Assembly: GCF_900114455.1 (NCBI RefSeq)
Contig: NZ_FOTC01000007.1
Span: 1-64,000, forward strand
From: Halogranum rubrum
GTDB taxonomy: Archaea; Halobacteriota; Halobacteria; Halobacteriales; Haloferacaceae
Length of the DNA: 64,000 bases
Direction of reading: 5' to 3'
Shown here: one piece after another, positions 1-64,000 of the stretch
Layout of the letters: every line of letters starts with the position of its first letter
How positions within the stretch are numbered: the stretch's first letter is position 1
The notes under the pieces: generated by a model
Database searches by the model: none
What the model was told of the DNA's origin: nothing
The model's input: the letters and a program-made list of their open reading frames with translations, nothing else
Translations under genes and position numbers: made by a program

Positions 1-164
1 CGATATGATTTCCCGAATTCGATGCGGAGTGCATGAAGCGCGAGCATCGCCCATTCGGCGAACCCGCCGCCCCCTGCGGGGGCGGCAGGTTCGTCAGGAT
101 TAGCGACAACTAGTTTAGCTTTCGCGACCGCATTACGGGTGAAGAGGCGGATCTCAGATACCAC
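1..164 (-). CDS. IS5-family transposase, N-terminal part (cut by window edge)
   Basis: Translating the minus strand from a GTG at 164 gives an open frame to the window edge (54 residues). It contains a Glu-Pro-Ala-Ala-Pro stretch, a run of four glycines followed by Phe-Ala-Glu-Trp, then a Leu-His-Ala-Leu-Arg-Ile-Glu helix ending Lys-Ser-Tyr-Arg. This is the N-terminal signature I recognise from haloarchaeal IS5-family (ISH1-like) transposases. The catalytic DDE domain would lie left of the window, so whether the gene is intact cannot be judged. The GTG start is the best in-frame choice, but an upstream start is not excluded. Confidence 0.75.
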   Translation of the reverse strand, partial: MVSEIRLFTRNAVAKAKLVVANPDEPAAPAGGGGFAEWAMLALHALRIEFGKSY

Positions 165-218
165 AGCAATCTGCCTCTTCGTATTCTACGGCAATAACGC
201 GGTTGTAGCCCTTCCGTC

Positions 219-237
219 TAGCGAAGCTACAGAGCCC
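219..237. repeat. Candidate terminal inverted repeat of the IS element
   Basis: About 55-75 bases upstream of the transposase start, the minus strand reads GGGCTCTGTAGCTTCGCTA. That is the distance and position expected for an IS5-family end. The partner repeat lies outside the window, so this rests on position only. Confidence 0.35.
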
Positions 238-301
238 TATATTCAGCACACAAAACCAGACAAAAATTTGGCATTCCCATCTCCCCGAAACCGTACTCCG
301 A

Positions 302-1084
302 CTACTCCCCGATGAGCCCTCGAATGTGCTCGACGTACTCTGCGAACTCGGCGTCAGTTCGCTCGCGGGGGCGAGCCAAATCCACGTCGACGACTTCGCG
401 GACACGTCCGGGGTCGGCGGCCATGACGACGACGCGGTCCGAGAGCGTCACCGCCTCCTCGACGTCGTGGGTGACGAACAGCACGGTCTTCTCCGTCTCC
501 GACCAGATGCTCAGTAGCTCCTCGTGGAGCATGTCGCGGGTCTGGGCGTCGACTGCGCCGAACGGTTCGTCCATCAAGAGAAGTTCCGGGTCGACGGCGA
601 GCGCCCGAGCGATGCCGACACGTTGTTTCATCCCGCCGGAGAGCTCCCGCGGGTAGGCGTCGGCGAACTCGTCGAGGCCGACGAGTTCCAGCATCTCGCT
701 GGTCCGTCGGCCACGCTCGGCTTTCTCGACGCCCTGCTCTTCGAGGCCGAAGGAGACGTTCTCCCGGACTGTGCGCCACGGGAAGAGGCCGTACTCCTGG
801 AAGACCATCCCTCGGTCCGTCCCGGGGCCTTCGACGGGCGTACCGTCGAGGCGAACGGCCCCGGTAGTCGGGTCTTCGAGACCGGCGATGAGTCGGAAGA
901 GCGTCGTCTTCCCACATCCCGAGGGGCCGACGATACAGACGAACTCGCCGTCGTCGACGCCGAAGTTCACGTCCTGCAGAGCCTGAACGGTCTGTCTGTC
1001 GGACTCGTAGCGCTTGCCGAGGCCGTCGACGTGGACTTTCTGGGCGTTCTGGGCGTTCTGGACGCCCTGTTCTTCCGTGCTCAT
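302..1084 (-). CDS. ABC transporter ATP-binding protein, nitrate/sulfonate/taurine type
   Basis: ATPase of a high-affinity importer. The ATG at 1084 gives 260 residues; longer readings only extend into the permease gene. Walker A GPSGCGKTT is at 53-61, the Q-loop Gln near 96, signature LSGGMKQR at 148-155, Walker B LLLMDEP at 168-174 and switch His at 206. The G-M-V-F-Q-E-Y-G-L-F-P-W segment is typical of the SsuB/TauB/NrtD branch. It overlaps the permease stop by ATGA, so the two are translationally coupled. The N-terminus carries a short Asn-Ala-Gln repeat. The substrate (nitrate, sulfonate, taurine or a pyrimidine precursor) cannot be read from the ATPase. Confidence 0.93.
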   Translation of the reverse strand: MSTEEQGVQNAQNAQKVHVDGLGKRYESDRQTVQALQDVNFGVDDGEFVCIVGPSGCGKTTLFRLIAGLEDPTTGAVRLDGTPVEGPGTDRGMVFQEYGLFPWRTVRENVSFGLEEQGVEKAERGRRTSEMLELVGLDEFADAYPRELSGGMKQRVGIARALAVDPELLLMDEPFGAVDAQTRDMLHEELLSIWSETEKTVLFVTHDVEEAVTLSDRVVVMAADPGRVREVVDVDLARPRERTDAEFAEYVEHIRGLIGE

Positions 1085-1962
1085 GCTCTCCACTCCAGGA
1101 CGTTCTGCTCGACGCGCCGGAACACGCCGTCGCTCACGAGGAACACCGCACTGATGACGAGCATGTAGGCGACCGAGACGTCCATCGAGAGGTTCTGTGC
1201 GGCGTTGATGATCTGAAAGCCGACGCCGGGCGCGCCGAACAGTTCGGCGGCGACGACGATCATCCAACACTGACCGATGCTCGTTCGGATGCCCGTCATA
1301 ATCGAGGGCGACGCGGCCGGGAGGACGACCTTCCGAATCATCGTCAGGTCGTCGTCGACGCCGAGGCTGGCGGCGACTTCCTTCAGGTCCGTCGGGACGC
1401 CTTCGACGCCCGAGTAGGCGTTGTAGAAGTTGATCCAGAACGCGCCGATGCCGACGATGAACGCCGCGCCGTTGTGGTTGACGCCGAGCCAGATGATGGC
1501 GAAGGCGATCCACGCCAGCGGCGGAATCGGTCGCAGGACGCGCGTGACTGGTGTCAGCGCCGCGTCGAGCGACCCACTCCACCCCATCGCGACGCCCGAA
1601 GCGATACCGAGAACGCTCCCAATGAGGAGACCCGGGATGTAGTGATAGAGGCTCTCGACGAGTTTGACCGGGAGCCTCGTCGCTGGAATCTCCGTCCCGA
1701 GGACGGGGAGCACGAACGTCACCGGCGCGGTGAGTTCCGTTAGGAACGCTTGGGCGACGGCGAGCGGCGTCGGCAGGAGAATCCCACCGACCGCGAGCGC
1801 CCCGAGGTGCCAGACGAGGAGGAAGGCGACGGTGCCGAGGAGACCGAGGCCGACGTTGCGGAGGCCGGACTCGTCACCGAACAGGCGAGAGCGAAGCGAC
1901 TCCTCGTCGCCCGCACCGACACTCACACCCGCGACACCGACGGTTCCACTCTCCTTGCTCAT
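1081..1962 (-). CDS. ABC transporter permease, SsuC/TauC/NrtB type
   Basis: Membrane channel of the importer encoded with the flanking genes. The protein has 293 residues, with a hydrophilic N-terminus of about 30 residues and then roughly six hydrophobic helices. The EAA-type cytoplasmic loop, which contacts the ATPase, is recognisable around 190-215 (Lys-Glu-Val-Ala-Ala-Ser-Leu-Gly). It overlaps the binding-protein gene upstream and the ATPase gene downstream by ATGA on each side. The family imports nitrate, aliphatic sulfonates or taurine; the exact substrate is not resolved. Confidence 0.9.
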   Translation of the reverse strand: MSKESGTVGVAGVSVGAGDEESLRSRLFGDESGLRNVGLGLLGTVAFLLVWHLGALAVGGILLPTPLAVAQAFLTELTAPVTFVLPVLGTEIPATRLPVKLVESLYHYIPGLLIGSVLGIASGVAMGWSGSLDAALTPVTRVLRPIPPLAWIAFAIIWLGVNHNGAAFIVGIGAFWINFYNAYSGVEGVPTDLKEVAASLGVDDDLTMIRKVVLPAASPSIMTGIRTSIGQCWMIVVAAELFGAPGVGFQIINAAQNLSMDVSVAYMLVISAVFLVSDGVFRRVEQNVLEWRA

Positions 1963-3029
1963 AGTGAGTCGTAGACGCCGTAGTCGAACATCTCGTCGAC
2001 GGTCAACTGTTTCTCTATCTTGCCAGCGCGCTCGGCGTACTCGCTGAAGATCTTCGCCCCATCTTCGATCTCGTGGGGGTCGGTGATGAACGCCGACGCG
2101 CGCGACTCCATCGCCTTTTTCGCCGTCTCGACGGGGAGCGCCTCCTCGCCGATGACCGTCGAGGCGTGCTGTGCCGCTTTGTCGGGACTGTTCAGCGCGA
2201 AGTCCGTCGCCTTCTGGTGCTGCTCGACGAACGCCTTCGCGACGTCGGGGTTGTCCTCGCGGAGTCGGTCGTGCATCAGCGTGACCGCCGCCGGTTGGCC
2301 GGGCATGAAGTCACCCGCCCACGCGATTGGCTGGAACGGGGCGTCCCGCGACTCGATGACCGTCGGCACGGGTTCCATGATGCTCGTCCCGTCTATCTTG
2401 CCCGAGAGGAGCGCCTGTCGAACCGGGCCTGCGCCGCCGAGCGCCGTGATCTCGACGTCGTTCTCGGGGTCGACACCGACCGTGTCTTGGAGCCAGTAGC
2501 GGAGCAGGATGTCCGGTACCGACCCCGGCGGGAACGTCCCGAACTTGAACTTCCGGCCCTTCTCCTCTTCGAACTTCGTGAACGCCTCCTTACCGTACTC
2601 GTCCCACATCCCGGCGAACTCGTCGGTGGCGAGAATCTCCATCGCGTCTCGGATGTTCGCGGCGGTAATCTTCGAGGGGATGCCTTTGTCCATGACGATC
2701 ATCGCCGGGACGATACCGAACATCATCACGTCGAAGTTCCCCTTCGCAGACGCCTGCACGATGCTCGGGCCGTCGGAGAAGAGTTTACCCGAGACGTCGA
2801 CGGAGAGTTCGTCGAAGTACCCCTCTTCCTGCATGACGAAGTACTGCATATCCGGATAGATGGGCATGTAAGCGACGTTGAGTTCGTCGAGGCCGCCCCC
2901 GCCGCTTCCACCACTGCCACCGCCGACCGCTCCGGTACAACCAGCGAAGCTAGCCAGTCCTGCTGCACCCGCCGCCTGCAAGAACCGTCGTCGTGAGCGC
3001 GATGCGCCGCTACTGCGTGAGTCAGTCAT
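1959..3029 (-). CDS. ABC transporter substrate-binding lipoprotein, NitT/TauT/SsuA family
   Basis: Extracytoplasmic solute receptor and first gene of the three-gene importer operon. The N-terminus has a Tat motif (SRRRFLQ, about 12-18), a hydrophobic stretch and a lipobox ending in Cys31, then a Gly/Ser-rich linker, as usual for haloarchaeal lipoproteins. The mature part starts with a strand LDELNVAYMPIYPD and has the two-lobed layout of NMT1/SsuA proteins (about 325 residues). An AT-rich element (GATTAAGT on the minus strand) about 25 bases before the ATG fits a leaderless promoter. The ligand is unknown. Confidence 0.9.
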   Translation of the reverse strand: MTDSRSSGASRSRRRFLQAAGAAGLASFAGCTGAVGGGSGGSGGGGLDELNVAYMPIYPDMQYFVMQEEGYFDELSVDVSGKLFSDGPSIVQASAKGNFDVMMFGIVPAMIVMDKGIPSKITAANIRDAMEILATDEFAGMWDEYGKEAFTKFEEEKGRKFKFGTFPPGSVPDILLRYWLQDTVGVDPENDVEITALGGAGPVRQALLSGKIDGTSIMEPVPTVIESRDAPFQPIAWAGDFMPGQPAAVTLMHDRLREDNPDVAKAFVEQHQKATDFALNSPDKAAQHASTVIGEEALPVETAKKAMESRASAFITDPHEIEDGAKIFSEYAERAGKIEKQLTVDEMFDYGVYDSL

Positions 3030-3293
3030 TAGTCCGTGTTAGCGGTGAGTACTTAATCCGCACTCGTCTGCGGTAACTGTCATGGCAAAGCTGTCGTCCC
3101 GGGAAACGGCGGAATACGACGGTATCAGCCCGTCAATCCCACAGAATCCAGTGTTCGGCTGGTCTCGTTCGTCATAGCTATCGGCAATAGTTTCCCCATA
3201 TTGGGGTGGATAGAGTACTCCGTTTGAGAGGTTCGCGGTGAAGAGACCCCGTAGGTGGCAAGAACTATCTCGGCGGAGGACGCGGGGTAGCGT

Positions 3294-4415
3294 ATGACGA
3301 CGTTCTCCAACCGCGTCGAGCAGATTTCTATCAGCGGCATCCGCGAAGTGTTCGAGGCAGCGGGCGACGACGCCATCAATCTCGGACTCGGGCAACCGGA
3401 CTTCCCAGCACCCGACCACGCCCACCAAGCCGCCGTCGACGCTATCCAAGCCGGGAAAGCAGACGCCTACACGGAGAACAAGGGGATGTACGAACTACGC
3501 GAGGCTATCTCGGCGCGCTACAGCCAGGACCTCGACGTCGACGTCGACCCGGACGACGTCATCACCACCGCCGGCGGGAGCGAAGCGCTCCACCTCGCGA
3601 TGGAGGCCCACGTCGAAGAGGGGGAGGAGGTCATCTTTCCCGACCCCGGCTTCGTCGCCTACGACGCGCTGACCAAACTCGCCGGCGGGAAACCGGTTCC
3701 CGTCCCGCTGCGTGACGACCTGACCATCGACCCCGAGGCAATCGAGGAGGCAATCACCGAAGACACGGCGGCGTTCGTCGTCAACAGCCCCGGGAATCCG
3801 ACGGGTGCGGTGTCCACGGAGGAAGACGTTCGAGAGTTCGCCCGCATCGCCGACGAACACGACGTGCTCTGTATCTCCGACGAGGTCTACCAGTACTTCG
3901 TCTTCGACGGCGAGCACTACTCACCCATTCAGTTCGCCGAATCGGACAACGTCGTCGTCGTCAACGGCTGTTCGAAGGCCTACTCGATGACTGGCTGGCG
4001 ACTCGGCTGGATTACCGGGTCGAGTCGCCGCATCGAGCGTATGATTCGCGTCCACCAGTACATCCAGGCGTGTACCTCCGCACCGGCGCAGTTCGCCGCC
4101 GAAGCGGCCCTCTCTGGGTCCCAAGACGTCGTACAAGAGATGAGCGACACGTTCGAAGAACGTCGTGACCTCGTCGTGAACGGTCTCGAAGAGATGGGAC
4201 TCGACGTGCCGACGCCGAAGGGTGCGTTCTACGTGATGCCCGAGGTACCCGAGGGGTGGGTCGACGAGTGTATCTCTCGCGGCCTCATCGTCGTCCCCGG
4301 CGAAGCGTTCGGCGAACAGGGTGAGGGCTACGCGCGACTCTCCTACGCGACGAGCACGGAAGAGTTGGAAGAGGCGCTAGAGATTATGCGCGAAGCGACG
4401 GAAGCGGTGCAGTAA
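3294..4415 (+). CDS. Class I/II PLP-dependent aminotransferase
   Basis: Cytoplasmic fold-type I aminotransferase of 373 residues, normal for the AspC/AlaT-like archaeal group. Residues visible: N-terminal LGLGQPDFPAP, the Asn of SPGNPTG (165-171), Asp196 in ISDEVY, Schiff-base Lys228 in GCSKAYSMTGWRLGW with phosphate-binding Arg236, and a C-terminal Arg in YARLSYA for the substrate carboxylate. It stands alone, divergent from the ABC operon. The amino-acid specificity (aspartate, alanine or aromatic) cannot be told. Confidence 0.92.
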   Translation: MTTFSNRVEQISISGIREVFEAAGDDAINLGLGQPDFPAPDHAHQAAVDAIQAGKADAYTENKGMYELREAISARYSQDLDVDVDPDDVITTAGGSEALHLAMEAHVEEGEEVIFPDPGFVAYDALTKLAGGKPVPVPLRDDLTIDPEAIEEAITEDTAAFVVNSPGNPTGAVSTEEDVREFARIADEHDVLCISDEVYQYFVFDGEHYSPIQFAESDNVVVVNGCSKAYSMTGWRLGWITGSSRRIERMIRVHQYIQACTSAPAQFAAEAALSGSQDVVQEMSDTFEERRDLVVNGLEEMGLDVPTPKGAFYVMPEVPEGWVDECISRGLIVVPGEAFGEQGEGYARLSYATSTEELEEALEIMREATEAVQ

Positions 4416-4471
4416 GTCGGACTATCCTGTCGTTGCGAAGTCACTTTGTACACGCCGTCTGACAGCCAGCT

Positions 4472-4777
4472 ATGGCCCTCCCGTCACTGATAGACGCAGT
4501 CGAGATGTTCGTGTTCGTCGCGTGGGGTGGAATCCTCGGCGTGACCGTCGTTCGGTATCGGCGTAAAGCGATACGGCGAACGAAAGCGTACGGTCTGGGA
4601 GCGGTGTCGGTTCTGTGGCTCGCGTACAGCCTGTTTCAGCTTTCCGAGCAGGTAGCCGGAGTCACCGCGCCAGCAGTACAACTGGTTGGGTTAGTCGTCT
4701 TTCTCGCCGGCCTCGCTATCGGTGTTCTTTGGTGGCAAATCCGAAGCGCCGAGTCGACCACGGCGGCTTCTAACTGA
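4472..4777 (+). CDS. Small membrane protein, unknown function
   Basis: 101 residues with about three hydrophobic segments (8-27, 40-58 and 68-90) and a basic loop (RYRRKAIRRTK) after the first, which should face the cytoplasm. No family recognised. It follows the aminotransferase by 56 bases on the same strand. Composition and start (ATG 4472) look like a genuine haloarchaeal gene. Confidence 0.6.
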   Translation: MALPSLIDAVEMFVFVAWGGILGVTVVRYRRKAIRRTKAYGLGAVSVLWLAYSLFQLSEQVAGVTAPAVQLVGLVVFLAGLAIGVLWWQIRSAESTTAASN

Positions 4778-4834
4778 CGTTAAAAAGGATCACACCTCGT
4801 TTCCGCTGAAATATCCCGATTGTTCAGGTTTCGT

Positions 4835-5632
4835 TCAGGCTGCCGTCCGGTTGGCGAGTGCCCTGTCAGACCACGACGGTCGCTCGACCGTCTGGACGCT
4901 CGTCTCCGTGAGTTTGTAGCGGAGGTCCACCGTCTGGGTGCCCTGCTGGCTCTCGACGACGGCGTGTTGCGTCGCCTCGTGGATGCGGCCCGACGACCCG
5001 ACGACGAGCGTCGCGTTGTAGGACGTCACACCCTCCAGTGTCGCGTTCGGTTCCGTCGCGGTCAGCGTGACGAGTGTCTCGCTGCCCGAGCGGTCGACGC
5101 CGGTGACGGAGAAGTTGCTGGCGCTGATGACCTGTTCGAGGTACTGTTCGTCGGGTGCGTACAGTTGGTTCTGGCCCGGAATCTGGTCGAGGGCGACGTA
5201 CTGGGTGCTCCCGCCCGACGAGATGCGTGCGAGGGTCGTCGAGTCGTTCCACCAGTAGGCGACGCCCTGCGACTGGTTCCCCATCGCGCTAGAGATGTTC
5301 GTCCGGGCGGTGACGAACGCGGGGCGACCACCTGCCTCTGCACGAGAGGTCTGTGAGAGACTCGTCTCGTAGGCCGTCGAACTCTCGTTTCCGGACCCGG
5401 TGGCGACCGTTCCACCGAGGGTGATACGGTAGGCGTAGCCCGATTCGTTGAGCGCGTCGGTGTGGGCGGCGACGAGCGCCGAGGCGTTCTCGACACCGGA
5501 CTGCGAGACGCCGGGCGGGAGTTCTTCGTCGGTCGGTTCGTTCGGACTGGTCAACTGGTTCGTACCCGCACAGCCTGCCAGCGTGAGGAGGACTGCCAAG
5601 AGCACGGGGAGGACCGCCTGTCTACGTTGCAT
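4835..5632 (-). CDS. Secreted lipoprotein, unknown function
   Basis: The ATG at 5632 gives 265 residues starting MQRRQAV; a longer reading adds 20 residues that spoil the signal peptide. A Sec-like signal (LPVLLAVLLTLAGC) ends in a lipobox Cys. The mature part is Asn/Ser/Thr-rich with several N-x-S/T sites and alternating strands (for example VDRSGSETLVTLTATEPN), reminiscent of haloarchaeal lipoproteins related to outer-membrane lipoprotein-sorting (LolA-like) folds. That resemblance is an impression only. Confidence 0.7.
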   Translation of the reverse strand: MQRRQAVLPVLLAVLLTLAGCAGTNQLTSPNEPTDEELPPGVSQSGVENASALVAAHTDALNESGYAYRITLGGTVATGSGNESSTAYETSLSQTSRAEAGGRPAFVTARTNISSAMGNQSQGVAYWWNDSTTLARISSGGSTQYVALDQIPGQNQLYAPDEQYLEQVISASNFSVTGVDRSGSETLVTLTATEPNATLEGVTSYNATLVVGSSGRIHEATQHAVVESQQGTQTVDLRYKLTETSVQTVERPSWSDRALANRTAA

Positions 5633-5725
5633 TCGTCGAGACTTTCCGCTCCTCGGATAAGTGTCTTCGGAGCGGTCGACGAGGATGGTCACTCGTCGCC
5701 AGTGGATGACTGACAGCGGGAGGTG

Positions 5726-5932
5726 CTAGTCCGCAATCGACGGTTCTGGGTCGCGTTCGATGTCCTCGTTGAGGAGCGCGATGAGGTTCGTGTACGGGAT
5801 GAACGCGAGGAACTCGTCGTCTTCGTCGTAGAGGTCGACGCCGTAGTCGGTGTGTTCGTAGCGGTCACACTGGATGTCGCCGTCGGGGAAATGTGCGCGG
5901 AACATACCTCCTGTGTGGACCGCCAGTTGCAT
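5726..5932 (-). CDS. Small conserved-looking haloarchaeal protein
   Basis: 68 residues from an ATG at 5932 (a TTG directly before it is less likely). Acidic, with a central YDEDDEFLAFIPYTNLIALL segment that looks like a folded strand-helix unit and a charged tail. No domain recognised. It sits between a lipoprotein gene and the YchF-type GTPase, all on the minus strand. Confidence 0.55.
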   Translation of the reverse strand: MQLAVHTGGMFRAHFPDGDIQCDRYEHTDYGVDLYDEDDEFLAFIPYTNLIALLNEDIERDPEPSIAD

Positions 5933-5975
5933 CAATGTGTGCCCGGGGGAGTGTGAAGTGGTTCAGTCGCCTCGG

Positions 5976-7157
5976 TCACTTCGCCGTACTCACGATTTTG
6001 ACCACGTCACCCTCCTCCAGCACGTAATCGTCGGAGATACGCCGACTGGACTTGGCGTTGACCGCGTGCAGGTAGCCCTCGCCGATGTCCGAGTGAACGG
6101 CAAAGGCGAGGTCCTTCGGCGTCGACCCCTGTGGGAGCAAGAACGCGTCTGGAAGGACGTTTCCCGTGCCGTCGGTCCACTTCGACTCGTTCTGGACGGG
6201 GAAGGCGGTGAGGTGGTCCAGTAGGTCGTAGACGGCGGTATCGAGCGCTTCTTGGACGCCCGTCCCACCGTACTCGGCCATCACGTCCCGAATCTGTTCG
6301 AGGCCCTTCTCTTGAGCACCGCTGAGGTCGCCGAGAATCTCGAAATCCGGGTCGCCGGGGTCGTAGTCGACGACGCCCGCCTCGACGCCCTTGCGAAGCG
6401 CGAGTTCGCCGTCGGCCGTCGTCGGGATGACCGGTTTCCCCGTCTCACGGAGGCGCTCGATGTTCTCCTCGGGCGCGATGTCGGCCTTGTTGGCGACGAG
6501 GATGATGGGCTTGGTCCGAGCGCGGATGTCGCGGGCCAGTGTCTCTCTGTCCTCGTCGGTCCACGACAGCGGACTCTCGGGGTAGTCGAGGTCACGGAGA
6601 CTGGCGGCGACTTCGGCCTCCGTCGCACCGAACCCGGTGAGCAGTTCGGTCAACGTGTCGTCCATGTCGAAGTCGGGCGAGCGAGACTTGCGCTCGACGG
6701 ACTCCCAGTTGCGGTCGATGATGCCCGCCAGCCACTGGTCCATCTCCTCCTCGATGAAGTCGACTTCCTCGACTGGGTCGTAGGTGCCGACTTCGACCGG
6801 TTCGCCCTCTTCGTTCGTCCCGCCGGAGGCGTCGACGACGTTGATGATGACGTCGGCGTTCGTCAACGCGTCGAGGAACTGGTTGCCCAGGCCACGCCCC
6901 TCGTGTGCGCCGGGGACGAGTCCGGCGACGTCGAGCAATTCGACGGGGACGTACCGTTTCCCGTCGTGGCAGTGCTCGTTGCCGCAGCGTTCCTCCTGTT
7001 CGAGACAGGGACAGTCGGTACGAACGTGGGTGACGCCGCGGTTCGGGTCGATAGTCGTGAAGGGGTAGTTCCCGACGTCGACGTCGGCCATCGTCGCGGC
7101 CTTGTAGAACGTCGACTTGCCCGCGTTCGGTTTGCCCGCGAGCGCGATAGACAACAT
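5976..7157 (-). CDS. Redox-regulated ATPase/GTPase of the YchF/Obg family
   Basis: P-loop NTPase associated with ribosomes. The ATG at 7157 gives 393 residues and puts G1 (AGKPNAGKS) at 7-15; the 39-residue upstream extension is rejected. G3 is DVAGLVPGAHEGRGLG (76-91) and G4 is NKAD. A C-terminal TGS domain reads DAFLLPQGSTPKDLAFAVHSD and ends in GDVVKIVS. Cysteines at 49, 51, 58 and 63 form a cluster inside the switch region, known in the archaeal branch and likely metal- or redox-sensitive. No obvious operon partner. Confidence 0.92.
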   Translation of the reverse strand: MLSIALAGKPNAGKSTFYKAATMADVDVGNYPFTTIDPNRGVTHVRTDCPCLEQEERCGNEHCHDGKRYVPVELLDVAGLVPGAHEGRGLGNQFLDALTNADVIINVVDASGGTNEEGEPVEVGTYDPVEEVDFIEEEMDQWLAGIIDRNWESVERKSRSPDFDMDDTLTELLTGFGATEAEVAASLRDLDYPESPLSWTDEDRETLARDIRARTKPIILVANKADIAPEENIERLRETGKPVIPTTADGELALRKGVEAGVVDYDPGDPDFEILGDLSGAQEKGLEQIRDVMAEYGGTGVQEALDTAVYDLLDHLTAFPVQNESKWTDGTGNVLPDAFLLPQGSTPKDLAFAVHSDIGEGYLHAVNAKSSRRISDDYVLEEGDVVKIVSTAK

Positions 7158-7361
7158 AGCCCTCACTTTACCCGTCCGGGAAAACTGCCTTTCGGTCCCG
7201 CCGGCCCTCGGAGCGCACGAGAGGGAGCGTCTGTTTGGCGCGGTGTCACGTCTTCGAGGACGACCACGGGACAACTTAACTCAGCCACTCCTGAGCACAT
7301 CTATTGGATTTACTGCAATATACCCCCAGACTTATTCCATTGAATCCATTCTACTCGAGTG

Positions 7362-7571
7362 ATGAGTCAGAACAGAGATCACGAACGTAGCCCGTTCGAG
7401 AAGTTGAAGCATCACTACGAAGAGACCGACCTAGAGTGCCACGAGTGCGGGTACGACGATACGGAAGGTGAGTGGCAGACGCAGACGACCGGAGATACCG
7501 TCGAGTACCGTCACGTCTGCCCGAGTTGCGGCGCGATTCAGCGAAGAACTCTCTCAGTTGGAGAAGAGTAG
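7362..7571 (+). CDS. HVO_0649-family-like zinc finger protein
   Basis: 69 residues from ATG 7362 (a GTG codon precedes it). Two zinc knuckles, C-H-E-C-G near 27-31 and C-P-S-C-G near 53-57, are separated by the Trp-rich GEWQTQTTGDTVEYRH strand pair. This is the layout of the small haloarchaeal zinc-finger family typified by HVO_0649. The role is unknown; such proteins are candidate RNA- or protein-binding modules. Confidence 0.75.
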   Translation: MSQNRDHERSPFEKLKHHYEETDLECHECGYDDTEGEWQTQTTGDTVEYRHVCPSCGAIQRRTLSVGEE

Positions 7572-7908
7572 ACGCTCACTCACCGAAGTACGAACAGTTC
7601 GTACGACCCGAACAGCGGTTCAGCGGGTCGAGAGCGGCGAGTCCCGTACGGACGAACAGACTCTCGCGAAAGAAGAGCAGCCACGACTCGGATAACTCCG
7701 GGTACATCTCGTTTGCGTCGAAGGTAGCCGCCCATGAGAGGAACATTCAACGCGGTCTCTCCGTCGGTCTTCCAGACCGAGTCGTTCAGCGACCCAACAG
7801 ACATAGCGTCCTTGGCCCGACTCCGGACTGCTCTCACAGCGTCACTGTTCGGTACTTCTCTCGGAGATATTCCGAACGTATTCGTCGCTGGCTCTTCAAC
7901 CCTGTTGC
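7572..7908. other. Gene-free stretch with a 17-base palindrome
   Basis: No convincing frame. The only structure seen is a perfect dyad GTACGAAC-A-GTTCGTAC at 7588-7604, just after the zinc-finger gene. Its one-base centre argues for a protein-binding site rather than a hairpin terminator. Shadow frames continue into the regulator gene and lack family similarity. Confidence 0.4.
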
Positions 7909-8661
7909 ATGACGTACCGGTTGGACGAAATCGACAAACGCATTCTCTATCATCTCGCTCGGGATGCACGAAGAACGACGGCCAGAGAGATCGCCGCAGA
8001 GGTCGACGTTTCGCCTGGTACCATCGGAAATCGAATCGAGAAACTGGAGGACCAGAAGATAATCGAGGGGTACCACGCCACAGTGAATTACGAGAAGGCG
8101 GCGAACTTACTCACGCATCTCTACATCTGCAACGCGCCGAGTTCCGAAAGAGAGCGTCTCGCGAGAGAGGCGCTCGAAGTGCCAGGCGTGATAAACGTCC
8201 GGCGGGCGATGACCGGCCGGGAGAACCTCCACGTGATGGCCGTCGGAAAAGACACGAAAGACATCGGTCGACTCAGCCAAGCGCTCACAGAACTCGGTTT
8301 GAAAGTCGAAAAGGAGGGCCTTCTCGAAGAGGAGTACTTCCATCCGTACCATCCGTACGGTCCAGATAGTGACCCCGGCCAGGCGGGGAAGAGCTTCATG
8401 AGTCTCGCAGGAGATGCCGAACTCACGGAACTCCGTCTTCTAGAAGAGGCACCTGTCGTGGGCGTCACCATCGCCGAGGCCGCGACTGATGGTATCTTGT
8501 CCGACGACGTACTCGTCGTCGCGATCGAACGAGGCGATTCGATGGTGACACCGAAAGGTGATGCCGAGTTCCAGCGCGGAGACATCGTCACCCTCCTGTT
8601 CCGAAATGGCATCAAAGATGGCGTCGTGAAGGCCTTCGGCGGCGACGTTGTCCATCGATAG
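7909..8661 (+). CDS. Lrp/AsnC-type regulator with TrkA-C (RCK_C) domain
   Basis: 250 residues. Residues 5-60 are an Lrp-type helix-turn-helix (LDEIDKRILYHLARDARRTT, then SPGTIGNRIEKLE). Residues 65-135 are a degenerate effector/oligomerisation region. Residues 175-250 match a TrkA C-terminal domain (VGVTIAEAA, GDSMVTPKGDAEFQRGDIV). In other haloarchaea this architecture is found beside cation or amino-acid transporters and probably senses a ligand or ions, but no transporter is adjacent here. ATG 7909 is the natural start. Confidence 0.88.
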   Translation: MTYRLDEIDKRILYHLARDARRTTAREIAAEVDVSPGTIGNRIEKLEDQKIIEGYHATVNYEKAANLLTHLYICNAPSSERERLAREALEVPGVINVRRAMTGRENLHVMAVGKDTKDIGRLSQALTELGLKVEKEGLLEEEYFHPYHPYGPDSDPGQAGKSFMSLAGDAELTELRLLEEAPVVGVTIAEAATDGILSDDVLVVAIERGDSMVTPKGDAEFQRGDIVTLLFRNGIKDGVVKAFGGDVVHR

Positions 8662-8805
8662 GTACTGTCTGACTCTCCTACAGCCGTCGTCTATCCAGAT
8701 TGGTGTTCGTGCAGTTCCCAGCGTCGCGAGTCCAACCGATACAGCGACAACTCGAGTCGGTCTGGACACTTACGGTCGAACGTTCGGAGGCGTTGCTGAC
8801 GTCTC

Positions 8806-9147
8806 TCAGAGACCCAAGAGGTCGTCGACGGTCGCTCGGAGTTCGCCGTGGGCCGCGTAGGCGACGGCGAGTTCGTGGACCGTAAAGTGCGCGTGAAACG
8901 CGGCGTCGTGACCGGCCGCGTAGAGCGAGAGCCAGTCGTTGAGCGCGCGTTCGAGGAGCGACTGTTCGACTGGCGAGAGCGCGTCGTCGTCGGCCTGTCG
9001 AACCTCGACGTAGAGCGCGACGATGGGTTGGATGCCGCGAGTGAGACAGCGCTGTGGGTCGTCGGTTGCGGGGTCGAACGCTGCACACTCGCGTCGTGAC
9101 TGCTCGACGAGTCGGGCCACCCTCGGCCACCGTGTCGAGCGACTCAC
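8806..9147 (-). CDS. Haloarchaeal protein of unknown function
   Basis: 113 residues from a GTG. Predominantly helical: an N-terminal basic helix (TRWPRVARLVEQSRREC), a central VALYVEVRQADDD and a C-terminal helix pair rich in His and Ala (FHAHFTVHELAVAYAAHG). No family recognised. It converges with the Lrp-type regulator with about 145 bases between the stops. Confidence 0.6.
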   Translation of the reverse strand: MSRSTRWPRVARLVEQSRRECAAFDPATDDPQRCLTRGIQPIVALYVEVRQADDDALSPVEQSLLERALNDWLSLYAAGHDAAFHAHFTVHELAVAYAAHGELRATVDDLLGL

Positions 9148-9240
9148 CCGAACGCTCCTGTGATACCCGTTGGCATACGCTACGCGCTTCCTTCGAGGCG
9201 TCGGATATAAAGACTGTACGTTTACACGAACGCGACCGAA

Positions 9241-10098
9241 CTACTCGGCATCCCGGGGTGTCTTCTTCCGCACGAGTTTCATGTCGCCGGTGGCGCGGAC
9301 GGTGCCGTCGATGGTGCCGCCGTCGTAGAGACGCAGGTCCCCGCAGGAGACGTCGCCGAGAATCTGCGCCCCTTTCTTGATGGTGACCGACCCACTTCGG
9401 GTCGTCACGTCGCCGTGGACGCGCGTCCCCGACCCGACGGTGATGTCACCGCGGGCGCGGAGACTGCCGAAGATGTTGTTGTCCTCGCCGACGTCGATGG
9501 TCGACGCGCGGATGTTGCCGTGGAGTCGACAGCCGTTGCCGATGGTCGCGGGCGTCGAGACACGCCACGCGTCGTCGGAGACGCTGGCCCCACGCGGGAT
9601 GACGAGCGGCGAGACGTCGTCGTCCTCGTCGTCCGAGAGCGCGGTGGCCAGTTCGTCGGCGGCGTCTTGCTCGCCGAGACGGAGCAGTTGCGAGAGGACG
9701 ATGAAGTAGAAGACGAGCGTCGGAACCGGGTTACGGATGACGATCCAACCGTTGGCCTCGAAGCCTTCGTCGATGTCGACGTCGTCGCCGATGTCCAAGT
9801 CGCCGGAGACCATCAGGCGGCCGTCGATGGAGACTCGTTCGCCGAGGTAGGCGTCCTCGCCGACGAGGACGTTTCCGTCGACCGAGCACCAGACGTCGAG
9901 TCGGCAGTCGCCTTCGGCCTCGATGCCACCGCCGAACTGGACGCGTTCGCCAGCGATGACGTTCCGGCCGCGGACGCCGAACTCGACCGTCCCCTGCCCG
10001 CCGACGATAACGTCACCGTCCGTGACGAGGTCGTGCTCCTCGACGGTCGTCCCGTCGGGGATGCGGAGTTCGTCGAGTGGGTCCTGACCGAGTGACAC
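9241..10098 (-). CDS. Bactofilin-like polymer-forming protein (halofilin-like)
   Basis: 285 residues from a GTG. Two blocks of short repeated strands (about 20-115 and 175-275) with turns such as VIVGGQGTVEFG, NVLVGEDAYLGE and ITVGSGTRVHGDVT have the right-handed beta-helix pattern of bactofilins. Between them lie a hydrophobic segment (118-140, VPTLVFYFIVLSQLLRL) and an acidic linker, an insertion that could tether the filament to the membrane. Haloferax halofilins are bactofilin relatives involved in cell shape, and this protein is a plausible member of that broad group. It is a single gene. Confidence 0.8.
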   Translation of the reverse strand: MSLGQDPLDELRIPDGTTVEEHDLVTDGDVIVGGQGTVEFGVRGRNVIAGERVQFGGGIEAEGDCRLDVWCSVDGNVLVGEDAYLGERVSIDGRLMVSGDLDIGDDVDIDEGFEANGWIVIRNPVPTLVFYFIVLSQLLRLGEQDAADELATALSDDEDDDVSPLVIPRGASVSDDAWRVSTPATIGNGCRLHGNIRASTIDVGEDNNIFGSLRARGDITVGSGTRVHGDVTTRSGSVTIKKGAQILGDVSCGDLRLYDGGTIDGTVRATGDMKLVRKKTPRDAE

Positions 10099-10187
10099 AG
10101 AGCGAACCTGTACGTGGCTCCTATTAAACGGCGCGCAAGACGTGCGTCTGACGATATAACTGAGACGTCCTGCTGGTGATGCCCTTT

Positions 10188-10195
10188 TATAGCAG
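10188..10195 (+). promoter_or_regulatory. TATA element of the DUF5800 gene
   Basis: TTTTATAG lies 20-26 bases upstream of the ATG at 10214, the spacing expected for a leaderless haloarchaeal transcript. It supports that start over the frame extension at 10199. Confidence 0.6.
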
Positions 10196-10213
10196 GCTGT
10201 GCAACGAGCGACT

Positions 10214-10417
10214 ATGACTGTTCTCTCGTTCGACGACGACGGCGTCGACGTGGTCTACGAAGGCACCGAGTTCCGACTGGAGAAGGCACTCATCGAGGAG
10301 GCGACGCAGAAGTCCTACCCCGACGTCACCGACCACGACGTGCTGAAGATGGTCGAGAAGAACCCGGACCTCAGCGGCGAACCGCGGCGCGTCCAAGACA
10401 TTCTCAAAGCGTCCTGA
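10214..10417 (+). CDS. DUF5800-family small protein
   Basis: 67 residues starting MTVLSFDDDGVDV. The core YEGTEFRLEKALIEEATQKS followed by YPDVTDHDVLKMVEKNP and GEPRRVQDIL matches what I recall of the haloarchaeal DUF5800 family. Function unknown. The start is chosen from the TATA box at 10188-10195 and the natural N-terminus. Confidence 0.72.
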   Translation: MTVLSFDDDGVDVVYEGTEFRLEKALIEEATQKSYPDVTDHDVLKMVEKNPDLSGEPRRVQDILKAS

Positions 10418-10509
10418 ATCGGCGTCTCTCCTCGTCGCACTATCTTCGGCACTCGATGGGTCGTCTCTCGCCGGTATCCTGTTGCCAAGGTGTAAATATA
10501 TCTGTAAAG

Positions 10510-11685
10510 CTATCCAAATATGTTTCCATATATCTCTGTCTTCGGGTAGAGGTTCGCCCACGCGAACCAGTACAATGGGGAGTGACCAGTGACACGAGTG
10601 AGCCTCGTTCCTTCGTGCGGGCCGTCCACCGCCCTTCCGCTCACGAGAGGCCACCGAGACCCCCCGGCGACGAGTTCGTCGCCGTCACGTTCGAAGTCGA
10701 GGGCGCGTCCGCCGACCCGACGGTCGTAAGCGACTAACGACCCGGCACGAGTCGCGGCGACGACGACGGGCAGCGTCCCGACGGTGTCGTTGACGACGCC
10801 ACGTCTCTCGACGCTAGCGAGCGGATACGCACAGGCGGCCCCTCCAGACGTGACGCCGACCACCATCGTCTTGGGATGGAGTCGCTCGTCGACGCTTCGG
10901 CTGTCGCCGACGCCGACGCGCTCCGAGCGGTCGTAGCCGACGTACGGGTTCCGGCCGTAGTCACGCGACTGCCAGCCCTTCACCGTATCCGACGCTGGCG
11001 GTGGAAGGAGTACGACCGTCGTCGGATGTTCACGACGCCACTCGCCCCACGTCGCGATGGTCGAAGGAAGACGTGTGAGTGCGGTCCCAGTGAGCGGCCC
11101 CCGGATGGCCGTCGCCGAGAGTTGGCTCCAGAGCGACTCGGACTCGACGTCGTACAGCACGAGACCCGACTGCCAGAGTAGCCCCGACACGCCGAACGTT
11201 CGGACCGCACCCGCGACCGTCCTGTCGGTGACGACGCTACTTCCGCAGAGCGGACAGTAGGTGACGAGTAGTGGGCGGCCGAACGCCGCGTCGGCTGGAG
11301 TCCGACCGTCCGTCGAGCGTGGTTCGAAGACGTCGTTGACGGCTTCGTGCCAGTTCAAGATAGCGAGCGGGTAGGCCCGTGCGTCACCGCCGATGTCGAT
11401 ACCGACGACGAGTTCCTCCTCGCCGAGCGTTTGCCCGACAGACGACCAGTCCGTGGCAAACACGGGGTCGGTGATGGCGGGAATGCCGTCTTTGGCCGCA
11501 CCACGATGGAGTCCGTTCGAGGACAAAGAGACGTCTGCGTCGTTCGCACTGTCTCCACCGGAGAGAGGTGGCTGTGGGCCGACCACGTCGCTGCGCTCGT
11601 TCCAGTGGCGGACGTGCTCGTAACAGCCAGCGCTGGCGGCGAGACCAGCGAGACCGACGGCGCCGAGGAAACGACGACGATTCAT
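10510..11685 (-). CDS. DUF3179 Tat lipoprotein
   Basis: 391 residues. NRRRFLGAVGLAGLAASAGC is a Tat signal with lipobox Cys21. Family hallmarks: IPAITDPVFATDWSS, the AYPLAILNWHEAVNDVF block, and YCPLCGSSVV with a Cys-x-x-Cys that probably binds metal. A second ACAYPLASVERRGVVND block repeats the first. The C-terminus TGHSPLYWFAWANLYPKTE is also typical. DUF3179 proteins are secreted and of unknown activity. The last 20 codons and the bases beyond are AT-rich, so the minus strand is U-rich past the stop and may end transcription. Confidence 0.9.
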   Translation of the reverse strand: MNRRRFLGAVGLAGLAASAGCYEHVRHWNERSDVVGPQPPLSGGDSANDADVSLSSNGLHRGAAKDGIPAITDPVFATDWSSVGQTLGEEELVVGIDIGGDARAYPLAILNWHEAVNDVFEPRSTDGRTPADAAFGRPLLVTYCPLCGSSVVTDRTVAGAVRTFGVSGLLWQSGLVLYDVESESLWSQLSATAIRGPLTGTALTRLPSTIATWGEWRREHPTTVVLLPPPASDTVKGWQSRDYGRNPYVGYDRSERVGVGDSRSVDERLHPKTMVVGVTSGGAACAYPLASVERRGVVNDTVGTLPVVVAATRAGSLVAYDRRVGGRALDFERDGDELVAGGSRWPLVSGRAVDGPHEGTRLTRVTGHSPLYWFAWANLYPKTEIYGNIFG

Positions 11686-11759
11686 ACTCTACTAGTCGCG
11701 CGGACGAGAGATAGAGGTCACTACACGGATGTCACTACATGGGCCAGTACACTCGACAG

Positions 11760-12017
11760 CTACCCGAGTCCGCGGCCGTCGGGCTTGTCTTCGAGCGTCC
11801 CGGTCTGCTCGATGAGATAGTCCATCAGACGAATCGCCGACTCTTCGACGTCGGCGAGTTCGTCCGTCGCCTGCCCACTGACCTTGACGTTCAACTGATA
11901 GAGAGCGAGTTCGACTTGCGGAACACTCGGGTCGTGATTCTCCGACGTCTCGTCGTGCTGTCCGTCCGTCTCGTCGTCGCGTTCTTCCGCGTCGGAAGAC
12001 GCCTGCTCGTCGGCCAT
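11760..12017 (-). CDS. Small acidic haloarchaeal protein
   Basis: 85 residues. The first 30 are Asp/Glu/His-rich and likely disordered; the rest (VPQVELALYQLNVKV then DELADVEESAIRLMDYLIEQ) suggests a beta hairpin plus an amphipathic helix. Unknown family. It lies between the DUF3179 gene and the nuclease gene on the same strand and may be cotranscribed with neither. Confidence 0.6.
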   Translation of the reverse strand: MADEQASSDAEERDDETDGQHDETSENHDPSVPQVELALYQLNVKVSGQATDELADVEESAIRLMDYLIEQTGTLEDKPDGRGLG

Positions 12018-12064
12018 AGAGCGTAGTCGGCACCGGGTCGGATAAGCCTAAGCCTCCGTACGTC

Positions 12065-12808
12065 TCAGGCGGACCCGACGAACGTCTCGTCGTGGAGCGA
12101 TTCGGTGACGAGGTCCATGAGCGTCCGCAGGTTCTCGGTGTCGTCACGGTTGTACGAGACGAGGGTGTCGAGTGCCGCGTCGTCGCCGCGTTCGTACTGA
12201 CGCCAGAGGCGGACGGCGTCGCGTCCCGAGAGGTCCGGGCGGTCACGCTCGATGCCGACGTCCTTCTCGACCTGTTTCAGTCCTCCAGTTAGACCGAGTC
12301 GCTTGCAGGGGTACAGCAGGTCGACGTGAGGGACGTCGATGGTGAGGTCGAACGACTGTTCGAGGAAGGGGACGTCGAAGCGTTTGCCGTTGAACGACAC
12401 GATGAGGTCGGCGGGAGCGAACTGCTCGCGGAGAGTCGCCGCGGTGAGGTCGTCTCCCTGTACGAGCGTCGTCGTCTCGTCGCCGCGGTGGAACGTCACC
12501 GTCGTCACGTCGTTGCGGGCCGCGTCGAGACCGGTCGTCTCGATGTCGAAGAAGCACGTCGAGTCGCGGAAGTTCTCGTAGAGTCGCCAACGCTCCTTGC
12601 TCGGGAAGGCACCGTCGAAGAACCGCGCGTCGCCGTCGGCGAGTCGTGGGGCCGCCTCGTCGACGAACTCCGCGATACGCCGCGCCGTCGTCTCGCCGAC
12701 GACTGACCCGTCGAAGTCGTCCCAGTGGGTGATACCGTGTTCCCAGAGGCGACGTTCCGTCTTCGCGCCCACGCCGCGGACCGGGATGAAACTGTTCTCG
12801 ATTCGCAC
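12065..12808 (-). CDS. RNase H-like exonuclease domain protein with N-terminal HhH-like region
   Basis: 247 residues from a GTG. Residues 1-60 resemble a helix-hairpin-helix/SAM DNA-binding part (IPVRGVGAKTERRLWEHGI). The nuclease core has the DEDD pattern: Asp88 and Glu90 in FFDIETTG, Asp in NGKRFDVPF (about 150) and Asp in YNRDDTEN (about 225). This is the YprB-like ribonuclease H superfamily. It is divergent from the SRAP gene across about 120 bases, suggesting a DNA-repair context. Confidence 0.85.
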   Translation of the reverse strand: MRIENSFIPVRGVGAKTERRLWEHGITHWDDFDGSVVGETTARRIAEFVDEAAPRLADGDARFFDGAFPSKERWRLYENFRDSTCFFDIETTGLDAARNDVTTVTFHRGDETTTLVQGDDLTAATLREQFAPADLIVSFNGKRFDVPFLEQSFDLTIDVPHVDLLYPCKRLGLTGGLKQVEKDVGIERDRPDLSGRDAVRLWRQYERGDDAALDTLVSYNRDDTENLRTLMDLVTESLHDETFVGSA

Positions 12809-12926
12809 GTCAAGATACCACTGCCGCGACGACGTAAACCTCTCGCACTCGCCCGCGTACGGAACCCCGACTCTCGGTGTTCGAGGTTCGGGGTACCCTT
12901 TTGCCCGTCGAACGCCTCTCTCGGGT

Positions 12927-13640
12927 ATGTGCGGACGCTACACGCTGTTCACCCCGCAACCGACGCTGGAGGAGCGGTTCGACGCCGAGGCCGAGTCGCC
13001 GCTGGAACCGCGATACAACTGTGCTCCCGGTCAGCGTCTCCCCGTCATCACGAACGACGCGCCCGACACCATCCAGACGCTGAAGTGGGGACTCGTCCCC
13101 TCGTGGGCCGACAACGAGTCGGTCGGCAACAAACGCATCAACGCTCGCGCAGAGACCGTCCACGAGAAACGGAGTTTCGCCGAGGCGTACGAACAGCGTC
13201 GGTGTCTCGTCCTCGCCGACGGCTTCTACGAGTGGGTGAAACAGGAGTCGGGAAAACAGCCGTACCGTGTCGCGTTCACCGACGACCGACCGTTCGCGAT
13301 GGCGGGGTTGTGGGAACGATGGACGCCGCCGCAGACGCAGACCGGTCTCAGCGACTTCGATGGTGGTGTCGCACCCGACGCCGACCCCGAACCGCTGGAG
13401 ACGTTCACGGTCATCACGACCGAACCCAACGGACTCGTCTCGAAACTCCACCACCGAATGGCCGTCGTCCTCGACGAGTCCGAAGAGGAGACGTGGTTGA
13501 CCGGTGACGCCGACGAAGTGCAGTCACTCCTCGACCCGTATCCCGACGACGCGATGGAGGCGTACCCCGTCTCGACGCAGGTGAACAGTCCGGCCAACGA
13601 CGGACCAGCGCTCATCGAAGAAGTCGGGACGGGAGTGTGA
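12927..13640 (+). CDS. SRAP (YedK/HMCES-like) abasic-site protein
   Basis: SRAP proteins form a covalent crosslink to abasic sites in single-stranded DNA through Cys2 after Met removal. ATG 12927 gives MCGRYTL, so the catalytic Cys is in place; the 110-residue upstream extension is rejected. Other active-site residues are present: NARAET (Asn72, Glu76), FYEW (Glu102) and LHHRMAV (His about 175). 237 residues, normal length. CCTTTTGC about 25-31 bases before the ATG is a weak TATA box. Confidence 0.93.
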   Translation: MCGRYTLFTPQPTLEERFDAEAESPLEPRYNCAPGQRLPVITNDAPDTIQTLKWGLVPSWADNESVGNKRINARAETVHEKRSFAEAYEQRRCLVLADGFYEWVKQESGKQPYRVAFTDDRPFAMAGLWERWTPPQTQTGLSDFDGGVAPDADPEPLETFTVITTEPNGLVSKLHHRMAVVLDESEEETWLTGDADEVQSLLDPYPDDAMEAYPVSTQVNSPANDGPALIEEVGTGV

Positions 13641-13680
13641 CACTGAGATGGTTCGAGGAGAGAGCAGTCGAGACAGGTCG

Positions 13681-14856
13681 TCAGGAGGACGACTCGGTGT
13701 CGTCGCTCGCTCCGTCCGACTGAGTGTACTCGTCTCGAAGGTTGGTTGGGTTCGACCCCACTTCCGCTGCCAACATCGGTTCGGCGTCGAGCGTCTCGCC
13801 GTGAACTAACTGCGGAAGGACGATTCGAACCGCCTCGAAGAGGAGGACGACGACGATGGGAAGCAGGAAGAACCCGTACCAACCGAGGAGAATCGGGCCG
13901 AGGACGTACGCGAACAACAGGAGTATCGTGTCGAACTGTCGCCCGGAGAGATACGGCTGGATGAACGACTGCGGCAGGATGTCCAAGACGAGCGCGTAGA
14001 CGAGGAATGCACCGCCCACGAAGGGGAGATGATTCCCGCTCGTACGCGTCGCTTGGAGTGCGAGATACGCGACGACAGGGAGGTAGACCACCTTCCCGAC
14101 GACGATGGGGATGAGACTCGCGAGTCCCGTCAAGAACCCCAACGCGAGTATCATCGGAACCTGTAGCCCCTGCGGGGCAACGACGTTCGTCGCCGCGTAC
14201 AGCACCGTCGCGATGACGGCCATGACGACGACGAACACCAGGTTTCCGAAGAAAACCGACTCCAGGTCGTCGTCGACGGCGCGGGCGTACGCGTACGCCG
14301 TCGTCTCACGACCGCCGACCAACGTGACGAACGTCTCCGCCAGCGCATCGTCCCGTTCGAGGAGGACGTACGAGAGCGTCACCGAGAGTCCGAGGAGGAT
14401 GACCGCTCCGAACGCCGCTTGCACGACGCTGAGGCCGTTCTGAAGCAGCGACCAGAGAGACCCTTGGAGCGTACTGCCCGAGAACGGGTTGTCGAGCAAC
14501 GAGAGGAGTCGTGTCTGCCCCGAGGCCGGGAAGCCGTCGATACCGAAGAGGCGTGCAGCGAGCATCGACGCCGCGTTCCCCCCGAGTTGCTGCTGAACCT
14601 GATGGACCACCTGCGTACCGGTGTACAAGACGAGTACCAGCACTGGAAGCAACACCACCAGCACGGTCAACGTCGCCGCGAGTCGTTCGGAGTCGACAAC
14701 TCGGCCGAGTCGGTCACAGAGGGGCCGAGTCGCGTAGTAGCCGAACACCCCGAGGACGAAGATACCGACGAACGAGTACGTGAGATACACCGCGACACTG
14801 GCGAGGACCAGCATGTAGAGCCACCACCCGAGGCGCTCTCGACTCGGCTGGTTCAC
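13681..14856 (-). CDS. AI-2E/PerM-family membrane transporter
   Basis: 391 residues from a GTG. About eight hydrophobic helices are arranged as in the AI-2E transporter (PerM) family: an N-terminal pair, a large soluble loop (about 85-140), then a helix bundle with VVGKVVYLPVVAYLALQ and LPQSFIQPYLSGRQFDTI. The C-terminus is hydrophilic and acidic. The substrate is unknown in archaea; in bacteria the family exports signalling molecules or acts as an antiporter. It converges with the SRAP gene. Confidence 0.87.
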   Translation of the reverse strand: MNQPSRERLGWWLYMLVLASVAVYLTYSFVGIFVLGVFGYYATRPLCDRLGRVVDSERLAATLTVLVVLLPVLVLVLYTGTQVVHQVQQQLGGNAASMLAARLFGIDGFPASGQTRLLSLLDNPFSGSTLQGSLWSLLQNGLSVVQAAFGAVILLGLSVTLSYVLLERDDALAETFVTLVGGRETTAYAYARAVDDDLESVFFGNLVFVVVMAVIATVLYAATNVVAPQGLQVPMILALGFLTGLASLIPIVVGKVVYLPVVAYLALQATRTSGNHLPFVGGAFLVYALVLDILPQSFIQPYLSGRQFDTILLLFAYVLGPILLGWYGFFLLPIVVVLLFEAVRIVLPQLVHGETLDAEPMLAAEVGSNPTNLRDEYTQSDGASDDTESSS

Positions 14857-15435
14857 AGGATGGCTCCCTCGCTCCGAAACGCCTCGAAAGCAGATGTATC
14901 GAACGATACCGTCGTGAGTGTGTCGTTGTTGTCAATCACAGTAACGTAGTCGCCTCGTTCCCGAGATACTCACCGAGCCACGTCCGAAAACGAACGACGT
15001 GTCTCGGTCCGAGTGCGGCGTCTTCTCGTCGGGCAGTCCGCACCCGAGGATTCCCTCAGTCTGCTACCGTTCGAGTGGGAGACGTAGTAAGGTTGTGGTC
15101 CCGATTGCATATAGCAATATAGAGTATATCTGGTGGAGAACAGACGATCACACCCAGACACTCACTCAGATTACAGGAACACGTCGCGGAGAGCAAGTCG
15201 AAAAACAGCACTCGGAACCCGGAGAGAACGAGATGTGAGACACGAGCAACCGAAGGCACCATCGAATCGTCTCGTTGTCAGCAGTCGATAAACCCGCTCG
15301 TAACACGACAGTAACTTGTCACGTGATAGTGGTGCAACCAAACAGAGCGAAACCCAAGACCGTGCTCCGAGAAGGGACACAACATCGAGCACGTAACTCC
15401 GGGGGTAAAGGTTGGGAGCTCCCGCTTCGAGGCGG
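14857..15435. other. Gene-free stretch left of the integrase
   Basis: 579 bases without a credible gene. GC falls locally around 15100-15135, where an inverted repeat ATTGC-ATATA-GCAAT (15104-15118) is followed by GAGTATATC. At the right end GGGAGCTCCC (15414-15423) abuts the inverted repeat at 15421-15450. This may be one flank of the integrated element. Confidence 0.4.
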
Positions 15436-15450
15436 TTACGTCGAAGCGGG
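15421..15450. repeat. Inverted repeat at the 3' end of the recombinase gene
   Basis: CCCGCTTCGA (15421-15430) and TCGAAGCGGG (15441-15450) are perfect 10-base inverted copies around a 10-base centre that contains the recombinase stop codon (15436-15438). It could be a recombinase arm or core site, or an RNA hairpin ending the transcript. No U-run follows, which favours a protein site. Confidence 0.55.
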
Positions 15451-16512
15451 GAGAAGCGAGTAGATGTTGGCTTCGTACGTCTCTCTGACTTTGTCGCCCC
15501 AGTTGTGGGTGTAGGTGTCGATGATGTCGTCGGCGACGTCGCCGCGGAGGTACTTGACGATTCCTCTATCACCGGTCCGGTCCCGGAGGTGCGTCGTGAA
15601 GAAATGTCGGAAGTAGTGCGGTGTGACGTTCTCGCTCGCTCCACCGCCAGTTCGGTACCATCCCCAGTCGCGAGCGTGCATCTCGACGATGTGTCGAACC
15701 GACTCGGGGTCAAGTCGTTCGCCCCATCGGTCCGACGTACCGACGAACAACGGGTCGGCAGGTGAAACCGCATCCGGACGTACCGCAAGCCATCGGACGA
15801 GGACGTGTTTGAGTTCGGCGTCGATAGGAACGACCGTCGCCCGTTTTCGTTTGTTCGACGCCGTCCGTTCCTCACCGTTCGTCGACTTTCCGAACGACGG
15901 GTCGGGTGAGACGAATATCGAGTCGGGGCGACCGTCGAGTTCTGCTCGATTGCCGAGTTCGTACGCACGCTCGGCATCGGTGTGGGTGAGAGCGACGTCT
16001 CGAAGGTCGAGATTGCAGAGTTCACCGACACGCATCCCAGTCTTGAGGAGTGTGACGACGACCGCTCGATGGAGTGGATGGCCGAGGTCCGCGACGAACC
16101 GCCGCATGGTGGGGACGTCGATTTCGCGCCGAGTCGGGTCTTTGTCGATGGTCTCGTCCATCTCCTCCATCACGAGCGTCATCGGATTCGATTCGAAGAC
16201 TCCGACCTGCGTCATATACGCGTAGAACCGGTGGAGATACGCTGCGTACGTGGCGACCGTACTCGATTCGACGTCGCCGCGAAGGGTGTGGACCCACGCC
16301 ATGCAGTGTCGGTGCGTCGCGTCGGCAGGGAGAATCGACTGCCCAAACGGGTTCGCTTCGGGTGTCGCCAGAAACGACTCGAATCGCCGAAGGACTCGTT
16401 CGTACGACTGTCGCGTCCGTTCGGTCTTTCCGTGAAAGACGAGGTCTTGGAGGAAGTATCCGACCGGATCTTCGGTCTCCTCCGAATCCTCGGGTGTCGT
16501 TTCAGTTCCCAT
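15436..16512 (-). CDS. Tyrosine recombinase/integrase (XerC/D-like)
   Basis: 358 residues. Residues 15-110 are a SAM-like core-binding domain (GYFLQDLVFHGKTERTRQSY). The catalytic domain has Arg161 in TGMRVGEL, His299 and Arg302 in PHYFRHFF, a His in the HNW segment and the nucleophile Tyr334 or a nearby Tyr. It overlaps the DUF5805 gene by 11 bases (ATG at 16512). The family integrates or resolves circular DNA. No tRNA gene, the usual target, is visible nearby. Confidence 0.9.
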   Translation of the reverse strand: MGTETTPEDSEETEDPVGYFLQDLVFHGKTERTRQSYERVLRRFESFLATPEANPFGQSILPADATHRHCMAWVHTLRGDVESSTVATYAAYLHRFYAYMTQVGVFESNPMTLVMEEMDETIDKDPTRREIDVPTMRRFVADLGHPLHRAVVVTLLKTGMRVGELCNLDLRDVALTHTDAERAYELGNRAELDGRPDSIFVSPDPSFGKSTNGEERTASNKRKRATVVPIDAELKHVLVRWLAVRPDAVSPADPLFVGTSDRWGERLDPESVRHIVEMHARDWGWYRTGGGASENVTPHYFRHFFTTHLRDRTGDRGIVKYLRGDVADDIIDTYTHNWGDKVRETYEANIYSLLPAST

Positions 16513-16891
16513 CGGTCACGAGTGTGTAGCCACCGTGGCGACCACTGTATCTGATTCGATTCGACCCTTGGAGTTCACCGAGTGCGTCGTCGAGTCTGTC
16601 CTCCATATCGTCGGTGAGTGCAGAGACGAGTTGATCCCACGACATGTAGTCGTGGTCTTTAAGTACTGAGAGAAGGCGTGTTTCGAGGCCGCCACCCCTG
16701 GGGTCTGTGGTAGGAGGAGCACCTTCCTCGGGGTCGAGGTCGAACCCCTTTCGACCGGCTTGTACCATCGTGCGAACGAACTCACTTTGGCTCATTCCCA
16801 TCTCGTCGGCGTGGGCTTGCCACGCGTCTTTTTGATAGGCTGGCACGTACGTCCTGACAGCACTCCGACTCGTGTCTGGATCCTCGCCCAT
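16502..16891 (-). CDS. DUF5805 protein (RHH-like plus winged helix)
   Basis: 129 residues from the ATG at 16891. An in-frame GTG at 16915 sits about 27 bases after a CTTTATCC TATA box and could be a leaderless alternative, adding eight residues. The N-terminal part (VRTYVPAYQKDAWQAHADEM, then SQSEFVRTMVQAGRKG) resembles a ribbon-helix-helix; the C-terminal half (LLSVLKDHDYMSWDQLV ... NRIRYSGRHGGYTL) resembles a winged helix. DUF5805 proteins commonly sit beside haloarchaeal recombinases and may control excision or direct the recombinase. Confidence 0.8.
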   Translation of the reverse strand: MGEDPDTSRSAVRTYVPAYQKDAWQAHADEMGMSQSEFVRTMVQAGRKGFDLDPEEGAPPTTDPRGGGLETRLLSVLKDHDYMSWDQLVSALTDDMEDRLDDALGELQGSNRIRYSGRHGGYTLVTDGN

Positions 16892-16915
16892 GACTGAGTC
16901 TCGGACGCGACTCAC

Positions 16916-17258
16916 TTCACTCTATCCCCACACATCCGGATAAAGTCACTTATGCGGAGAGAAAGTCCCACAGAGGAGCAAAGTGATAAGCACAGATGTT
17001 CGCATAACATGCAAATTTGGCACAGATTTCGGGATATACATCGTCGGTTCTGTGGTGGGTTCAGATATCCAGATATAAGATTCATCGGTGGGAGAAACGA
17101 GAACGTTCCACAGCAATCGGCCAGTCGACCCGTCCTGGACAATCTCGAATCATGATGTCGAAAGAGAATCAGCACTGATTGACCTCGCCCCGGGCAACGA
17201 ACAATGAAGAGAACGTATCGGTGATTTGCGTCAGAGACGACAGACTCTTCTAGTCGAG
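16916..17258. other. Gene-free gap inside the ParA-recombinase module
   Basis: 343 bases, AT-richer than the genome. It holds the minus-strand TATA box CTTTATCC near 16938-16945 for the DUF5805-recombinase pair and a short direct repeat AGATATC/AGATATA near 17060-17077. No gene seen. Confidence 0.4.
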
Positions 17259-17738
17259 TTACTCCGAAAACGTAAACTGGACGTTCTCCAGACCGAACCC
17301 GAGCGACTTCGCTGCGTCGTCGTAATCTTCGGCGTGAGCGAGACCAGTTCGAAGGATAATTTCGAGCGCGTCCGTCTCCGAGAGGTTTTCGTCGTCGTAC
17401 TGTTTGACGAGTTCGGCGACGGCGTCTTGCAGTTCGAATCGCGTCTCTTTCAACAACTGGAACTGCTTCTGTTGTCGGTCGTCGGTGACCTTGGAGCGAG
17501 CCATCGCGTACGGGAGGCCGTTTCGGGTGACGACACCGAGTGAAGGCGGCGCTGTTTCGTCTGCTTTCGACGTTTCGGAAGTAGAGCCGTCGTCGGACGA
17601 GTCAGTCGAGTCCGAATTCGGGACAGCCTCGTTCGTTTCGGCGTCGTTCGAGACGGCTGGTGAGTCCGAATTTTTGAACGGACTCTTCGAGTAGTCGGCA
17701 TCGCTGCCAGCTGAGGAGTACTTGTCGTCTCGGGCCAT
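17259..17738 (-). CDS. ParA partner protein (candidate adaptor/DNA-binding)
   Basis: 159 residues. Residues 1-65 are Ser/Asp/Thr-rich and probably disordered. Residues 66-159 are helical (VTDDRQQKQFQLLKETRFE ... SETDALEIILRTGLAHAEDY). Its ATG overlaps the ParA stop by one base (TGATG), so it should be made with ParA. The position is that of a ParB/CopG-type partner, but no ParB motif is visible. The function is inferred from context only. Confidence 0.7.
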   Translation of the reverse strand: MARDDKYSSAGSDADYSKSPFKNSDSPAVSNDAETNEAVPNSDSTDSSDDGSTSETSKADETAPPSLGVVTRNGLPYAMARSKVTDDRQQKQFQLLKETRFELQDAVAELVKQYDDENLSETDALEIILRTGLAHAEDYDDAAKSLGFGLENVQFTFSE

Positions 17739-18598
17739 CAGTTCGCCACCTCCGCTTCGAGGTCATCAGTTTCTGTAGCAGTCCCTTCGACGAGATCGGC
17801 GACGCTCTCGAAGGAGTCGAGAATGTCGAGTTGATAGTCGCGAAGTTCGTACTCGTCGTGGTAGCGGAAGACGCTCATTCCTTCTCCCCAGGCGTCGCTG
17901 ATCTTACTCCGCTTGTAGACGACGAACGGGGTGATGAGTCGGTCGCTCGCTTCGAGTTCGGCGAACACTTCTTGCTGTTTGTTCGTTTCACGCTTCTGAA
18001 CGCGGTTCGGAACGACACCGAGGATCGAAAAGGAGACATCGACGCCGGGAATCCGGTTGAACCCGCGTTCCATCGCGGCGAGTTCTTCTTCGAGGCCACC
18101 GATGGCGGCGATTCCTTTATCGGTCATCTCGGCGGGTGCGACGACGTTCTGTGTCGCGACCATCGCGTTGGAGACGAGCGTCCCCGTCGTCGCTGGGGGG
18201 TCGACGAGCACGTAGTCGTACAGTTCGGTCAGTTGCTCCATCTCGTGGTGGAGAAGCCAGTGTTTACTCCCGGAGTCGAGGCCGTCGGCGGCTTCGACTT
18301 TCGACTCGATGTTCGCGAGGTCGTTGTGCGTCGGAATCAGGTCGAACTCGGGCGTCTCGATGACGATTTCGTCGAGTCGCTGAGTCTCGTCGACGAGGAG
18401 GTCGGCGATGTTCTCGTAGTCGTCGCGACTTGCCCACTCACCGTACCCCATGTGGTCGGTCATCCCGGCGTTTTGCGGGTCGAAGTCGATTGCGAGGACG
18501 TCGTATCCACGGCGAGACAGCGCAGCGGCGGTGTTGACGGTGAACGTCGTCTTTCCCGTCCCACCAGCCTCTGTCCAGAAGGTAACTGCGTTCGGCAT
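17738..18598 (-). CDS. ParA-family partition ATPase
   Basis: 286 residues. A deviant Walker A EAGGTGKTTFTVN is at 9-21, Walker A' IDFDPQNAGMTDHMGYGEW at about 37-55 and Walker B YVLVDPPATTGTLVS near 130. This is the plasmid-type ParA/Soj family, not the MinD branch. A minus-strand TTTTTATTA about 30 bases before the ATG at 18598 is a likely TATA box. With the recombinase and DUF5805 genes it suggests a plasmid-derived or mobile module. Confidence 0.93.
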   Translation of the reverse strand: MPNAVTFWTEAGGTGKTTFTVNTAAALSRRGYDVLAIDFDPQNAGMTDHMGYGEWASRDDYENIADLLVDETQRLDEIVIETPEFDLIPTHNDLANIESKVEAADGLDSGSKHWLLHHEMEQLTELYDYVLVDPPATTGTLVSNAMVATQNVVAPAEMTDKGIAAIGGLEEELAAMERGFNRIPGVDVSFSILGVVPNRVQKRETNKQQEVFAELEASDRLITPFVVYKRSKISDAWGEGMSVFRYHDEYELRDYQLDILDSFESVADLVEGTATETDDLEAEVAN

Positions 18599-19345
18599 GG
18601 TTGTCTCTGCGCGAGAGTCACTAATAAAAACACGTCAGACAAGCGGGTCACAGAGAGAGGACAGTAGAGAGAACACGAATGCGCCAACAACCGTGAGAAC
18701 TTGTTTGACGATTGTAAGACTATCCAGCAGCATTTCATACCATCTAAACATGTAGATAATAATGTAGATAAATGTCTAAATAAGAAAATACAGGGACAAA
18801 CTATTCATTTGTACAGATCACGAGGAGAGAATAGAAGAGACGACACAAAGTGGGGCGCAGACGCAACCCCGTCTCACACCGTCGCTCGCACGGCGGTGGA
18901 CGTAGCTGAAGCGGTCTGCGTAAGGGAGTGTCGGGTGAGACGGCTTCGAGACCTACGAACAGTTTCGTGGAAAGAAGTTCAAAGAAGATTGCTCGACGCT
19001 AGAACGCGTCCCAACAGGTTCGGTCACGCTGAAAAACAGCGTCGTCGTCGAGAATTTGTCGTCAGCTTTGTCATCGAGCAACGGTTCAACAGCGACAAAT
19101 AAATTAGATACTGCTATACAGAATTGGGTGGGCAAGTGCTCAAAAGTAGTGTCAAATAGTTGTTCTTTTGATTCTCGAAGAACCGAGGACTCACGGTCTA
19201 CAGAGCCAAGAAGTAGCCTCAGTGCCGCGAGAGAGTCCCACTCGTTGAATTCATCGACTGTGACACACCGAAATCGCTCGAGACGTCGCACACAGAGACC
19301 CCTCGATACAGAGAGTTTAACAAGATTCCCGCGCTGAGTTAATAC
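18599..19345. other. AT-rich gene-free region upstream of ParA
   Basis: 747 bases. 18700-18830 is markedly AT-rich and carries short repeats (18740-18783). 18830-19300 is of normal composition without a convincing frame; a 112-codon minus-strand frame (18953-19291) has no family match and atypical Phe/Ser content. The last 35 bases hold the NikR-like gene's TATA box (GTTTAACA near 19313-19321). Candidate partition site or decayed element end. Confidence 0.4.
18740..18783. repeat. Iteron-like AT-rich repeats upstream of ParA
   Basis: ATGTAGATAA occurs at 18750 and 18762 (12-base period), followed by a degenerate ATGTCTAAATA at 18772. The first copy also lies in the dyad ATCTA-AACATG-TAGAT (18742-18757). 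Spacing close to a helical turn is what cooperative binding of a partition protein would need. Its role as parS/centromere or operator is inferred. Confidence 0.45.
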
Positions 19346-19774
19346 ATGACCGTCGTCAGTGTCTCCATGCCCGAAGAGCTACTCAACCGAATCGACGAGT
19401 TCGCCGACGAACACGGCTACACCGGGCGAAGCGAGGTGCTCCGCGAAGCGAGTCGAAACCTCCTCGGCGAGTTCGAGGACAAGCGGTTAGAGGACCGCGA
19501 ACTGATGGGAATCGTCACCGTCCTCTTCGACTTCGAGACGACGAGCGTCGAAGAGCGAATGATGCGACTTCGTCACGAGCACGAAGATCTCGTCGCCTCG
19601 AACTTCCACAGTCACGTCGGCCACCACTACTGCATGGAACTGTTCGTCCTCGAAGGGTCACTCGAAGAGATTTCGACGTTCGTCGGGAAGCTCCGGGCGA
19701 CGAAAGACACGCTCAGCATCGACTACTCGGTGATGCCAGTCGACGACTTCGGGCCGTTCAGTACTTCCGAGTGA
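19346..19774 (+). CDS. NikR-like nickel-responsive regulator (CopG/RHH)
   Basis: 142 residues. Residues 1-45 are a ribbon-helix-helix ([19 protein letters not shown], then [14 protein letters not shown]). The C-terminal ACT-like domain keeps NikR metal ligands: His77 or His79, His88 and His90 of [10 protein letters not shown], and Cys96. The sequence [17 protein letters not shown] aligns with the E. coli NikR ligand block. It probably represses a nickel or cobalt transporter when metal is bound, but none is adjacent. It may control distant genes. Convergent with the HisG-like gene. Confidence 0.9.
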
Positions 19775-19777
19775 ACG

Positions 19778-20677
19778 TCAGGCTTCGATTGCCGTCTCTA
19801 GCTGTTGGTCGGTGAGGAGTTCTTTCACGTCTTCGGTGGCGTCGCTCGCCTCTGTCGGGTTCTCCATCAGTACCGTCTCGCTCGGGAAGAGGTGTTCTCC
19901 GAGGACGAGACCGTAGTCACGCGCCGTCGACCCAGTGACGGTGAGGTAGATACCGAGACCGGTGTCGGCGATGGCGGCCTCTTCTTCGTCGGCGTCGGGC
20001 GCAGGATACGCGAAGTCGACGTCGGTCAGTGCGTCGGTGCCGAGCACTGCCTCGACGAGCCGTTCGTAGCGCGGCGAGATACAGAGGTCACCTGTGTAGT
20101 CGGCGACGAACTCACGGTCGAGCTCCGCACCCGGTGGGAGTACTTCGGGCTTTGCCATCAGCGTGTGGTAGACCGTATCACCGAGTCCGGTGACGACGCG
20201 GACGTCGGACTCGCGGGGGTCGATACGGGCGTTCACGTCGGCGAGGCTGTCGAGACCGTCGGGCCGAAGCGAGACGACCTCTTCGAGCACGAGATCTGCA
20301 CTGTCGAAGCCGAGGGCGAACTCGTGGGTCCGAAGCGACCGGAACGGCTCTTCACGGCCGACGAGCTGGACGTTCACGGCGTCGGTCTCGATAGTGACGC
20401 TGTCGAAGACGATACGCCGCGGTTTGCCGTCTCGGTCGTCTCGGAGGAGCGTGTACTCTGGCGACGTGGGGTCCGAGAGGTCGCTGTAGTCGGCCAGCCG
20501 TTCGTACACGTCGCGGTCCGGATGCTGTCGGCCCTTGGTGACGGCTTTCTCGTATCGAAGCGTCGAGGAGACCTCGTCTGCAAGTGCGTGAACACCTGCG
20601 CCGGCGGCGAGGCGTTCGAGCACTGCTTCGAGGGGCCGTCCCTTACGGGGCACAGCAACACAGACCGTTTCTGTCAT
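19778..20677 (-). CDS. HisG-like (ATP phosphoribosyltransferase-fold) protein, role unknown
   Basis: 299 residues. It starts VCVAVPRKGRPLEAVLERL, very like the HisG opening (IAVPNKGR). Near 245-275 GLGIYLTVTGSTARDYGL resembles the phosphate-binding TGSTLRxNGL loop of HisG. The middle (IVFDSVTIETDAVNVQLVGREE, SADLVLEEVVSLRPDGLDSL) differs from true HisG. Either it is a distant paralog that lost the activity or a family with another nucleotide or PRPP-related role. No other his gene is near. I would not call it HisG. Confidence 0.6.
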   Translation of the reverse strand: MTETVCVAVPRKGRPLEAVLERLAAGAGVHALADEVSSTLRYEKAVTKGRQHPDRDVYERLADYSDLSDPTSPEYTLLRDDRDGKPRRIVFDSVTIETDAVNVQLVGREEPFRSLRTHEFALGFDSADLVLEEVVSLRPDGLDSLADVNARIDPRESDVRVVTGLGDTVYHTLMAKPEVLPPGAELDREFVADYTGDLCISPRYERLVEAVLGTDALTDVDFAYPAPDADEEEAAIADTGLGIYLTVTGSTARDYGLVLGEHLFPSETVLMENPTEASDATEDVKELLTDQQLETAIEA

Positions 20678-20776
20678 TAGCGGACGCTAGTGGTCGCGAA
20701 CTAAACCGGTTGCGCTTTCGGCAGCGTCTGGACAAGTGCCATAACCACTAACCGGCAGGTCTACGTGAGTCGCAGT

Positions 20777-21619
20777 ATGGTACCGCAGCCGAGGGAGGAA
20801 CACACCGAGACAGCCAAACAGGCGGGGCAGTCGGCGTATCGCGCTGCGCTGGACGTCGTGTTGACCGGTATCGCAGTTATCCTCCCGATTGTCGTCACTA
20901 TCTATGTATTGAAAGCGGCGCTCGATATTCTCACGAACGCGTTGCGCCCTATCGTTATCCTGCTTCAACACTTCGGCATCGTCCGCGACGTCAGACAGAC
21001 GTTCGTGGTCGCGGACATCCTCATCGACCTCAATCTGTACAGCGACGTCGTCTCTGTCATCGCTGAAATCGTCGCACTCGCCCTCTTGGCCGTCCTCGTC
21101 GTCGCAATCGGTATCGTCGCCCGCTCGCAGTCGGGTGACCGTCTCATCGACTACTTCGACTACGTCATCATGGCGATTCCGGGTATCGGAGCCATCTACA
21201 AGAGTTTTCGACGGATGGGGGATGCGATGCTCGAAAGCGACATGGACCACTTCCGGTCGGTGAAACTCGTCGAGTTCCCGCACGACGACACCTACGTCAT
21301 CGGATTCGAGACGGCCCAGTCACCGTCGTCGGTGCAGGATACCGTCGGCGACGACGACATGGTCACGATGTTCATCCCGCTCGCACCGAACCCCGTGATG
21401 GGTGGGTTCCTCACGCATCTCCCGAGCAAGCGAATCAACGACATCGATATGACCGTCGAAGAAGGCGTCAGAAGCATCATCACGAGCGGAATCGCCACGT
21501 CAGAGAACTCACAGCAACAGGAGTTCTCGGCGTTTGGCGACAGTGACGGTGACGGGTTCGGCATCACACCCGACAACCTCCCCGGGTCGTTCGGTGACTC
21601 GAAACAGAACGAAGACTGA
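20777..21619 (+). CDS. DUF502 membrane protein
   Basis: 280 residues from ATG 20777 (a GTG four codons earlier is possible). Two membrane segments lie near 25-50 and 92-118, the second followed by Q-S-G-D-R-L-I-D-Y-F-D-Y. The soluble part has the family pattern IPGIGAIYKSFRRMGDAM, then HFRSVKLVEFP, VIGFET and VTMFIPLAPNPVMGGFLTHLP. DUF502 proteins are found in bacteria and archaea with unknown function. The Gly/Asp-rich C-terminal tail is probably disordered. Confidence 0.9.
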   Translation: MVPQPREEHTETAKQAGQSAYRAALDVVLTGIAVILPIVVTIYVLKAALDILTNALRPIVILLQHFGIVRDVRQTFVVADILIDLNLYSDVVSVIAEIVALALLAVLVVAIGIVARSQSGDRLIDYFDYVIMAIPGIGAIYKSFRRMGDAMLESDMDHFRSVKLVEFPHDDTYVIGFETAQSPSSVQDTVGDDDMVTMFIPLAPNPVMGGFLTHLPSKRINDIDMTVEEGVRSIITSGIATSENSQQQEFSAFGDSDGDGFGITPDNLPGSFGDSKQNED

Positions 21620-21651
21620 AAAGACTGAGAAGACTGACGGAGTTGTCCGAC

Positions 21652-23415
21652 TCAGTTGTCGCCGCCGAACGCGCTGCCGAGGCGGTCACGGAACTGTTTC
21701 AACTCGACGAGTTCCGACTGAACGTCGTCCATCTCGTCTCTGAGTTCCTCGACGTCGGCGGCGAGACCCGCCTGCAAGTCGTCGACCTGTGTCGTGAGGT
21801 CGTCGCGAACCGTCTCTAGTTCTGCGTGTAGCTCTGCACGCGTCTCTGTCACGTCGGTGTCGACGTCGGCGACGTCGGCGCGGACGTCACCCATCTCCGT
21901 ATCCAGTGAGTCGACTGTCTCCGCCAGCGTGTCGATATCGTCGGCGACGGCGGCCAACGCCTCGACTTCGTCGGCGACCGACGAGAGGTCCTGTGTGTTG
22001 GTCTCGACACGCTTCTCTACTGCCGTAACCGTCGTCGCGACGTTGTCGACGTCGTCGCGCAGGTCGACTCGGTCGGACTCGGCCGAGGCGAGCGCCGTCT
22101 CCAACATCGTGAGCGACGACGACACCGATTCGAGTTCCTCGCGGAACTCGCTGACGAGTTGGTCGCCCGTTCCCTCCTCGTCGATGAACTCCGACAGCGC
22201 GTCGCTGTAGGCGACGAGGTCGTCCATCTGTGACTGGAGGCGGCCGATTCGAACGTCCACGCTCGTCGGAACACCGATGTCGAGTTCGCGCTTCAACAGC
22301 GAGAGGTCGTCGTCGTCGACACTGCCTTCTCGAATCTCCGTGGCGAGCGTCGCAGCGATACTCGTCGACGTGACCGCTCCCGGTTTCGACTGGTCGGATG
22401 CAGGCGTGTCGATTACGTCGGCTGTTTCGGCTTCCGTAGCTGTCTCAGAGACGTCGCCCGCATCAGACTGAGCGGCGTCCGCCTGACCGGCCTCCGGGTC
22501 GACTTCGACGTCTTCCTCCTCGCTGGCGTCGAGTTCGGATTCCGTCTCGGTCGAACGGGCGACGACGGCAGGGACGGTGTCGGTCTCGATGGGACGTGGT
22601 TCGACCGTCTCGGCAGTCGAGGAGTCGGTCACTGGTTCGTCAGCAGATGCGTCTGCGGGGTGTGAGTCATCAGCAGCGAGCGGGTCGTCGAGTGCCAACG
22701 GTTCCATTGGCTCTGCTTCCTGTTCGTGCTCGTCGTCGACGAGTGGGTCTTCGACGTCGAGGTCCAGTTCCAAGTCCAACTCTTCGATGTCGTCGACGTT
22801 CTCTGCACGCTCGGCCGCTTCGACTACCTCGGCGGCGTCGACTTCGTCGAGTTGTTCGGCCGTCTCGATGTCGGCAGCGAGTGGGTCCTCGGTGTTGGCG
22901 TCAGCGTCGGCATCGGTATCCAGGTCCGAGTCCTCCATCCCCGGAACCGTGTCGGCGTCACCGGCCAAGACGTCGCGGACGACGTCGGTCGACTCCTCGC
23001 CGACGATGTCTTCGACGCCTTCGGCTTCGGGGCCACCACTCTCGTGAGTCGACACGAGGTCGAGGGTTGGTTCGACGAGGAACGCCGCACTCTCTTCGTC
23101 GGTCTCTTCGAGTCGGATACCGTAGACCGTCGTCACGGACTCTTCGGGTGCGAGCGTCCGGACGAACTCGACGCGGTGGTCCTCGTAGGCGGTCCAGTTG
23201 TCGTTCTCGTAGTCGGGGTGGAACCCGACGCAGTCCATCGGAAACGACGTCGGCACGTCGTCGGTCAGACGGATGTCGACCGCTTCGGTACTCGTCGACT
23301 GGATGACGAACTTGAGTGCGGGGACGGGAAACTCGTCGGCGACGAACGACTTCTCGACGGACACGTCACCGGCCGAGACGGTGAGTGGGCCTGCATGGGT
23401 CGGGTCCTGGCTCAT
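21652..23415 (-). CDS. Large acidic protein with N-terminal beta domain and C-terminal coiled coil
   Basis: 587 residues. Residues 1-112 look like an immunoglobulin-like beta domain (VEKSFVADEFPVPALKFVIQ ... VEFVRTLAPEESVTTVYGI). Residues 113-340 are extremely Asp/Glu/Ala-rich and disordered. Residues 375-575 are long heptad repeats (VDLRDDVDNVATTVTAVEKR, LETVRDDLTTQVDDLQAGL), ending in a short Gly-rich tail. No signal peptide, so probably cytoplasmic. A TATA box (TTTATG on the minus strand, near 23440) fits a leaderless ATG. Convergent with DUF502. Function unknown; the layout suggests a scaffold or structural protein. Confidence 0.75.
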   Translation of the reverse strand: MSQDPTHAGPLTVSAGDVSVEKSFVADEFPVPALKFVIQSTSTEAVDIRLTDDVPTSFPMDCVGFHPDYENDNWTAYEDHRVEFVRTLAPEESVTTVYGIRLEETDEESAAFLVEPTLDLVSTHESGGPEAEGVEDIVGEESTDVVRDVLAGDADTVPGMEDSDLDTDADADANTEDPLAADIETAEQLDEVDAAEVVEAAERAENVDDIEELDLELDLDVEDPLVDDEHEQEAEPMEPLALDDPLAADDSHPADASADEPVTDSSTAETVEPRPIETDTVPAVVARSTETESELDASEEEDVEVDPEAGQADAAQSDAGDVSETATEAETADVIDTPASDQSKPGAVTSTSIAATLATEIREGSVDDDDLSLLKRELDIGVPTSVDVRIGRLQSQMDDLVAYSDALSEFIDEEGTGDQLVSEFREELESVSSSLTMLETALASAESDRVDLRDDVDNVATTVTAVEKRVETNTQDLSSVADEVEALAAVADDIDTLAETVDSLDTEMGDVRADVADVDTDVTETRAELHAELETVRDDLTTQVDDLQAGLAADVEELRDEMDDVQSELVELKQFRDRLGSAFGGDN

Positions 23416-23611
23416 GGAGAATACAAGCCATACAGACTACATAAATCAACCGAGCATCAGAAAGATGATAATTCAGTCAATAATTCAAGACATTATTTTT
23501 TGGCAGAATATGTCCTCACGCGGAGACTTTGGAAGTCACTCTAACGATGTGCGGTGGAAAAAGTCGAGATGAGAGAACCGGACGGATAGCCGTCGACAGT
23601 GCTCAGCGTCG

Positions 23612-24592
23612 TCAGCAGTCGTGGTCGTCCGGCGTGTCGCCCTCGGTGGGGGTGTCGTCAGACGTGTCGTCATCTGACGTGTCGTCGTCCGTCGACCCAT
23701 CGTCGACCGGGTCCGTCTCGTCCTCACCGTCGTCGACTGTCACGGTCAGGTCGTACGGGTTGATGTCGTCGCCGTCGATGTCGCCGAAACTCGCGGCCGA
23801 CTGGATGGCGATGTAGACGGTCCCGTCCTCGGTGGCGGTAAAGGTGACACCCTCACCGTCGCCGTAGTAGTCACCCGGGTCGTTTCCGAGAGACGTCCCG
23901 TTCGGAGCGGTGACTTGAGCCTCATGGGAGGTGAAGGCTTGCGTCGTCTCTTCGTAGTTCACGGTGACCGTGTCACCGGCGTCGACGTCGACGGCGAAGT
24001 GGTCGCTGTCGAAGCCGACGGTGAACGCCGAAATCGACGCGTTAGCGTCGAGTTGCGTGGCGTTCTCGCGGTCGTCGTTCGGTTCGTACGGGTCCGAGTC
24101 GATAGCCGAGGTGTTCAGGGTGTACCCCTGCGCACCCTCGTTCGACTCGTCGTAGGACGCGTTGACCTTGAGGTAGTACGTCCCCGGTTCGACGACACGG
24201 TGCGAGAGAGCGTGCTCTGCGCCGTAGCCGTAGAACAGAATCTTCGTCGAGCTGTACGAGAGCTGCTCTCCGTCCGCGTCGTACAGACGGAGTTCGAGGT
24301 CCCGGTTCTCTGCTTCGCGGAAACTCTCGGAGATGTTCCGCGCGGCGACGGACGCGATGAACGTCTGGTTCTCGGAGACGTCGACCGTGTACCAGTCGGC
24401 GTCGTCCGTCGACTCGATGGTCCCGTTCGTCGAGTCGCCGACGTCGATGGCCGTCGCGTTCTCCATACTGTCGCCTCCGTCACCGGCGTCTACGGCGGCG
24501 ACGCCCCCGACGAGCGCACCAGCCCCGAAGACGGCGGACGCGAGCAATACAACAACTAGTGTGGCAGTTCCGAATTTCGTCGATATACTCAT
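23612..24592 (-). CDS. Secreted protein with PPC-type domains and acidic tail
   Basis: 326 residues. A Sec signal (ATLVVVLLASAVFGAGALVGGVAAVDA) is followed by two bacterial pre-peptidase C-terminal-like beta domains: about 45-150 (GTIESTDDADWYTVDVSENQ, GTYYLKV) and 165-285 (DPYEPNDDRENATQL ... GTVYIAI). The tail is Asp/Thr/Ser-rich with imperfect DDDTS repeats and lacks a C-terminal helix for an archaeosortase anchor. Many N-x-S/T sites. Probably a surface or secreted binding protein; no catalytic domain. Confidence 0.8.
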   Translation of the reverse strand: MSISTKFGTATLVVVLLASAVFGAGALVGGVAAVDAGDGGDSMENATAIDVGDSTNGTIESTDDADWYTVDVSENQTFIASVAARNISESFREAENRDLELRLYDADGEQLSYSSTKILFYGYGAEHALSHRVVEPGTYYLKVNASYDESNEGAQGYTLNTSAIDSDPYEPNDDRENATQLDANASISAFTVGFDSDHFAVDVDAGDTVTVNYEETTQAFTSHEAQVTAPNGTSLGNDPGDYYGDGEGVTFTATEDGTVYIAIQSAASFGDIDGDDINPYDLTVTVDDGEDETDPVDDGSTDDDTSDDDTSDDTPTEGDTPDDHDC

Positions 24593-24722
24593 GTGTCAGG
24601 CTGTATCCACAGCGACCGGGCGTCCAGTCAACGAGGACACAGGTCGTCCTACTCGAAGATGGAACTTTCTTATAGACTGGATAAACGGGAGGAACAGAAG
24701 CAACGCTTATACGAGCGTCGGC

Positions 24723-25619
24723 TTACAGGTCGACTCGGTCGCCGATTTCGGTGACTTCGAGCGTCTTCGGGTACTCGTAGCTTCGAGCGTGGTGGTGCAG
24801 TACCTTCGGGTCCGACGTCATCCCTTTCCACATGTCCCAGTGGCTGGGAACGAAGCGGTCGAACTGGAGGTCGCTCGCGGCCTTCACGACTTCGTTCTCC
24901 GACGAGTACCACTTCGTGCGGACCGGTTCACCGGTCTCCTTGTCCGGGATGTTACCAATCGCGCCGAACGCGAGGATGCCGAGGTCGATGTCGTACTTAC
25001 TGCCTAGGTCCGGGAAGTCCTCGTGCGGTTTGGTGTCGCCACCGTGGAAGATGGTGCCCGACTCGTGTTCGAAGACGTAGCTCACCGGATGCGTCGAGTC
25101 CGAGTCGTCGGCGAACTCGACGTGGACGGTGAACTCGCCGAGTTCGAGCGTGTCGCCCTCTGCGACTTCGTGGAACTGGTCTTCCGAGACGTCCCAGTTC
25201 TCGGTCCACTCCTCGTCGTCGAAGGCGACGTCGAGGCTGTCGTCGGGCGCGTAGAAGTCACAGCCCGTGTTTTCGAGAATCGGGGCCTGACTCGGTCCGT
25301 GGACGTGGTCGGTGTGCTCGTGCGTCGCGAGGATTGCATCGACTTCCGCCACGTCCTCGGGGTCGAACGGGACCGGAATCATCCGGACGGTCCGCGGTGG
25401 GTCGCCGAGGCCGACGTAGGGGTCGACGTAGAGCGTCGTTCCTTCGCTACCCTTGATGACGAAGCCGTTACAGCCGAGGTACCAGACGGCGACGGTGTCC
25501 GGTTCGGCGTCTTCGACGGCACGCGGGAGCCAATCGCCCCAGTCACTGACGGTCATGTCCGGGAGTGCGTCGGCCGGGAGGCTAAGCGTTGTGGACGCGG
25601 CGTCACCTACCGAGTGCAT
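24723..25619 (-). CDS. MBL-fold metallo-hydrolase (UlaG-like)
   Basis: 298 residues from the ATG at 25619; the 42-residue extension lies beyond the promoter. The zinc-site motif ATHEHTDHVHGP is near 125-136, with further His/Asp ligands in HGGDTKPHEDF (about 220) and SHWDMWKG (about 270). The opening AVWYLGCNGFVIKGSEGTTL resembles L-ascorbate-6-phosphate lactonase/UlaG-like enzymes. The substrate in haloarchaea is not known. It shares an AT-rich bidirectional promoter with a 38-codon ORF. Confidence 0.88.
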   Translation of the reverse strand: MHSVGDAASTTLSLPADALPDMTVSDWGDWLPRAVEDAEPDTVAVWYLGCNGFVIKGSEGTTLYVDPYVGLGDPPRTVRMIPVPFDPEDVAEVDAILATHEHTDHVHGPSQAPILENTGCDFYAPDDSLDVAFDDEEWTENWDVSEDQFHEVAEGDTLELGEFTVHVEFADDSDSTHPVSYVFEHESGTIFHGGDTKPHEDFPDLGSKYDIDLGILAFGAIGNIPDKETGEPVRTKWYSSENEVVKAASDLQFDRFVPSHWDMWKGMTSDPKVLHHHARSYEYPKTLEVTEIGDRVDL

Positions 25620-25643
25620 GGGACCATCTGGCGGAGAAGTTAG

Positions 25644-25658
25644 CCAATAATTATATCT
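25644..25658. promoter_or_regulatory. Bidirectional AT-rich promoter core
   Basis: CCAATAATTATATCT lies about 30 bases from the MBL ATG (25619, minus) and about 30 bases from the ATG at 25683 (plus). One AT tract can thus serve as TATA box for two divergent leaderless transcripts. Confidence 0.55.
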
Positions 25659-25682
25659 TTCAAGACTGTGTGTATCGATAGC

Positions 25683-25799
25683 ATGAACAACCATCGTTCG
25701 TCCGAGCTGACGCTGTCCTACGCAGAGATGGTCCGAGCCATCCAAGAGGTGACCACGTCGTCGGTCGGACCGTTCGCACCCGACCCGTGGGTGGGGTAA
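25683..25799 (+). CDS. Putative 38-residue small protein
   Basis: MNNHRSSELTLSYAEMVRAI begins the frame, which ends PFAPDPWVG. The ATG is placed about 30 bases after a TATA box, as expected for a leaderless mRNA. The amphipathic stretch LSYAEMVRAIQEVT could form a helix. It might instead be a leader upstream of the sirtuin gene that starts 48 bases after its stop. No homolog recognised. Confidence 0.4.
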   Translation: MNNHRSSELTLSYAEMVRAIQEVTTSSVGPFAPDPWVG

Positions 25800-25846
25800 A
25801 GCGGGCGTTCCGGGGACGTTACGTCACCGCGCCGTCCAGTGAGACC

Positions 25847-26611
25847 ATGGACAGCACCGACCACATCGAGACGGTCGCAGATGCGCTTCTCACTGCGGAC
25901 ACTGTCGTCGCACTCACCGGTGCAGGGATGAGTACCGCGTCCGGAATCCCGTCGTTCCGCGGCGACGACGGTATCTGGCGAACACAGTTCGACCCCGACG
26001 ACTTCGACATCCGACGACTCGACGCCGACCCCGCCGGGTTCTGGCGTGACCGCCTCGACCTCCACGAGGCGATGTTCGCCGCGAACCCCGAACCGAACGC
26101 CGCCCACGACGCACTCGCCGCCCTCGAACGCACGGGTGTTCTCGACACCGTCGTCACACAGAACACGGACGGACTGCACGCCGCTGCCGGTACCGAATCA
26201 CTCCTCGAACTCCACGGCAACGCCCACCGCGTCGTCTGTCGGTCGTGTGGCCACCGCAGCGACGCTGCCGACGCCCGACAGCGTGTTCGAGACGGTGAGG
26301 TGCCGCCACGCTGCTCGGACTGCGGCGGCGTCCTCAAACCCGACGTCGTCCTCTTCGGCGAGATGCTTCCGCGAGAGACGCTCCAAGCGGCACGGCGACT
26401 CGCCCGCGACAGCGACGTGTTTCTCGCCATCGGGTCGTCGCTGACGGTCGAACCCGCCGCGTCGCTGCCGGGTCTCGCCGCCGGGGGCGGGATGCTCGTC
26501 CTCGTCAACCTCGACGAGACGCCGTACAGTGGGCGTGCGGACGTCGACCTTCGAGCGGACGTGACCGACGTCCTCCCGAGACTTGTGGACACCGTCGAGC
26601 GTCAGCGATGA
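25847..26611 (+). CDS. Sir2-family NAD-dependent protein deacylase
   Basis: 254 residues from ATG 25847. NAD-binding motif GAGMSTASGIPSFRG at 25-39; QNTDGLH at 105-111; catalytic His123 in ELHGNAH; zinc-binding Cys at 131, 134, 156 and 159 (CRSC, CSDC); KPDVVLFGEMLP and the GSSLTVEPA segment follow. A normal archaeal sirtuin that would deacylate proteins using NAD. A LOG-like gene follows after 76 bases. Confidence 0.95.
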   Translation: MDSTDHIETVADALLTADTVVALTGAGMSTASGIPSFRGDDGIWRTQFDPDDFDIRRLDADPAGFWRDRLDLHEAMFAANPEPNAAHDALAALERTGVLDTVVTQNTDGLHAAAGTESLLELHGNAHRVVCRSCGHRSDAADARQRVRDGEVPPRCSDCGGVLKPDVVLFGEMLPRETLQAARRLARDSDVFLAIGSSLTVEPAASLPGLAAGGGMLVLVNLDETPYSGRADVDLRADVTDVLPRLVDTVERQR

Positions 26612-26687
26612 CCGACGGGATTCGGTGATAGCGGGCGAATACCGACTCCATCGAAACCGTTGACTCCCAACGCCGCAAGCGACGACT

Positions 26688-27131
26688 ATGCGCGTCAGTG
26701 TCATCGGCGGCAGTCGTATCGGCCCGAGCGACGAAGCGACGGCCGTCGAAGTCGGAAAACTCCTCGCCCAACGGGGACACACTGTCGTCTGTGGCGGCCT
26801 CGGTGGCGTCATGGAGTCGGTCTGCCGCGGGGCGAAGGAGGCCGGGGGGACGACTATCGGTATCCTCCCCAGCGAGTGGCGAGCGGACGCGAACGAGTAC
26901 GTCGACGTCGCGATAGCGACGGGTCTCGGCCACGCGAGAAACGGGCTCGTCGTGATGAACGGTGACGCCGTCGTCGCCATCGACGGTGGCGGCGGAACGC
27001 TCACGGAAGTCGGATACTCACTCGTCTTCGACAAACCCATCGCGGGAATCGGGACGCACGACGTCGAGGGAGTCGAGGCCTGTGCAACGCCCGAGGAGGC
27101 GGTAGAGTTCGTCGAATCTGCGAGGGAGTGA
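26688..27131 (+). CDS. TIGR00725/LOG-like Rossmann protein
   Basis: 147 residues. The N-terminus VSVIGGSRIGPSDEATAV and the glycine-rich loops GGLGGVMESVCRGA and IDGGGGTLTEV are typical of the YvdD/LOG lysine-decarboxylase-like family, in the short archaeal TIGR00725 form. LOG enzymes release bases from nucleotide monophosphates, with PGGxGTxxE as catalytic motif; here the loop is DGGGGTLTE, which keeps the Gly-Thr and the Glu. Activity is plausible but not assured. Confidence 0.82.
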   Translation: MRVSVIGGSRIGPSDEATAVEVGKLLAQRGHTVVCGGLGGVMESVCRGAKEAGGTTIGILPSEWRADANEYVDVAIATGLGHARNGLVVMNGDAVVAIDGGGGTLTEVGYSLVFDKPIAGIGTHDVEGVEACATPEEAVEFVESARE

Positions 27132-27177
27132 AGTACGGGTCTGTGGCGCTTTGGACGCGCTAGTCTACTGCGTTCGG

Positions 27178-27318
27178 ATGCGTGACACCACGAATCAGTT
27201 ACCAACTCGGTCGGAGCCGACGGGCGATGCAGCGCCGCGAGTCGTCGAGTACGAAGGAGTACAGTATCGTCTCAGCGCGGAGGAGTCGTCGGCGTCAGCA
27301 GGTGGAGACGAGCAGTGA
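27178..27318 (+). CDS. Putative 46-residue acidic small protein
   Basis: Starts MRDTTNQLPTRSEP; the core VVEYEGVQYRLSAEESS resembles short beta-hairpin small proteins of haloarchaea. Acid-rich C-terminus. No clear TATA box. It lies 46 bases after the LOG-like gene on the same strand and could be cotranscribed. Only codon pattern and position support it. Confidence 0.35.
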   Translation: MRDTTNQLPTRSEPTGDAAPRVVEYEGVQYRLSAEESSASAGGDEQ

Positions 27319-27356
27319 GCGAGTGAGGTAAGTGAGAATCGAGAGAACGAATCGAA

Positions 27357-27818
27357 TCAGTCGGCGACCTGTAGTTCTGGGTCGTCGGTCTCTGTGACGT
27401 CGGACGCGCTGAACGGCTCGCCTTGCCACGTGATTTCGAGTCGTCGACGGGAGACGTACGGGACCAAGTCAGAGGCACTGACGAGTCCACGGTAGGAACC
27501 GTCGGCGACGACGGGGAGGTGTTTCACGCCCGACTCACGCATCAGTTTGGCGGCGGTCAGCACGCTCGTCTCTGGCGTCGTCGTGACCGGCGGGGAGGAC
27601 ATGAACTCGGCGACGGTGAGTTCGGTACGCTCCTCGGCGATGAGGGCGACGATGTCCGACTCGGTGACGATGCCGACGACACGGTCCGTCTCGTTGACGA
27701 CGACGAGCGCGTGCGTCTTGGGTGTACGCAGTTGTTGTGCAGCATCCGCCGCCATCGTAGTCGGCGAGACGGTCGGTGACGAGTCCGTGAACAGTCCATC
27801 CAGGCTAGTCTCTATCAT
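27357..27818 (-). CDS. Two-CBS-domain protein
   Basis: 153 residues from ATG 27818. Two CBS repeats: about 8-65 (DGLFTDSSPTVSPTTM ... THALVVVNETDRVVGIVTESDIV) and about 72-130 (VAEFMSSPPVTTTPETSV ... VKHLPVVADGSYRGLVSASDLV). Such pairs bind adenine nucleotides and regulate partner proteins. The C-terminal tail reads LEITWQGEPFSASDV. No partner gene adjacent. Confidence 0.9.
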   Translation of the reverse strand: MIETSLDGLFTDSSPTVSPTTMAADAAQQLRTPKTHALVVVNETDRVVGIVTESDIVALIAEERTELTVAEFMSSPPVTTTPETSVLTAAKLMRESGVKHLPVVADGSYRGLVSASDLVPYVSRRRLEITWQGEPFSASDVTETDDPELQVAD

Positions 27819-28035
27819 GGATAGTGTTACCAAGTGACTCTTTTGACTTAGTACTCCCGTCTAGATGAATACACACACATAGTATTCCTAGTAGATTTTC
27901 ACGCCTGCCGCGATTAGGAGTTCCATTTGGACAATTTCGCGCACGGTTGCTGCGCTAATCGGCATATCTGGATAGTAGAAGAGAGCGGCTCGGAAAGCAG
28001 AGAGGAAGAAGACGGAGACTCAGCAGAACGGCGAG

Positions 28036-29082
28036 TTACCAGGTACCGTGGAAGGTGTCGAACTGGAGGTTCTCCAACGGCTCTTCGCCGATGGCAATCT
28101 TGTACTCCTGCGGGGTGAGCATCGGTTTGTGGAAGCGCGGGCCGTCGTCGGTGGTGATGCGCGGACAGCCCGTGTTGACGAAGGCGTCCATGTTGAAGTT
28201 CCGAAGTCGGTCGGGCGTCACCTCGTCCATCGTGATGAGGTAGGCGTTCTCGTTGTTCTCGACGATCTCCTCGGCGATTTCCCAGCGCCCCTGCCCGATC
28301 TTCGTACAGAAGATGACGCCCCACTTGTCGGCGTCCATCGCGCGGTGGACCGCGCCGTAGCGCTGTTTCATGAACTTCTCCGTGTCGGCGACCTTGACGA
28401 CGTTGTTGACGGGGTCGGCGATGACGACTTTCTTGTCGGGGTGCTCCATCGCCAGTCCGAGCGGGTGGAACTTCCCGCCGCCGACGTACATGATCTGGTC
28501 GGCGTCGATGTCGGCGGAGGCGTAGTTACAGCCGAGCACCTGTCCCTCGTAGGTGAGACGGTCGTCGCCCTTGCGGGTGTGGACGTCGTAGCCGCGCTCT
28601 TCGAGCCAGTCGACCATGTCGCCGAAGAGGTTCATGTGCTGGGCCGTCGTGACGAGACCGACGTTCGGGTCGTCGTCGGGGTCGGCGAACTCTTCGAGCG
28701 AGTCCTCCATGATGGGGTAGGGGTCGACGTTGGAGAAGAGCGGGACGTAGATGATCTTGTCCGACTCTTTCATCGGCGAGTGCCCGAAGTGGACGAAGAC
28801 GTCCGTTCGGCGCATCAGATAGGTGTCGAGGTCACAGGCACCGTAGCACGGTTGTCCGGAGAGGAGGAAGGTCACGTCGTCGTCGCACAGTTCCCGGAGG
28901 TCGTCGGCGACGGCCGGGCCGCGGCGCTTCAGTCCCTCGGGGAACTGCAGGCCGACCTTCTTCGCGTCGCGTTCTTCGACTTCTTCGACGATGCGTTCGA
29001 GTTCGTAGTCCCACTCTCGGTCGTGTTTGAGCGACATCCCGGTGTTTCGGAGGTCACCCTCCGAAGCGGCGTCCTGACTCAT
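28036..29082 (-). CDS. dph2: Diphthamide biosynthesis enzyme Dph2
   Basis: Radical-SAM-type enzyme that forms the first carbon-carbon bond of diphthamide on the histidine of elongation factor 2. 348 residues. Three conserved cysteines for the 4Fe-4S cluster: Cys83 in CYGAC, Cys185 in LGCNYA and Cys306 in NTGCPR. Other family blocks: LQFPEGLKRRGPAVA, VYVGGGKFHPLG-like IMYVGGGKFHPLGLAM, KIGQGR. The archaeal homodimeric form. ATG 29082 is chosen; a Met at residue 16 is an alternative. Confidence 0.95.
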   Translation of the reverse strand: MSQDAASEGDLRNTGMSLKHDREWDYELERIVEEVEERDAKKVGLQFPEGLKRRGPAVADDLRELCDDDVTFLLSGQPCYGACDLDTYLMRRTDVFVHFGHSPMKESDKIIYVPLFSNVDPYPIMEDSLEEFADPDDDPNVGLVTTAQHMNLFGDMVDWLEERGYDVHTRKGDDRLTYEGQVLGCNYASADIDADQIMYVGGGKFHPLGLAMEHPDKKVVIADPVNNVVKVADTEKFMKQRYGAVHRAMDADKWGVIFCTKIGQGRWEIAEEIVENNENAYLITMDEVTPDRLRNFNMDAFVNTGCPRITTDDGPRFHKPMLTPQEYKIAIGEEPLENLQFDTFHGTW

Positions 29083-29168
29083 TGATGGGGCCTAACCGGT
29101 CAGGAGGTTTAACGTCGGCGTTTCGACGGGCCGAGCGCGAGTTGCGTGAGCGACGGGAGTTACGGGAG

Positions 29169-29957
29169 TTACGGTCGGTCGACGTCGTCGAGCCACCCGG
29201 AGACGACACCTTGGAGTGCGCCCGTCGTACTCCCGAGATTCAGCAGTTGATAGCCCTGCTCGATCTTCTCGTTCACGTCGTCCGTACCGAACCCGAGACC
29301 GCCGACGGGGATGCCCGCATCCGTTGCCTTCTGTCGAATCGTCTCGACGGCGTCGACGACGTCAGGGTGGTCGAGTTCGTTCGGGTGGCCGAGCGACACC
29401 GAGAGGTCGAGCGGACCGATGAACACGAAGCCGAGATGTGGGACGTGAAGAATCGCGTCGAGGTTCTCGACCGCTTCCTTCGTCTCGATAGTGACGCCGA
29501 CGAGCGCCGACTCGTCTTGCGTACGCACGTAGTCGTCTGCGAGTCCCCACCGCCGAGCGCGCGGACTGGCGAGTCCGCGGTCACCCGGTTCGCCGTCGTA
29601 CTCGAAGTACGCCGCGCGAATCGCGTGCTCGACCTCTTCGACGGATTCGACGCGAGGGAGGAACAACGACCGGACACCGGCGTCTCGGACCTTGCGAACC
29701 ACACTCGGGTCGAGCGTGGGGAGTCGAACGAGTGGTTCGATACCGGTCCGTTCGGCAGCGCGGAGCAACGCTTCGAGTGCGGGCGCGTCCCACGGACTCG
29801 GCCCGGCGTGTTCGAGGTCCAGCCAGACGAAGTCGACGCCGAGTTCGCCGTAGAACTCGACGAGCGAGGGGTCGTAGACGTTGTCGAGGACACCCAAGAG
29901 AACCTCGCCGTCGGCGAGTCGGGTACGCATCGTGTGAGAACGGTCAGACGAAGACAT
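29169..29957 (-). CDS. HpcH/HpaI-family aldolase
   Basis: 262 residues. Family motifs: DFVWLDLEHAGPSPWD near 45-60, LVRLPTLDP, a metal-binding Glu in GVTIETKEAVENLDAIL and an Asp in FIGPLDLSVSLG. The family cleaves 2-keto-3-deoxy acids or 4-hydroxy-2-oxo acids (HpcH/HpaI, GarL) using a divalent metal. No sugar-acid or aromatic pathway genes are adjacent, so the physiological substrate is open. Confidence 0.9.
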   Translation of the reverse strand: MSSSDRSHTMRTRLADGEVLLGVLDNVYDPSLVEFYGELGVDFVWLDLEHAGPSPWDAPALEALLRAAERTGIEPLVRLPTLDPSVVRKVRDAGVRSLFLPRVESVEEVEHAIRAAYFEYDGEPGDRGLASPRARRWGLADDYVRTQDESALVGVTIETKEAVENLDAILHVPHLGFVFIGPLDLSVSLGHPNELDHPDVVDAVETIRQKATDAGIPVGGLGFGTDDVNEKIEQGYQLLNLGSTTGALQGVVSGWLDDVDRP

Positions 29958-30592
29958 GACATACCATCGACCGCTGAGAGATTAACCGTTGCTGACGACC
30001 GGCTAGACGCCGGACTCGACGAGACGAGAGTAAGGCGCTAGAAGAGCGGGACGCTCGAAGTTCCAGTAGCGTGTGAGTCTCTGGTGAGTCTCTAGAACGG
30101 ATGTCACTGTGCCAGCGTCGCCGAACGCCGCTGCAATCGCGAGTCCAGGACGGCCAGCACGCGACCGAGTAGGGGATGCCCCGTTCGAGGCATCCCTTCG
30201 GTGGTGACATTCCGATTGTACCTATGCAATACGCATAGGTGTAGGACCGAAAGTGACTAGACATGATAGCTTTGCCGATTATTGCTGTATCCGCCACTAG
30301 CTAGAAGATGTGAACGAACGGCTACGAGCGTACTGATTACGGTAAAAAGACGTCCACGCTAGGTGGACGTCTCGTAACCGGAATGCCGCAATTTGCGTAC
30401 CAAAACTCCTGACAGCGAACTGCCGGGCAAATTGCATCTATACAAAGGTGCGTCACCGGGGTACTCGTGGTGCCTAACTGTATAGGCTCACGTCGTGTCG
30501 GGGAGAGAGTCGAACCTCGACGAGAGCCGTTCAAATCGGTAACACCGACGTCACTCGGGTATTGAAACGACTGGAGACAGTAGGTGGCAGTG
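29958..30592. other. Gene-free region with clustered inverted repeats
   Basis: About 635 bases without a believable gene. Perfect inverted repeats: CCGGC/GCCGG (29999-30013), GGGATGCC/GGCATCCC (30173-30196), ACCTATGC/GCATAGGT (30220-30240), AGACGTCCAC/GTGGACGTCT (30348-30372) and GCAATTTGC/GCAAATTGC (30388-30435). Candidates are a structured RNA, MITE or IS remnant, or an operator cluster. No tRNA fold could be drawn. Confidence 0.5.
30348..30372. repeat. Perfect 10-bp stem, 5-base loop
   Basis: AGACGTCCAC, loop GCTAG, GTGGACGTCT. It follows a run of five A (30344-30348), so on the minus strand the stem is followed by TTTTT, the form of an intrinsic-type terminator reading leftward. It is the strongest hairpin of the local cluster. 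Confidence 0.55.
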
Positions 30593-31249
30593 ATGAGTGC
30601 CGACCTGCCGCTGGACCACGTTCACGTCGAACCGTCTGAACCGACCGACGGACCCGCACCCGCCGTCGTCGTCCTCCACGGGCGCGGTGCCGACGAAGAG
30701 GACCTCCTCCCGGTCGCACAGCACCTTCCCGACGAACTCCACGTGCTCAGTCTGCGCGCGCCCGACCGTCTGATGGGCGGGTACACGTGGTACGAACTCG
30801 ACACTTCCGCCGGCGGACTCCACCAGAGCCAACCGCACGCCGACGAGTACCGCCGCAGTCTCGACCTCGTCTCCGAGACCATCGACGCGGCTATCGAGGC
30901 CTACGACCTCGACGCCGACCGCATCGGGCTTCTCGGATTCAGTCAAGGCTGTATCACGAGTCTCGGCCTCCTGCTCGAAGCGCCCGACCGATTCGCGTGG
31001 GTCGTCGGACTCCACGGCTACCTCGCCGAGTCACACGCCGACCTCGAACCCGACGGCATCGAAGGGAAACCCGTCTTCCTCGGCGCGGGCGCGTCCGACC
31101 AAATTATCCCCGCCGAACGCGTCGAACGCGCCGCCAATCGTTTGAAAGAACTCGGCGCAGACGTGCGCTACGACGTCTATCAAGCCCCCCACGGAATCGG
31201 CCAACAGGAACTACAAGAGTTGGTGGCGTTCGTCGAAGAACAGTACTGA
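30593..31249 (+). CDS. Phospholipase/carboxylesterase-type alpha/beta hydrolase
   Basis: 218 residues from ATG 30593. Catalytic triad visible: nucleophile Ser117 in GFSQGC, Asp in GASDQIIP (about 175) and His in APHGIG (about 203). Oxyanion region VVVLHGRGADEEDL. This is the short acyl-protein-thioesterase/YpfH-like family. A soluble esterase with unknown substrate; the following YlbF gene is 93 bases away. Confidence 0.9.
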   Translation: MSADLPLDHVHVEPSEPTDGPAPAVVVLHGRGADEEDLLPVAQHLPDELHVLSLRAPDRLMGGYTWYELDTSAGGLHQSQPHADEYRRSLDLVSETIDAAIEAYDLDADRIGLLGFSQGCITSLGLLLEAPDRFAWVVGLHGYLAESHADLEPDGIEGKPVFLGAGASDQIIPAERVERAANRLKELGADVRYDVYQAPHGIGQQELQELVAFVEEQY

Positions 31250-31342
31250 GCCACTGTTTGTCGGTGTGTGTACTCCGCTCACCGGTGTGCCAAAGAGAGA
31301 CACATTCGGCAAGCCTAAACGAGTCGAGTCCTAAGCCGGGCT

Positions 31343-31717
31343 ATGAGCGTCGAAACCACCTCACTGGAGTCGCTCGGACGTGAACTCGGAGACGCAATCG
31401 CGGAGTCCCCCGAGTACGAGCAGTTCGAAGAAGCGCGACAAGCCGTCGAGAACGACGACGAAGCCCAAGCGCAGATAGAGGAGTTCGAGCAACTCCGACA
31501 GGAGTTCATGATGGCTCGTCAAACCGGACAGGCCAGTCAAGAGGACGTCAAGGAAGTCCAACGTGCACAGGAGAAACTGCACCGCCTCCCCGTGATGTCG
31601 GAGTTCCTCGAGGCGAAGAGTGAGCTTCAAGGTCGACTCGAAGCCATCAACCGCGCCGTCTCCGAACCGCTCGCCGTCGACTTCGGCGGCGAGGCGGGCG
31701 GGTGCTGTCAGGACTAG
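31343..31717 (+). CDS. YlbF-family protein
   Basis: 124 residues, almost wholly helical (ESLGRELGDAIAESPEYEQF ... FMMARQTGQASQEDVKEVQR ... MSEFLEAKSELQGRLEAIN). In Bacillus, YlbF with YmcA and YaaT helps RNase Y maturation and competence. The archaeal role is unknown. The tail GGEAGGCCQD has a vicinal Cys pair that could bind metal or an Fe-S cluster. Confidence 0.85.
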   Translation: MSVETTSLESLGRELGDAIAESPEYEQFEEARQAVENDDEAQAQIEEFEQLRQEFMMARQTGQASQEDVKEVQRAQEKLHRLPVMSEFLEAKSELQGRLEAINRAVSEPLAVDFGGEAGGCCQD

Positions 31718-31785
31718 CCGGGCGCTCTTCGCCCGTGTGTAGACGTAGCTACTAACTCTTCTTCACTCGAAGTAGTTCTCCAGCC

Positions 31786-32685
31786 ATGGTCAGTGTCCTC
31801 CTCCCCACCGTCGAGTGGGGCCTCGCCTGCGAACAGGTCGCGAGCCAACTCGGAGCGGACGACGAGTTACTCGTCGTCTGTGACACCGATGCAGACCCCG
31901 TCGCCGGCCACGACCCACCCGAGCAAGTCCGTATCCTCGTCGCCGGCGACCCCGAAGACTGTTCGGGGAAGGCCAACGCCCTCGCCTACGGGATGGAGCG
32001 AGCGACCGGCGACCGATTTCTCTGGACGGACGACGACTTCGACCACGGCGACGACTGGCTGAACCGAGTGAAAGCACTCGCCGACGAACACGGCGTCGTC
32101 ACCGGCGTCCCCGTCTTCGTCGGCGAGGACTGGTGGCGACTCGCCGAACCGTTCTCCGCACTCACCGGGTCGCTGGGGCTCTATCTCGGCGGACAGGTGT
32201 GGGGCGGTTGCGTCACCTTCACCCGTGACGACGTAGACGTAGAGCGACTCGTCGCGGACCTCAGACGGACCGTCAGTGACGACGGGTTGCTCTCGGGGCG
32301 TCTACACGACGTGACCGCCGCGAGGAGCCTGACCGAACAGATTTACGTCGACGGCGACGTCGAGTCCGTCCGCAACCGGATGGTTCGCTTCACGCAGACG
32401 GTGCGGTTCGAGGAGACGTCGAGTACGGCCGGCCTCGTGTTCAGCGTGTTCGCGTTCGCCCTCGCCGGACTCCTGTGGCCGATACCGGTCGCTGGCCTCG
32501 CGACGGCCACCGTCGCTGCCGTGTACTGGTTCTTCGGTGTGCGCCGTTCGACGTTTCTGCTCGCGTACCCCGCGCTCCTCGTTGCGCCGTTGCTCGTCGC
32601 CTACGGACTGCTCGCCACCGAGTTCGAGTGGGGTGGCCGTCGCTACCGCTGGCGCGACGTCTACGACGTGACCGTTCTGGAGTAG
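31786..32685 (+). CDS. Membrane glycosyltransferase family 2 (GT21-like)
   Basis: 299 residues. An N-terminal GT-A domain starts VSVLLPTVEW; the acceptor/nucleotide motifs are GKANALAYGM (about 64-73) and WTDDDFDHGDDW, a DxD-type metal site. GGQVWGGCVTF fits the ceramide glucosyltransferase-like group. The C-terminus has about three membrane helices (210-235, 240-255 and 258-280). It probably transfers a sugar to a lipid at the cytoplasmic face. The MinD-like gene follows after about 50 bases. Confidence 0.85.
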   Translation: MVSVLLPTVEWGLACEQVASQLGADDELLVVCDTDADPVAGHDPPEQVRILVAGDPEDCSGKANALAYGMERATGDRFLWTDDDFDHGDDWLNRVKALADEHGVVTGVPVFVGEDWWRLAEPFSALTGSLGLYLGGQVWGGCVTFTRDDVDVERLVADLRRTVSDDGLLSGRLHDVTAARSLTEQIYVDGDVESVRNRMVRFTQTVRFEETSSTAGLVFSVFAFALAGLLWPIPVAGLATATVAAVYWFFGVRRSTFLLAYPALLVAPLLVAYGLLATEFEWGGRRYRWRDVYDVTVLE

Positions 32686-32737
32686 ATGCGATGAAGTGAG
32701 AGAAGAGTTCAAATCGGAAGCCGCGACCATCGACGGT

Positions 32738-33400
32738 ATGCTCGCAATCGCCGGTGGGAAGGGAGGAAGCGGGAAGACCACCACGACGCTCGGTCTGGCC
32801 GCGGCGTTCGACGGGCCGACGCTCGTCGTCGACGCCGACTGTGACATGCCGAATCTCCACGCACTCGCTGGCGTCGACCGGACGCCGACGCTGGCCGCCG
32901 TCGACGACGAGACGGAACCAGCGTGCGTCGCTCACGACCACCCCGACGAGTCGCACGTGAGCGTGTTGCCCGCGCCGACACGGAGCGACGCCGAAGCGAC
33001 GGCCACGACGAGAGACGACGAGATGCGACGAGTGCTCGGTCGTCTCCAGTGCGAACGAGGTGGGGTTCGGACGCTGGTCGACTGCCCGGCGGGGGCCAGT
33101 GTCGACGCCGTCGCACCGCTCCGCGTCGCCGACGGCGTTCTCGTCGTCTCGCCGCTCTGTGCGGCCGCCCTCCGCGACGCTGCCAAGACAGCCGCGATGG
33201 CACGAACCCTCGGTACGCCCGTCGTCGGCGCGGTGCTGACGCGGACTCGTCTTCGCCCACCCGGTGTCGCAGACCTCCTCGACTGCTCGGTGGTGGCTTC
33301 TATCCCCGAAGTTCGTCCACCGGTACTCGACGACCGTGTCGTGCGTGCGGCGTACGCGCGGCTTGCGTCGACACTCACTGCGGAGGAAGACCTATTATGA
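32738..33400 (+). CDS. MinD/ParA-like ATPase
   Basis: 220 residues from ATG 32738 (a GTG at 32696 would add 14 residues). Deviant Walker A GGKGGSGKTTTTLGL from residue 6, with the signature Lys8; VVDADCDMPNLHAL (about 33-46); Walker B TLVDCPAG. The MinD branch is likely, because of CDMPN and the short length. The C-terminus lacks an obvious amphipathic membrane-targeting helix. Haloarchaea carry several MinD paralogs that position motility structures and other cell features. It is followed at 21 bases by a RecA-like protein without Walker A. Confidence 0.88.
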   Translation: MLAIAGGKGGSGKTTTTLGLAAAFDGPTLVVDADCDMPNLHALAGVDRTPTLAAVDDETEPACVAHDHPDESHVSVLPAPTRSDAEATATTRDDEMRRVLGRLQCERGGVRTLVDCPAGASVDAVAPLRVADGVLVVSPLCAAALRDAAKTAAMARTLGTPVVGAVLTRTRLRPPGVADLLDCSVVASIPEVRPPVLDDRVVRAAYARLASTLTAEEDLL

Positions 33401-33421
33401 CTGCGTCGCCAATACGGACGT

Positions 33422-34048
33422 ATGTCTGGCCGCCTGCCGACCGGAATCACGGTGCTCGACCGGCGCCTCGGCGGTGGCATCCCTCCCGGGAGTATCGTCC
33501 TCCTCGAAGCACCACCTGCCAGCCAGTCCGAACTCTTTCTCTACGAGTTCACGGCCACGCGCGGGACGCTCTATCTGACGACCGTTCGCTCGGAGGCGGC
33601 CGTGTCCGACGCGCTCAAACGGGCGAACACCCGCGTCGGCAATCCGACGATTCGCGACATCGGCAGCGACGCACCGCTGGACCACGCGAACCGACTCGTC
33701 GGCGCGCTTCCCGAGGGGGCGAACCTCATCATCGACGTCGTCGACGTACTCGAAGAAGCGGAACCGGCGCGCTACCGGAGTTTCTTGAACGAACTGCAGA
33801 CACAGATCGTCAACACCGACGGTCTCGCGATTCTGCACGCGATGAAAGGTCGCTCCATCCCGAAGAATCGGGACCTGACCGAACATATGGCCGACCTCGT
33901 GTTCGACCTCCAGACGGACATCAAGGGTCAAGAGATAGTCAACCGACTCGCCGTGCCGAAGTTCCGTGGCGGCGCGGCGATGGAAGAGACTATCAAGCTG
34001 AAACTGGCCGAGCAGGTTGCCGTCGACACCAGTCGCGACATCGCCTGA
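33422..34048 (+). CDS. RecA/KaiC-like protein lacking Walker A
   Basis: 208 residues. It opens like RadA/KaiC proteins (LPTGITVLDRRLGGGIPPGSI), but where the P-loop GxxxxGKT should be there is EAPPASQSELFLYEF with no Gly-Lys-Thr/Ser. The Walker B-like strand ANLIIDVVDVL is present and LAILHAMKG follows. ATP hydrolysis is unlikely, so a regulatory or scaffolding role is inferred. Only 21 bases separate it from the MinD-like gene, suggesting a shared transcript and a joint function. Confidence 0.82.
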   Translation: MSGRLPTGITVLDRRLGGGIPPGSIVLLEAPPASQSELFLYEFTATRGTLYLTTVRSEAAVSDALKRANTRVGNPTIRDIGSDAPLDHANRLVGALPEGANLIIDVVDVLEEAEPARYRSFLNELQTQIVNTDGLAILHAMKGRSIPKNRDLTEHMADLVFDLQTDIKGQEIVNRLAVPKFRGGAAMEETIKLKLAEQVAVDTSRDIA

Positions 34049-34186
34049 GCCGGGGCCCTCTTCACCCGAGAGGAGAGACGGCGGTTATCTGCGAGTCCGC
34101 GATAGCGCAGTCGGACGAACGGTTCGACGTTTCTCTCAGCATGTAGTTGAAGAAAACTTATCACGAAACACAAAGAACGCCTCCCC

Positions 34187-35269
34187 ATGCCTCGTTCACG
34201 ACGCGCCCTCCTCGAAGCGACTGGTGGTACACTCGGTAGTCTGGCGCTCGCCTCGGTCGCCGGTTGCCTCGCCGGTGCACCAACTGGCGGCGGCGCTGGG
34301 CGAGACGAGTCGACCACGGAAGCGACGACACAGACGCAGACCGACGAGCCAGAGACGTCGGCCGAACCGGAGCAGTCCACGGCGACGACGTTCGACACGT
34401 TCGAGCAGTGGCTCCCTGACCCGACAGAGACACTCCTTCCCGATGGCTACGGTGTCCAGTGCTTCGACGTGGCGAGCATTCGGGCACGTGAAGCCGACAT
34501 CCATCCACGGTCCTACAGCCGACTCGAAGACGAGATGTCGGCGACGCTCCCCCACAGGTTCGTCGACGTCGACGACGTCGATGCGGCACTGCAGGTCGAC
34601 TTCGTGATGAACGTGGCGCTCGGGTCGTTCGACCCCGACGCCATCGGCGAGAAGATTGCGAGCGAACGGCAGTCGAAGCCGACAGCGTCGACGGCGACGA
34701 CGCCGACGCGAACGCCGACTCCAGAACCGGAACTGAACCAGTACCGAGGGTTCGATTTGTACGGCACGGAGCGTATCTACGCCGTGTCCGAAGACGCCGT
34801 GATGAACGTCTCACCGATGCACAGAGGCGACCCACTCGACTTCACGAAGGCGTTCGTCGACGCGCAGGCCGGAGAAGTGGGTCGCTACGCCGATGGAAAC
34901 GAGTACGTGGCGTCCATGTTCGAACTCGTTGACGACCCACACGCGTGTTGGTGCTACCCGGAGGCGATGGACGGGTCGACGTCGCGCGGGTTCCGCGAAG
35001 ACGTCATCACGGGCGAACTCAAGACGTGGCGCTTCGGAGCCGAGACGACACGGCTCACCTTCGCGAACACCTACCCCGACGCCGAGGCGGCGGCGAACAG
35101 CGGCTTCGAGGCGTACATCGAGAACGAGTCCGACCGCTTCGGAGCGTACGACGGTCTCGACGTACAGACGGAAGACCGGTTGGTCTGGGTCGAGGGAACT
35201 ATTCCGACAGGCGAGTTCGACCACCTCTCGGCGGGCGGGCCGGGCGACAGCGTGAACACGCCGAACTGA
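34187..35269 (+). CDS. Tat lipoprotein, unknown function
   Basis: 360 residues. SRRALLEATGGTLG is a Tat motif; the lipobox ends LASVAGC (Cys27). A Thr/Glu-rich linker follows to about 65, then a globular region and a second Thr/Pro-rich linker (about 165-180, TPTRTPTPEPE). It contains two similar halves with VQCFDVASIRAREADIHPRS and YGTERIYAVSEDAVMNVSP, perhaps a duplicated domain. No family recognised. TATA-like ACTTATCAC 27 bases before the ATG. Confidence 0.75.
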   Translation: MPRSRRALLEATGGTLGSLALASVAGCLAGAPTGGGAGRDESTTEATTQTQTDEPETSAEPEQSTATTFDTFEQWLPDPTETLLPDGYGVQCFDVASIRAREADIHPRSYSRLEDEMSATLPHRFVDVDDVDAALQVDFVMNVALGSFDPDAIGEKIASERQSKPTASTATTPTRTPTPEPELNQYRGFDLYGTERIYAVSEDAVMNVSPMHRGDPLDFTKAFVDAQAGEVGRYADGNEYVASMFELVDDPHACWCYPEAMDGSTSRGFREDVITGELKTWRFGAETTRLTFANTYPDAEAAANSGFEAYIENESDRFGAYDGLDVQTEDRLVWVEGTIPTGEFDHLSAGGPGDSVNTPN

Positions 35270-35328
35270 GGGACGCTGACTCGACACGGGCAGTGACAGG
35301 TTGGGACTTCAGGAGCCGGTAACGACGC

Positions 35329-35601
35329 TCAGAGCGCGACGAACCCGAGGACGCCGAGCGTGACGACGACGATGAGCGCGACCCACGTCCACAGCGACGA
35401 GAGCGGGCCGGAGTCGGCGTTCTTCTTCACGAAGAGGTAGACGAAGTAGGGAAAGATGGGGACGAGTCGAACGAGGAGACTCGTCGATTGGCCGAGGACG
35501 AACCGGATGACGAGCGAGAGGCCGACCGTACAGACGGCGGCGACGAGGGCGACCCACACGTCGTCGGGAATCGAGAGCTCTGTCTCCGTCGTGGAATCCA
35601 T
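35329..35601 (-). CDS. Small membrane protein
   Basis: 90 residues with three hydrophobic segments (15-35, 42-58 and 68-88), including PYFVYLFVKKNADSGPLSS. No family recognised. It sits between a convergent lipoprotein gene and the FKBP gene. Confidence 0.65.
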   Translation of the reverse strand: MDSTTETELSIPDDVWVALVAAVCTVGLSLVIRFVLGQSTSLLVRLVPIFPYFVYLFVKKNADSGPLSSLWTWVALIVVVTLGVLGFVAL

Positions 35602-35663
35602 ACCGGAGGCTGGTCGGGAAGCGCTAAAGAAAACGGTGATTTGTGGTCAGCGAGGAGACCGAG

Positions 35664-36638
35664 TTACTCTTCGGTCTCTTCGGCTTCGGAGGCTTCGAGT
35701 TCGTCGACGATTTCGTCGGCGTCGACGTCGACGTCTTCGAGAGCGTCCTCGATGTCGGCAGCGCCGCCTGCACCGCCAGCGCCACCCATCATGCCGCCCA
35801 TGCCGCCCATCATACCGCCGGAGCCGTCGATGGTCTCCTGGACGATGACGCGGTCGATGCCGAGTCGCTGCATCATGTCCTGTGCGATCTGCTGCTTGGA
35901 GAACATCCACTGCTGGTTCATCGTCATCTGCGGCGTGGCCTCGATGTAGAGCGTCTCCTTCTCGACGGTGACCGTCTCCGTCTCGGGCTCTGCATCCTCG
36001 TCCTCGTCGTCAGATTCGACGACCTGCTCCTCTTCGACCTCGTCGGTCTCAATCCAGACCTCGGGCGACTGCTGGAGGTACATACCGAGCAGACCCTGTG
36101 CCTGCTCCTCGCGGTCGTCGACGATTTCGACGATTTCGTACTCGTATTCGAGGTCCTCACCCGCGAGCGGGTGGTTGAAGTCGACGCGTGCGCGGCCGCC
36201 GATGATGGTCTCCAGTCGACCCTGCTCGCCGTCGATCTGGACCTGTGCACCGGGGTAGCGGTTGTCTTCCGGAACCTTGTCGGCGGCGACCGTCTTCACG
36301 TCGTCGGGGTCGAACGCGCCGAACGCCTCTTCGGCGGGGATGTCGACGCTGCCCTCGTCGCCGACGTCCTTGCCCATCAGGTCGTCGTCGACGCCCTGGA
36401 AGACGTGGCCTGCACCCACGACGATGACGCGCGGGGCGAACTCGTAGTCGTCGTCGTCGATTCCGGCCTCTTCGGCGACGTCCTGTTTCGTCGTGTCGAC
36501 GACGGTTTCGTCCTCTTTCGTGCGAACCGTGTAGTCCAGCTTGACGAAGTCGCCGTCCTGAATTCCCGATTCTGTCTCTTCGACCTCTTCCTCGGTGTCC
36601 GGCGCGTCGGCCGTCTCCGCCTGCTGTTCGTCACTCAT
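35664..36638 (-). CDS. FKBP-type peptidyl-prolyl isomerase (SlyD-like), long archaeal form
   Basis: 324 residues from ATG 36638; the 90-residue extension is not credible. FKBP core: GDFVKLDYTVRTKEDETVVD, VIVVGAGHVFQGVDDDLMG, an IF-type insertion (GSVDIPAEEAFGAFDPDDV) and RVDFNHPLAGEDLEYEYEIV, ending near 175. The C-terminal 150 residues add a second domain (VTVEKETLYIEATPQMTMNQ), a Met/Gly-rich linker (GGMMGGMGGMMGG) and an acidic tail. It catalyses proline isomerisation and probably acts as a chaperone. Confidence 0.93.
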   Translation of the reverse strand: MSDEQQAETADAPDTEEEVEETESGIQDGDFVKLDYTVRTKEDETVVDTTKQDVAEEAGIDDDDYEFAPRVIVVGAGHVFQGVDDDLMGKDVGDEGSVDIPAEEAFGAFDPDDVKTVAADKVPEDNRYPGAQVQIDGEQGRLETIIGGRARVDFNHPLAGEDLEYEYEIVEIVDDREEQAQGLLGMYLQQSPEVWIETDEVEEEQVVESDDEDEDAEPETETVTVEKETLYIEATPQMTMNQQWMFSKQQIAQDMMQRLGIDRVIVQETIDGSGGMMGGMGGMMGGAGGAGGAADIEDALEDVDVDADEIVDELEASEAEETEE

Positions 36639-36733
36639 GGTTCGAATGTCTCCCGTGCTACCCTTAAGAATCACGTTTCGGGCTTCGCGTCTCGAACGCC
36701 CGGAGAGTGAGACAGATTCGCCAGTAGCGACTC

Positions 36734-37489
36734 TCACTGGCCCTGTTGACGGGCGTACGTTCCCACGAGCGTCGTCGTATCGAGTTGGCGCTCGGCGAGT
36801 GACCCCGAGAGGTCGTCGCGCGTCGCACCAGCCTCGACTGACAACGTACTGTCGAGTGCGTAGAGGACCAACCGGTAGCGATGCGGCGAGTCGCCGACGG
36901 GTGGACACGGCCCGGTGTAGCCGACACTCCCCGCGTCGTTCGTCCCCTGTCGAGCACCGCCGAGTCCCTCGACTGTCTCTGTCTGGGGGACGTTCACGGG
37001 GATACGTTGCGTGTCACCCGGGACGTTCCAGAGCAACCAGTGGACGAACGGGTCGGAACGCGGCGCGTCCGGGTCGTCGACGACGAGTGCGAACGCCTCC
37101 GTCGCCGACGGCGGGTCGGCGATATCCAACGCGGGCGACACGTTCTGGCCGTCACAAGTGAACGTCTCCGGAATCGGTCCCCCATCCTCGAACGACGGTG
37201 ACGACAGCGAGAACGCACCGCTCGGTGTGGGTGAGGGGTCGTTCGTCTGCGTCGCGTTCTGTGGTGTCTCCGTCGTCTCTGCTGTCGCTGTCGTCTGTGG
37301 GGAAGTGGTCGAACGAGCGGTCTCAGTCGACGTCGGCGTCCCGGTGGCCGTTCGCGTCGTCTCCGTCGGTTTCGTCGCCGTCGGCGAGTCGGCCGGCGAC
37401 GACGTCTGGGGTGACGACTCCGAACAGCCCGCTATCGTCGCGAGCGCGAGCGACGTCGTCGTCACGAGTAGCTGTCGGCGAGAGGGCAT
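36734..37489 (-). CDS. PEBP-family (YbhB/YbcL, Raf kinase inhibitor-like) lipoprotein
   Basis: 251 residues. SRRQLLVTTTSLALATIAGC is a signal with lipobox Cys22, followed by about 70 residues of Thr/Ser/Pro linker. The PEBP domain (about 92-250) has FSLSSPSFEDGGPIPETFTC, the ligand-site DDPDAP and HWLLWNVPG, and YTGPCPPVGDSPHRYRL. A secreted, membrane-anchored ligand- or phosphate-binding protein. Confidence 0.92.
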   Translation of the reverse strand: MPSRRQLLVTTTSLALATIAGCSESSPQTSSPADSPTATKPTETTRTATGTPTSTETARSTTSPQTTATAETTETPQNATQTNDPSPTPSGAFSLSSPSFEDGGPIPETFTCDGQNVSPALDIADPPSATEAFALVVDDPDAPRSDPFVHWLLWNVPGDTQRIPVNVPQTETVEGLGGARQGTNDAGSVGYTGPCPPVGDSPHRYRLVLYALDSTLSVEAGATRDDLSGSLAERQLDTTTLVGTYARQQGQ

Positions 37490-37585
37490 ACGTCCCCGTT
37501 AGGACTGCCAGTAACATGAGCGAGGGGGCCGCAGCGAGACGGTCGAGAGACTATCCTTTTGCCGGCCCGCCGCTTCGGCCGAGAC

Positions 37586-38137
37586 ATGTACGAGGTCGAA
37601 GTGAAAGTCGAAGCAGACCACGAGCGCGTTCGAGAGCGACTAGGGCAACTCGACGCCGAACACGTCGGCAGCGTCGAACAGGTCGACACCTACTACGACG
37701 CGCCGCATCGGAACTTCGCCGAGACGGACGAAGCACTCCGAATCCGTCGTGAGACGAACCGAGACAGCGGTGAGACGACGACGAAAGTGACCTACAAGGG
37801 GCCGCTCGTCGAGGCAGAATCGAAGACGCGACAGGAGTTCGAGACGGCCGTCGACGACGACGACGCGATGTCTGGCGTCCTCGACGGACTCGGATTCGAC
37901 CCGGCGGCCGTCGTCGAGAAAGACCGGGAGTTCTACACCGTCGACCGCTATACGATTACACTCGATGCCGTCTCGGACCTGGGTGCGTTCGTCGAAGTCG
38001 AGCGTGAAGTCGAGGAGTCAGCAGTCGACGAGGCCCGTGAGGGCGCGTTCGAGGTACTCCGTGATCTCGGACTCGACCCGGACGACCAGATTCGGACCTC
38101 GTATCTCGGCTTGCTGCTAGAAAATACCCACGAGTAA
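37586..38137 (+). CDS. CYTH-domain phosphatase/class IV adenylate cyclase-like
   Basis: 183 residues from ATG 37586. The ExExK signature is at residues 3-7 (YEVEVKVE); later basic and acidic strands LRIRRET, KVTYKGP and VEKDREFYTV, VEVEREV form the triphosphate tunnel. Similar to CyaB/thiamine-triphosphatase-like proteins; in archaea the real substrate (ATP, triphosphate or ThTP) is not settled. The mat gene follows after 59 bases on the same strand. Confidence 0.9.
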   Translation: MYEVEVKVEADHERVRERLGQLDAEHVGSVEQVDTYYDAPHRNFAETDEALRIRRETNRDSGETTTKVTYKGPLVEAESKTRQEFETAVDDDDAMSGVLDGLGFDPAAVVEKDREFYTVDRYTITLDAVSDLGAFVEVEREVEESAVDEAREGAFEVLRDLGLDPDDQIRTSYLGLLLENTHE

Positions 38138-38162
38138 TTACTCGACTGTCGGAGGTTTCCGC

Positions 38163-38170
38163 AAGTTATA
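38163..38170 (+). promoter_or_regulatory. TATA box of the mat gene
   Basis: AGTTATAG is 27-34 bases upstream of ATG 38197, with a purine-rich sequence before it. Consistent with a leaderless start. Confidence 0.5.
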
Positions 38171-38196
38171 GCACCTCCCCAAGCCAAGCCCGAACA

Positions 38197-39429
38197 ATGA
38201 CCGAGCGGAACATCCAAGTTGCGGAACTCGACCGCCTCGCTGTCGAAGACCAGGAGGTCGAGATCGTCGAGCGGAAGGGTATCGGCCATCCCGACTCCAT
38301 CTGCGACGGCATCGCAGAGAGCGTCTCGCAGGCGCTCGCACAGGCGTATCTCGACCGCGTCGGCAAGGTCCTCCACTACAACACCGACGAGACCCAACTG
38401 GCCGCCGGAACGGCCGCTCCACGCTTCGCCAACGGCGACCAACCCGAGGGACAGAAAGGCGGCGAAGTCATCGAACCCATCTACATCCTCGTCGTCGGCC
38501 GCGCGACGAAGGAGTACCAGGGGACGCACATCCCCGTCGACTCCATCGCGCTGAAGGCCGCCCGCGACTACCTCCGCGAGCACTTCCCCGCACTCGACCT
38601 CGAAACCGACGTCGTCGTCGACGTCAAACTCGGCGAGGGGAGCGGTGACCTCCAGACCGTCTTCGGCGAAGAAGGCGGTCAGATTCCGATGGCCAACGAC
38701 ACGAGTTTCGGTGTCGGCCACGCACCGCTCACCGAGACGGAGCAAATCGTCCACACCGCAGAGCGCGAACTCAACACGACGTTCCACGACGAGCATCCCG
38801 CACTCGGACAGGACGTGAAGATAATGGGCAAACGCGAGGGCGACGTCATCGACATCACCGTCGCCGCCGCGATGGTCGACCAACACGTCACCTCCATCAC
38901 CGACTACACGGAGACGGTCGAAGCCGTCCGCGAGTTCGTCACCGAACTGGCACAGAAGTTCACCGACCGTGACGTCCACGTCGACGTCAACACCGCCGAC
39001 GACGTCGAAAACGGCTCTATCTACCTCACCCACACCGGCACGAGCGCCGAGCAGGGTGACGACGGCTCTGTCGGCCGCGGCAACCGCGCCAACGGACTCA
39101 TCACGCCGAACCGACCGATGAGTATGGAAGCCACCTCCGGGAAGAACCCGGTCAACCACATCGGGAAGATATACAACATCCTCTCGACGGACATCGCCGA
39201 GACAGTCGTCGCCGAAGTCGACGGTATCCGTGACCTCCAGATTCGTCTCCTGAGCCAGATCGGTCGTCCCATCGACGAACCACACGTCGCCGACGCGCAG
39301 GTCGTCACCGAAGACGGCCTCGCCGTCTCCGACATCGAAGCAGAGATTCGCGCCGTCGTCGACGAGAAACTCGCAGACGTCACCGACGTGACCCGACAGG
39401 TCATCGAAGGCGACATCTCCACGTTCTAA
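38197..39429 (+). CDS. mat: Archaeal-type methionine adenosyltransferase
   Basis: Makes S-adenosylmethionine from methionine and ATP. 410 residues, with the archaeal family's sequence throughout: IVERKGIGHPDSICDGIAES near 24-43, TDETQLAAG, IYILVVGRATKEYQG, DTSFGVGHAPLTETEQIV, KIMGKREGD, GRGNRANGLITPNRPMS and EATSGKNPVNHIGKIYN. Unrelated in detail to bacterial MetK. Start at ATG 38197. Confidence 0.97.
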   Translation: MTERNIQVAELDRLAVEDQEVEIVERKGIGHPDSICDGIAESVSQALAQAYLDRVGKVLHYNTDETQLAAGTAAPRFANGDQPEGQKGGEVIEPIYILVVGRATKEYQGTHIPVDSIALKAARDYLREHFPALDLETDVVVDVKLGEGSGDLQTVFGEEGGQIPMANDTSFGVGHAPLTETEQIVHTAERELNTTFHDEHPALGQDVKIMGKREGDVIDITVAAAMVDQHVTSITDYTETVEAVREFVTELAQKFTDRDVHVDVNTADDVENGSIYLTHTGTSAEQGDDGSVGRGNRANGLITPNRPMSMEATSGKNPVNHIGKIYNILSTDIAETVVAEVDGIRDLQIRLLSQIGRPIDEPHVADAQVVTEDGLAVSDIEAEIRAVVDEKLADVTDVTRQVIEGDISTF

Positions 39430-39455
39430 ATACTCCCGACCGACTCTCTCCGGGT

Positions 39456-40643
39456 ATGGAACACGGCCCGGGCACCGTCCTCGTCCGCTACGGCGAAATC
39501 GGGACGAAGAGTTCGAAGGTCCGCAGTGACATGGAGCGACTGCTCCGCGAGAACCTCGAATCGATGCTCGCCGCCCGCGACGTCGAGGCGGCCATCGACC
39601 ACGAGTGGTCGCGAATCCTCCTCCGAACCGACGACGCGGACAACACCGACGCGGCGGTAGCGGCCGCCTGCGACACCTTCGGCGTCGTCTCCGCGAGTCC
39701 GGCCCGAAGCGTCGACCCGACGAGCGAGGCCATCTGCGAGGCGCTCGTCGCGGCCGCCGCCGACCACCCCGACGGGGCGACGTTCGGCGTCCGGGCCAGC
39801 CGTGCCGGGTCCTCGGAGAGACATCCGTTCTCCAGTCGTGACCTCGAAATCGACGGCGGCAGCGTCGTGGAGGCAGAGACGGGTGCGACCGTCGACCTAG
39901 ACGACCCCGACCGAACCTACTACGTCGAGTGTCGCGCCGAGGAGGCGTTCGTCTTCACCGAGAAACGACCCGGACCCGGTGGGCTTCCGCTCGGCACGCA
40001 GGGACGGGCCGTCGTCCTTCTGAGCGGTGGACTCGACTCGCCCGTCGCGGCGTGGGAGATGATGAAGCGTGGGTGCCGCATCGTCCCGGTCTACGTCGAC
40101 CTCGGCCCCTACGGCGGCGTCGACCACCAAGCGCGGGCGCTGTCGACGGTCGGCGAACTCGCTCGTTACGCGCCCGACGACGACCTCTCGCTCCGTATCG
40201 TTCCCGCCGGACCCCTCGTCGAGACGCTGATGGCGGAAGTGGGGTCGACCCGGATGCTCTCGCTTCGGCGCGTCATGCTCCGCATCGGCGAAGCCGTCGC
40301 CCGCGACGTCGGGGCGCACTCGGTCGTCACCGGCGAGTCGCTCGGCCAGAAGTCGAGTCAGACCGGCGGTAACCTCGCGGCCACCGACGCGGCTACCTCG
40401 CTGCCGGTCCACCGACCGCTCCTCACACGCGACAAGACGGATATCGTCGACCAAGCGCGCGCCATCGGAACGTTCGACGATTCGACTATCACGGTCGGAT
40501 GCGAGCAGGTCGCACCCTCCCACCCGGAGACGAACGCGACGCCCGCGGAAGTCGCCGCCGCCGAACCGGACGACCTGTTCGACCGCGTCGAAACGCTCCT
40601 CGACCGTGTCGAGGTGGTGACGCCCGAAGAGACCCGTTCTTGA
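39456..40643 (+). CDS. thiI: tRNA sulfurtransferase ThiI (THUMP + PP-loop)
   Basis: 395 residues. N-terminal ferredoxin-like/THUMP region (VLVRYGEIGTKSSKVRSDME; THUMP to about 165), then the ATP-pyrophosphatase PP-loop SGGLDSP at 190-196, GGVDHQAR, SVVTGESLGQKSSQTGGNL and the tRNA-binding LPVHRPLLTRDK. Thiolates U8 of tRNA; in some archaea also linked to thiamine synthesis. No C-terminal rhodanese domain, as usual in archaea. Cys in VGCEQVAP may act as sulfur carrier. Confidence 0.95.
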   Translation: MEHGPGTVLVRYGEIGTKSSKVRSDMERLLRENLESMLAARDVEAAIDHEWSRILLRTDDADNTDAAVAAACDTFGVVSASPARSVDPTSEAICEALVAAAADHPDGATFGVRASRAGSSERHPFSSRDLEIDGGSVVEAETGATVDLDDPDRTYYVECRAEEAFVFTEKRPGPGGLPLGTQGRAVVLLSGGLDSPVAAWEMMKRGCRIVPVYVDLGPYGGVDHQARALSTVGELARYAPDDDLSLRIVPAGPLVETLMAEVGSTRMLSLRRVMLRIGEAVARDVGAHSVVTGESLGQKSSQTGGNLAATDAATSLPVHRPLLTRDKTDIVDQARAIGTFDDSTITVGCEQVAPSHPETNATPAEVAAAEPDDLFDRVETLLDRVEVVTPEETRS

Positions 40644-40695
40644 GACTGTCCTGTAGCCCGAAACTATTTCTACTACTGTGACAAACATACACACA

Positions 40696-40953
40696 ATGTC
40701 TAAGTCAAGTCGCGGTGCAGCAGCACCCTCCCTCGGTCCCGGCTGGACGGTCCAGCAAGTCGTCGAGCGGTCGTTCAACAGTGGCGGAACCGATACGTGT
40801 ACGAAGTGCGGGGCGTCGGTCGACCTCGGTGAGCGGCACCACCGAGTCGACGTCGCACAGGACGTCGAGTTGACGGGGCGTCGCCTCCGGTCGAAGCACG
40901 AGCAACTGGTCTTCTGTAGCGCCGACTGTGCCGACGGGTGGATACAGCAGTAG
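40696..40953 (+). CDS. Small zinc-binding haloarchaeal protein
   Basis: 85 residues from ATG 40696. Two Cys pairs: CTKCG near 35-39 and FCSADC near 74-78, with a conserved-looking GERHHRVDV. The layout resembles a treble-clef zinc ribbon. Function unknown. It overlaps the start of a longer reading of the DUF5804 gene only if that gene's GTG at 41016 is wrong. Confidence 0.7.
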   Translation: MSKSSRGAAAPSLGPGWTVQQVVERSFNSGGTDTCTKCGASVDLGERHHRVDVAQDVELTGRRLRSKHEQLVFCSADCADGWIQQ

Positions 40954-41015
40954 CGTCGCGCGCAGACGAGAGACGGAGCGGAACCCCTTTTACCGGACAC
41001 GCCGACAGGTCGACC

Positions 41016-41468
41016 GTGACGCGGGTCTGTCTCGTCGGCGCACCTGACGTCGACCTCAGCTACGAGTTGCTCTCCAGAGAGACGGCCCGAGCGGCCCTCT
41101 CGACCTACGAGTTGGCCGAACCGTTCTACAACTCGCTCGCACTCGACACCGTCAGCGTCGGTGCGGCGGTGTCGCTCATGAACGACCTCAACTGGTATCT
41201 CGTTCGCTACGTCGACGACGCACTCGTCCGCGAACCGAGCATCAGTGCCGACGAGTGGCTCTCACGGAAACTCGCGACGGCGATTCGAGAGAGCGAGGTC
41301 GACCCGAGCGAGACGGAGAACTTACTCAAAGTGTACGGCGTCGTCGACGGCGAACTGGTCGAACCGATGTTTCTCACGCGTGTCGGCGGCGAAGTCCCCG
41401 AGTACGACCTTCGCGACGTCGACGACACCGTCGTCGTTCGCGTGACCGAAGCCGAGTTCAGCGGCTGA
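41016..41468 (+). CDS. DUF5804-family protein
   Basis: 150 residues from GTG 41016. CCTTTTACC at 40986-40994 is placed 22-30 bases before it, supporting this start rather than 40938. The body (VCLVGAPDVDLSYELLSRE, VSLMNDLNWYLVRYVDDALV, PSISADEWLSRKLA, VVVRVTEAEFSG) matches what I know as DUF5804, a haloarchaeal family with no known role. Confidence 0.82.
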   Translation: MTRVCLVGAPDVDLSYELLSRETARAALSTYELAEPFYNSLALDTVSVGAAVSLMNDLNWYLVRYVDDALVREPSISADEWLSRKLATAIRESEVDPSETENLLKVYGVVDGELVEPMFLTRVGGEVPEYDLRDVDDTVVVRVTEAEFSG

Positions 41469-41498
41469 CTTTTTGTCGTCGGCGAGCGTCGACTACCC

Positions 41499-42380
41499 AT
41501 GAGTCGACACGGCTCTCGAATCTCTCATCGCAATCTTCCCGGTGCGACGACGCGCCGCGTGTTCGTCGACGACCACGACGTCTTCTACCACGTCGCCGGC
41601 GACGGCCCGCCGGTCGTGTTGCTCCACGGCGGCGGGTGGGACTCGGCGGCACTCTCGTGGCGCGAGACGATACCCACGCTCGCAGAGACACACACCGTCT
41701 ACGCACCGGACTTACCGGGGTACGGCGACAGTGACCTGCCCGAGGGGACGCCGAGCGTCGACTCGTACGGCGCGTTCGTCGTCGGCTTCCTCGACGCACT
41801 GGGTATCGACACGGCGGCGCTGGTCGGCGTCTCGCTCGGCGGCAGCGTCGCCCTCGACGTCGCACTCACCCGTCCCGAACGCGTCTCGCGACTCGTCCTC
41901 GTCGACAGCTACGGTCTCGGGAGAGAAGTTCCCGGCGGGCCGCTCAGCACACTGTTCCTTCGGATTCCGCGGCTTCCCGAAGCCGTAGAACACGTGCTCG
42001 CCCGACATTCGCGACTGGTGGCGCTCAGTCTCCGCGGCGTCGTCCACCCCGCGAACCTGACGCCGGAACTCGTCGACGAGGTGTTGGCCGTCGCCCGCGA
42101 GCACGACGGCCGGGCGTGGCGCGCCTTCCAGCGGAGCGAGGTCGGATTCGACGGCGTCCGGACGAACTACGTCGACCGACTGCCGGACCTGTCGGTGCCG
42201 ACGTTGCTGATTCACGGCGAGGCCGACTCGCTCATCCCGGTCGAGTGGTCGGTTCGCGCCGGGACGCTGATTCCCGACGCCGAGGTGCGGATACTGCCTC
42301 ACTGCGGCCACTGGCCGCCGCGAGAGATGCCAGAGACGTTCACTCGCTTCGTCGCCGACTTTCTGGACGGGGACGCTTAG
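41499..42380 (+). CDS. Alpha/beta hydrolase
   Basis: 293 residues. Oxyanion motif LLHGGGWDSAAL (about 42-53), nucleophile Ser in GVSLGGSVAL (about 113), Asp in HGEADSLIP (about 247) and His in LPHCGHWPPRE (about 272). A typical carboxylester-hydrolase or meta-cleavage-product-hydrolase-like fold. Its TAG stop overlaps the TAA stop of the convergent cysteine synthase gene. The substrate is not known. Confidence 0.9.
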   Translation: MSRHGSRISHRNLPGATTRRVFVDDHDVFYHVAGDGPPVVLLHGGGWDSAALSWRETIPTLAETHTVYAPDLPGYGDSDLPEGTPSVDSYGAFVVGFLDALGIDTAALVGVSLGGSVALDVALTRPERVSRLVLVDSYGLGREVPGGPLSTLFLRIPRLPEAVEHVLARHSRLVALSLRGVVHPANLTPELVDEVLAVAREHDGRAWRAFQRSEVGFDGVRTNYVDRLPDLSVPTLLIHGEADSLIPVEWSVRAGTLIPDAEVRILPHCGHWPPREMPETFTRFVADFLDGDA

Positions 42381-43297
42381 TCGAACATCCCGGTCGACAT
42401 GTAGCGCTCGCCAGAGTCCCAGTAGACGGTGATGACCAACGGCGCTTCGTCTCTGTCGTCTGCGACACCGTCTTCGACGAGTCGCTCGGCAACGTCCTTG
42501 GCTGCGAGGTTGGACGCGCCACTCGACTGCCCGACGAGGATACCTTCCTCGCGGGCGAGACGGCGACACTCGTCTTCGGCGTCGTCCAGCGAGACGGTGA
42601 TGACGTCGTCCAGCAAGTCGCGGTCGAGATTCGGACTGACGAACCCCGGCCCCATCCCCTGGAAGCTGTCGCCCTCCGGTTCGCGTCCCGACAACACGGC
42701 GCTGTCCTCGGGTTCGACGGCGACGACGTCCATCTCGGGGAACTCCTCTCGGAGGCGGCGGCCGATACCCGAAATCGTGCCTCCTGTCCCGACGCCTGCG
42801 ACGAGGGCGTCGACGGTTCGGTCGCCGACCTGTTCGACGATCTCCTCGCCCGTCGTCCGGTAGTGTGCCTCGGGGTTCGCCGGGTTCTCGAACTGCCGCA
42901 GTTGAACTGCGCCTTCCGCTTCTTCGAGTTCGTCGGCGCGGTCCTTCGCGTCGGAGATGTCGCCCTCGACGAGCACCAACTCGGCTCCGTAGGCCTTCAT
43001 TATCTGCCGACGCTCCGGCGACTTCGAGGCGGGCATGACGATCTGCACGTCGTAGCCCTTCGCCGCGCCGACGACGGTGATACCGATGCCCGTGTTGCCA
43101 CTCGTCGGTTCGACGATGGTGTCGCCCGGTTCGAGCGTCCCGTCGCGTTCGGCGGCCTCGACCATCTGCAGGGCGGGTCGGTCCTTCGCGGACCCGCCGG
43201 GGTTCTTCGACTCGATTTTGGCCGCGACTGTCGCGCCCTCGGGTGCGTCCACCTGCACCAGCGGTGACCCGATGGTGTCGAGGATGCTCTCGTCCAT
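42377..43297 (-). CDS. PLP-dependent cysteine synthase family protein
   Basis: 306 residues. PLP lysine Lys38 in NPGGSAKDRPAL; TSGNTGIGI (65-73) is the substrate loop; the phosphate-binding loop is GTGGTISGIG. Later VAVEPEDSAVLSG and GILVGQSSGASNLAA are typical of O-acetylserine sulfhydrylase/CysK. True cysteine synthase is the most likely activity, but cystathionine beta-synthase-like use cannot be excluded. Confidence 0.92.
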   Translation of the reverse strand: MDESILDTIGSPLVQVDAPEGATVAAKIESKNPGGSAKDRPALQMVEAAERDGTLEPGDTIVEPTSGNTGIGITVVGAAKGYDVQIVMPASKSPERRQIMKAYGAELVLVEGDISDAKDRADELEEAEGAVQLRQFENPANPEAHYRTTGEEIVEQVGDRTVDALVAGVGTGGTISGIGRRLREEFPEMDVVAVEPEDSAVLSGREPEGDSFQGMGPGFVSPNLDRDLLDDVITVSLDDAEDECRRLAREEGILVGQSSGASNLAAKDVAERLVEDGVADDRDEAPLVITVYWDSGERYMSTGMFD

Positions 43298-43529
43298 TGG
43301 TGGCGGCTACACCGTCGAGACTGATAACGACTACTGTAACTGTTTGCCGGTCCGACCGCATACCGTCGTGTGGTCGGACCGGTACTGACTCACAGAAGTC
43401 ATTATAAAAGCCATGGCGACCACCGGCAACATTGGTGGCTGGTATCTCCCACCAGACTTCGGCTTCCGAGACACGAGAACGTCGCCGCCAACGCGCGGTT
43501 TAACTTCGACTGTCCCAAACCGGGTGACA

Positions 43530-43895
43530 ATGCAACTCGAAACGATGCAGCCGAATCCGACGTGGGACCCCGTCGCGTACAGAGACGCCATCGACACGCT
43601 CGGGTCGGCGGAGTACGTGTTCAAAGTGTGGGGCGGCGACTGGTGTAAGGACTGTCGGGCGCAGTTACCGGACTTCGCCGCCGCACTCGACGCCGCGGGT
43701 GTCCCCGAGAACCGCATTGAGCACTACCCGGTCGAGAAAGAAGACGACGGGTCGAAGACCGGCCCCGGCGTCGAAGAGTACGGCATCGAACTGATTCCGA
43801 CCGTCGTCGTCGAGTTGGACGGTGCAGAAGTCGCCCGCTTCGTCGAAGAGGAGGACCTGCCGATTTCGGTCTATCTCGCAGAGCAGTTGGAGTAA
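43530..43895 (+). CDS. Thioredoxin-family protein
   Basis: 121 residues from ATG 43530. Redox motif WGGDWCKDCR with Cys39 and Cys42, followed by ELIPTVVVELDGAEVARF containing the cis-Pro. The Lys-Asp pair between the cysteines differs from the usual Gly-Pro. A cytoplasmic disulfide reductase or monothiol-like reductant is expected. The upstream frame to 43413 lacks similarity. Confidence 0.88.
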   Translation: MQLETMQPNPTWDPVAYRDAIDTLGSAEYVFKVWGGDWCKDCRAQLPDFAAALDAAGVPENRIEHYPVEKEDDGSKTGPGVEEYGIELIPTVVVELDGAEVARFVEEEDLPISVYLAEQLE

Positions 43896-44158
43896 CAGGT
43901 CGACGAACGAGGTAGCTTCGAACGATTCCTGTTGTCGGTTTGATGGATGTCGAGAGCGTGCCAGACGGTAGACGACGTCGGAGATTGAGAACGTCTCGGC
44001 GGCGGATTCATCTTCTGAGGGACGAGGTAAACGAAATTCGACTGAAGCCGACATCCCGACGAGAACCACCGTATCGTCTGGGGAAGTATACAGATTTCGC
44101 TCGCGGGGCTGCTTTCCGAGAGCTGTACCGATATGTGCTCACAGCCGATGGTGAGCGT

Positions 44159-45082
44159 GTGCAACACATCACACGGAGAGCGATGCTCGGAGCGATAGGA
44201 GTCACTGTCGGTAGCGGGTTCGTCGGGAACGCAACCGCCCGTCGCGGCGGTGCAGTCGACCGGGTTCTCTCGACGGGGAGTCCAGTACCGGAGAACATCG
44301 GCTTCGACGACGACGGGAACCTCTACGTCGGCATCGTCGCAGGGAGCGTCCGTCGGCTTCCCGCCGACCGAACCGACGAGAGTGGCCTCGGACTGGACGC
44401 GACGACCGAAGTCGCGACGTATCCGGGTGGGGTCGCGGGCGTGCTCGTCAGCGACGGAACGCTGTACACTGCGGTCAACGGCGAATCGGGGGGCGTCTAC
44501 GCGGTCGAACTCGACAGCGACGACGGCCCGAACGAACTGGCGACGCTGCTTCCAGACGGAGAGGGGTTCGTGAACGACCTCTATCGTGACGGCGACAGAC
44601 TGCTGGCCACCGAGTCGTTCGGCGGAACCGTCTACGAGATACCGCTCGACGGCGGCGACCCGGGAGTGTGGGTACAGGACCCGCTTCTCGACACGTCCAG
44701 TTTCGGAGCGAACGGTATCACCCGAATCGGCGGCTGTGTCTACGTCGCCGTCACCCGCGCCGGCGACAGCGGAAGAATCGTCCGCGTACCGGTGAACGAC
44801 GACGGGAGCGCCGGGGCGCCGAGAACCTTCGCAGAGGGGACGGAACTGTTCGGTGCAGACGGCCTCACCGCACGGGGCAGACAGCTCTACGCCGCGCTCA
44901 ACAGCCAGAACCGAATCGTTCGGCTGACACCGTCCGGAGAGGTGAAGACGGTCGTCGAGGGTGACCCGCTGTCGTTCCCGTCGGAAGTCGTCTTCGACCC
45001 GACCGAACCCGGACGCGCGTTCGTCTGTAACTTCTCACAGGAGAATCCAGAGCGTGCAGGTGTCCTGCGGACGCATCCGTAG
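44159..45082 (+). CDS. Secreted SMP-30/NHL-like beta-propeller protein
   Basis: 307 residues from GTG 44159, which places a Tat-like motif ITRRAMLGAIG at the N-terminus. A much longer reading to 43940 adds a basic leader that does not look natural. Repeated strands (ENIGFDDDGNLYVGIVAGSV, LVSDGTLYTAVNGESGGVYAV, ITRIGGCVYVAVTRAGDSG, LTARGRQLYAALNSQNRIV) fit a six-bladed propeller of the gluconolactonase-like superfamily. Metal-site residues are not certain. Confidence 0.75.
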   Translation: MQHITRRAMLGAIGVTVGSGFVGNATARRGGAVDRVLSTGSPVPENIGFDDDGNLYVGIVAGSVRRLPADRTDESGLGLDATTEVATYPGGVAGVLVSDGTLYTAVNGESGGVYAVELDSDDGPNELATLLPDGEGFVNDLYRDGDRLLATESFGGTVYEIPLDGGDPGVWVQDPLLDTSSFGANGITRIGGCVYVAVTRAGDSGRIVRVPVNDDGSAGAPRTFAEGTELFGADGLTARGRQLYAALNSQNRIVRLTPSGEVKTVVEGDPLSFPSEVVFDPTEPGRAFVCNFSQENPERAGVLRTHP

Positions 45083-45158
45083 CACCCGCCATCGCCGGTC
45101 GGCGTCGAACGATGGCTGAGGGAGAACGGCTTTGTACGGTCCTCGCGACTGTCCGCCG

Positions 45159-45392
45159 ATGCCCTCCCACGACTCGACAGACAGGACTCTTCGGGCGGTC
45201 GGTCCGGTCGAGATACGCCCTCGGTCGGTGACTCGTCAACTGTGCGGGTTCGTCCTCGCGTTCGTCGGCTACAGTATCGTCGATTGGGCGACGTCGCCAG
45301 CGACACCGCTCGTGCCGACCGTTCTCTACACGGCGTTGGGGACGTTCGTCGTCTGCAACGGCCTCTACGTCGGCGGCGTCCGGTTCCGCTAG
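45159..45392 (+). CDS. Small membrane protein
   Basis: 77 residues from ATG 45159. Two hydrophobic segments (about 29-49 and 56-74) after a polar N-terminus; the tail is short and basic. No family recognised. Confidence 0.6.
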   Translation: MPSHDSTDRTLRAVGPVEIRPRSVTRQLCGFVLAFVGYSIVDWATSPATPLVPTVLYTALGTFVVCNGLYVGGVRFR

Positions 45393-45492
45393 AGGGTAGC
45401 ATATCGAGCGGGACGCTGTCGTCTGCGTACAGACGATTTACCCCACTCGACCGGGCGGCAGAGCTTTTGTCGACGCCGGACTAGGAGCGAAT

Positions 45493-46455
45493 ATGGCAGA
45501 CGAAGCGGGGTCGACTGCGCCCGCGAGTGACGCGTTTCAGGCACTCGGGAGCGAGAGTCGGATGGCGGTGCTCCGGTCGCTCGCCGACGACGAACCGAAG
45601 ACGTTCTCGGAACTGTTCGACGCGTCCAGCGAAGATACGACTGCGGGGTTCGCGTACCACCTCCGACAACTCACGGGGCTGTTCGTCCAGAAGCGTGACG
45701 ACGAGCGGTACGAACTCACCTACGCGGGGCGCGCCGTCGTCCGTGCGATTCCGTCCGGGACCTACACCGAGAGCGTCGACCGAGAGGACATCGGTCTCGA
45801 CGACGACTGCCCGTTCTGCGGAGAGACGGCACTCGCGGCGACCGTCGAGGACAACGTCACGCGGGTGTTCTGTCGAGACTGTGACTCGCCGGTGCTTCGG
45901 TTGTCGTTCCCGCCGAGTGGCTACCGGGGGCGAGACGAGGCCGACCTCGCCGCCGCGTTCGACGCCCACCATCGCCACCGAATCGAAGCGTTCGGGGACG
46001 GCGTCTGCCCCGAGTGCGGCGGTGTCGTCACCGCGAGACTCCGGCCAGTCGAACCGGTCGAGAGCGACGACGAGGCGTCCACGGACGAAGACCACGTGCC
46101 GATTCAGGCGGCCTTCGACTGCGAGACGTGTGGGTCGAGTCTCCGCTGTCCCGTCTCACTGACCGTCCTCTCACATCCCGCCGTCGTCGCCTTCTACCAC
46201 GACCACGGCGTCGACATCACGAGTCGACCGCTCTGGAACGTCGGAAGCGAGTGGCGCGAGCGACGCATCTCCCGCGACCCGTGGTGTCTCGGTATCAGAA
46301 CGCGACTCGACGACGAGGAACTCCACCTCTACGTCGCCCGCGACGGCCGCGTCGTCGACGCTCGACGGCAGTCCGTCACGGACAGAGAGACCGAGAGCGA
46401 GGAGACGAACGACGCCAGCGAGGACGGCACGACTGTCGACGGCGCGGCAGCGTAG
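45493..46455 (+). CDS. ArsR-like winged helix regulator with two zinc ribbons
   Basis: 320 residues. Residues 12-85 are an ArsR/wHTH domain (FQALGSESRMAVLRSLADD ... FAYHLRQLTGLFV). Zinc ribbon 1: Cys106, 109, 127 and 130. Zinc ribbon 2: Cys172, 175, 210 and 213. The C-terminal part is a strand-rich domain ending in an acidic tail. Probably a transcription factor of the haloarchaeal type with C-terminal ligand or metal sensing. Convergent with the proteasome operon. Confidence 0.85.
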   Translation: MADEAGSTAPASDAFQALGSESRMAVLRSLADDEPKTFSELFDASSEDTTAGFAYHLRQLTGLFVQKRDDERYELTYAGRAVVRAIPSGTYTESVDREDIGLDDDCPFCGETALAATVEDNVTRVFCRDCDSPVLRLSFPPSGYRGRDEADLAAAFDAHHRHRIEAFGDGVCPECGGVVTARLRPVEPVESDDEASTDEDHVPIQAAFDCETCGSSLRCPVSLTVLSHPAVVAFYHDHGVDITSRPLWNVGSEWRERRISRDPWCLGIRTRLDDEELHLYVARDGRVVDARRQSVTDRETESEETNDASEDGTTVDGAAA

Positions 46456-46464
46456 CAGACGACG

Positions 46465-47190
46465 CTACGACGCGGGGCCGAGACCCGCCGCCTCGAACGC
46501 CGCGCGTCGCTGGTCGAGGGCGAGTGACGTGAATCCGTCTGCGTCCATCGTGGCGACGTCGACGTCGACAGCGTCGAGTTCGCCGAGACTGTCGGCGAGC
46601 GCTCGGAGCACGAGTGTCGTCCCCGTGTCGAGCGCGAGACCATCCTCGTACTCGGCTTCGAGGAACGCGCGAACCTCTCGGCTCTGGTTGCCGACCGCTA
46701 CCGCTCGCCACTCGGCGGGCGTCCCCGACGGGTCGACTTCGAACAGTCGCGGTCCGTCGTCGTCGACGCCGCCGACGAGGAGCGCCGTCCCGAACGGCCG
46801 CGTCCCGCCGGTCTGCGTGGACTCTTGGATGTAGTCGGCAATCGCCTTCGCGACGGGTTCTGTGTCGGGTGCGTCGCCGTATCGGAGTCGCTCTTGGTGT
46901 GCGTACCGTCGACCGTAGTCGACCAGTCGGCGGCCGTCGGCGACGTGGCCCGTCGTCGCCATCCCGATTCGTCCGTCGACGTCGTGGAGTTTCTCGATGC
47001 TCTCCGGTTCGAGCAGTGGCGACCGCCGCGGGCCGTTCGACGCGAACACGACGCCGTCGGCGGTTCGGACGCCGACCGTCGCCCCACCGCGTTTGACTGC
47101 CTCGCGGGCGTACTCGACCTGATAGAGACGACCGTCGGGTGAGAAGATGGTCGTCCCGCGGTCGTACGCCCGCTGGTCGTTCGACTGCAT
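46465..47190 (-). CDS. psmA: Proteasome alpha-type subunit
   Basis: 241 residues from ATG 47190. Alpha signature AYDRGTTIFSPDGRLYQVEYAREAVKRGGATVG. Lys67 in SIEKLHDVDG corresponds to the lysine needed for docking of PAN/HbYX activators. The segment after it diverges from the main haloarchaeal PsmA proteins (FASNGPRRSPLLEPESIEK), so it may be a second alpha. Its ATG overlaps the beta stop by one base (TGATG). Forms the outer rings of the 20S particle and gates substrate entry. Confidence 0.93.
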   Translation of the reverse strand: MQSNDQRAYDRGTTIFSPDGRLYQVEYAREAVKRGGATVGVRTADGVVFASNGPRRSPLLEPESIEKLHDVDGRIGMATTGHVADGRRLVDYGRRYAHQERLRYGDAPDTEPVAKAIADYIQESTQTGGTRPFGTALLVGGVDDDGPRLFEVDPSGTPAEWRAVAVGNQSREVRAFLEAEYEDGLALDTGTTLVLRALADSLGELDAVDVDVATMDADGFTSLALDQRRAAFEAAGLGPAS

Positions 47191-47891
47191 CACCGCACCT
47201 CCTCGGGGTCGTCGGCCCCGTCGATGTCGACGCCCTCGGCCGTGATGGTGGCGACGTGGACGCCGTTGCCGCTGGCGGTGTCGCGTTCGCTGGCCGCGGC
47301 GACGGCGTCGACGGCGGTCCGTCTGGCGCTCTCGGTAGACGCATCCGGGTCGAACCGGCGTTCGAGGACGCCGTAGGCGACTTGCATCCCACTGCCGCCC
47401 GCCGCGTAGTCGTCGCGCAGGACGCTCCCGCCGCCGTCGAGTTCGTAGACCTGTGGCCCAGTCTGGTCGACGCCCGCCAACAGCGGTGCGACGGGCAGTC
47501 CGGAGACGAGGTGGCCGGTAGTCTGAGAGAGCCCTCGCAGACTCATCGGTTCGCCGCGTCGAACTTCGTACAGGTTCGCCTCCGTCCGGAGCGACTGAAT
47601 CAGCCGCTGGGCGGGGCCGACAGAGCCAGAGATGGCGATAGCGCCCGTCGGGTGGACCTGTTCGACCTTCTGGGCGTTCTTGTTCGCGGTGAACCGGCCG
47701 CCGAGACTCATCCGCTGGTCTGCGGCGAGGATGGCGGCGTCGGCCGTCGTCACGCCGACGATAGTCGTCCCGGTGGAGTACGTCACACCGTCGGGTGCCG
47801 TTGAGTGATGCTGTTCACCCTCGGGCGGTCGAAGCCAGTCGTGGTTCAGTCGGTCTCTCCTGCCGTCGTGGTCTGTTCGAGTTAGTTCCAT
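47190..47891 (-). CDS. psmB: Proteasome beta-type subunit
   Basis: Catalytic subunit of the 20S core. 233 residues; the propeptide of 41 residues is cut before Thr42 in STG-TTIVGVTT. Asp58 in AADQRMS matches the T1-D17-K33 triad, with Lys75 (NKNAQKV) as the likely Lys33; GSG and the Ser-Gly loop follow. Propeptide and acidic linker are longer than in many archaea. It is the first gene of a beta-alpha operon with a leaderless ATG 30 bases after a TATA box. Confidence 0.94.
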   Translation of the reverse strand: MELTRTDHDGRRDRLNHDWLRPPEGEQHHSTAPDGVTYSTGTTIVGVTTADAAILAADQRMSLGGRFTANKNAQKVEQVHPTGAIAISGSVGPAQRLIQSLRTEANLYEVRRGEPMSLRGLSQTTGHLVSGLPVAPLLAGVDQTGPQVYELDGGGSVLRDDYAAGGSGMQVAYGVLERRFDPDASTESARRTAVDAVAAASERDTASGNGVHVATITAEGVDIDGADDPEEVR

Positions 47892-47916
47892 CGTCGACCG
47901 ACCGTTGGAACGGGGT

Positions 47917-47926
47917 TAAAAAATAT
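47917..47926 (-). promoter_or_regulatory. TATA box of the proteasome operon
   Basis: The minus strand reads ATATTTTTTA; its centre lies about 30 bases before the ATG at 47891, so the mRNA would start within a few bases of the ATG. Confidence 0.65.
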
Positions 47927-47930
47927 GTTA

Positions 47931-47948
47931 GCTAAAATATATTTTAGC
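47931..47948. promoter_or_regulatory. 18-bp perfect palindrome upstream of the proteasome promoter
   Basis: GCTAAAATATATTTTAGC is a perfect palindrome. It lies next to the BRE/TATA region of the beta-alpha operon, centred about 45 bases before the expected transcript start. That is the position of an activator or repressor dimer site. The nearest gene on the other side (48049) is transcribed toward it, so the site belongs to the proteasome operon. Confidence 0.55.
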
Positions 47949-48048
47949 CGGGGAGAGAAACATACCCTCAGTTTCGACGACTTTCGAGCGCTACGTCAGC
48001 GCTTTTTCGCGCAGTGCGGGGGAAGCCCAAATTTCAGAACCGAGACAG

Positions 48049-50229
48049 TTAGTTCTTCGTCGCCCAGTCGAGTGCCTGTCGGATGTCCGTCTGCGGTGGA
48101 GAGCAGGCGAACGACTCGCAGGCGTACACCGTCGCCTTCCCGTTCTTGCCGTCGCGGCCCGCCCAGATGGGCGGCACCTCGTCGAGACCGAGCACGTCGA
48201 GCCACTCGTCGAGTTCGTCGTCAGAGTGTGGGCGCTGTGAGACGACCGCACCGGGGAGATATCGCCCGGCGAGAACCTCCCACCAGTCGTCCGGGAGTTC
48301 GTCGACGGCGAGTGTCAGTTCGAGGCCGCCGCGGGCGAACTTCTCGGCGGCGAGTGCCAGCGAGACGTGTTCGAGCGGACTCCCGCGAATACGGTCTGCG
48401 TGCGTCTTGAGGACGCGTTCGGCGATGTCACCGAAGTCGGCGTCCGAGTCGAAGTGGTCGAGGTCGACGAGGAGGTCGGTCGCGACGCCGAGACTCGACG
48501 GCGTCGACGAGTCGGTGAGTTCCTGCGGTCGCGTGACGAGTTGCTCGCCGCTCGCAGGGGTGAAGTAGAGCGTCCCCTTCTCGTCGTCCCAGAACTCGGC
48601 CTCGATGACGCGAGCGAGGTCGAGTGCGAACGCGAGGTGGTCGACGTCGCCCGTCGCCTGATAGAGGTCGAACGCGCCGCGGGCGAGGAACGCGTAGTCT
48701 TCGAGATAGCCGTCGCCTTTCACGTCTTGGTCTTTGAACCGCCGAGAGAGTCGCTTCGCGTCGTCGTCCCAGAGATGTTCGCGGACGAACGAGAGCGCGC
48801 GTTCGGCGGCACCCGCGAGTGCAGGGTCGAGGACGCGAGCGCCCATGGCGAACGACGAAATCATCAGGCCGTTCCACCCGGCGAGCACCTTCTCGTCGCG
48901 TGGGGGTCGTGGTCGCTCCTCGCGAGCCTCGAACAGTGCCACTCGGGCATTCGTCAGTCGCTCGGACACGTCCGCGCGGTCGATGTCGTACTCTTCGGCG
49001 AGTTCCTCGACGGGAGTCGAGATGTTGAGGACGCTCGTTCCGTGTTCGAAGTTCCCGCGCTTCGTGATGCCGTAGCGGTCGCAGAACAGTTCTGCGTCCT
49101 CCTCGTCGAGTACCGCTCGAACTTGTTCTGGCGTCCAGACGTAGAACGCGCCCTCCTCTCGTTCGGCCTCGCCGCCCTCACTGTCGTCGCCGTCGGCGCT
49201 CTCGGCGCTCTCGTCGTTCTCGTCATCGAACCCTTCGCTCTGTGCGTCGAGTGTCGAGAAGAACCCGCCGTCGGGGTGCGTGAGTTCACGCTCGACGAAG
49301 GCGAACGTCTCCTGGGCGATGCGGGCGTATCGTGGTTCACCCGTGACCTGATAGCCCGCGAGGTAGCTCTTGGGCAACTCGGCGTTGTCGTAGAGCATCT
49401 TCTCGAAGTGCGGGACGGTCCACGAGCGGTCGACCGTGTAGCGGTGGAAACCGCCACCGACCTGGTCGTACAGGCCGCCGTTGGCCATCGCGTCGAGTGT
49501 CTCGGTGGCGACGTTGAGTGCCTCGCCGCGGCCGCTTCGGTCGTAGGTTCGGAGGAGGAGGTCGATGCGACCCGGATGGGGAAACTTCGGTCCCTCACCG
49601 CTGCCGAACCCGCCGTGTTCCCGGTCGGCACCGCGGAGCGCGGCCTGCGCTGCCGTCCCGAGCACGTCGACGTCCGGCGTCTCGTCGGCGGGGTCGGGCG
49701 TGTCCGCTAGCTGGTCGTCCAGTGCCGTCGTCCACTGGTCGGCGCGGTTCTCCATCTCCGCGCGGTCCTCTTCACTGTCCCACGAGTTCGAGATGTTTCG
49801 GAGGAGGTCGAGAAAGCCCGGCGCACCCTGTCGCGCCTGGGGTGGGAAGTACGTCCCGACGTAGAACGGTTTGCCCTCGGGCGTCAGCCAGACCGAGAGC
49901 GGCCATCCACCGCGCCCGGAGACGAGTTGGCAGATGGTCTGGTAGACCCGGTCGAGGTCCGGGCGTTCCTCTCGGTCGACCTTGATGGGAACGAACTCGT
50001 CGTTGAGTACGTCGGCGACGGCTTCGTCCTCGAAGCTCTCGTCGGCCATGACGTGACACCAGTGACACGCGGAGTAGCCGATAGAGAGGAAAATCGGCAC
50101 GTCACGCTCTCTCGCCTCGGCGAGCGCGTCGTCGTCCCACGGTTGCCAGTTGACGGGGTTGTCCGCGTGCTGACGGAGATACGGGCTCTGCTCGTCGCCG
50201 AGTCGGTTGTGGCCCGTAGGAGTGGTCAT
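48049..50229 (-). CDS. DUF255/YyaL thioredoxin domain protein (SPATA20-like)
   Basis: 726 residues from ATG 50229; the 72-residue extension crosses the promoter. N-terminal thioredoxin-like domain with LSIGYSACHWCHVM (Cys55 and Cys58) and GGWPLSVWLTPEGKPFYVGTYFPP. From about 190, an (alpha/alpha)6 barrel-like part (QVGGGFHRYTVDRSWTVPHFEKMLYDNAEL; KVLAGWNGLMISSFA) related to N-acylglucosamine 2-epimerase/cellulase-like folds. Function unknown. An acidic insertion near 345-370 is Asp/Glu/Ser-rich. Confidence 0.93.
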   Translation of the reverse strand: MTTPTGHNRLGDEQSPYLRQHADNPVNWQPWDDDALAEARERDVPIFLSIGYSACHWCHVMADESFEDEAVADVLNDEFVPIKVDREERPDLDRVYQTICQLVSGRGGWPLSVWLTPEGKPFYVGTYFPPQARQGAPGFLDLLRNISNSWDSEEDRAEMENRADQWTTALDDQLADTPDPADETPDVDVLGTAAQAALRGADREHGGFGSGEGPKFPHPGRIDLLLRTYDRSGRGEALNVATETLDAMANGGLYDQVGGGFHRYTVDRSWTVPHFEKMLYDNAELPKSYLAGYQVTGEPRYARIAQETFAFVERELTHPDGGFFSTLDAQSEGFDDENDESAESADGDDSEGGEAEREEGAFYVWTPEQVRAVLDEEDAELFCDRYGITKRGNFEHGTSVLNISTPVEELAEEYDIDRADVSERLTNARVALFEAREERPRPPRDEKVLAGWNGLMISSFAMGARVLDPALAGAAERALSFVREHLWDDDAKRLSRRFKDQDVKGDGYLEDYAFLARGAFDLYQATGDVDHLAFALDLARVIEAEFWDDEKGTLYFTPASGEQLVTRPQELTDSSTPSSLGVATDLLVDLDHFDSDADFGDIAERVLKTHADRIRGSPLEHVSLALAAEKFARGGLELTLAVDELPDDWWEVLAGRYLPGAVVSQRPHSDDELDEWLDVLGLDEVPPIWAGRDGKNGKATVYACESFACSPPQTDIRQALDWATKN

Positions 50230-50395
50230 ACCCCCCCTACGAGCGCCCCATTGTAAAGCCTGTAGGCACGTCAGTTGCGCGCCATCTCTACCCGTGGGTG
50301 TGAACGTCTGACGAGACTGTCGTATGCTCGTTCGTGCACACTCTCGTCTGCGCCAAGGACAACCTTTACACCGATGTGCGTACCCACCTCCGGGT

Positions 50396-51679
50396 ATGAC
50401 GGAGACCGTACTCCTCGTCGGCGGCGGCGGACGTGAGCACGCCATCGCCCGCGCACTCGCCGACGACTGCGACCTCTACGCCTGCGCCAGCAACCGCAAC
50501 CCCGGCATCGCGTCACTCGCAGTCGGGTTCGAGTCACTCGACGAGACGGCGAGCGAGGACATCGTCGCCTACGCCGAGGACGTAGGTGCGACGCTCGCCA
50601 TCGTCGGCCCGGAGTCCGCCCTCGCCGCGGGCGTCGCCGACGCCCTCGACGACGCCGGCGTCTACACCTTCGGTCCGCAGGCCGAACAGGCCCGCATCGA
50701 GACGGACAAAGCCTTCCAGCGGCAGTTCATGGACGACAACGACGTTCCCGGGAATCCGGACTTCGAGACGTTCGACGACACCGAGGCCGCCTGCGACTAC
50801 ATCGACGCCTACGGCGGCGACTTGGCCGTCAAACCCGCCGGTCTCACGGGCGGGAAGGGCGTGAAGGTCATCGGTGACCAAGTCGACAAAGAGGGGGCGA
50901 AGGAGTACCTGCGCGAGGAGCAGTACGACCGCATCGTCCTCGAAGAACGCCTCGTCGGCGAGGAGTTCACCGTCCAAGCGTTCGTCGCCAACGGTGACCT
51001 CGTGACGACGCCCGCCGTACAGGACCACAAACGCGCCTACGAGGGCGACGAGGGGCCGAACACCGGCGGCATGGGCAGTTACAGCGACACGACGTTCGAA
51101 CTCCCGTTCATGACCGAGGAGGACTACGCCGATGCCGTCTCCGTGCTGGAGGCCGTCGTCGACGCTCTCGACGGCTACAAAGGCATCCTCTACGGCCAGT
51201 TCATGCTCACGAGCGAGGGACCGAAAGTCATCGAGTTCAACGCCCGCTTCGGCGACCCGGAGGCGATGAACACGCTCCCTGTCCTCGAGACGCCGTTCCT
51301 CGACGTCCTCGCCGCCGCCCGCGACGGCGCGCCGATTCCCGAACTGGCGTTCGCCGAACAGGCGACAGTCTGTAAGTACGCCGTCCCCGAGGGGTACCCG
51401 ACGGACCCCGACGCAGGCGCGAAAATCGAAGTCGACGAGGAGAGTGCAGGAGACGCGTTGCTGTTCTACGCGAGTGTCGACGAACGCGACGACGGGTTGT
51501 ACACGACTACCTCGCGCTCGTTCGCCGTCGTCGGCGTCGCCGACAGCATCAGTGAGGCCGAGGAGAAAGCCGAGAGCGCCCTCGAAGCGGCAGGCGACGG
51601 GTTCCACATCCGCCACGACATCGGCAAGAGTGAGTTGGTGCAGCAGCGCATCGACCACATGAACGAGTTGCGGGAGTAG
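50396..51679 (+). CDS. purD: Phosphoribosylamine-glycine ligase
   Basis: Purine synthesis: joins glycine to phosphoribosylamine using ATP. 427 residues from ATG 50396, preceded by CCTTTACACC. ATP-grasp family: VLLVGGGGREHAIARALAD, AIVGPESALAAGVAD, KPAGLTGGKGVKVIGD, HKRAYEGDEGPNTGGMGSYS and IEFNARFGDPEAM. Full length and intact. Confidence 0.97.
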   Translation: MTETVLLVGGGGREHAIARALADDCDLYACASNRNPGIASLAVGFESLDETASEDIVAYAEDVGATLAIVGPESALAAGVADALDDAGVYTFGPQAEQARIETDKAFQRQFMDDNDVPGNPDFETFDDTEAACDYIDAYGGDLAVKPAGLTGGKGVKVIGDQVDKEGAKEYLREEQYDRIVLEERLVGEEFTVQAFVANGDLVTTPAVQDHKRAYEGDEGPNTGGMGSYSDTTFELPFMTEEDYADAVSVLEAVVDALDGYKGILYGQFMLTSEGPKVIEFNARFGDPEAMNTLPVLETPFLDVLAAARDGAPIPELAFAEQATVCKYAVPEGYPTDPDAGAKIEVDEESAGDALLFYASVDERDDGLYTTTSRSFAVVGVADSISEAEEKAESALEAAGDGFHIRHDIGKSELVQQRIDHMNELRE

Positions 51680-51758
51680 AGTCGCAGATCACGTTTGGGA
51701 CCAAACGTACTGTTCGACAACACTGTTGTGTCGTTGAACCACACAGTGAGACCACCAC

Positions 51759-52187
51759 ATGGAACTCGTGCTTCTGGCTCCGGACGACATTGAGACACCT
51801 CGACTCGTTAGAGCGTACCATGCATTCTGTGCAGAGAAAGCAAGTGACCCCGACGAACGTGAGAAGCATCTCTCTGTTGGGGAGGTGCTGGCCGAAAACG
51901 TATCTGAAGGGTTCGACATTATCGAAGACATCCCACGTATCGTCGTCGAGACGTACGGTGGACGGCCGATATACAGCGTGTTCGAATCTGCTTCCGGACA
52001 ACGAGAGCCAATCGAAGGTCGTCGCATCATCGACCTGATTCAACTACTTCGGGAGGCGGGCACAGTGTCTAAGGAGCAAAAGGTCGGCCCTGACTTCTGG
52101 GACCCGTTGTGGAGCATGGAGCGCCGCTCCATCGCTCTGTGTGAGTTCGCACTCGAAAACGACTATTCGGTGGGGGTCACAGACTGA
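51759..52187 (+). CDS. Hypothetical protein
   Basis: 142 residues. Acidic with alternating strands and helices (LVLLAPDDIETPRLVRAYHA, LAENVSEGFDIIEDIPRIVV, RRIIDLIQLLREAGTVS, RRSIALCEFALENDYSVG). No family recognised. It lies in a slightly AT-rich stretch after purD, with codon use still haloarchaeal but less biased than its neighbours, which hints at later acquisition. Confidence 0.55.
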   Translation: MELVLLAPDDIETPRLVRAYHAFCAEKASDPDEREKHLSVGEVLAENVSEGFDIIEDIPRIVVETYGGRPIYSVFESASGQREPIEGRRIIDLIQLLREAGTVSKEQKVGPDFWDPLWSMERRSIALCEFALENDYSVGVTD

Positions 52188-52296
52188 CACCCCAGATTGA
52201 GTTGTTCGCTTGCTTCTCGTCTGTAGAACTAACGAGCGTAACTTTCGCACTGCCACGCCGCCTGCAGTTTTATCCCCGGCCGTCGAATCCCGTGAC

Positions 52297-52839
52297 GTGA
52301 CTGACACTGACGACACCTCCCGCCACGACCGGGTCACTCGCCACCCCACACCCGGCCCGCGAAACTCGCTGCAGTCGTGGACGAACGCTCGCTCACCGCT
52401 CGTCGTCGCGCGGAACTACCTGCTCGTGTGGCTCATCCGCATCTCGCCGAGTCTGAAGCTCAAGAACTACCTGCTCAAAGCCATCGGCGTGACCGTCGGG
52501 ACAGGCGTCTCGTGGGGCCTCGAAGCGACGCCGGACGTGTTCTGGCCGAACCTCATCACGCTCGAAGACCACGCCGTCGTCGGCTACGACGCCACCCTCC
52601 TCTGTCACGAGTTCTTGCAGGACGAGTACCGGACGGGAGAGGTGGTTATCGGCGAACGGGCGATGATTGGCGCGGGAGCCATCGTCCTGCCGGGTGTGAC
52701 CGTCGGCGCGGGGGCACAAGTCGCCGCCAACTCGCTCGTCACACGGGATGTCCCGCCGGGAGCGACGGTTGCGGGTGTCCCCGCACAGGAGATGGGCCAC
52801 GCTGGCGACGTTGGCGACAGTGACGAGAACGAAGCGTAA
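52297..52839 (+). CDS. Left-handed beta-helix acyltransferase
   Basis: 180 residues from GTG 52297. AGTTTTATCC at 52265-52274 lies at the TATA distance and supports this start over 52210. Hexapeptide repeats: ITLEDHAVVGYDATLLCHEF, GEVVIGERAMIGAGAIVLPGVTVGAGAQVAANSLVT, then the closing PPGATVAGVPAQE. Catalytic His in LLCHEF. Transfers an acetyl or other acyl group to a sugar or amino acid. The N-terminal YLLVWLIRISPSLKLKNYLL helix is basic and hydrophobic. Confidence 0.85.
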   Translation: MTDTDDTSRHDRVTRHPTPGPRNSLQSWTNARSPLVVARNYLLVWLIRISPSLKLKNYLLKAIGVTVGTGVSWGLEATPDVFWPNLITLEDHAVVGYDATLLCHEFLQDEYRTGEVVIGERAMIGAGAIVLPGVTVGAGAQVAANSLVTRDVPPGATVAGVPAQEMGHAGDVGDSDENEA

Positions 52840-52856
52840 GAAGCGTAAGCGACGAA

Positions 52857-53627
52857 CTACCGGACGCGGACGATGCCCTGATTGAACACCTGACGGTTCG
52901 GGATGATGTACTCCTCTCCGTCGGTCTCGACGCGAGTGACCAGCACGTCGACTTCTTGGACGATACCGTTGTGCTCGCCGATGCGTATCTCGTCGCCGAT
53001 GCCGTAGGTTTGCGTGAGCAGGAGATAGGTCCCGGCGGCGGCCGACTGCAGCATCGGGCGGAGCGCGACGAGACTGAACAGGACGATAGCCAGCGCGTAG
53101 ACGCCGAGGAGGACGATGAGTGCGAGTGTCGCGACTTCGATTTGGCTCAGCGCGATGAGTGCGGCGACGTAGAACACGCTGTACTTCGCGAGTCGCGGCA
53201 GGAAGTTTACCTCGGGAACTTTGACCCCGCGCAGTCGCTCTTGGACGAGGAGTTCGACCTTGTCCCCGACGACGATACCGATTATGAGGATGAGGACGGC
53301 GAGGAACAAGCCGGGGAGGAACCCGACGACGCCGCTCCAGAAGAGCGTCGTGTACTCGATTTGCGCCACCGTCAACGCGACGAACAACGTGAGCAAGAAG
53401 ACGAAGTAGCCACTGAGTTTCGCCACGATAGAGACGGTCGACGTCCCGAGTTCGTGGGCCATCCGCTCGAAGGCGGTTCCCTCGATAGCGCGAGGGACGC
53501 CCGCCCGTTCGAGGAGTCGTCGGTTGACGACGGTGACGACGTAACTGAGCAGGATGCCGATGAAGAGGACGGCGAGTGCCAGCCACCACCGTGGTGGTAC
53601 CTCGGTCAGAAACTGCTGCGCTTGCAT
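52857..53627 (-). CDS. Small-conductance mechanosensitive channel family protein
   Basis: 256 residues. Four or five hydrophobic helices (about 14-34, 68-95, 99-120, 143-160 and 165-190), then an MscS-type beta domain (YGIGDEIRIGEHNGIVQEVDVLVTRVETDGEEYIIPN). It is the second gene after the diadenylate cyclase, one base separating stop and start, so one operon. c-di-AMP is known to act on turgor and ion transport in other organisms, which fits a channel partner. Confidence 0.87.
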   Translation of the reverse strand: MQAQQFLTEVPPRWWLALAVLFIGILLSYVVTVVNRRLLERAGVPRAIEGTAFERMAHELGTSTVSIVAKLSGYFVFLLTLFVALTVAQIEYTTLFWSGVVGFLPGLFLAVLILIIGIVVGDKVELLVQERLRGVKVPEVNFLPRLAKYSVFYVAALIALSQIEVATLALIVLLGVYALAIVLFSLVALRPMLQSAAAGTYLLLTQTYGIGDEIRIGEHNGIVQEVDVLVTRVETDGEEYIIPNRQVFNQGIVRVR

Positions 53628-53628
53628 C

Positions 53629-54438
53629 TCAGTACTCCTCCGGGTCGATTTCGAGGACGAGTTTCCCGCCCTTGAACGCCCGGACGAGGCCGTCGGACTC
53701 CGAGAGAACGATGGCCGTCGCGTTGGTGTCGCGCGTGATGGCCCCGCCCGCCATGTGTCGTGCGCCGAGTCCCTTCGGAATGTCGACGCCCTCTGCAGAT
53801 GGTTCGAGATAGCGGTAGGCGGAGACGATTTTCCCCGAGTCGCTCACGACGAACGCGCCGTCGAGTCGCGAGAACTCCTTGAGCATCACGTTGACGATGG
53901 GGTCACCGACGTGGACGTGGGACTTCTCGAAGGGGTTGTACGAGAGAGGGCGAGACTTGTTCATCACCTTGCCCGCGTCGCCGACGACGAACAGCGCACC
54001 GACGGGCTTGCCTTTCTGTCCCTTCTGCCCGAGTTCGATGGCGACTTCGAAGACGTCACGGATGACGCCGGGGTCGGCTCGAGAGTTGACGAAGAGGTCG
54101 TAGACGCCCGAGCGCATCGACTCCCCGACGCGGACCCGAATAGTGGTGTCGATGTCACCACCGAACGTCGAGACGACGCAGGCGACGACGTCACCCTCCT
54201 CGAACATGCCACGGTCCATCGCCCCCTCGATAGAGAACTTGACTCGGTCACGGACGTTGTCGAACTCCAGAGGGAGTTCGACGAACGTCTCTGCACCGAC
54301 GGTGTTCTCCGGTGCGACGACGACGAGTTCCTCGTCGAGTTCGGTAAAGCGCTCGTAGTACGAGCTGCTTGGAGAAAAGAGAAACACACCATCGACATCC
54401 ACCACGAGGTCCGCGAGGAGTTCGCTCAACGTCGCCAT
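53629..54438 (-). CDS. dacZ: Diadenylate cyclase DacZ (c-di-AMP synthase)
   Basis: 269 residues from ATG 54438; a GTG at 54444 is an alternative. DAC domain near 150-260: VMLKEFSRLDGAFVVSDSG contains the DGA motif, and GLGARHMAGGAITRDTNATA corresponds to the RHR-region motif, here Arg-His-Met. DacZ in Haloferax makes c-di-AMP, which is essential and linked to osmotic balance. The N-terminal part is the archaeal DacZ-specific domain. Minus-strand CCTTTTTC about 30 bases upstream of the start is the TATA candidate. Confidence 0.92.
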   Translation of the reverse strand: MATLSELLADLVVDVDGVFLFSPSSSYYERFTELDEELVVVAPENTVGAETFVELPLEFDNVRDRVKFSIEGAMDRGMFEEGDVVACVVSTFGGDIDTTIRVRVGESMRSGVYDLFVNSRADPGVIRDVFEVAIELGQKGQKGKPVGALFVVGDAGKVMNKSRPLSYNPFEKSHVHVGDPIVNVMLKEFSRLDGAFVVSDSGKIVSAYRYLEPSAEGVDIPKGLGARHMAGGAITRDTNATAIVLSESDGLVRAFKGGKLVLEIDPEEY

Positions 54439-54610
54439 TGGCACGTAAAAATCAGGCTACGGAGAAAAAGGTTTGTGAGCGGGTACTGGTAGTAAGAGTG
54501 CCCGGTCGTTTGCGACTCGACGACGTGGGTCGTGTGCTCGTTTCACTTACTCGTCGCTGATGTACATCTTACTCGGCTGTCGTTATTCAGTTTATTTGAA
54601 CAGTGTCAAA

Positions 54611-54620
54611 GTTTATAAAC
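54611..54620 (+). promoter_or_regulatory. TATA-like palindrome GTTTATAAAC
   Basis: A 10-bp palindromic TATA element. A transcript would begin near 54640, leaving a leader of about 65 bases before the ATG at 54706. That leader holds a stem TCACCC-AGAA-GGGTGA (54656-54671). Confidence 0.5.
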
Positions 54621-54705
54621 GTCCCACCTAACTCTCTGCCGATTGCCCTCTGTCATCACCCAGAAGGGTGAGGAGTCGACGAGACAGAGCGGTTGGAGAG
54701 GCGAG

Positions 54706-55488
54706 ATGACGACACCAACCATATTCACAGACCGAATCGGACGCCGAAAGCTGCTTGCTGCGTTGAAGCGATTCGAGACGAGTGACGTCGACGTCACTGT
54801 CTCGACAGCGCTCCGCGCAGACGGAGGAGACGATGAGGAGTTGACACCGCTGGAGCCAACGGCGACCTACTTCGCCGTCTACACAGGTACTGGCACCGAA
54901 CCCAACGCGTTTCAGTACCCCGACGGGCCGACAGATTTTCGCGGGTTCGACCCCGGCGGAGTGCTGTTCGACACGAGTGCGCTCTTGAAGACACACGATG
55001 GAACCGTTCTGCACTACGACTTTCACTTCACGCCCGACAACAGTATCGTCGGGTCGAAGAGACCGTACGTACTGGTCCACGAGGGCGATGGACAGTACCA
55101 CTCACGTGGGCAACTCGCCGAGTTCGATGTCGAAGAGACGCCTCCCCTGTTCGAGTTTTTGACGCCAGGGACGTGGCGAGCAGTCGGGTTCGACATCGTC
55201 CAACTACACGAGAAAGGTGGACAGTTCGACTGGGCGGCCACGCGTGTCGACTTCTACCGACTCGACGGCGACCACCCCGAGTACGCAGTTTCGCTCGTCT
55301 ACCTCCTCTGGAGTGACGAGTTCGGTAGTGAAGTGAGAGACCCAGAGAATCCACAGCGGGACGCGCCACAACTCGTCGTCGACGTCGGACGGACGCTCGT
55401 CGAGCGTGGTCCTCGGACCACGGCCCCACCAATCGAACGAGACGGAGACGAAAGCAGGGTCGAAGAGGACTGTTACGGCGGTGATTGA
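54706..55488 (+). CDS. Hypothetical protein
   Basis: 260 residues from ATG 54706, preceded by GGAG about ten bases upstream. A TTG at 54643 would add 21 residues. N-terminus RIGRRKLLAALKRFETSD; the middle is strand-rich (TYFAVYTGTGTEPNAFQYPD, YVLVHEGDGQYHSRGQLAEF). No family recognised. Its 3' end overlaps the convergent kinase gene by 16 bases. Confidence 0.6.
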   Translation: MTTPTIFTDRIGRRKLLAALKRFETSDVDVTVSTALRADGGDDEELTPLEPTATYFAVYTGTGTEPNAFQYPDGPTDFRGFDPGGVLFDTSALLKTHDGTVLHYDFHFTPDNSIVGSKRPYVLVHEGDGQYHSRGQLAEFDVEETPPLFEFLTPGTWRAVGFDIVQLHEKGGQFDWAATRVDFYRLDGDHPEYAVSLVYLLWSDEFGSEVRDPENPQRDAPQLVVDVGRTLVERGPRTTAPPIERDGDESRVEEDCYGGD

Positions 55489-56504
55489 CGGCGAAGGTAG
55501 AAGGTAAACACGGTTCCGCGTGGCTGGTTCGGTTCGAGGGAGATACGGCCGCTGTACTCGTTCATCAACTCGGAGACGAAAAAGAGGTCGATACCCTGGC
55601 CGTGTCGAACCTGGTCGCCTTCTTCGAGTCCGAGCACGAGATCGAGGTCTTCTTCGAGGATTCCCGGACCGTTGTCGGCGACGGTGACGATGACACTCTT
55701 CTCGTCGACGTCGAGCGAGACGTCGACGATCGGAGTTTCGGCGTCGTTGTGCTCGACGGCGTTTTCGAGGACGGCCTCGAACGCCTTCGTGAGCGCGGTG
55801 TTCGCTGTTGCGTAGGCTTCGGGGAACTCTCCGACCGAGAACTCTGCGTTCGGGAAGCGCTCACGTATCGCGTCGACCTCTCGAAGGAGCATCTCGTCGA
55901 CACGAACCGGCTTGATGTCGATCTCTTCCTCTGCCGAGAGCAGGTCTTCGAGCGCGCGAGCAGTGTCTGCGCGAGCGAGCAGGCGAGTCAACCGGGATTC
56001 GGCGATGTCGATGCTCTCTGCTTCCTCCGAACCAGGTTCGAGAGCGCTTCGGAGGAGGTCCAGATGACCGAGGATGACGTTGGCGTCGTTCCGGAGGTTG
56101 TGTCGGAGGACACGGTTCAGGATGCGCGTCGTCTGTTCGGCACGGCGTCGTTTCGTGATGTCCACGAAGACGCCACCGTAGGCGATGACTTCGTCGCCGT
56201 CGTAGAGCGGGGTCGCCGTCGCGTAGCCGTAGCGAAATCGGTCGTCTCTTGCCTTCAGTTCGGTACTTCCGATCCACGGTTCTCCCGCGTACAGTGCTGG
56301 GGCGATTTCGCCGAAGAACAGTTCGGGGTCGGAGATGAGTGCGTCCGGCGTCTGACCGATGATCTCGTCTCGGTCGTACCCGGTAAACTCTAAGAGGGCA
56401 TCGTTGACGTCGCGGATGACGTAGTCTCTCCCCGCGATGATGGCAGGGTTCGGTGTCTCCCGGAACGCCCGCTTGTATGCGACTAGCTCTATCTCCTCAC
56501 CCAT
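55473..56504 (-). CDS. PAS-domain sensor histidine kinase
   Basis: 343 residues. PAS domain (about 8-120) with ALLEFTGYDRDEIIGQTPDALI and GGVFVDITKRRRAEQ. DHp region with phospho-acceptor His in NRVLRHNLRNDANVI (about 134). ATPase N-box ENAVEHN, G1 DNGPGI, G2 GQGIDLFFV. No membrane segment, so a cytoplasmic sensor. It is divergent from the terpene-cyclase-like gene; the 130 bases between hold promoters for both. No response regulator is adjacent. Confidence 0.92.
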   Translation of the reverse strand: MGEEIELVAYKRAFRETPNPAIIAGRDYVIRDVNDALLEFTGYDRDEIIGQTPDALISDPELFFGEIAPALYAGEPWIGSTELKARDDRFRYGYATATPLYDGDEVIAYGGVFVDITKRRRAEQTTRILNRVLRHNLRNDANVILGHLDLLRSALEPGSEEAESIDIAESRLTRLLARADTARALEDLLSAEEEIDIKPVRVDEMLLREVDAIRERFPNAEFSVGEFPEAYATANTALTKAFEAVLENAVEHNDAETPIVDVSLDVDEKSVIVTVADNGPGILEEDLDLVLGLEEGDQVRHGQGIDLFFVSELMNEYSGRISLEPNQPRGTVFTFYLRRQSPP

Positions 56505-56603
56505 TCGTTAGTAAGAATCTGACAGCGACGTGGATAAACATTGTGCGCACACGACAGTACAGCGTCCGTTCTGGAGCGGAGTACATATTATCTGACAGTG
56601 AAA

Positions 56604-56609
56604 TTTATA
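56604..56609 (+). promoter_or_regulatory. TATA box of the terpene-cyclase-like gene
   Basis: TTTATA is 26-31 bases upstream of GTG 56635. This supports the GTG and a leaderless transcript. Confidence 0.65.
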
Positions 56610-56634
56610 GACGACGAGAAATAACGGTAAAACA

Positions 56635-57636
56635 GTGACTCTTAATACGAGAAATTACACATTGAAAGAATCGAGAGGAGCCGACGGCTCGAAGATTCCG
56701 ATCGAGGAGATCGACGACGTCGTGCTCCCGGAGTCGCTGACCGAACTCGTCGAGACGTACGAGGCCGTCGTACAGACACGAGACTCGTACATCTGGCGGT
56801 GGTTCTATTCGGTCTCACAGCAGTTCCAACTCTCGTGTGTGCCGTCTTCGAACCACGAGCACGCTCTCGAGCAGAAGTCGATACTCACCATGTTCGTGAC
56901 GATGCTCGACGACCTCGCAGAACACGACGGCGACCGCCAGACGTTCCAAGAGGCACGCAAGATTCCGTTCCCGAGTGAGCACCCAGTCTCTGACAGAGAC
57001 GGCGTCGATACAGCGTTCGTCGAGTTCGCCCAGCAGGTGTGGGAGGCGTTCGAGACACGTCTCCAGACGGCACCTCGATACGAGGAGTTCGTCGAGTTGT
57101 TCCGGTTCGACTTCCGACAAGTGATAAACGCTATCGACTACAGTCTCGTCACGAACGAACACCCCGACGCCTCGACACTCGGCGGATGTGAGCAGTACGA
57201 CGCACACAACATGGTCGTCTTCTCCTACGTCGACGTCGACCTCATGCACTCGCCGTCGTTCGAACGAGACGAACTCGTCGAACTCCGAGACGTCGTCTGG
57301 GACGCACAGATGATGGCCCGTATCGGGAACTGGGTCACGACGTGGGAGCGAGAACTCGAAGAGGGCGATTTCTCCTCGGGCGTCATCGTGTACGCCCTCC
57401 AACGAGACATCGTCACCGTCGACGAACTCCGGAGTGACGACGTCGACGAGAAGGCCGAACTCGCCGAACGAATCCGTGACCACCAAGTCGAGGAGTACTT
57501 CATGACCGAGTGGGAGACGCGCTACAGTAGTTTGAAGAGTGGACGAGTGACGGCGTCGTCGGTCGATATCGACGCGTTCGTCGAGGGGATGAAGATGGTA
57601 CTGACGTACCACCTCGCAAGTCGCGGGAAGAAGTGA
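56635..57636 (+). CDS. Class I terpene cyclase-like protein
   Basis: 333 residues from GTG 56635. The metal-binding pattern of class I terpene synthases can be traced: DDLAE at 92-96 in TMFVTMLDDLAEHDGD (DDxxE), and at 232-240 N-W-V-T-T-W-E-R-E, which keeps Asn232, Thr236 and Glu240 of the NSE triad and is followed by L-E-E-G-D, 140 residues downstream as in bacterial cyclases. An Arg-Tyr pair (296-297) sits where bacterial cyclases have RY. The effector Arg upstream of NSE is not clear. The usual fold is all-helical, 320-350 residues. Whether it is active is open; the isoprenyl diphosphate substrate is unknown. No prenyltransferase is adjacent. Confidence 0.72.
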   Translation: MTLNTRNYTLKESRGADGSKIPIEEIDDVVLPESLTELVETYEAVVQTRDSYIWRWFYSVSQQFQLSCVPSSNHEHALEQKSILTMFVTMLDDLAEHDGDRQTFQEARKIPFPSEHPVSDRDGVDTAFVEFAQQVWEAFETRLQTAPRYEEFVELFRFDFRQVINAIDYSLVTNEHPDASTLGGCEQYDAHNMVVFSYVDVDLMHSPSFERDELVELRDVVWDAQMMARIGNWVTTWERELEEGDFSSGVIVYALQRDIVTVDELRSDDVDEKAELAERIRDHQVEEYFMTEWETRYSSLKSGRVTASSVDIDAFVEGMKMVLTYHLASRGKK

Positions 57637-57742
57637 TTCGAGCCTCGGTCGAAAGAAACCGAGCGGGTATTCTTGGCTGTACGAGTGAATCGCTGTCGGG
57701 TAGACCGACGGTTTCGGTCGTTTCTCGTCTTCTCGCGTAGAC

Positions 57743-58252
57743 TCACGGGACCCGGCGATAGTCGTCGTCGCCAGTGAAGAGATTCGAAGCGACAACCAAG
57801 AAAATCGCTAACGAGATACCGAGACTCACAAACTCGGCGCTCGTCGGGTCGAGGCCAAGAATACCGAGTAACACCGCAGAGAGAAACACCAGACTGACCA
57901 AACTCAACCCGAACACGAGTACGTTGATGTACCGACGTCGGTTGCCAGCGTGGGTGTATAACTCCACGTCGTCCAGTCGAGGTCCCCGGCGTATCGTGTT
58001 CGACTCGTCTTCGTAGTGGACGATGTTCCGTTCGTCGAGCACGGGAAGATGCGTCTGTTGAAGCGACACGTAGACGCTCTTGTAGGTGTCTTCGTCGCTC
58101 GCTTCGCCAGCGATGAATGTTGCGAGTTCGTCGAGAGCCGTCCGCTCGTGTTGTCGAACGTACTCGATGACGTGGCGGCGACGAGCGTTACTCAGTACGT
58201 AGAAGACGTCCTGCCAGTCGAGGGTTTTCGTCGTTAGAGTTGTCTCATTCAT
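57743..58252 (-). CDS. DUF7344-type winged helix protein with two C-terminal membrane helices
   Basis: 169 residues from ATG 58252. Residues 10-95 are the haloarchaeal winged-helix type: LDWQDVFYVLSNARRRHVIEYV, the recognition part SVYVSLQQTHLPVLDE and the wing IVHYEDESNTIRRGPRLDDV. Two membrane segments near 113-137 and 142-162 follow. A membrane-tethered regulator. Located next to the terpene-cyclase-like gene, convergent with it. Confidence 0.82.
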   Translation of the reverse strand: MNETTLTTKTLDWQDVFYVLSNARRRHVIEYVRQHERTALDELATFIAGEASDEDTYKSVYVSLQQTHLPVLDERNIVHYEDESNTIRRGPRLDDVELYTHAGNRRRYINVLVFGLSLVSLVFLSAVLLGILGLDPTSAEFVSLGISLAIFLVVASNLFTGDDDYRRVP

Positions 58253-58895
58253 CGATAGTGAGTCGTGGTGGAGTGTCGCATTCGTTTGACTGCTCTCGAG
58301 AATAGTGTTTACAGGATCCAAGAAAAATGTTGCTGAATTTATAACTATGGCCGAAGGTGTGATATTCTGTACTGGCGGGCCGCAACGAATAGGTAGCCCA
58401 TAACGTACTCACAGAGTTTCACAGAGAGGTGACTGTTCGGTACAACCAGAACTCGGCGAGATGTGAAATCGCTCCGGGTGGCAGTCGGTCGTACAGTCAG
58501 TGCGTAGTGCCGATTAATGTCGGTTTACTGTTGGGTTATCTACTACGTTCGGTTGCATCCGTCTCTCTGGTTACGAAGCACGCAGGCTATGACTGTAGTT
58601 CGAACCGTGTATGGCGTCGGATAAGCATACGTTATTTTTGCCGTTCTAGTTACGTTCCTGAAAAATGTCGAGATCTGTCGGCGCTGTGTAGGCGAGTTCT
58701 CTCGGTGTCTCTCGATACAGGGACATGATAAATAATGGATAGCAATGGGAGGAGAGAGTCACTCAGAGACACGACTGTCGTTCTACGCAGAGTGCGTATT
58801 AGTCAGGTTTACGGATGAAAGACAGACGTAACGACGGGCTAAGGAGATAGTACGCGCAGAATTACAATAGTCGTTTCTCTCGCAGGGCCCAACAC
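58253..58895. other. Gene-free stretch before the polysaccharide locus
   Basis: 643 bases, slightly AT-rich, with TATA-like tracts (GAATTTATAACT near 58335-58346) but no coding frame above chance and no tRNA fold seen. Probably holds the upstream control region of the locus starting at 58896. Confidence 0.4.
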
Positions 58896-60299
58896 ATGAC
58901 CAACAGGGACTCGGATGAGAGGAGTCCACCGTGTCCAGCGTGTGGGTCCTCTCAGATTTCTCCTCTCGAGATTGCCGAGCACAAACGGTGCGGCGCCGTA
59001 AAACCGCTCGAAGAGTTTCGAGTAGAGTCGGGGTACGAGTGTCCAGACTGCCATCTGGACTGTAGTACAGATAGTCTCTCTTCTGTCGGCCGTGGCTCGC
59101 TCGTCAGTTGTGCGGACTGTGGGAAGCGATACGACTCTGACGTCGCATCAGATGACGTTCGAGACCGAGAGACGTCGTTCAGTCGGGATTCGCTTCCCTC
59201 GTTCGGGAACGGAAATACACGAACAGGAGACCGACTCACCCTTCCAGTCGGTGGGCGTGTGTTTCGGAAGGCACTGACAGTCTTTCTCATGTTGTTTATC
59301 ATCTCGTCGGCAGTTGTGACTGCGGTAGGGACCGCACCACTCCTGGAAGACCAAGCAGAGTCGAGTGGCGACTGGAAACAGTACCAGTCGGTCGTTATCT
59401 TCAGAAACGACGATATCCAACCGTACTATCGTCGGGCAGAGATGGAAGCCGTCGACGAAGTGTTCGTCGAAGAAGGAGTACCAGTCACACAGGGAGTGAT
59501 TCCGAGAAACGACAACGAGTCACTCGACCCGAACCAACAGCTCTGTCAGTATCTTCGAGACAGAGCGACGGCGCATCCAGATCTCTTCGAGTTCGCACTG
59601 CACGGCTACACCCACGAGGAGTTGACCTCCTTCCACAGTGGAAGTGAGTTTGGGGGACTGGCCTACGAGAAGCAACACCACCGAATCAGCGAAGGGACGC
59701 GCACGCTCGAATCGTGTATCGGAGAGCGTCCACGCACGTTCATTCCGCCGCTCGACACCTACGACAACAATACGGTACGTGCACTGGTAGAAGCGAACTA
59801 TACGGTCGTCTCCGGAGGAGGATGGTTCACGAACCAGTATTACGGAGAGACCCGTCCGTTCGAGACGAACGGTCTCCTCCACGTCCCGAACTCACAGTCG
59901 TTCGTCAAAAACTGGTCCACGAACGAGTTCTACAGCGAGCGAGCGATCGAGCGGCGGTTCGATAGAGCATACCAGAATCAGTCGTTGTACATGCAGATGC
60001 TCCACTATCCGACCTTCACCGACGAGTCGAAGCTGGAGACACTGCGTGGTGTCATCGAACACATGAAGTCGAAAGAAGGCGTTCGGTTCATGACCGTAGG
60101 GTCGTTCGCAGAGAAGTACCAGTCGGGAGAACTGAAGCGAGTCGACGATGGGTGGTTAGTGTGGGAGGAGAGCGACAGTTCCACGACGACACTCTCCGAC
60201 CGTGTCGACGGCTGGATGCACGAGATAGGCGAGAAGGTTTCTTCGACGGTCCGAGTCACGGAGCCAGACGTTCGGCTGCTGAAACAGGAGGTGAACTGA
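58896..60299 (+). CDS. Membrane-anchored DUF2334 polysaccharide deacetylase-like protein with zinc ribbons
   Basis: 467 residues. N-terminal Cys pairs 13/16, 49/52 and 72/75 suggest zinc ribbons inside the cell. One membrane helix (about 122-147, FRKALTVFLMLFIISSAVVTAV) is followed by an extracellular NodB-like domain. Metal and catalytic residues: Asp pair in IFRNDDIQPYY (about 174), the HGYTHEE motif (about 240) and ERPRTFIPPLDTYDNNTV. Probably deacetylates or trims a surface polysaccharide made by the following GT2. Only four bases separate it from that gene. Confidence 0.83.
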   Translation: MTNRDSDERSPPCPACGSSQISPLEIAEHKRCGAVKPLEEFRVESGYECPDCHLDCSTDSLSSVGRGSLVSCADCGKRYDSDVASDDVRDRETSFSRDSLPSFGNGNTRTGDRLTLPVGGRVFRKALTVFLMLFIISSAVVTAVGTAPLLEDQAESSGDWKQYQSVVIFRNDDIQPYYRRAEMEAVDEVFVEEGVPVTQGVIPRNDNESLDPNQQLCQYLRDRATAHPDLFEFALHGYTHEELTSFHSGSEFGGLAYEKQHHRISEGTRTLESCIGERPRTFIPPLDTYDNNTVRALVEANYTVVSGGGWFTNQYYGETRPFETNGLLHVPNSQSFVKNWSTNEFYSERAIERRFDRAYQNQSLYMQMLHYPTFTDESKLETLRGVIEHMKSKEGVRFMTVGSFAEKYQSGELKRVDDGWLVWEESDSSTTTLSDRVDGWMHEIGEKVSSTVRVTEPDVRLLKQEVN

Positions 60300-60303
60300 G
60301 TCG

Positions 60304-61797
60304 ATGGCCTCGAAACTCTCTGATGCGATTTCGGCCTTGATTTGCCTCGTCGCACTTATCCCGTATGGCCTACTTCTGGGAACGCTTCCCCAGCGCACGT
60401 TCTTCGCTATCGCGACGTTCACGGTCGTACTCGCGGGCTATCTCCTCTGGTCGTACTACGTCGTGGAGTGGCGTCCCGAGTACGAGTCCGTCTTCTCTGT
60501 TCGGGGTCTCGCCGTCGTCCTCGTACTGACTGCCGTCGGCGTCGTCCTACTCAAGTGGGTGCCGCCGTCACCGGTCGCGTTCGTCCACCTCGGGGCGCTC
60601 GTACTGTTCTTCTCGTACTGGCTCGTCATGGTCATCGCACTGTACCACGAACTACGGGCGAAAGACGAGTTCGTTCCGCTCTCTTCACCGGAACCGATCT
60701 CTGTTCTCGTCCCTGCGTACAACGAAGAGGGATACATCGGCGGAACGATCGAGGCGCTACTCGCGACCGAGTTTCCGAGAGACAAACTCTCCATCGTCGT
60801 CGTCGACGACGGAAGTACAGACGAGACGTACGAAGAGGCCGCAGCCTACGAGTCGGACATCGTCTCCGTGGTGCGAAAAGAGAACGGAGGAAAGTATTCG
60901 GCGCTGAACTACGGACTACTCTTCACCGACGACGAATTCATCGTTACGGTCGATGCGGACAGTGTCGTCCACCCGACTGCACTCACGGAGATCGTCACTC
61001 CACTCCAGACCGATTCGACCGTCGGGGCCGTCGCAGGCAACGTCAAAGTCTCCAACCGTGACTCGCTGGTGACCAAGTGTCAATCGCTCGAATACATCTT
61101 CGGAATCAACATCTATCGCCGAGTGTTCGACCACTTCGGCGTCGTCCCAATCGTCCCAGGGTGTCTGGGTGCGTATCGACGAGATGCACTGGAGGCGGTG
61201 TGCGCGTACGACCCCCAGACGTTGACAGAGGATTTCGATACCACGGTGAAGGTGCTCAAAGCCGGCTACGACGTTCGCGTGAGCAAGGCGCAGGTGTTTA
61301 CCGAGGCACCCGATACGTGGAAAGACCTCTACAAGCAACGGCTACGGTGGTATCGCGGGAACTTCATGACCTTCCTGAAACACTTCGACGACCTGATGGA
61401 CACGAGACACAGGATGGTCCATCGCCTCTGGCTCCCACTCAGCATCGTCGAGATGTTCTTTCTCCCCTTCGCGAGTTGGGTCATCCTCGGTGTCATCGTC
61501 TATCTGCTCGTCAGTGGACTCGTCGCCCAGACCATCGCACTGTTTGCGTTCTTCACCAGTATCGTGATTCTCATCAACGTACTCGCGCTCAAGATCGAGG
61601 GAGAAGAGTTCGAACACATCCTCTATGCGCCGCTGTTCGTCATCGGCTACAAGCATTTCCACGACGCGATCATGGTCAAGAGCCTGATCGACGTCGTTCG
61701 AGACACCGATATGCAGTGGACCAGTGCAAGCAGAATCAAACAGCGTGACCAGTCGAAGCCAGCAACTCACACGCAACCCGAGACTCGCTCCGACTGA
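60304..61797 (+). CDS. Processive glycosyltransferase family 2 (PgaC/cellulose synthase-like)
   Basis: 497 residues. N-terminal membrane helices (about 8-30, 34-56, 66-85 and 92-115), then the GT-A domain with DDGST from 168, DAD 217-219, TED 308-310 and QRLRW 345-349, the motif set of processive enzymes (hyaluronan, cellulose or poly-N-acetylglucosamine synthases). C-terminal helices near 375-440. With the deacetylase-like protein upstream it resembles a PgaB-PgaC pair, but the polymer is not known. Confidence 0.9.
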   Translation: MASKLSDAISALICLVALIPYGLLLGTLPQRTFFAIATFTVVLAGYLLWSYYVVEWRPEYESVFSVRGLAVVLVLTAVGVVLLKWVPPSPVAFVHLGALVLFFSYWLVMVIALYHELRAKDEFVPLSSPEPISVLVPAYNEEGYIGGTIEALLATEFPRDKLSIVVVDDGSTDETYEEAAAYESDIVSVVRKENGGKYSALNYGLLFTDDEFIVTVDADSVVHPTALTEIVTPLQTDSTVGAVAGNVKVSNRDSLVTKCQSLEYIFGINIYRRVFDHFGVVPIVPGCLGAYRRDALEAVCAYDPQTLTEDFDTTVKVLKAGYDVRVSKAQVFTEAPDTWKDLYKQRLRWYRGNFMTFLKHFDDLMDTRHRMVHRLWLPLSIVEMFFLPFASWVILGVIVYLLVSGLVAQTIALFAFFTSIVILINVLALKIEGEEFEHILYAPLFVIGYKHFHDAIMVKSLIDVVRDTDMQWTSASRIKQRDQSKPATHTQPETRSD

Positions 61798-61846
61798 CAC
61801 CTCTCGACCACCCTACAACAGTTTCGACGATATCCAGAGACACTTT

Positions 61847-63472
61847 ATGGCTCACCAATCGAACGAATCTCGGCGAAGTACGCTCGTATCGGCGCTCCCA
61901 TCGATTACGCGGACGCAGCTAACGCTCGGCGGTATTCTGCTCGTTGCGATGGGGCTTCGGCTCTACCGCTTGACGAGTACGAGCCTGTGGCTCGACGAAG
62001 TCACTACACTCACTGCGAGGGCAAACCTCCCCGTCGAGCAACTCATCTCAGTGGCGGTCAACTCTTCGCCTCATCCGCCAGGGTATTTCCTCGCGCTTCA
62101 CTACTGGCTCTCGTTCGCCGGGACGACCCCGTTTGCAGCGCGGTTCTTCTCTGTCGTCTGTGGGGTCGGAGCGGTCTTTTTCACCTACAAGATAGGCCGT
62201 CGACTGTTCACACCACGGACCGGGTTGGGTGCCGCACTCCTCCTCGCGATATCACCGATGCACATTCAATACTCGCGAGAGGCCCGGATGTACGCACTCT
62301 TGTGCTTCTTGACGGTGGTCTCGATGTACTACTTCGTCCGACTACTCGAAGGGGAGAGAACGGTCTCTGTCTTCCTCGGCTACACCATCGGTAGCATCTG
62401 TCTGATGTATACGCACATGTTCGCGCTGTTCGTTATCCTCGCCCAGAACAGTTACGTGCTCTTCGTTACCGTCTGGAGCGGGTCGGAGTTGAAGCCTCGT
62501 CTGACCGTCTGGGTCGGATTACAGGCACTCCTCGGCGCGGCGTTCGCACCGTGGTTGGTTCTCATCCGCAGTTACCTCCTCGGCGTGCTCGAAGGAGGTG
62601 GTGGGTCGCTCATCGGTTGGCTCACCGAACCGACGCTCAAGACGCTGCTTCAGACGCTTCTCTCGTACACTGGTTACGTGAGGAACTACCCGTTTTGGTC
62701 CGACCAACTCTACAGCTATCTCATCTCGTTCGTCGTCTTGTTCGTCGCCCTCGCGTCGGTGGGGGTTGCATTCCTCGGCTATCGCTCCGAAACGATGGAC
62801 TACTCACTCCGTGCGTATCTCCGACGGTACTGCGTCGTTCTCACGTGGGGCGCCGCTGCGGTCTTGGTTCCCTACGCCTTCTCACTCTTCGTCACACCGA
62901 TTTACTACACCCGCTACACGATCGGTGCACTCCCGGCGTTCTATCTTCTTGCAAGCCGCGGAGTCGATACACTTCGTTCGCCGGCTATCCGGAGAACGAT
63001 GGCTACTATTCTCGTCGGTGGGCTGTTGATAACCGCCGGTATCTACCACACCACTCCCTCCAGTGAGCAGTGGAAAAGCGCAGGGGAGTATATCGATTCG
63101 GAGTCCGAACCTGGTGAACTCGTCTTTCTCACACCGTCCTACCTCGACCGCCCAACGACGTACTACCTCAACGGGTCGAACCTCACGTTCGAGACCGTTC
63201 CACCTGCGGCCAGCGGGTTCGACGACGGGCCCGATCCAGAGAGGACGGTGTCCACGCGACGGTTCTGGGTCGTGACTGCGACGACGTACGAGCAATCGAC
63301 TGGGTGGCTCGGTGCGATCAACTCGTCGTACACACTCCGTGAGCATCGCCGGTTCGGAAGTGTACAGGTCTATCTCTACACGACAGAGACGACGGCGTCG
63401 AACTCGACGACGAATCGTGTCACACCCCATCGAGAGCGCGAACAGTTCGCTCAGAAGTTACCGGCGAACTGA
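61847..63472 (+). CDS. GT39-like membrane mannosyltransferase
   Basis: 541 residues from ATG 61847. About 10-12 hydrophobic helices; the first extracellular loop has LWLDEVTTLTARANLPVEQL (the Asp-Glu of dolichyl-phosphate-mannose/ArnT-like enzymes) and SSPHPPGYFLALHYWL. C-terminal soluble domain (about 400-541). Uses a lipid-linked sugar as donor. The third gene of the polysaccharide locus, 49 bases after the GT2 gene; a longer frame overlaps the GT2 end and is less likely. Confidence 0.87.
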   Translation: MAHQSNESRRSTLVSALPSITRTQLTLGGILLVAMGLRLYRLTSTSLWLDEVTTLTARANLPVEQLISVAVNSSPHPPGYFLALHYWLSFAGTTPFAARFFSVVCGVGAVFFTYKIGRRLFTPRTGLGAALLLAISPMHIQYSREARMYALLCFLTVVSMYYFVRLLEGERTVSVFLGYTIGSICLMYTHMFALFVILAQNSYVLFVTVWSGSELKPRLTVWVGLQALLGAAFAPWLVLIRSYLLGVLEGGGGSLIGWLTEPTLKTLLQTLLSYTGYVRNYPFWSDQLYSYLISFVVLFVALASVGVAFLGYRSETMDYSLRAYLRRYCVVLTWGAAAVLVPYAFSLFVTPIYYTRYTIGALPAFYLLASRGVDTLRSPAIRRTMATILVGGLLITAGIYHTTPSSEQWKSAGEYIDSESEPGELVFLTPSYLDRPTTYYLNGSNLTFETVPPAASGFDDGPDPERTVSTRRFWVVTATTYEQSTGWLGAINSSYTLREHRRFGSVQVYLYTTETTASNSTTNRVTPHREREQFAQKLPAN

Positions 63473-64000
63473 TCGTCCGTCAACAGTCGTTCTGGCCGCT
63501 CTCCGTTCGAGAGGACGTCACGTGTCACCGCACGCTTGTACGAGTCGTAGACGTTGTACTGGCGGTCGTCGGTCTCGTAGGTGTCCGTCCCTCGCGTTCC
63601 ATCGAATACGGCCCAGTCGGTCTCTTTGTCGACGTTGAACCAACACGCCATCTTCACGTCTTCGCGTCTCATGAACTCGTAGACGTCGGTAATCCACTGT
63701 GACTTCGCTGCCGGACGTGGAGTCCCCTCTTTGAACGACGTCGACCCGAACTCCGGAAACGCGACTGGCTTCTGTGTCAGCGTACGAACTCTCGACAGCA
63801 TGGGAGCGAACACCTCGTCGGGCGACATCCACTCCGACCAATCCTGCGTGCTCCCAAAGTTGTAGCCGTCGATTCCGACCCAATCGACGAACTCGTCACC
63901 AGGATAGTACTCCTCAGTTGCGACGCCGCCGACTTCTCTGAAGTTGGGGTTCCACATCCACTGAACGTGTGTCGCTGTCAGCCCCGCCTCTCGGAACCGG
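63451..64000 (-). CDS. Glycoside hydrolase (GH26-like), C-terminal part
   Basis: The frame runs off the right edge, so only the C-terminal 183 residues are seen. TATHVQWMWNPNFREV, then EFVDWVGIDGYNFGST and a catalytic-type Glu in KPVAFPEFGST fit GH clan A, GH26-like (mannanase, lichenase). ITDVYEFMRREDVKMACWFN and KETDWAVFDG follow. The last 22 bases overlap the GT39 gene convergently. It probably trims or degrades the polymer of the same locus. Confidence 0.82.
   Translation of the reverse strand, partial: RFREAGLTATHVQWMWNPNFREVGGVATEEYYPGDEFVDWVGIDGYNFGSTQDWSEWMSPDEVFAPMLSRVRTLTQKPVAFPEFGSTSFKEGTPRPAAKSQWITDVYEFMRREDVKMACWFNVDKETDWAVFDGTRGTDTYETDDRQYNVYDSYKRAVTRDVLSNGERPERLLTDDQFAGNF

Follow-up and report, generated by a model that had tools for sequence, protein, structure and literature searches.

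The stretch of DNA analysed here, referred to below as the window, comprises positions 1 to 64,000 of contig NZ_FOTC01000007.1 of Halogranum rubrum. It contains two co-directional genes (Table 1), the first of which encodes a MinD-like ATPase and the second a protein with a RecA-like fold; the initial annotation had described such a succession, with only 21 bases between the genes, and the open reading frames (ORFs) agree with it. The two ORFs share one frame and are separated by a single TGA codon, as also seen from the full-span match of a profile built on natural fusions. The MinD-like ORF matches Pfam CbiA (E 6e-12, 46 bits for a cut-off of 25.4) and the archaeal MinD subfamily model (E 1e-23), the latter with 83.6 bits, below its cut-off of 201.75. 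Its Walker A motif reads MLAIAGGKGGSGKTT, and this deviant KGGSGKT signature, together with the MinD-family profile match, places the protein in the MinD/ParA family. A gene for a family 2/21 glycosyltransferase (window 31786-32685) is found upstream of the pair and a convergent gene for an FKBP26-type isomerase (window 35667-36560) downstream.

Table 1. Features of the MinD-like gene and its downstream partner in the window.
Feature	Position	Strand	Basis
MinD/ParA-family ATPase, probably MinD3 type (220 aa)	32738-33400	+	Pfam CbiA, MinD tree
Intact deviant Walker A of MinD, residues 7-15 GKGGSGKTT	32756-32782	+	translation
Walker B-type aspartate D115 (DCPAG) of MinD	33080-33082	+	invariant, 25-sequence alignment
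Spacer between MinD and DUF7125, 21 bases	33401-33421	+	ORF list
DUF7125, KaiC/RecA fold without P-loop (208 aa)	33422-34048	+	Pfam PF23442, AlphaFold2 model
Site of lost P-loop, residues 30-37 APPASQSE	33509-33532	+	DUF7125 alignment, n=126
R56, near the place of the KaiC catalytic-glutamate stretch	33587-33589	+	alignments to PH0284, SSO2452, KaiC
Walker B-type aspartate D105, retained	33734-33736	+	126/126 DUF7125 domains
KFR (K180, R182), the K-x-R of the KaiC-family KMRG stretch	33959-33967	+	aligned to KMRG/KFRG
Conserved C-terminal tail DTSRDI (D202-I207)	34025-34042	+	DUF7125 alignment

The second ORF belongs to the Pfam family DUF7125 (PF23442; E 3e-100, 333.8 bits for a cut-off of 29.1, residues 4-208), its match to the KaiC family of Pfam being weaker (E 2e-8). 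Its N-terminal opening, SGRLPTGITVLDRRLGGGIPPGSIVLL, resembles that of RadA and KaiC, with EAPPASQSELFLYE where these proteins carry their P-loop; the RadA/KaiC-like start devoid of a P-loop that had initially been noticed is thus real. The AlphaFold2 model of the protein (69 aligned sequences; pLDDT 91.8, pTM 0.89) resembles KaiC, SSO2452, PH0284 and FlaH/ArlH (Foldseek E 3e-13; VIA, with best figures of Z 22.7 and 2.8 Å over 203 residues), and a KaiC/RecA fold is also what a profile search against PDB sequences indicates. It is by this fold (Foldseek, VIA) that DUF7125 belongs to the KaiC/RecA superfamily. The best match among NCBIfam models is ArlH (E 4e-7), well below its cut-off (NF052589, 29.9 bits for a cut-off of 215), and the ImuA and Elp4-like PAXNEB families give weak matches (NCBIfam, Pfam).

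We aligned 126 DUF7125 domains, namely 34 encoded beside a MinD gene, 31 haloarchaeal copies with no adjacent MinD, 43 fused copies and 18 from outside the class. The Walker A motif GxxxxGK[ST] is absent throughout: none of the 126 has GK[ST] at the P-loop window, so that the intact P-loop in close homologues by which the first reading could have been overturned does not occur among them. Other residues are retained, i.e. E37 (in 122 domains), R56 (118), D105 (126), K180 (125) and R182 (125). D105 aligns with the Walker B aspartate, R56 lies near the glutamate stretch of KaiC and K180-R182 falls on the KMRG strand; we take the matching KaiC positions to be catalytic, the K-x-R strand presumably acting as a trans-acting finger in the KaiC family. 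The lack of GK[ST] in 126 domains, combined with the conservation of the residues that replace it, indicates an old and uniform loss of the P-loop rather than decay in one genome.

In a tree of 88 MinDs, those of the pairs and of the fusions form one clade (support 100), apart from the MinD1, MinD2 and MinD4 types. The literature first suggested an identification of our pair with MinD2 (HVO_0595) and HVO_0596 of Haloferax volcanii, which had to be rejected. According to the available part of PMC11621097, MinD2 of H. volcanii was mutated at K16 (AAG) and D117 (GAT). In genus g7, which we infer to be Haloferax, a MinD-sized gene with K16 (AAG) and D117 (GAT in three of four) is distinct from the DUF7125-linked MinD, which carries K13; MinD4 of this genus also has K16, but is far longer and has the aspartate codon GAC. 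Moreover, the neighbour of the MinD2-type gene is not DUF7125: the gene that follows overlaps it by 4 bases and encodes about 194 aa (L231-L234), and the HVO_0596 candidate of L232 (194 aa) matches no Pfam family at 0.001. The map spacing in G078 fits the order MinD1-MinD4-MinD2-MinD3, provided that g7 is Haloferax. The MinD of the window is probably of the MinD3 (HVO_1634) type, and not the published MinD2; on MinD3/HVO_1634 we found nothing beyond its listing in the open-licence PMC papers. The published absence of a phenotype for HVO_0596 should not count as a result on the MinD3-DUF7125 pair.

MinD lies directly upstream of DUF7125, on the same strand, in all of the 30 best matches within the class, which all come from the family of the window (f1); two of these 30 adjacent pairs have a split frame. 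Beyond this family, we sampled one genome for each of 30 genera of other families, and MinD is adjacent in 14 of these. The 16 others comprise ten with no MinD3-type match better than 1e-45, five whose fused or in-frame copy lies at another place and one with a MinD3 that is not within 1.5 kb, i.e. an unfused MinD3 adjoins DUF7125 in 14 of the 15 sampled genomes having one. The neighbourhood survey that had initially been advised finds the pair mostly linked when it is viewed from an unfused MinD3, contrary to the refuting condition that it be unlinked in most genomes, and DUF7125 frequently unlinked (16 of the 30 sampled genomes) when it is viewed from the other side. In some pairs that otherwise look normal, the DUF7125 or the MinD3 gene is split (L038/L060 in G114, L224/L237 in G267 and L225/L230 in G040), perhaps through sequencing errors or recent decay.

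The two proteins are also found as a single chain. Of the 391 class genomes, at least 55 carry a MinD-DUF7125 fusion with a single stop-free frame, at 56 places, using a profile derived from three fusions and counting as near-full-span a match that extends to position 386 or beyond of 429; these figures are minima, as the scoring covered the top candidates of each genome. One further fusion, in G058, was recognized as an open frame by direct translation. Carriers include Haloterrigena salina, Halorientalis persicus, Haloarcula rara and Halobiforma haloterrestris. In the 47 fusion ORFs that we translated (some of them near-duplicates) the MinD half always comes first, 13-23 residues separate the matched domains, and KGGxGK[ST] is retained in the MinD half of 46. 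When a natural fusion is modelled with AlphaFold2, both halves are well folded (pLDDT 91.8), but the pTM is 0.59 and there is no confident interface between them. In three loci (L123, L127 and L128), the fusion has a second MinD immediately downstream on the other strand, and this one groups with the MinD1 type.

The MinD halves of 43 fusions form one clade (97) inside the pair-plus-fusion clade. For the fused halves, the DUF7125 tree calls for three changes, at least two of them forced by the starred branches, because two fusions of genus g63 group with an unpaired copy. Judging from these trees, which omit near-duplicates and some long or broken loci (four fusions among them: L128, L261, L274 and L287), either fusion would have arisen twice or the DUF7125 half would have been exchanged. 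The neighbour survey (Pfam, with shadow ORFs opposite DUF7125 masked) gave carbamoyltransferase, FKBP, YlbF and glycosyltransferase genes as frequent haloarchaeal neighbours of DUF7125, and these suggest no mechanism. Many paired and unpaired copies have such neighbours in common and thus share one locus. Since paired and unpaired DUF7125 alike have FKBP or, in other families, a divergent carbamoyltransferase beside them, MinD3 seems to have been either gained or lost at a locus that stayed the same. At locus L030, Com_YlbF takes the upstream position.

The C-terminal tail distinguishes the fused copies from the others. The motif D[TS]S[RK][DEQ] is found in all 34 paired copies, in 23 of the 31 unpaired and in 13 of the 18 non-haloarchaeal ones, against four of 43 fused ones. 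Among the 39 fused copies that could be assigned to genomes, the four with a tail are the sole DUF7125 match of their genomes, and each of the 35 tail-less ones shares its genome with at least one other match. At the sequence level, this suggests that each genome may need one tail-bearing DUF7125 copy, although, allowing for descent, the contrast amounts to about two fusion lineages versus one.

Over the 391 class genomes, DUF7125 is present in 377 and MinD3 in 277 (at E 1e-45, with two split and two fused genes added to those present). Both occur in 271 genomes, DUF7125 only in 106, MinD3 only in six (in four of which the MinD match is borderline, between 1e-45 and 1e-50) and neither in eight. 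DUF7125 is therefore the core and MinD3 the addition. Outside the class, we picked the 20 best-scoring DUF7125 loci, and no MinD was seen in their flanks (about 2-2.5 kb where the contig allows). In eight of these 20 loci, PilC (the T2SSF platform) is encoded upstream of DUF7125 on the same strand, at a distance of 0.9 kb in G412, and PilB was seen upstream of PilC in seven of the eight; neither was seen in the 12 others within the stretch examined. The order PilB-PilC-DUF7125 recurs in the four genomes (out of four) of the outlying haloarchaeal families f5 and f11, and in two loci examined from genus g61 DUF7125 is divergent from a PilB-PilC pair. Pfam T2SSF and PilB3_C were confirmed on four example loci. 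In most haloarchaea DUF7125 is not adjacent to pilB4; the genome of the window has PilB4-PilC4 (L330), with the motor genes and DUF7125 on different contigs (C8 and C14).

Which PilB is involved was examined by means of a tree. PilB3 forms one clade (100), and the DUF7125-linked PilBs join the clade of haloarchaeal long PilBs (99) with a support of only 86; the linked PilB of L345 is a long branch apart, and L350 and L351, with no PilB in the stretch, are absent from the tree. The PilB4-type open frames span 705-1406 aa, with extensions around the core. PilB4 has been described, in the part of PMC4858521 at hand, as carrying additional domains at its N and C termini that are particular to Halobacteria, and the long clade fits PilB4, a putative name that it receives from this description and from map spacing rather than from comparison with a named sequence. 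Long-branch relatives of PilB were also seen in L340 (G174, a genome without DUF7125) and L341 (G317, a genome with a very divergent DUF7125).

A profile of the long clade detects a PilB4-type ATPase in 23 of 23 DUF7125-positive genomes (719-885 bits; split in G068), hand-picked from the 377, and in none of the 14 DUF7125-negative ones, where the best score of 494 bits is that of a PilB3. The positives include 12 genomes without MinD3, all of which have PilB4; the negatives, from seven genera, are every surveyed genome without a DUF7125 match over the cut-off. As PilB3 is kept in eight of the 14 negatives and ArlH in seven, roughly half of the losses concern PilB4 specifically; in the six others a PilB3_C match is absent too, and the loss there is not PilB4-specific. 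Compared with MinD3, the PilB4-type ATPase is the steadier partner of DUF7125. The role of PilB4-PilC4 itself is still to be established, as stated in the part of PMC12542753 that we could use.

These distributions bear on the role proposed in the initial annotation, in which the dead RecA-fold protein is chiefly a partner of MinD that activates or places it, the connection with pili then being historical. Adjacency to and fusion with MinD3 are what such a partner would display, and MinD3 is seldom without DUF7125 (six of 277). However, DUF7125 does without MinD3 in 106 genomes, no MinD was seen in the flanks examined of the 20 loci outside the class, DUF7125 and PilB4 are lost together in seven genera and all 12 tested DUF7125 genomes without MinD3 have PilB4. 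We consider this reading unlikely as a whole: the partnership stands, but a regulator of MinD would hardly be the core gene of the two and persist in 106 genomes from which MinD3 is missing. As to the direction, a MinD acting on a pilus-motor component is more likely than DUF7125 regulating MinD.

The same 106 genomes could be invoked for DUF7125 being a general KaiC-like regulator, of transcription or signalling as proposed for CirA, that stands near pilus genes by regulatory convenience, with MinD3 as a passenger fused through the loss of one in-frame stop. Its common neighbours, carbamoyltransferase and FKBP, are indeed unrelated, and a single in-frame stop codon is all that separates the two ORFs of the window. 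A passenger would not be expected, however, to remain fused across many species with both halves conserved and 13-23 residues between the matched domains, nor do 43 fusion MinD halves in one clade (97), against DUF7125 halves that need at least two changes, or the coincident losses of PilB4 and DUF7125 fit this scheme, which we regard as improbable.

We may wonder whether the resemblance to ArlH means that the pair belongs to the archaellum, DUF7125 being a second ArlH and MinD3 positioning archaella in the manner of MinD2 and MinD4. Among NCBIfam models DUF7125 matches ArlH best, albeit far below the cut-off, and MinD3 is associated with ArlH across the genomes (both in 231, MinD3 only in 46, ArlH only in 64, neither in 50; odds ratio 3.9, uncorrected for descent), so MinD3 may have a role in the archaellum. 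Nevertheless, the genome of the window has MinD3 and DUF7125 with no ArlH match at 1e-45, DUF7125 occurs without ArlH in 89 genomes and ArlH without DUF7125 in seven, and the quadruple minD deletion equals the minD2/4 deletion for motility in the part of PMC11621097 available. The distribution of ArlH across genomes speaks against an archaellum partner as the main reading, and we judge this explanation of the pair very unlikely. The genome of the window also contains MinD2- and MinD4-type genes without an ArlH match at 1e-45, and these types may there have a task unrelated to archaella.

The likeness of DUF7125 to ArlH (FlaH) lies in the shared KaiC/RecA fold (VIA Z 20.6 and 20.2) and in the genes that it is ordered with, those of a PilB-like ATPase and of the T2SSF platform: the ArlH-like arrangement, with a PilB/ArlI-type ATPase and the platform, is found for DUF7125 in families f5 and f11 and in part of the loci outside the class. 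ArlH has a RecA fold, forms hexamers, binds ATP, autophosphorylates, modulates ArlI and leaves it when phosphorylated, according to the part of PMC8978795 available to us. The differences are that ArlH binds ATP and autophosphorylates whereas the 126 DUF7125 copies all lack the P-loop, and that DUF7125 tracks the genomes with PilB4 rather than those with ArlH. SulA, ImuA and Elongator Elp4-6 are RecA-fold proteins, some of which are said to act without a P-loop as binding partners; to our knowledge, none of these is in an operon with MinD or fused to it.

That archaeal pili are broadly connected with proteins of the KaiC family and with MinD-like ones is already known. In the accessible part of Makarova 2016 (PMC4858521), the KaiC families arCOG01171-01175 and the MinD-like arCOG00589 (FleN/MinD) are linked to archaeal T4P, two of arCOG01171-01175 perhaps sharing a transcript with VirB11/TadC in Methanomicrobia, and DUF7125 plausibly falls within this set of arCOGs. 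In the same part the KaiC families are considered ATPases, and nothing is said of a lost P-loop, of a MinD-DUF7125 fusion or of co-loss with PilB4. A MinD with a conserved co-directional downstream gene also has a haloarchaeal precedent in MinD2 (HVO_0595) and HVO_0596 of H. volcanii, for which AlphaFold 3 gives an ipTM of 0.83 (part of Patro 2024, PMC11588486); this is nonetheless a separate pair, with a downstream gene that overlaps by 4 bases and in L232 has no Pfam family. In the open-licence PMC papers we found no experiment on the MinD3-DUF7125 pair and no article on DUF7125 by name, HVO_0596 was met by name in the MinD2 paper only, and the available parts of those on KaiC, MinD and PilB in haloarchaea contain no mention of the pair. 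As far as this literature shows, it is new that the family as a whole has lost its P-loop, that DUF7125 is paired with MinD3 or fused to it and is lost together with PilB4, and that the tail is distributed as it is among the copies.

Building on the observed operon, co-loss and fusion, we propose that DUF7125 accompanies the PilB4-PilC4 motor in the manner of ArlH, although blind to nucleotide, and that MinD3 probably acts on DUF7125, a reading to which we give a probability of about 60%. DUF7125 would be a pseudo-ATPase of KaiC/ArlH fold standing in the cytoplasm by PilB4-PilC4 as ArlH does by ArlI-ArlJ. With the P-loop and the catalytic glutamate stretch lost, and the Walker B aspartate, the K-x-R strand and the tail retained, it might still form a ring or a docking surface in direct contact with PilB4; unlike ArlH, it should not switch through ATP binding or autophosphorylation. 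MinD-family proteins dimerise upon ATP binding. Given this property and a DUF7125 with no P-loop of its own, MinD3 could supply a switch or an address at PilB4: we infer a direction from MinD3 to DUF7125, in which ATP-bound MinD3 would place, dock or release DUF7125 at PilB4 and thereby set the place or the time of assembly of these pili. That MinD3 substitutes for the missing nucleotide switch is speculative, and as MinD3 is missing from 106 of the 377 DUF7125 genomes it is no universal switch. The fusion model, with its uncertain arrangement of the domains (pTM 0.59), also counts against this mechanism.

This could be extended, tentatively, to an outsourced switch, in which a motor-companion ring that has no ATP switch of its own is run by a recruited MinD, first in an operon and then by fusion. 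A fused copy beside a separate DUF7125 would drop the docking tail and serve as a MinD adaptor in mixed rings, and a sole fused copy would keep its tail. We hold this extension to be possible and rather less probable than the motor-companion reading. The latter would give a first functional assignment, with PilB4-PilC4 as the probable motor, to a family of unknown function present in 377 of 391 haloarchaeal genomes, and a candidate cargo to a haloarchaeal MinD for which no phenotype was found in the parts of the literature available. The fusions hold MinD and its presumed cargo adaptor in one chain, and how a MinD finds cargo besides the division ring could thus be tested on them.

Finally, it should be noted that genus g61 has a second, more divergent DUF7125-like gene in three loci (L062, L063 and L064); no MinD was seen in the flanks examined, and the place of the P-loop is occupied by a sequence of the ALGDAASAVELLGY type.
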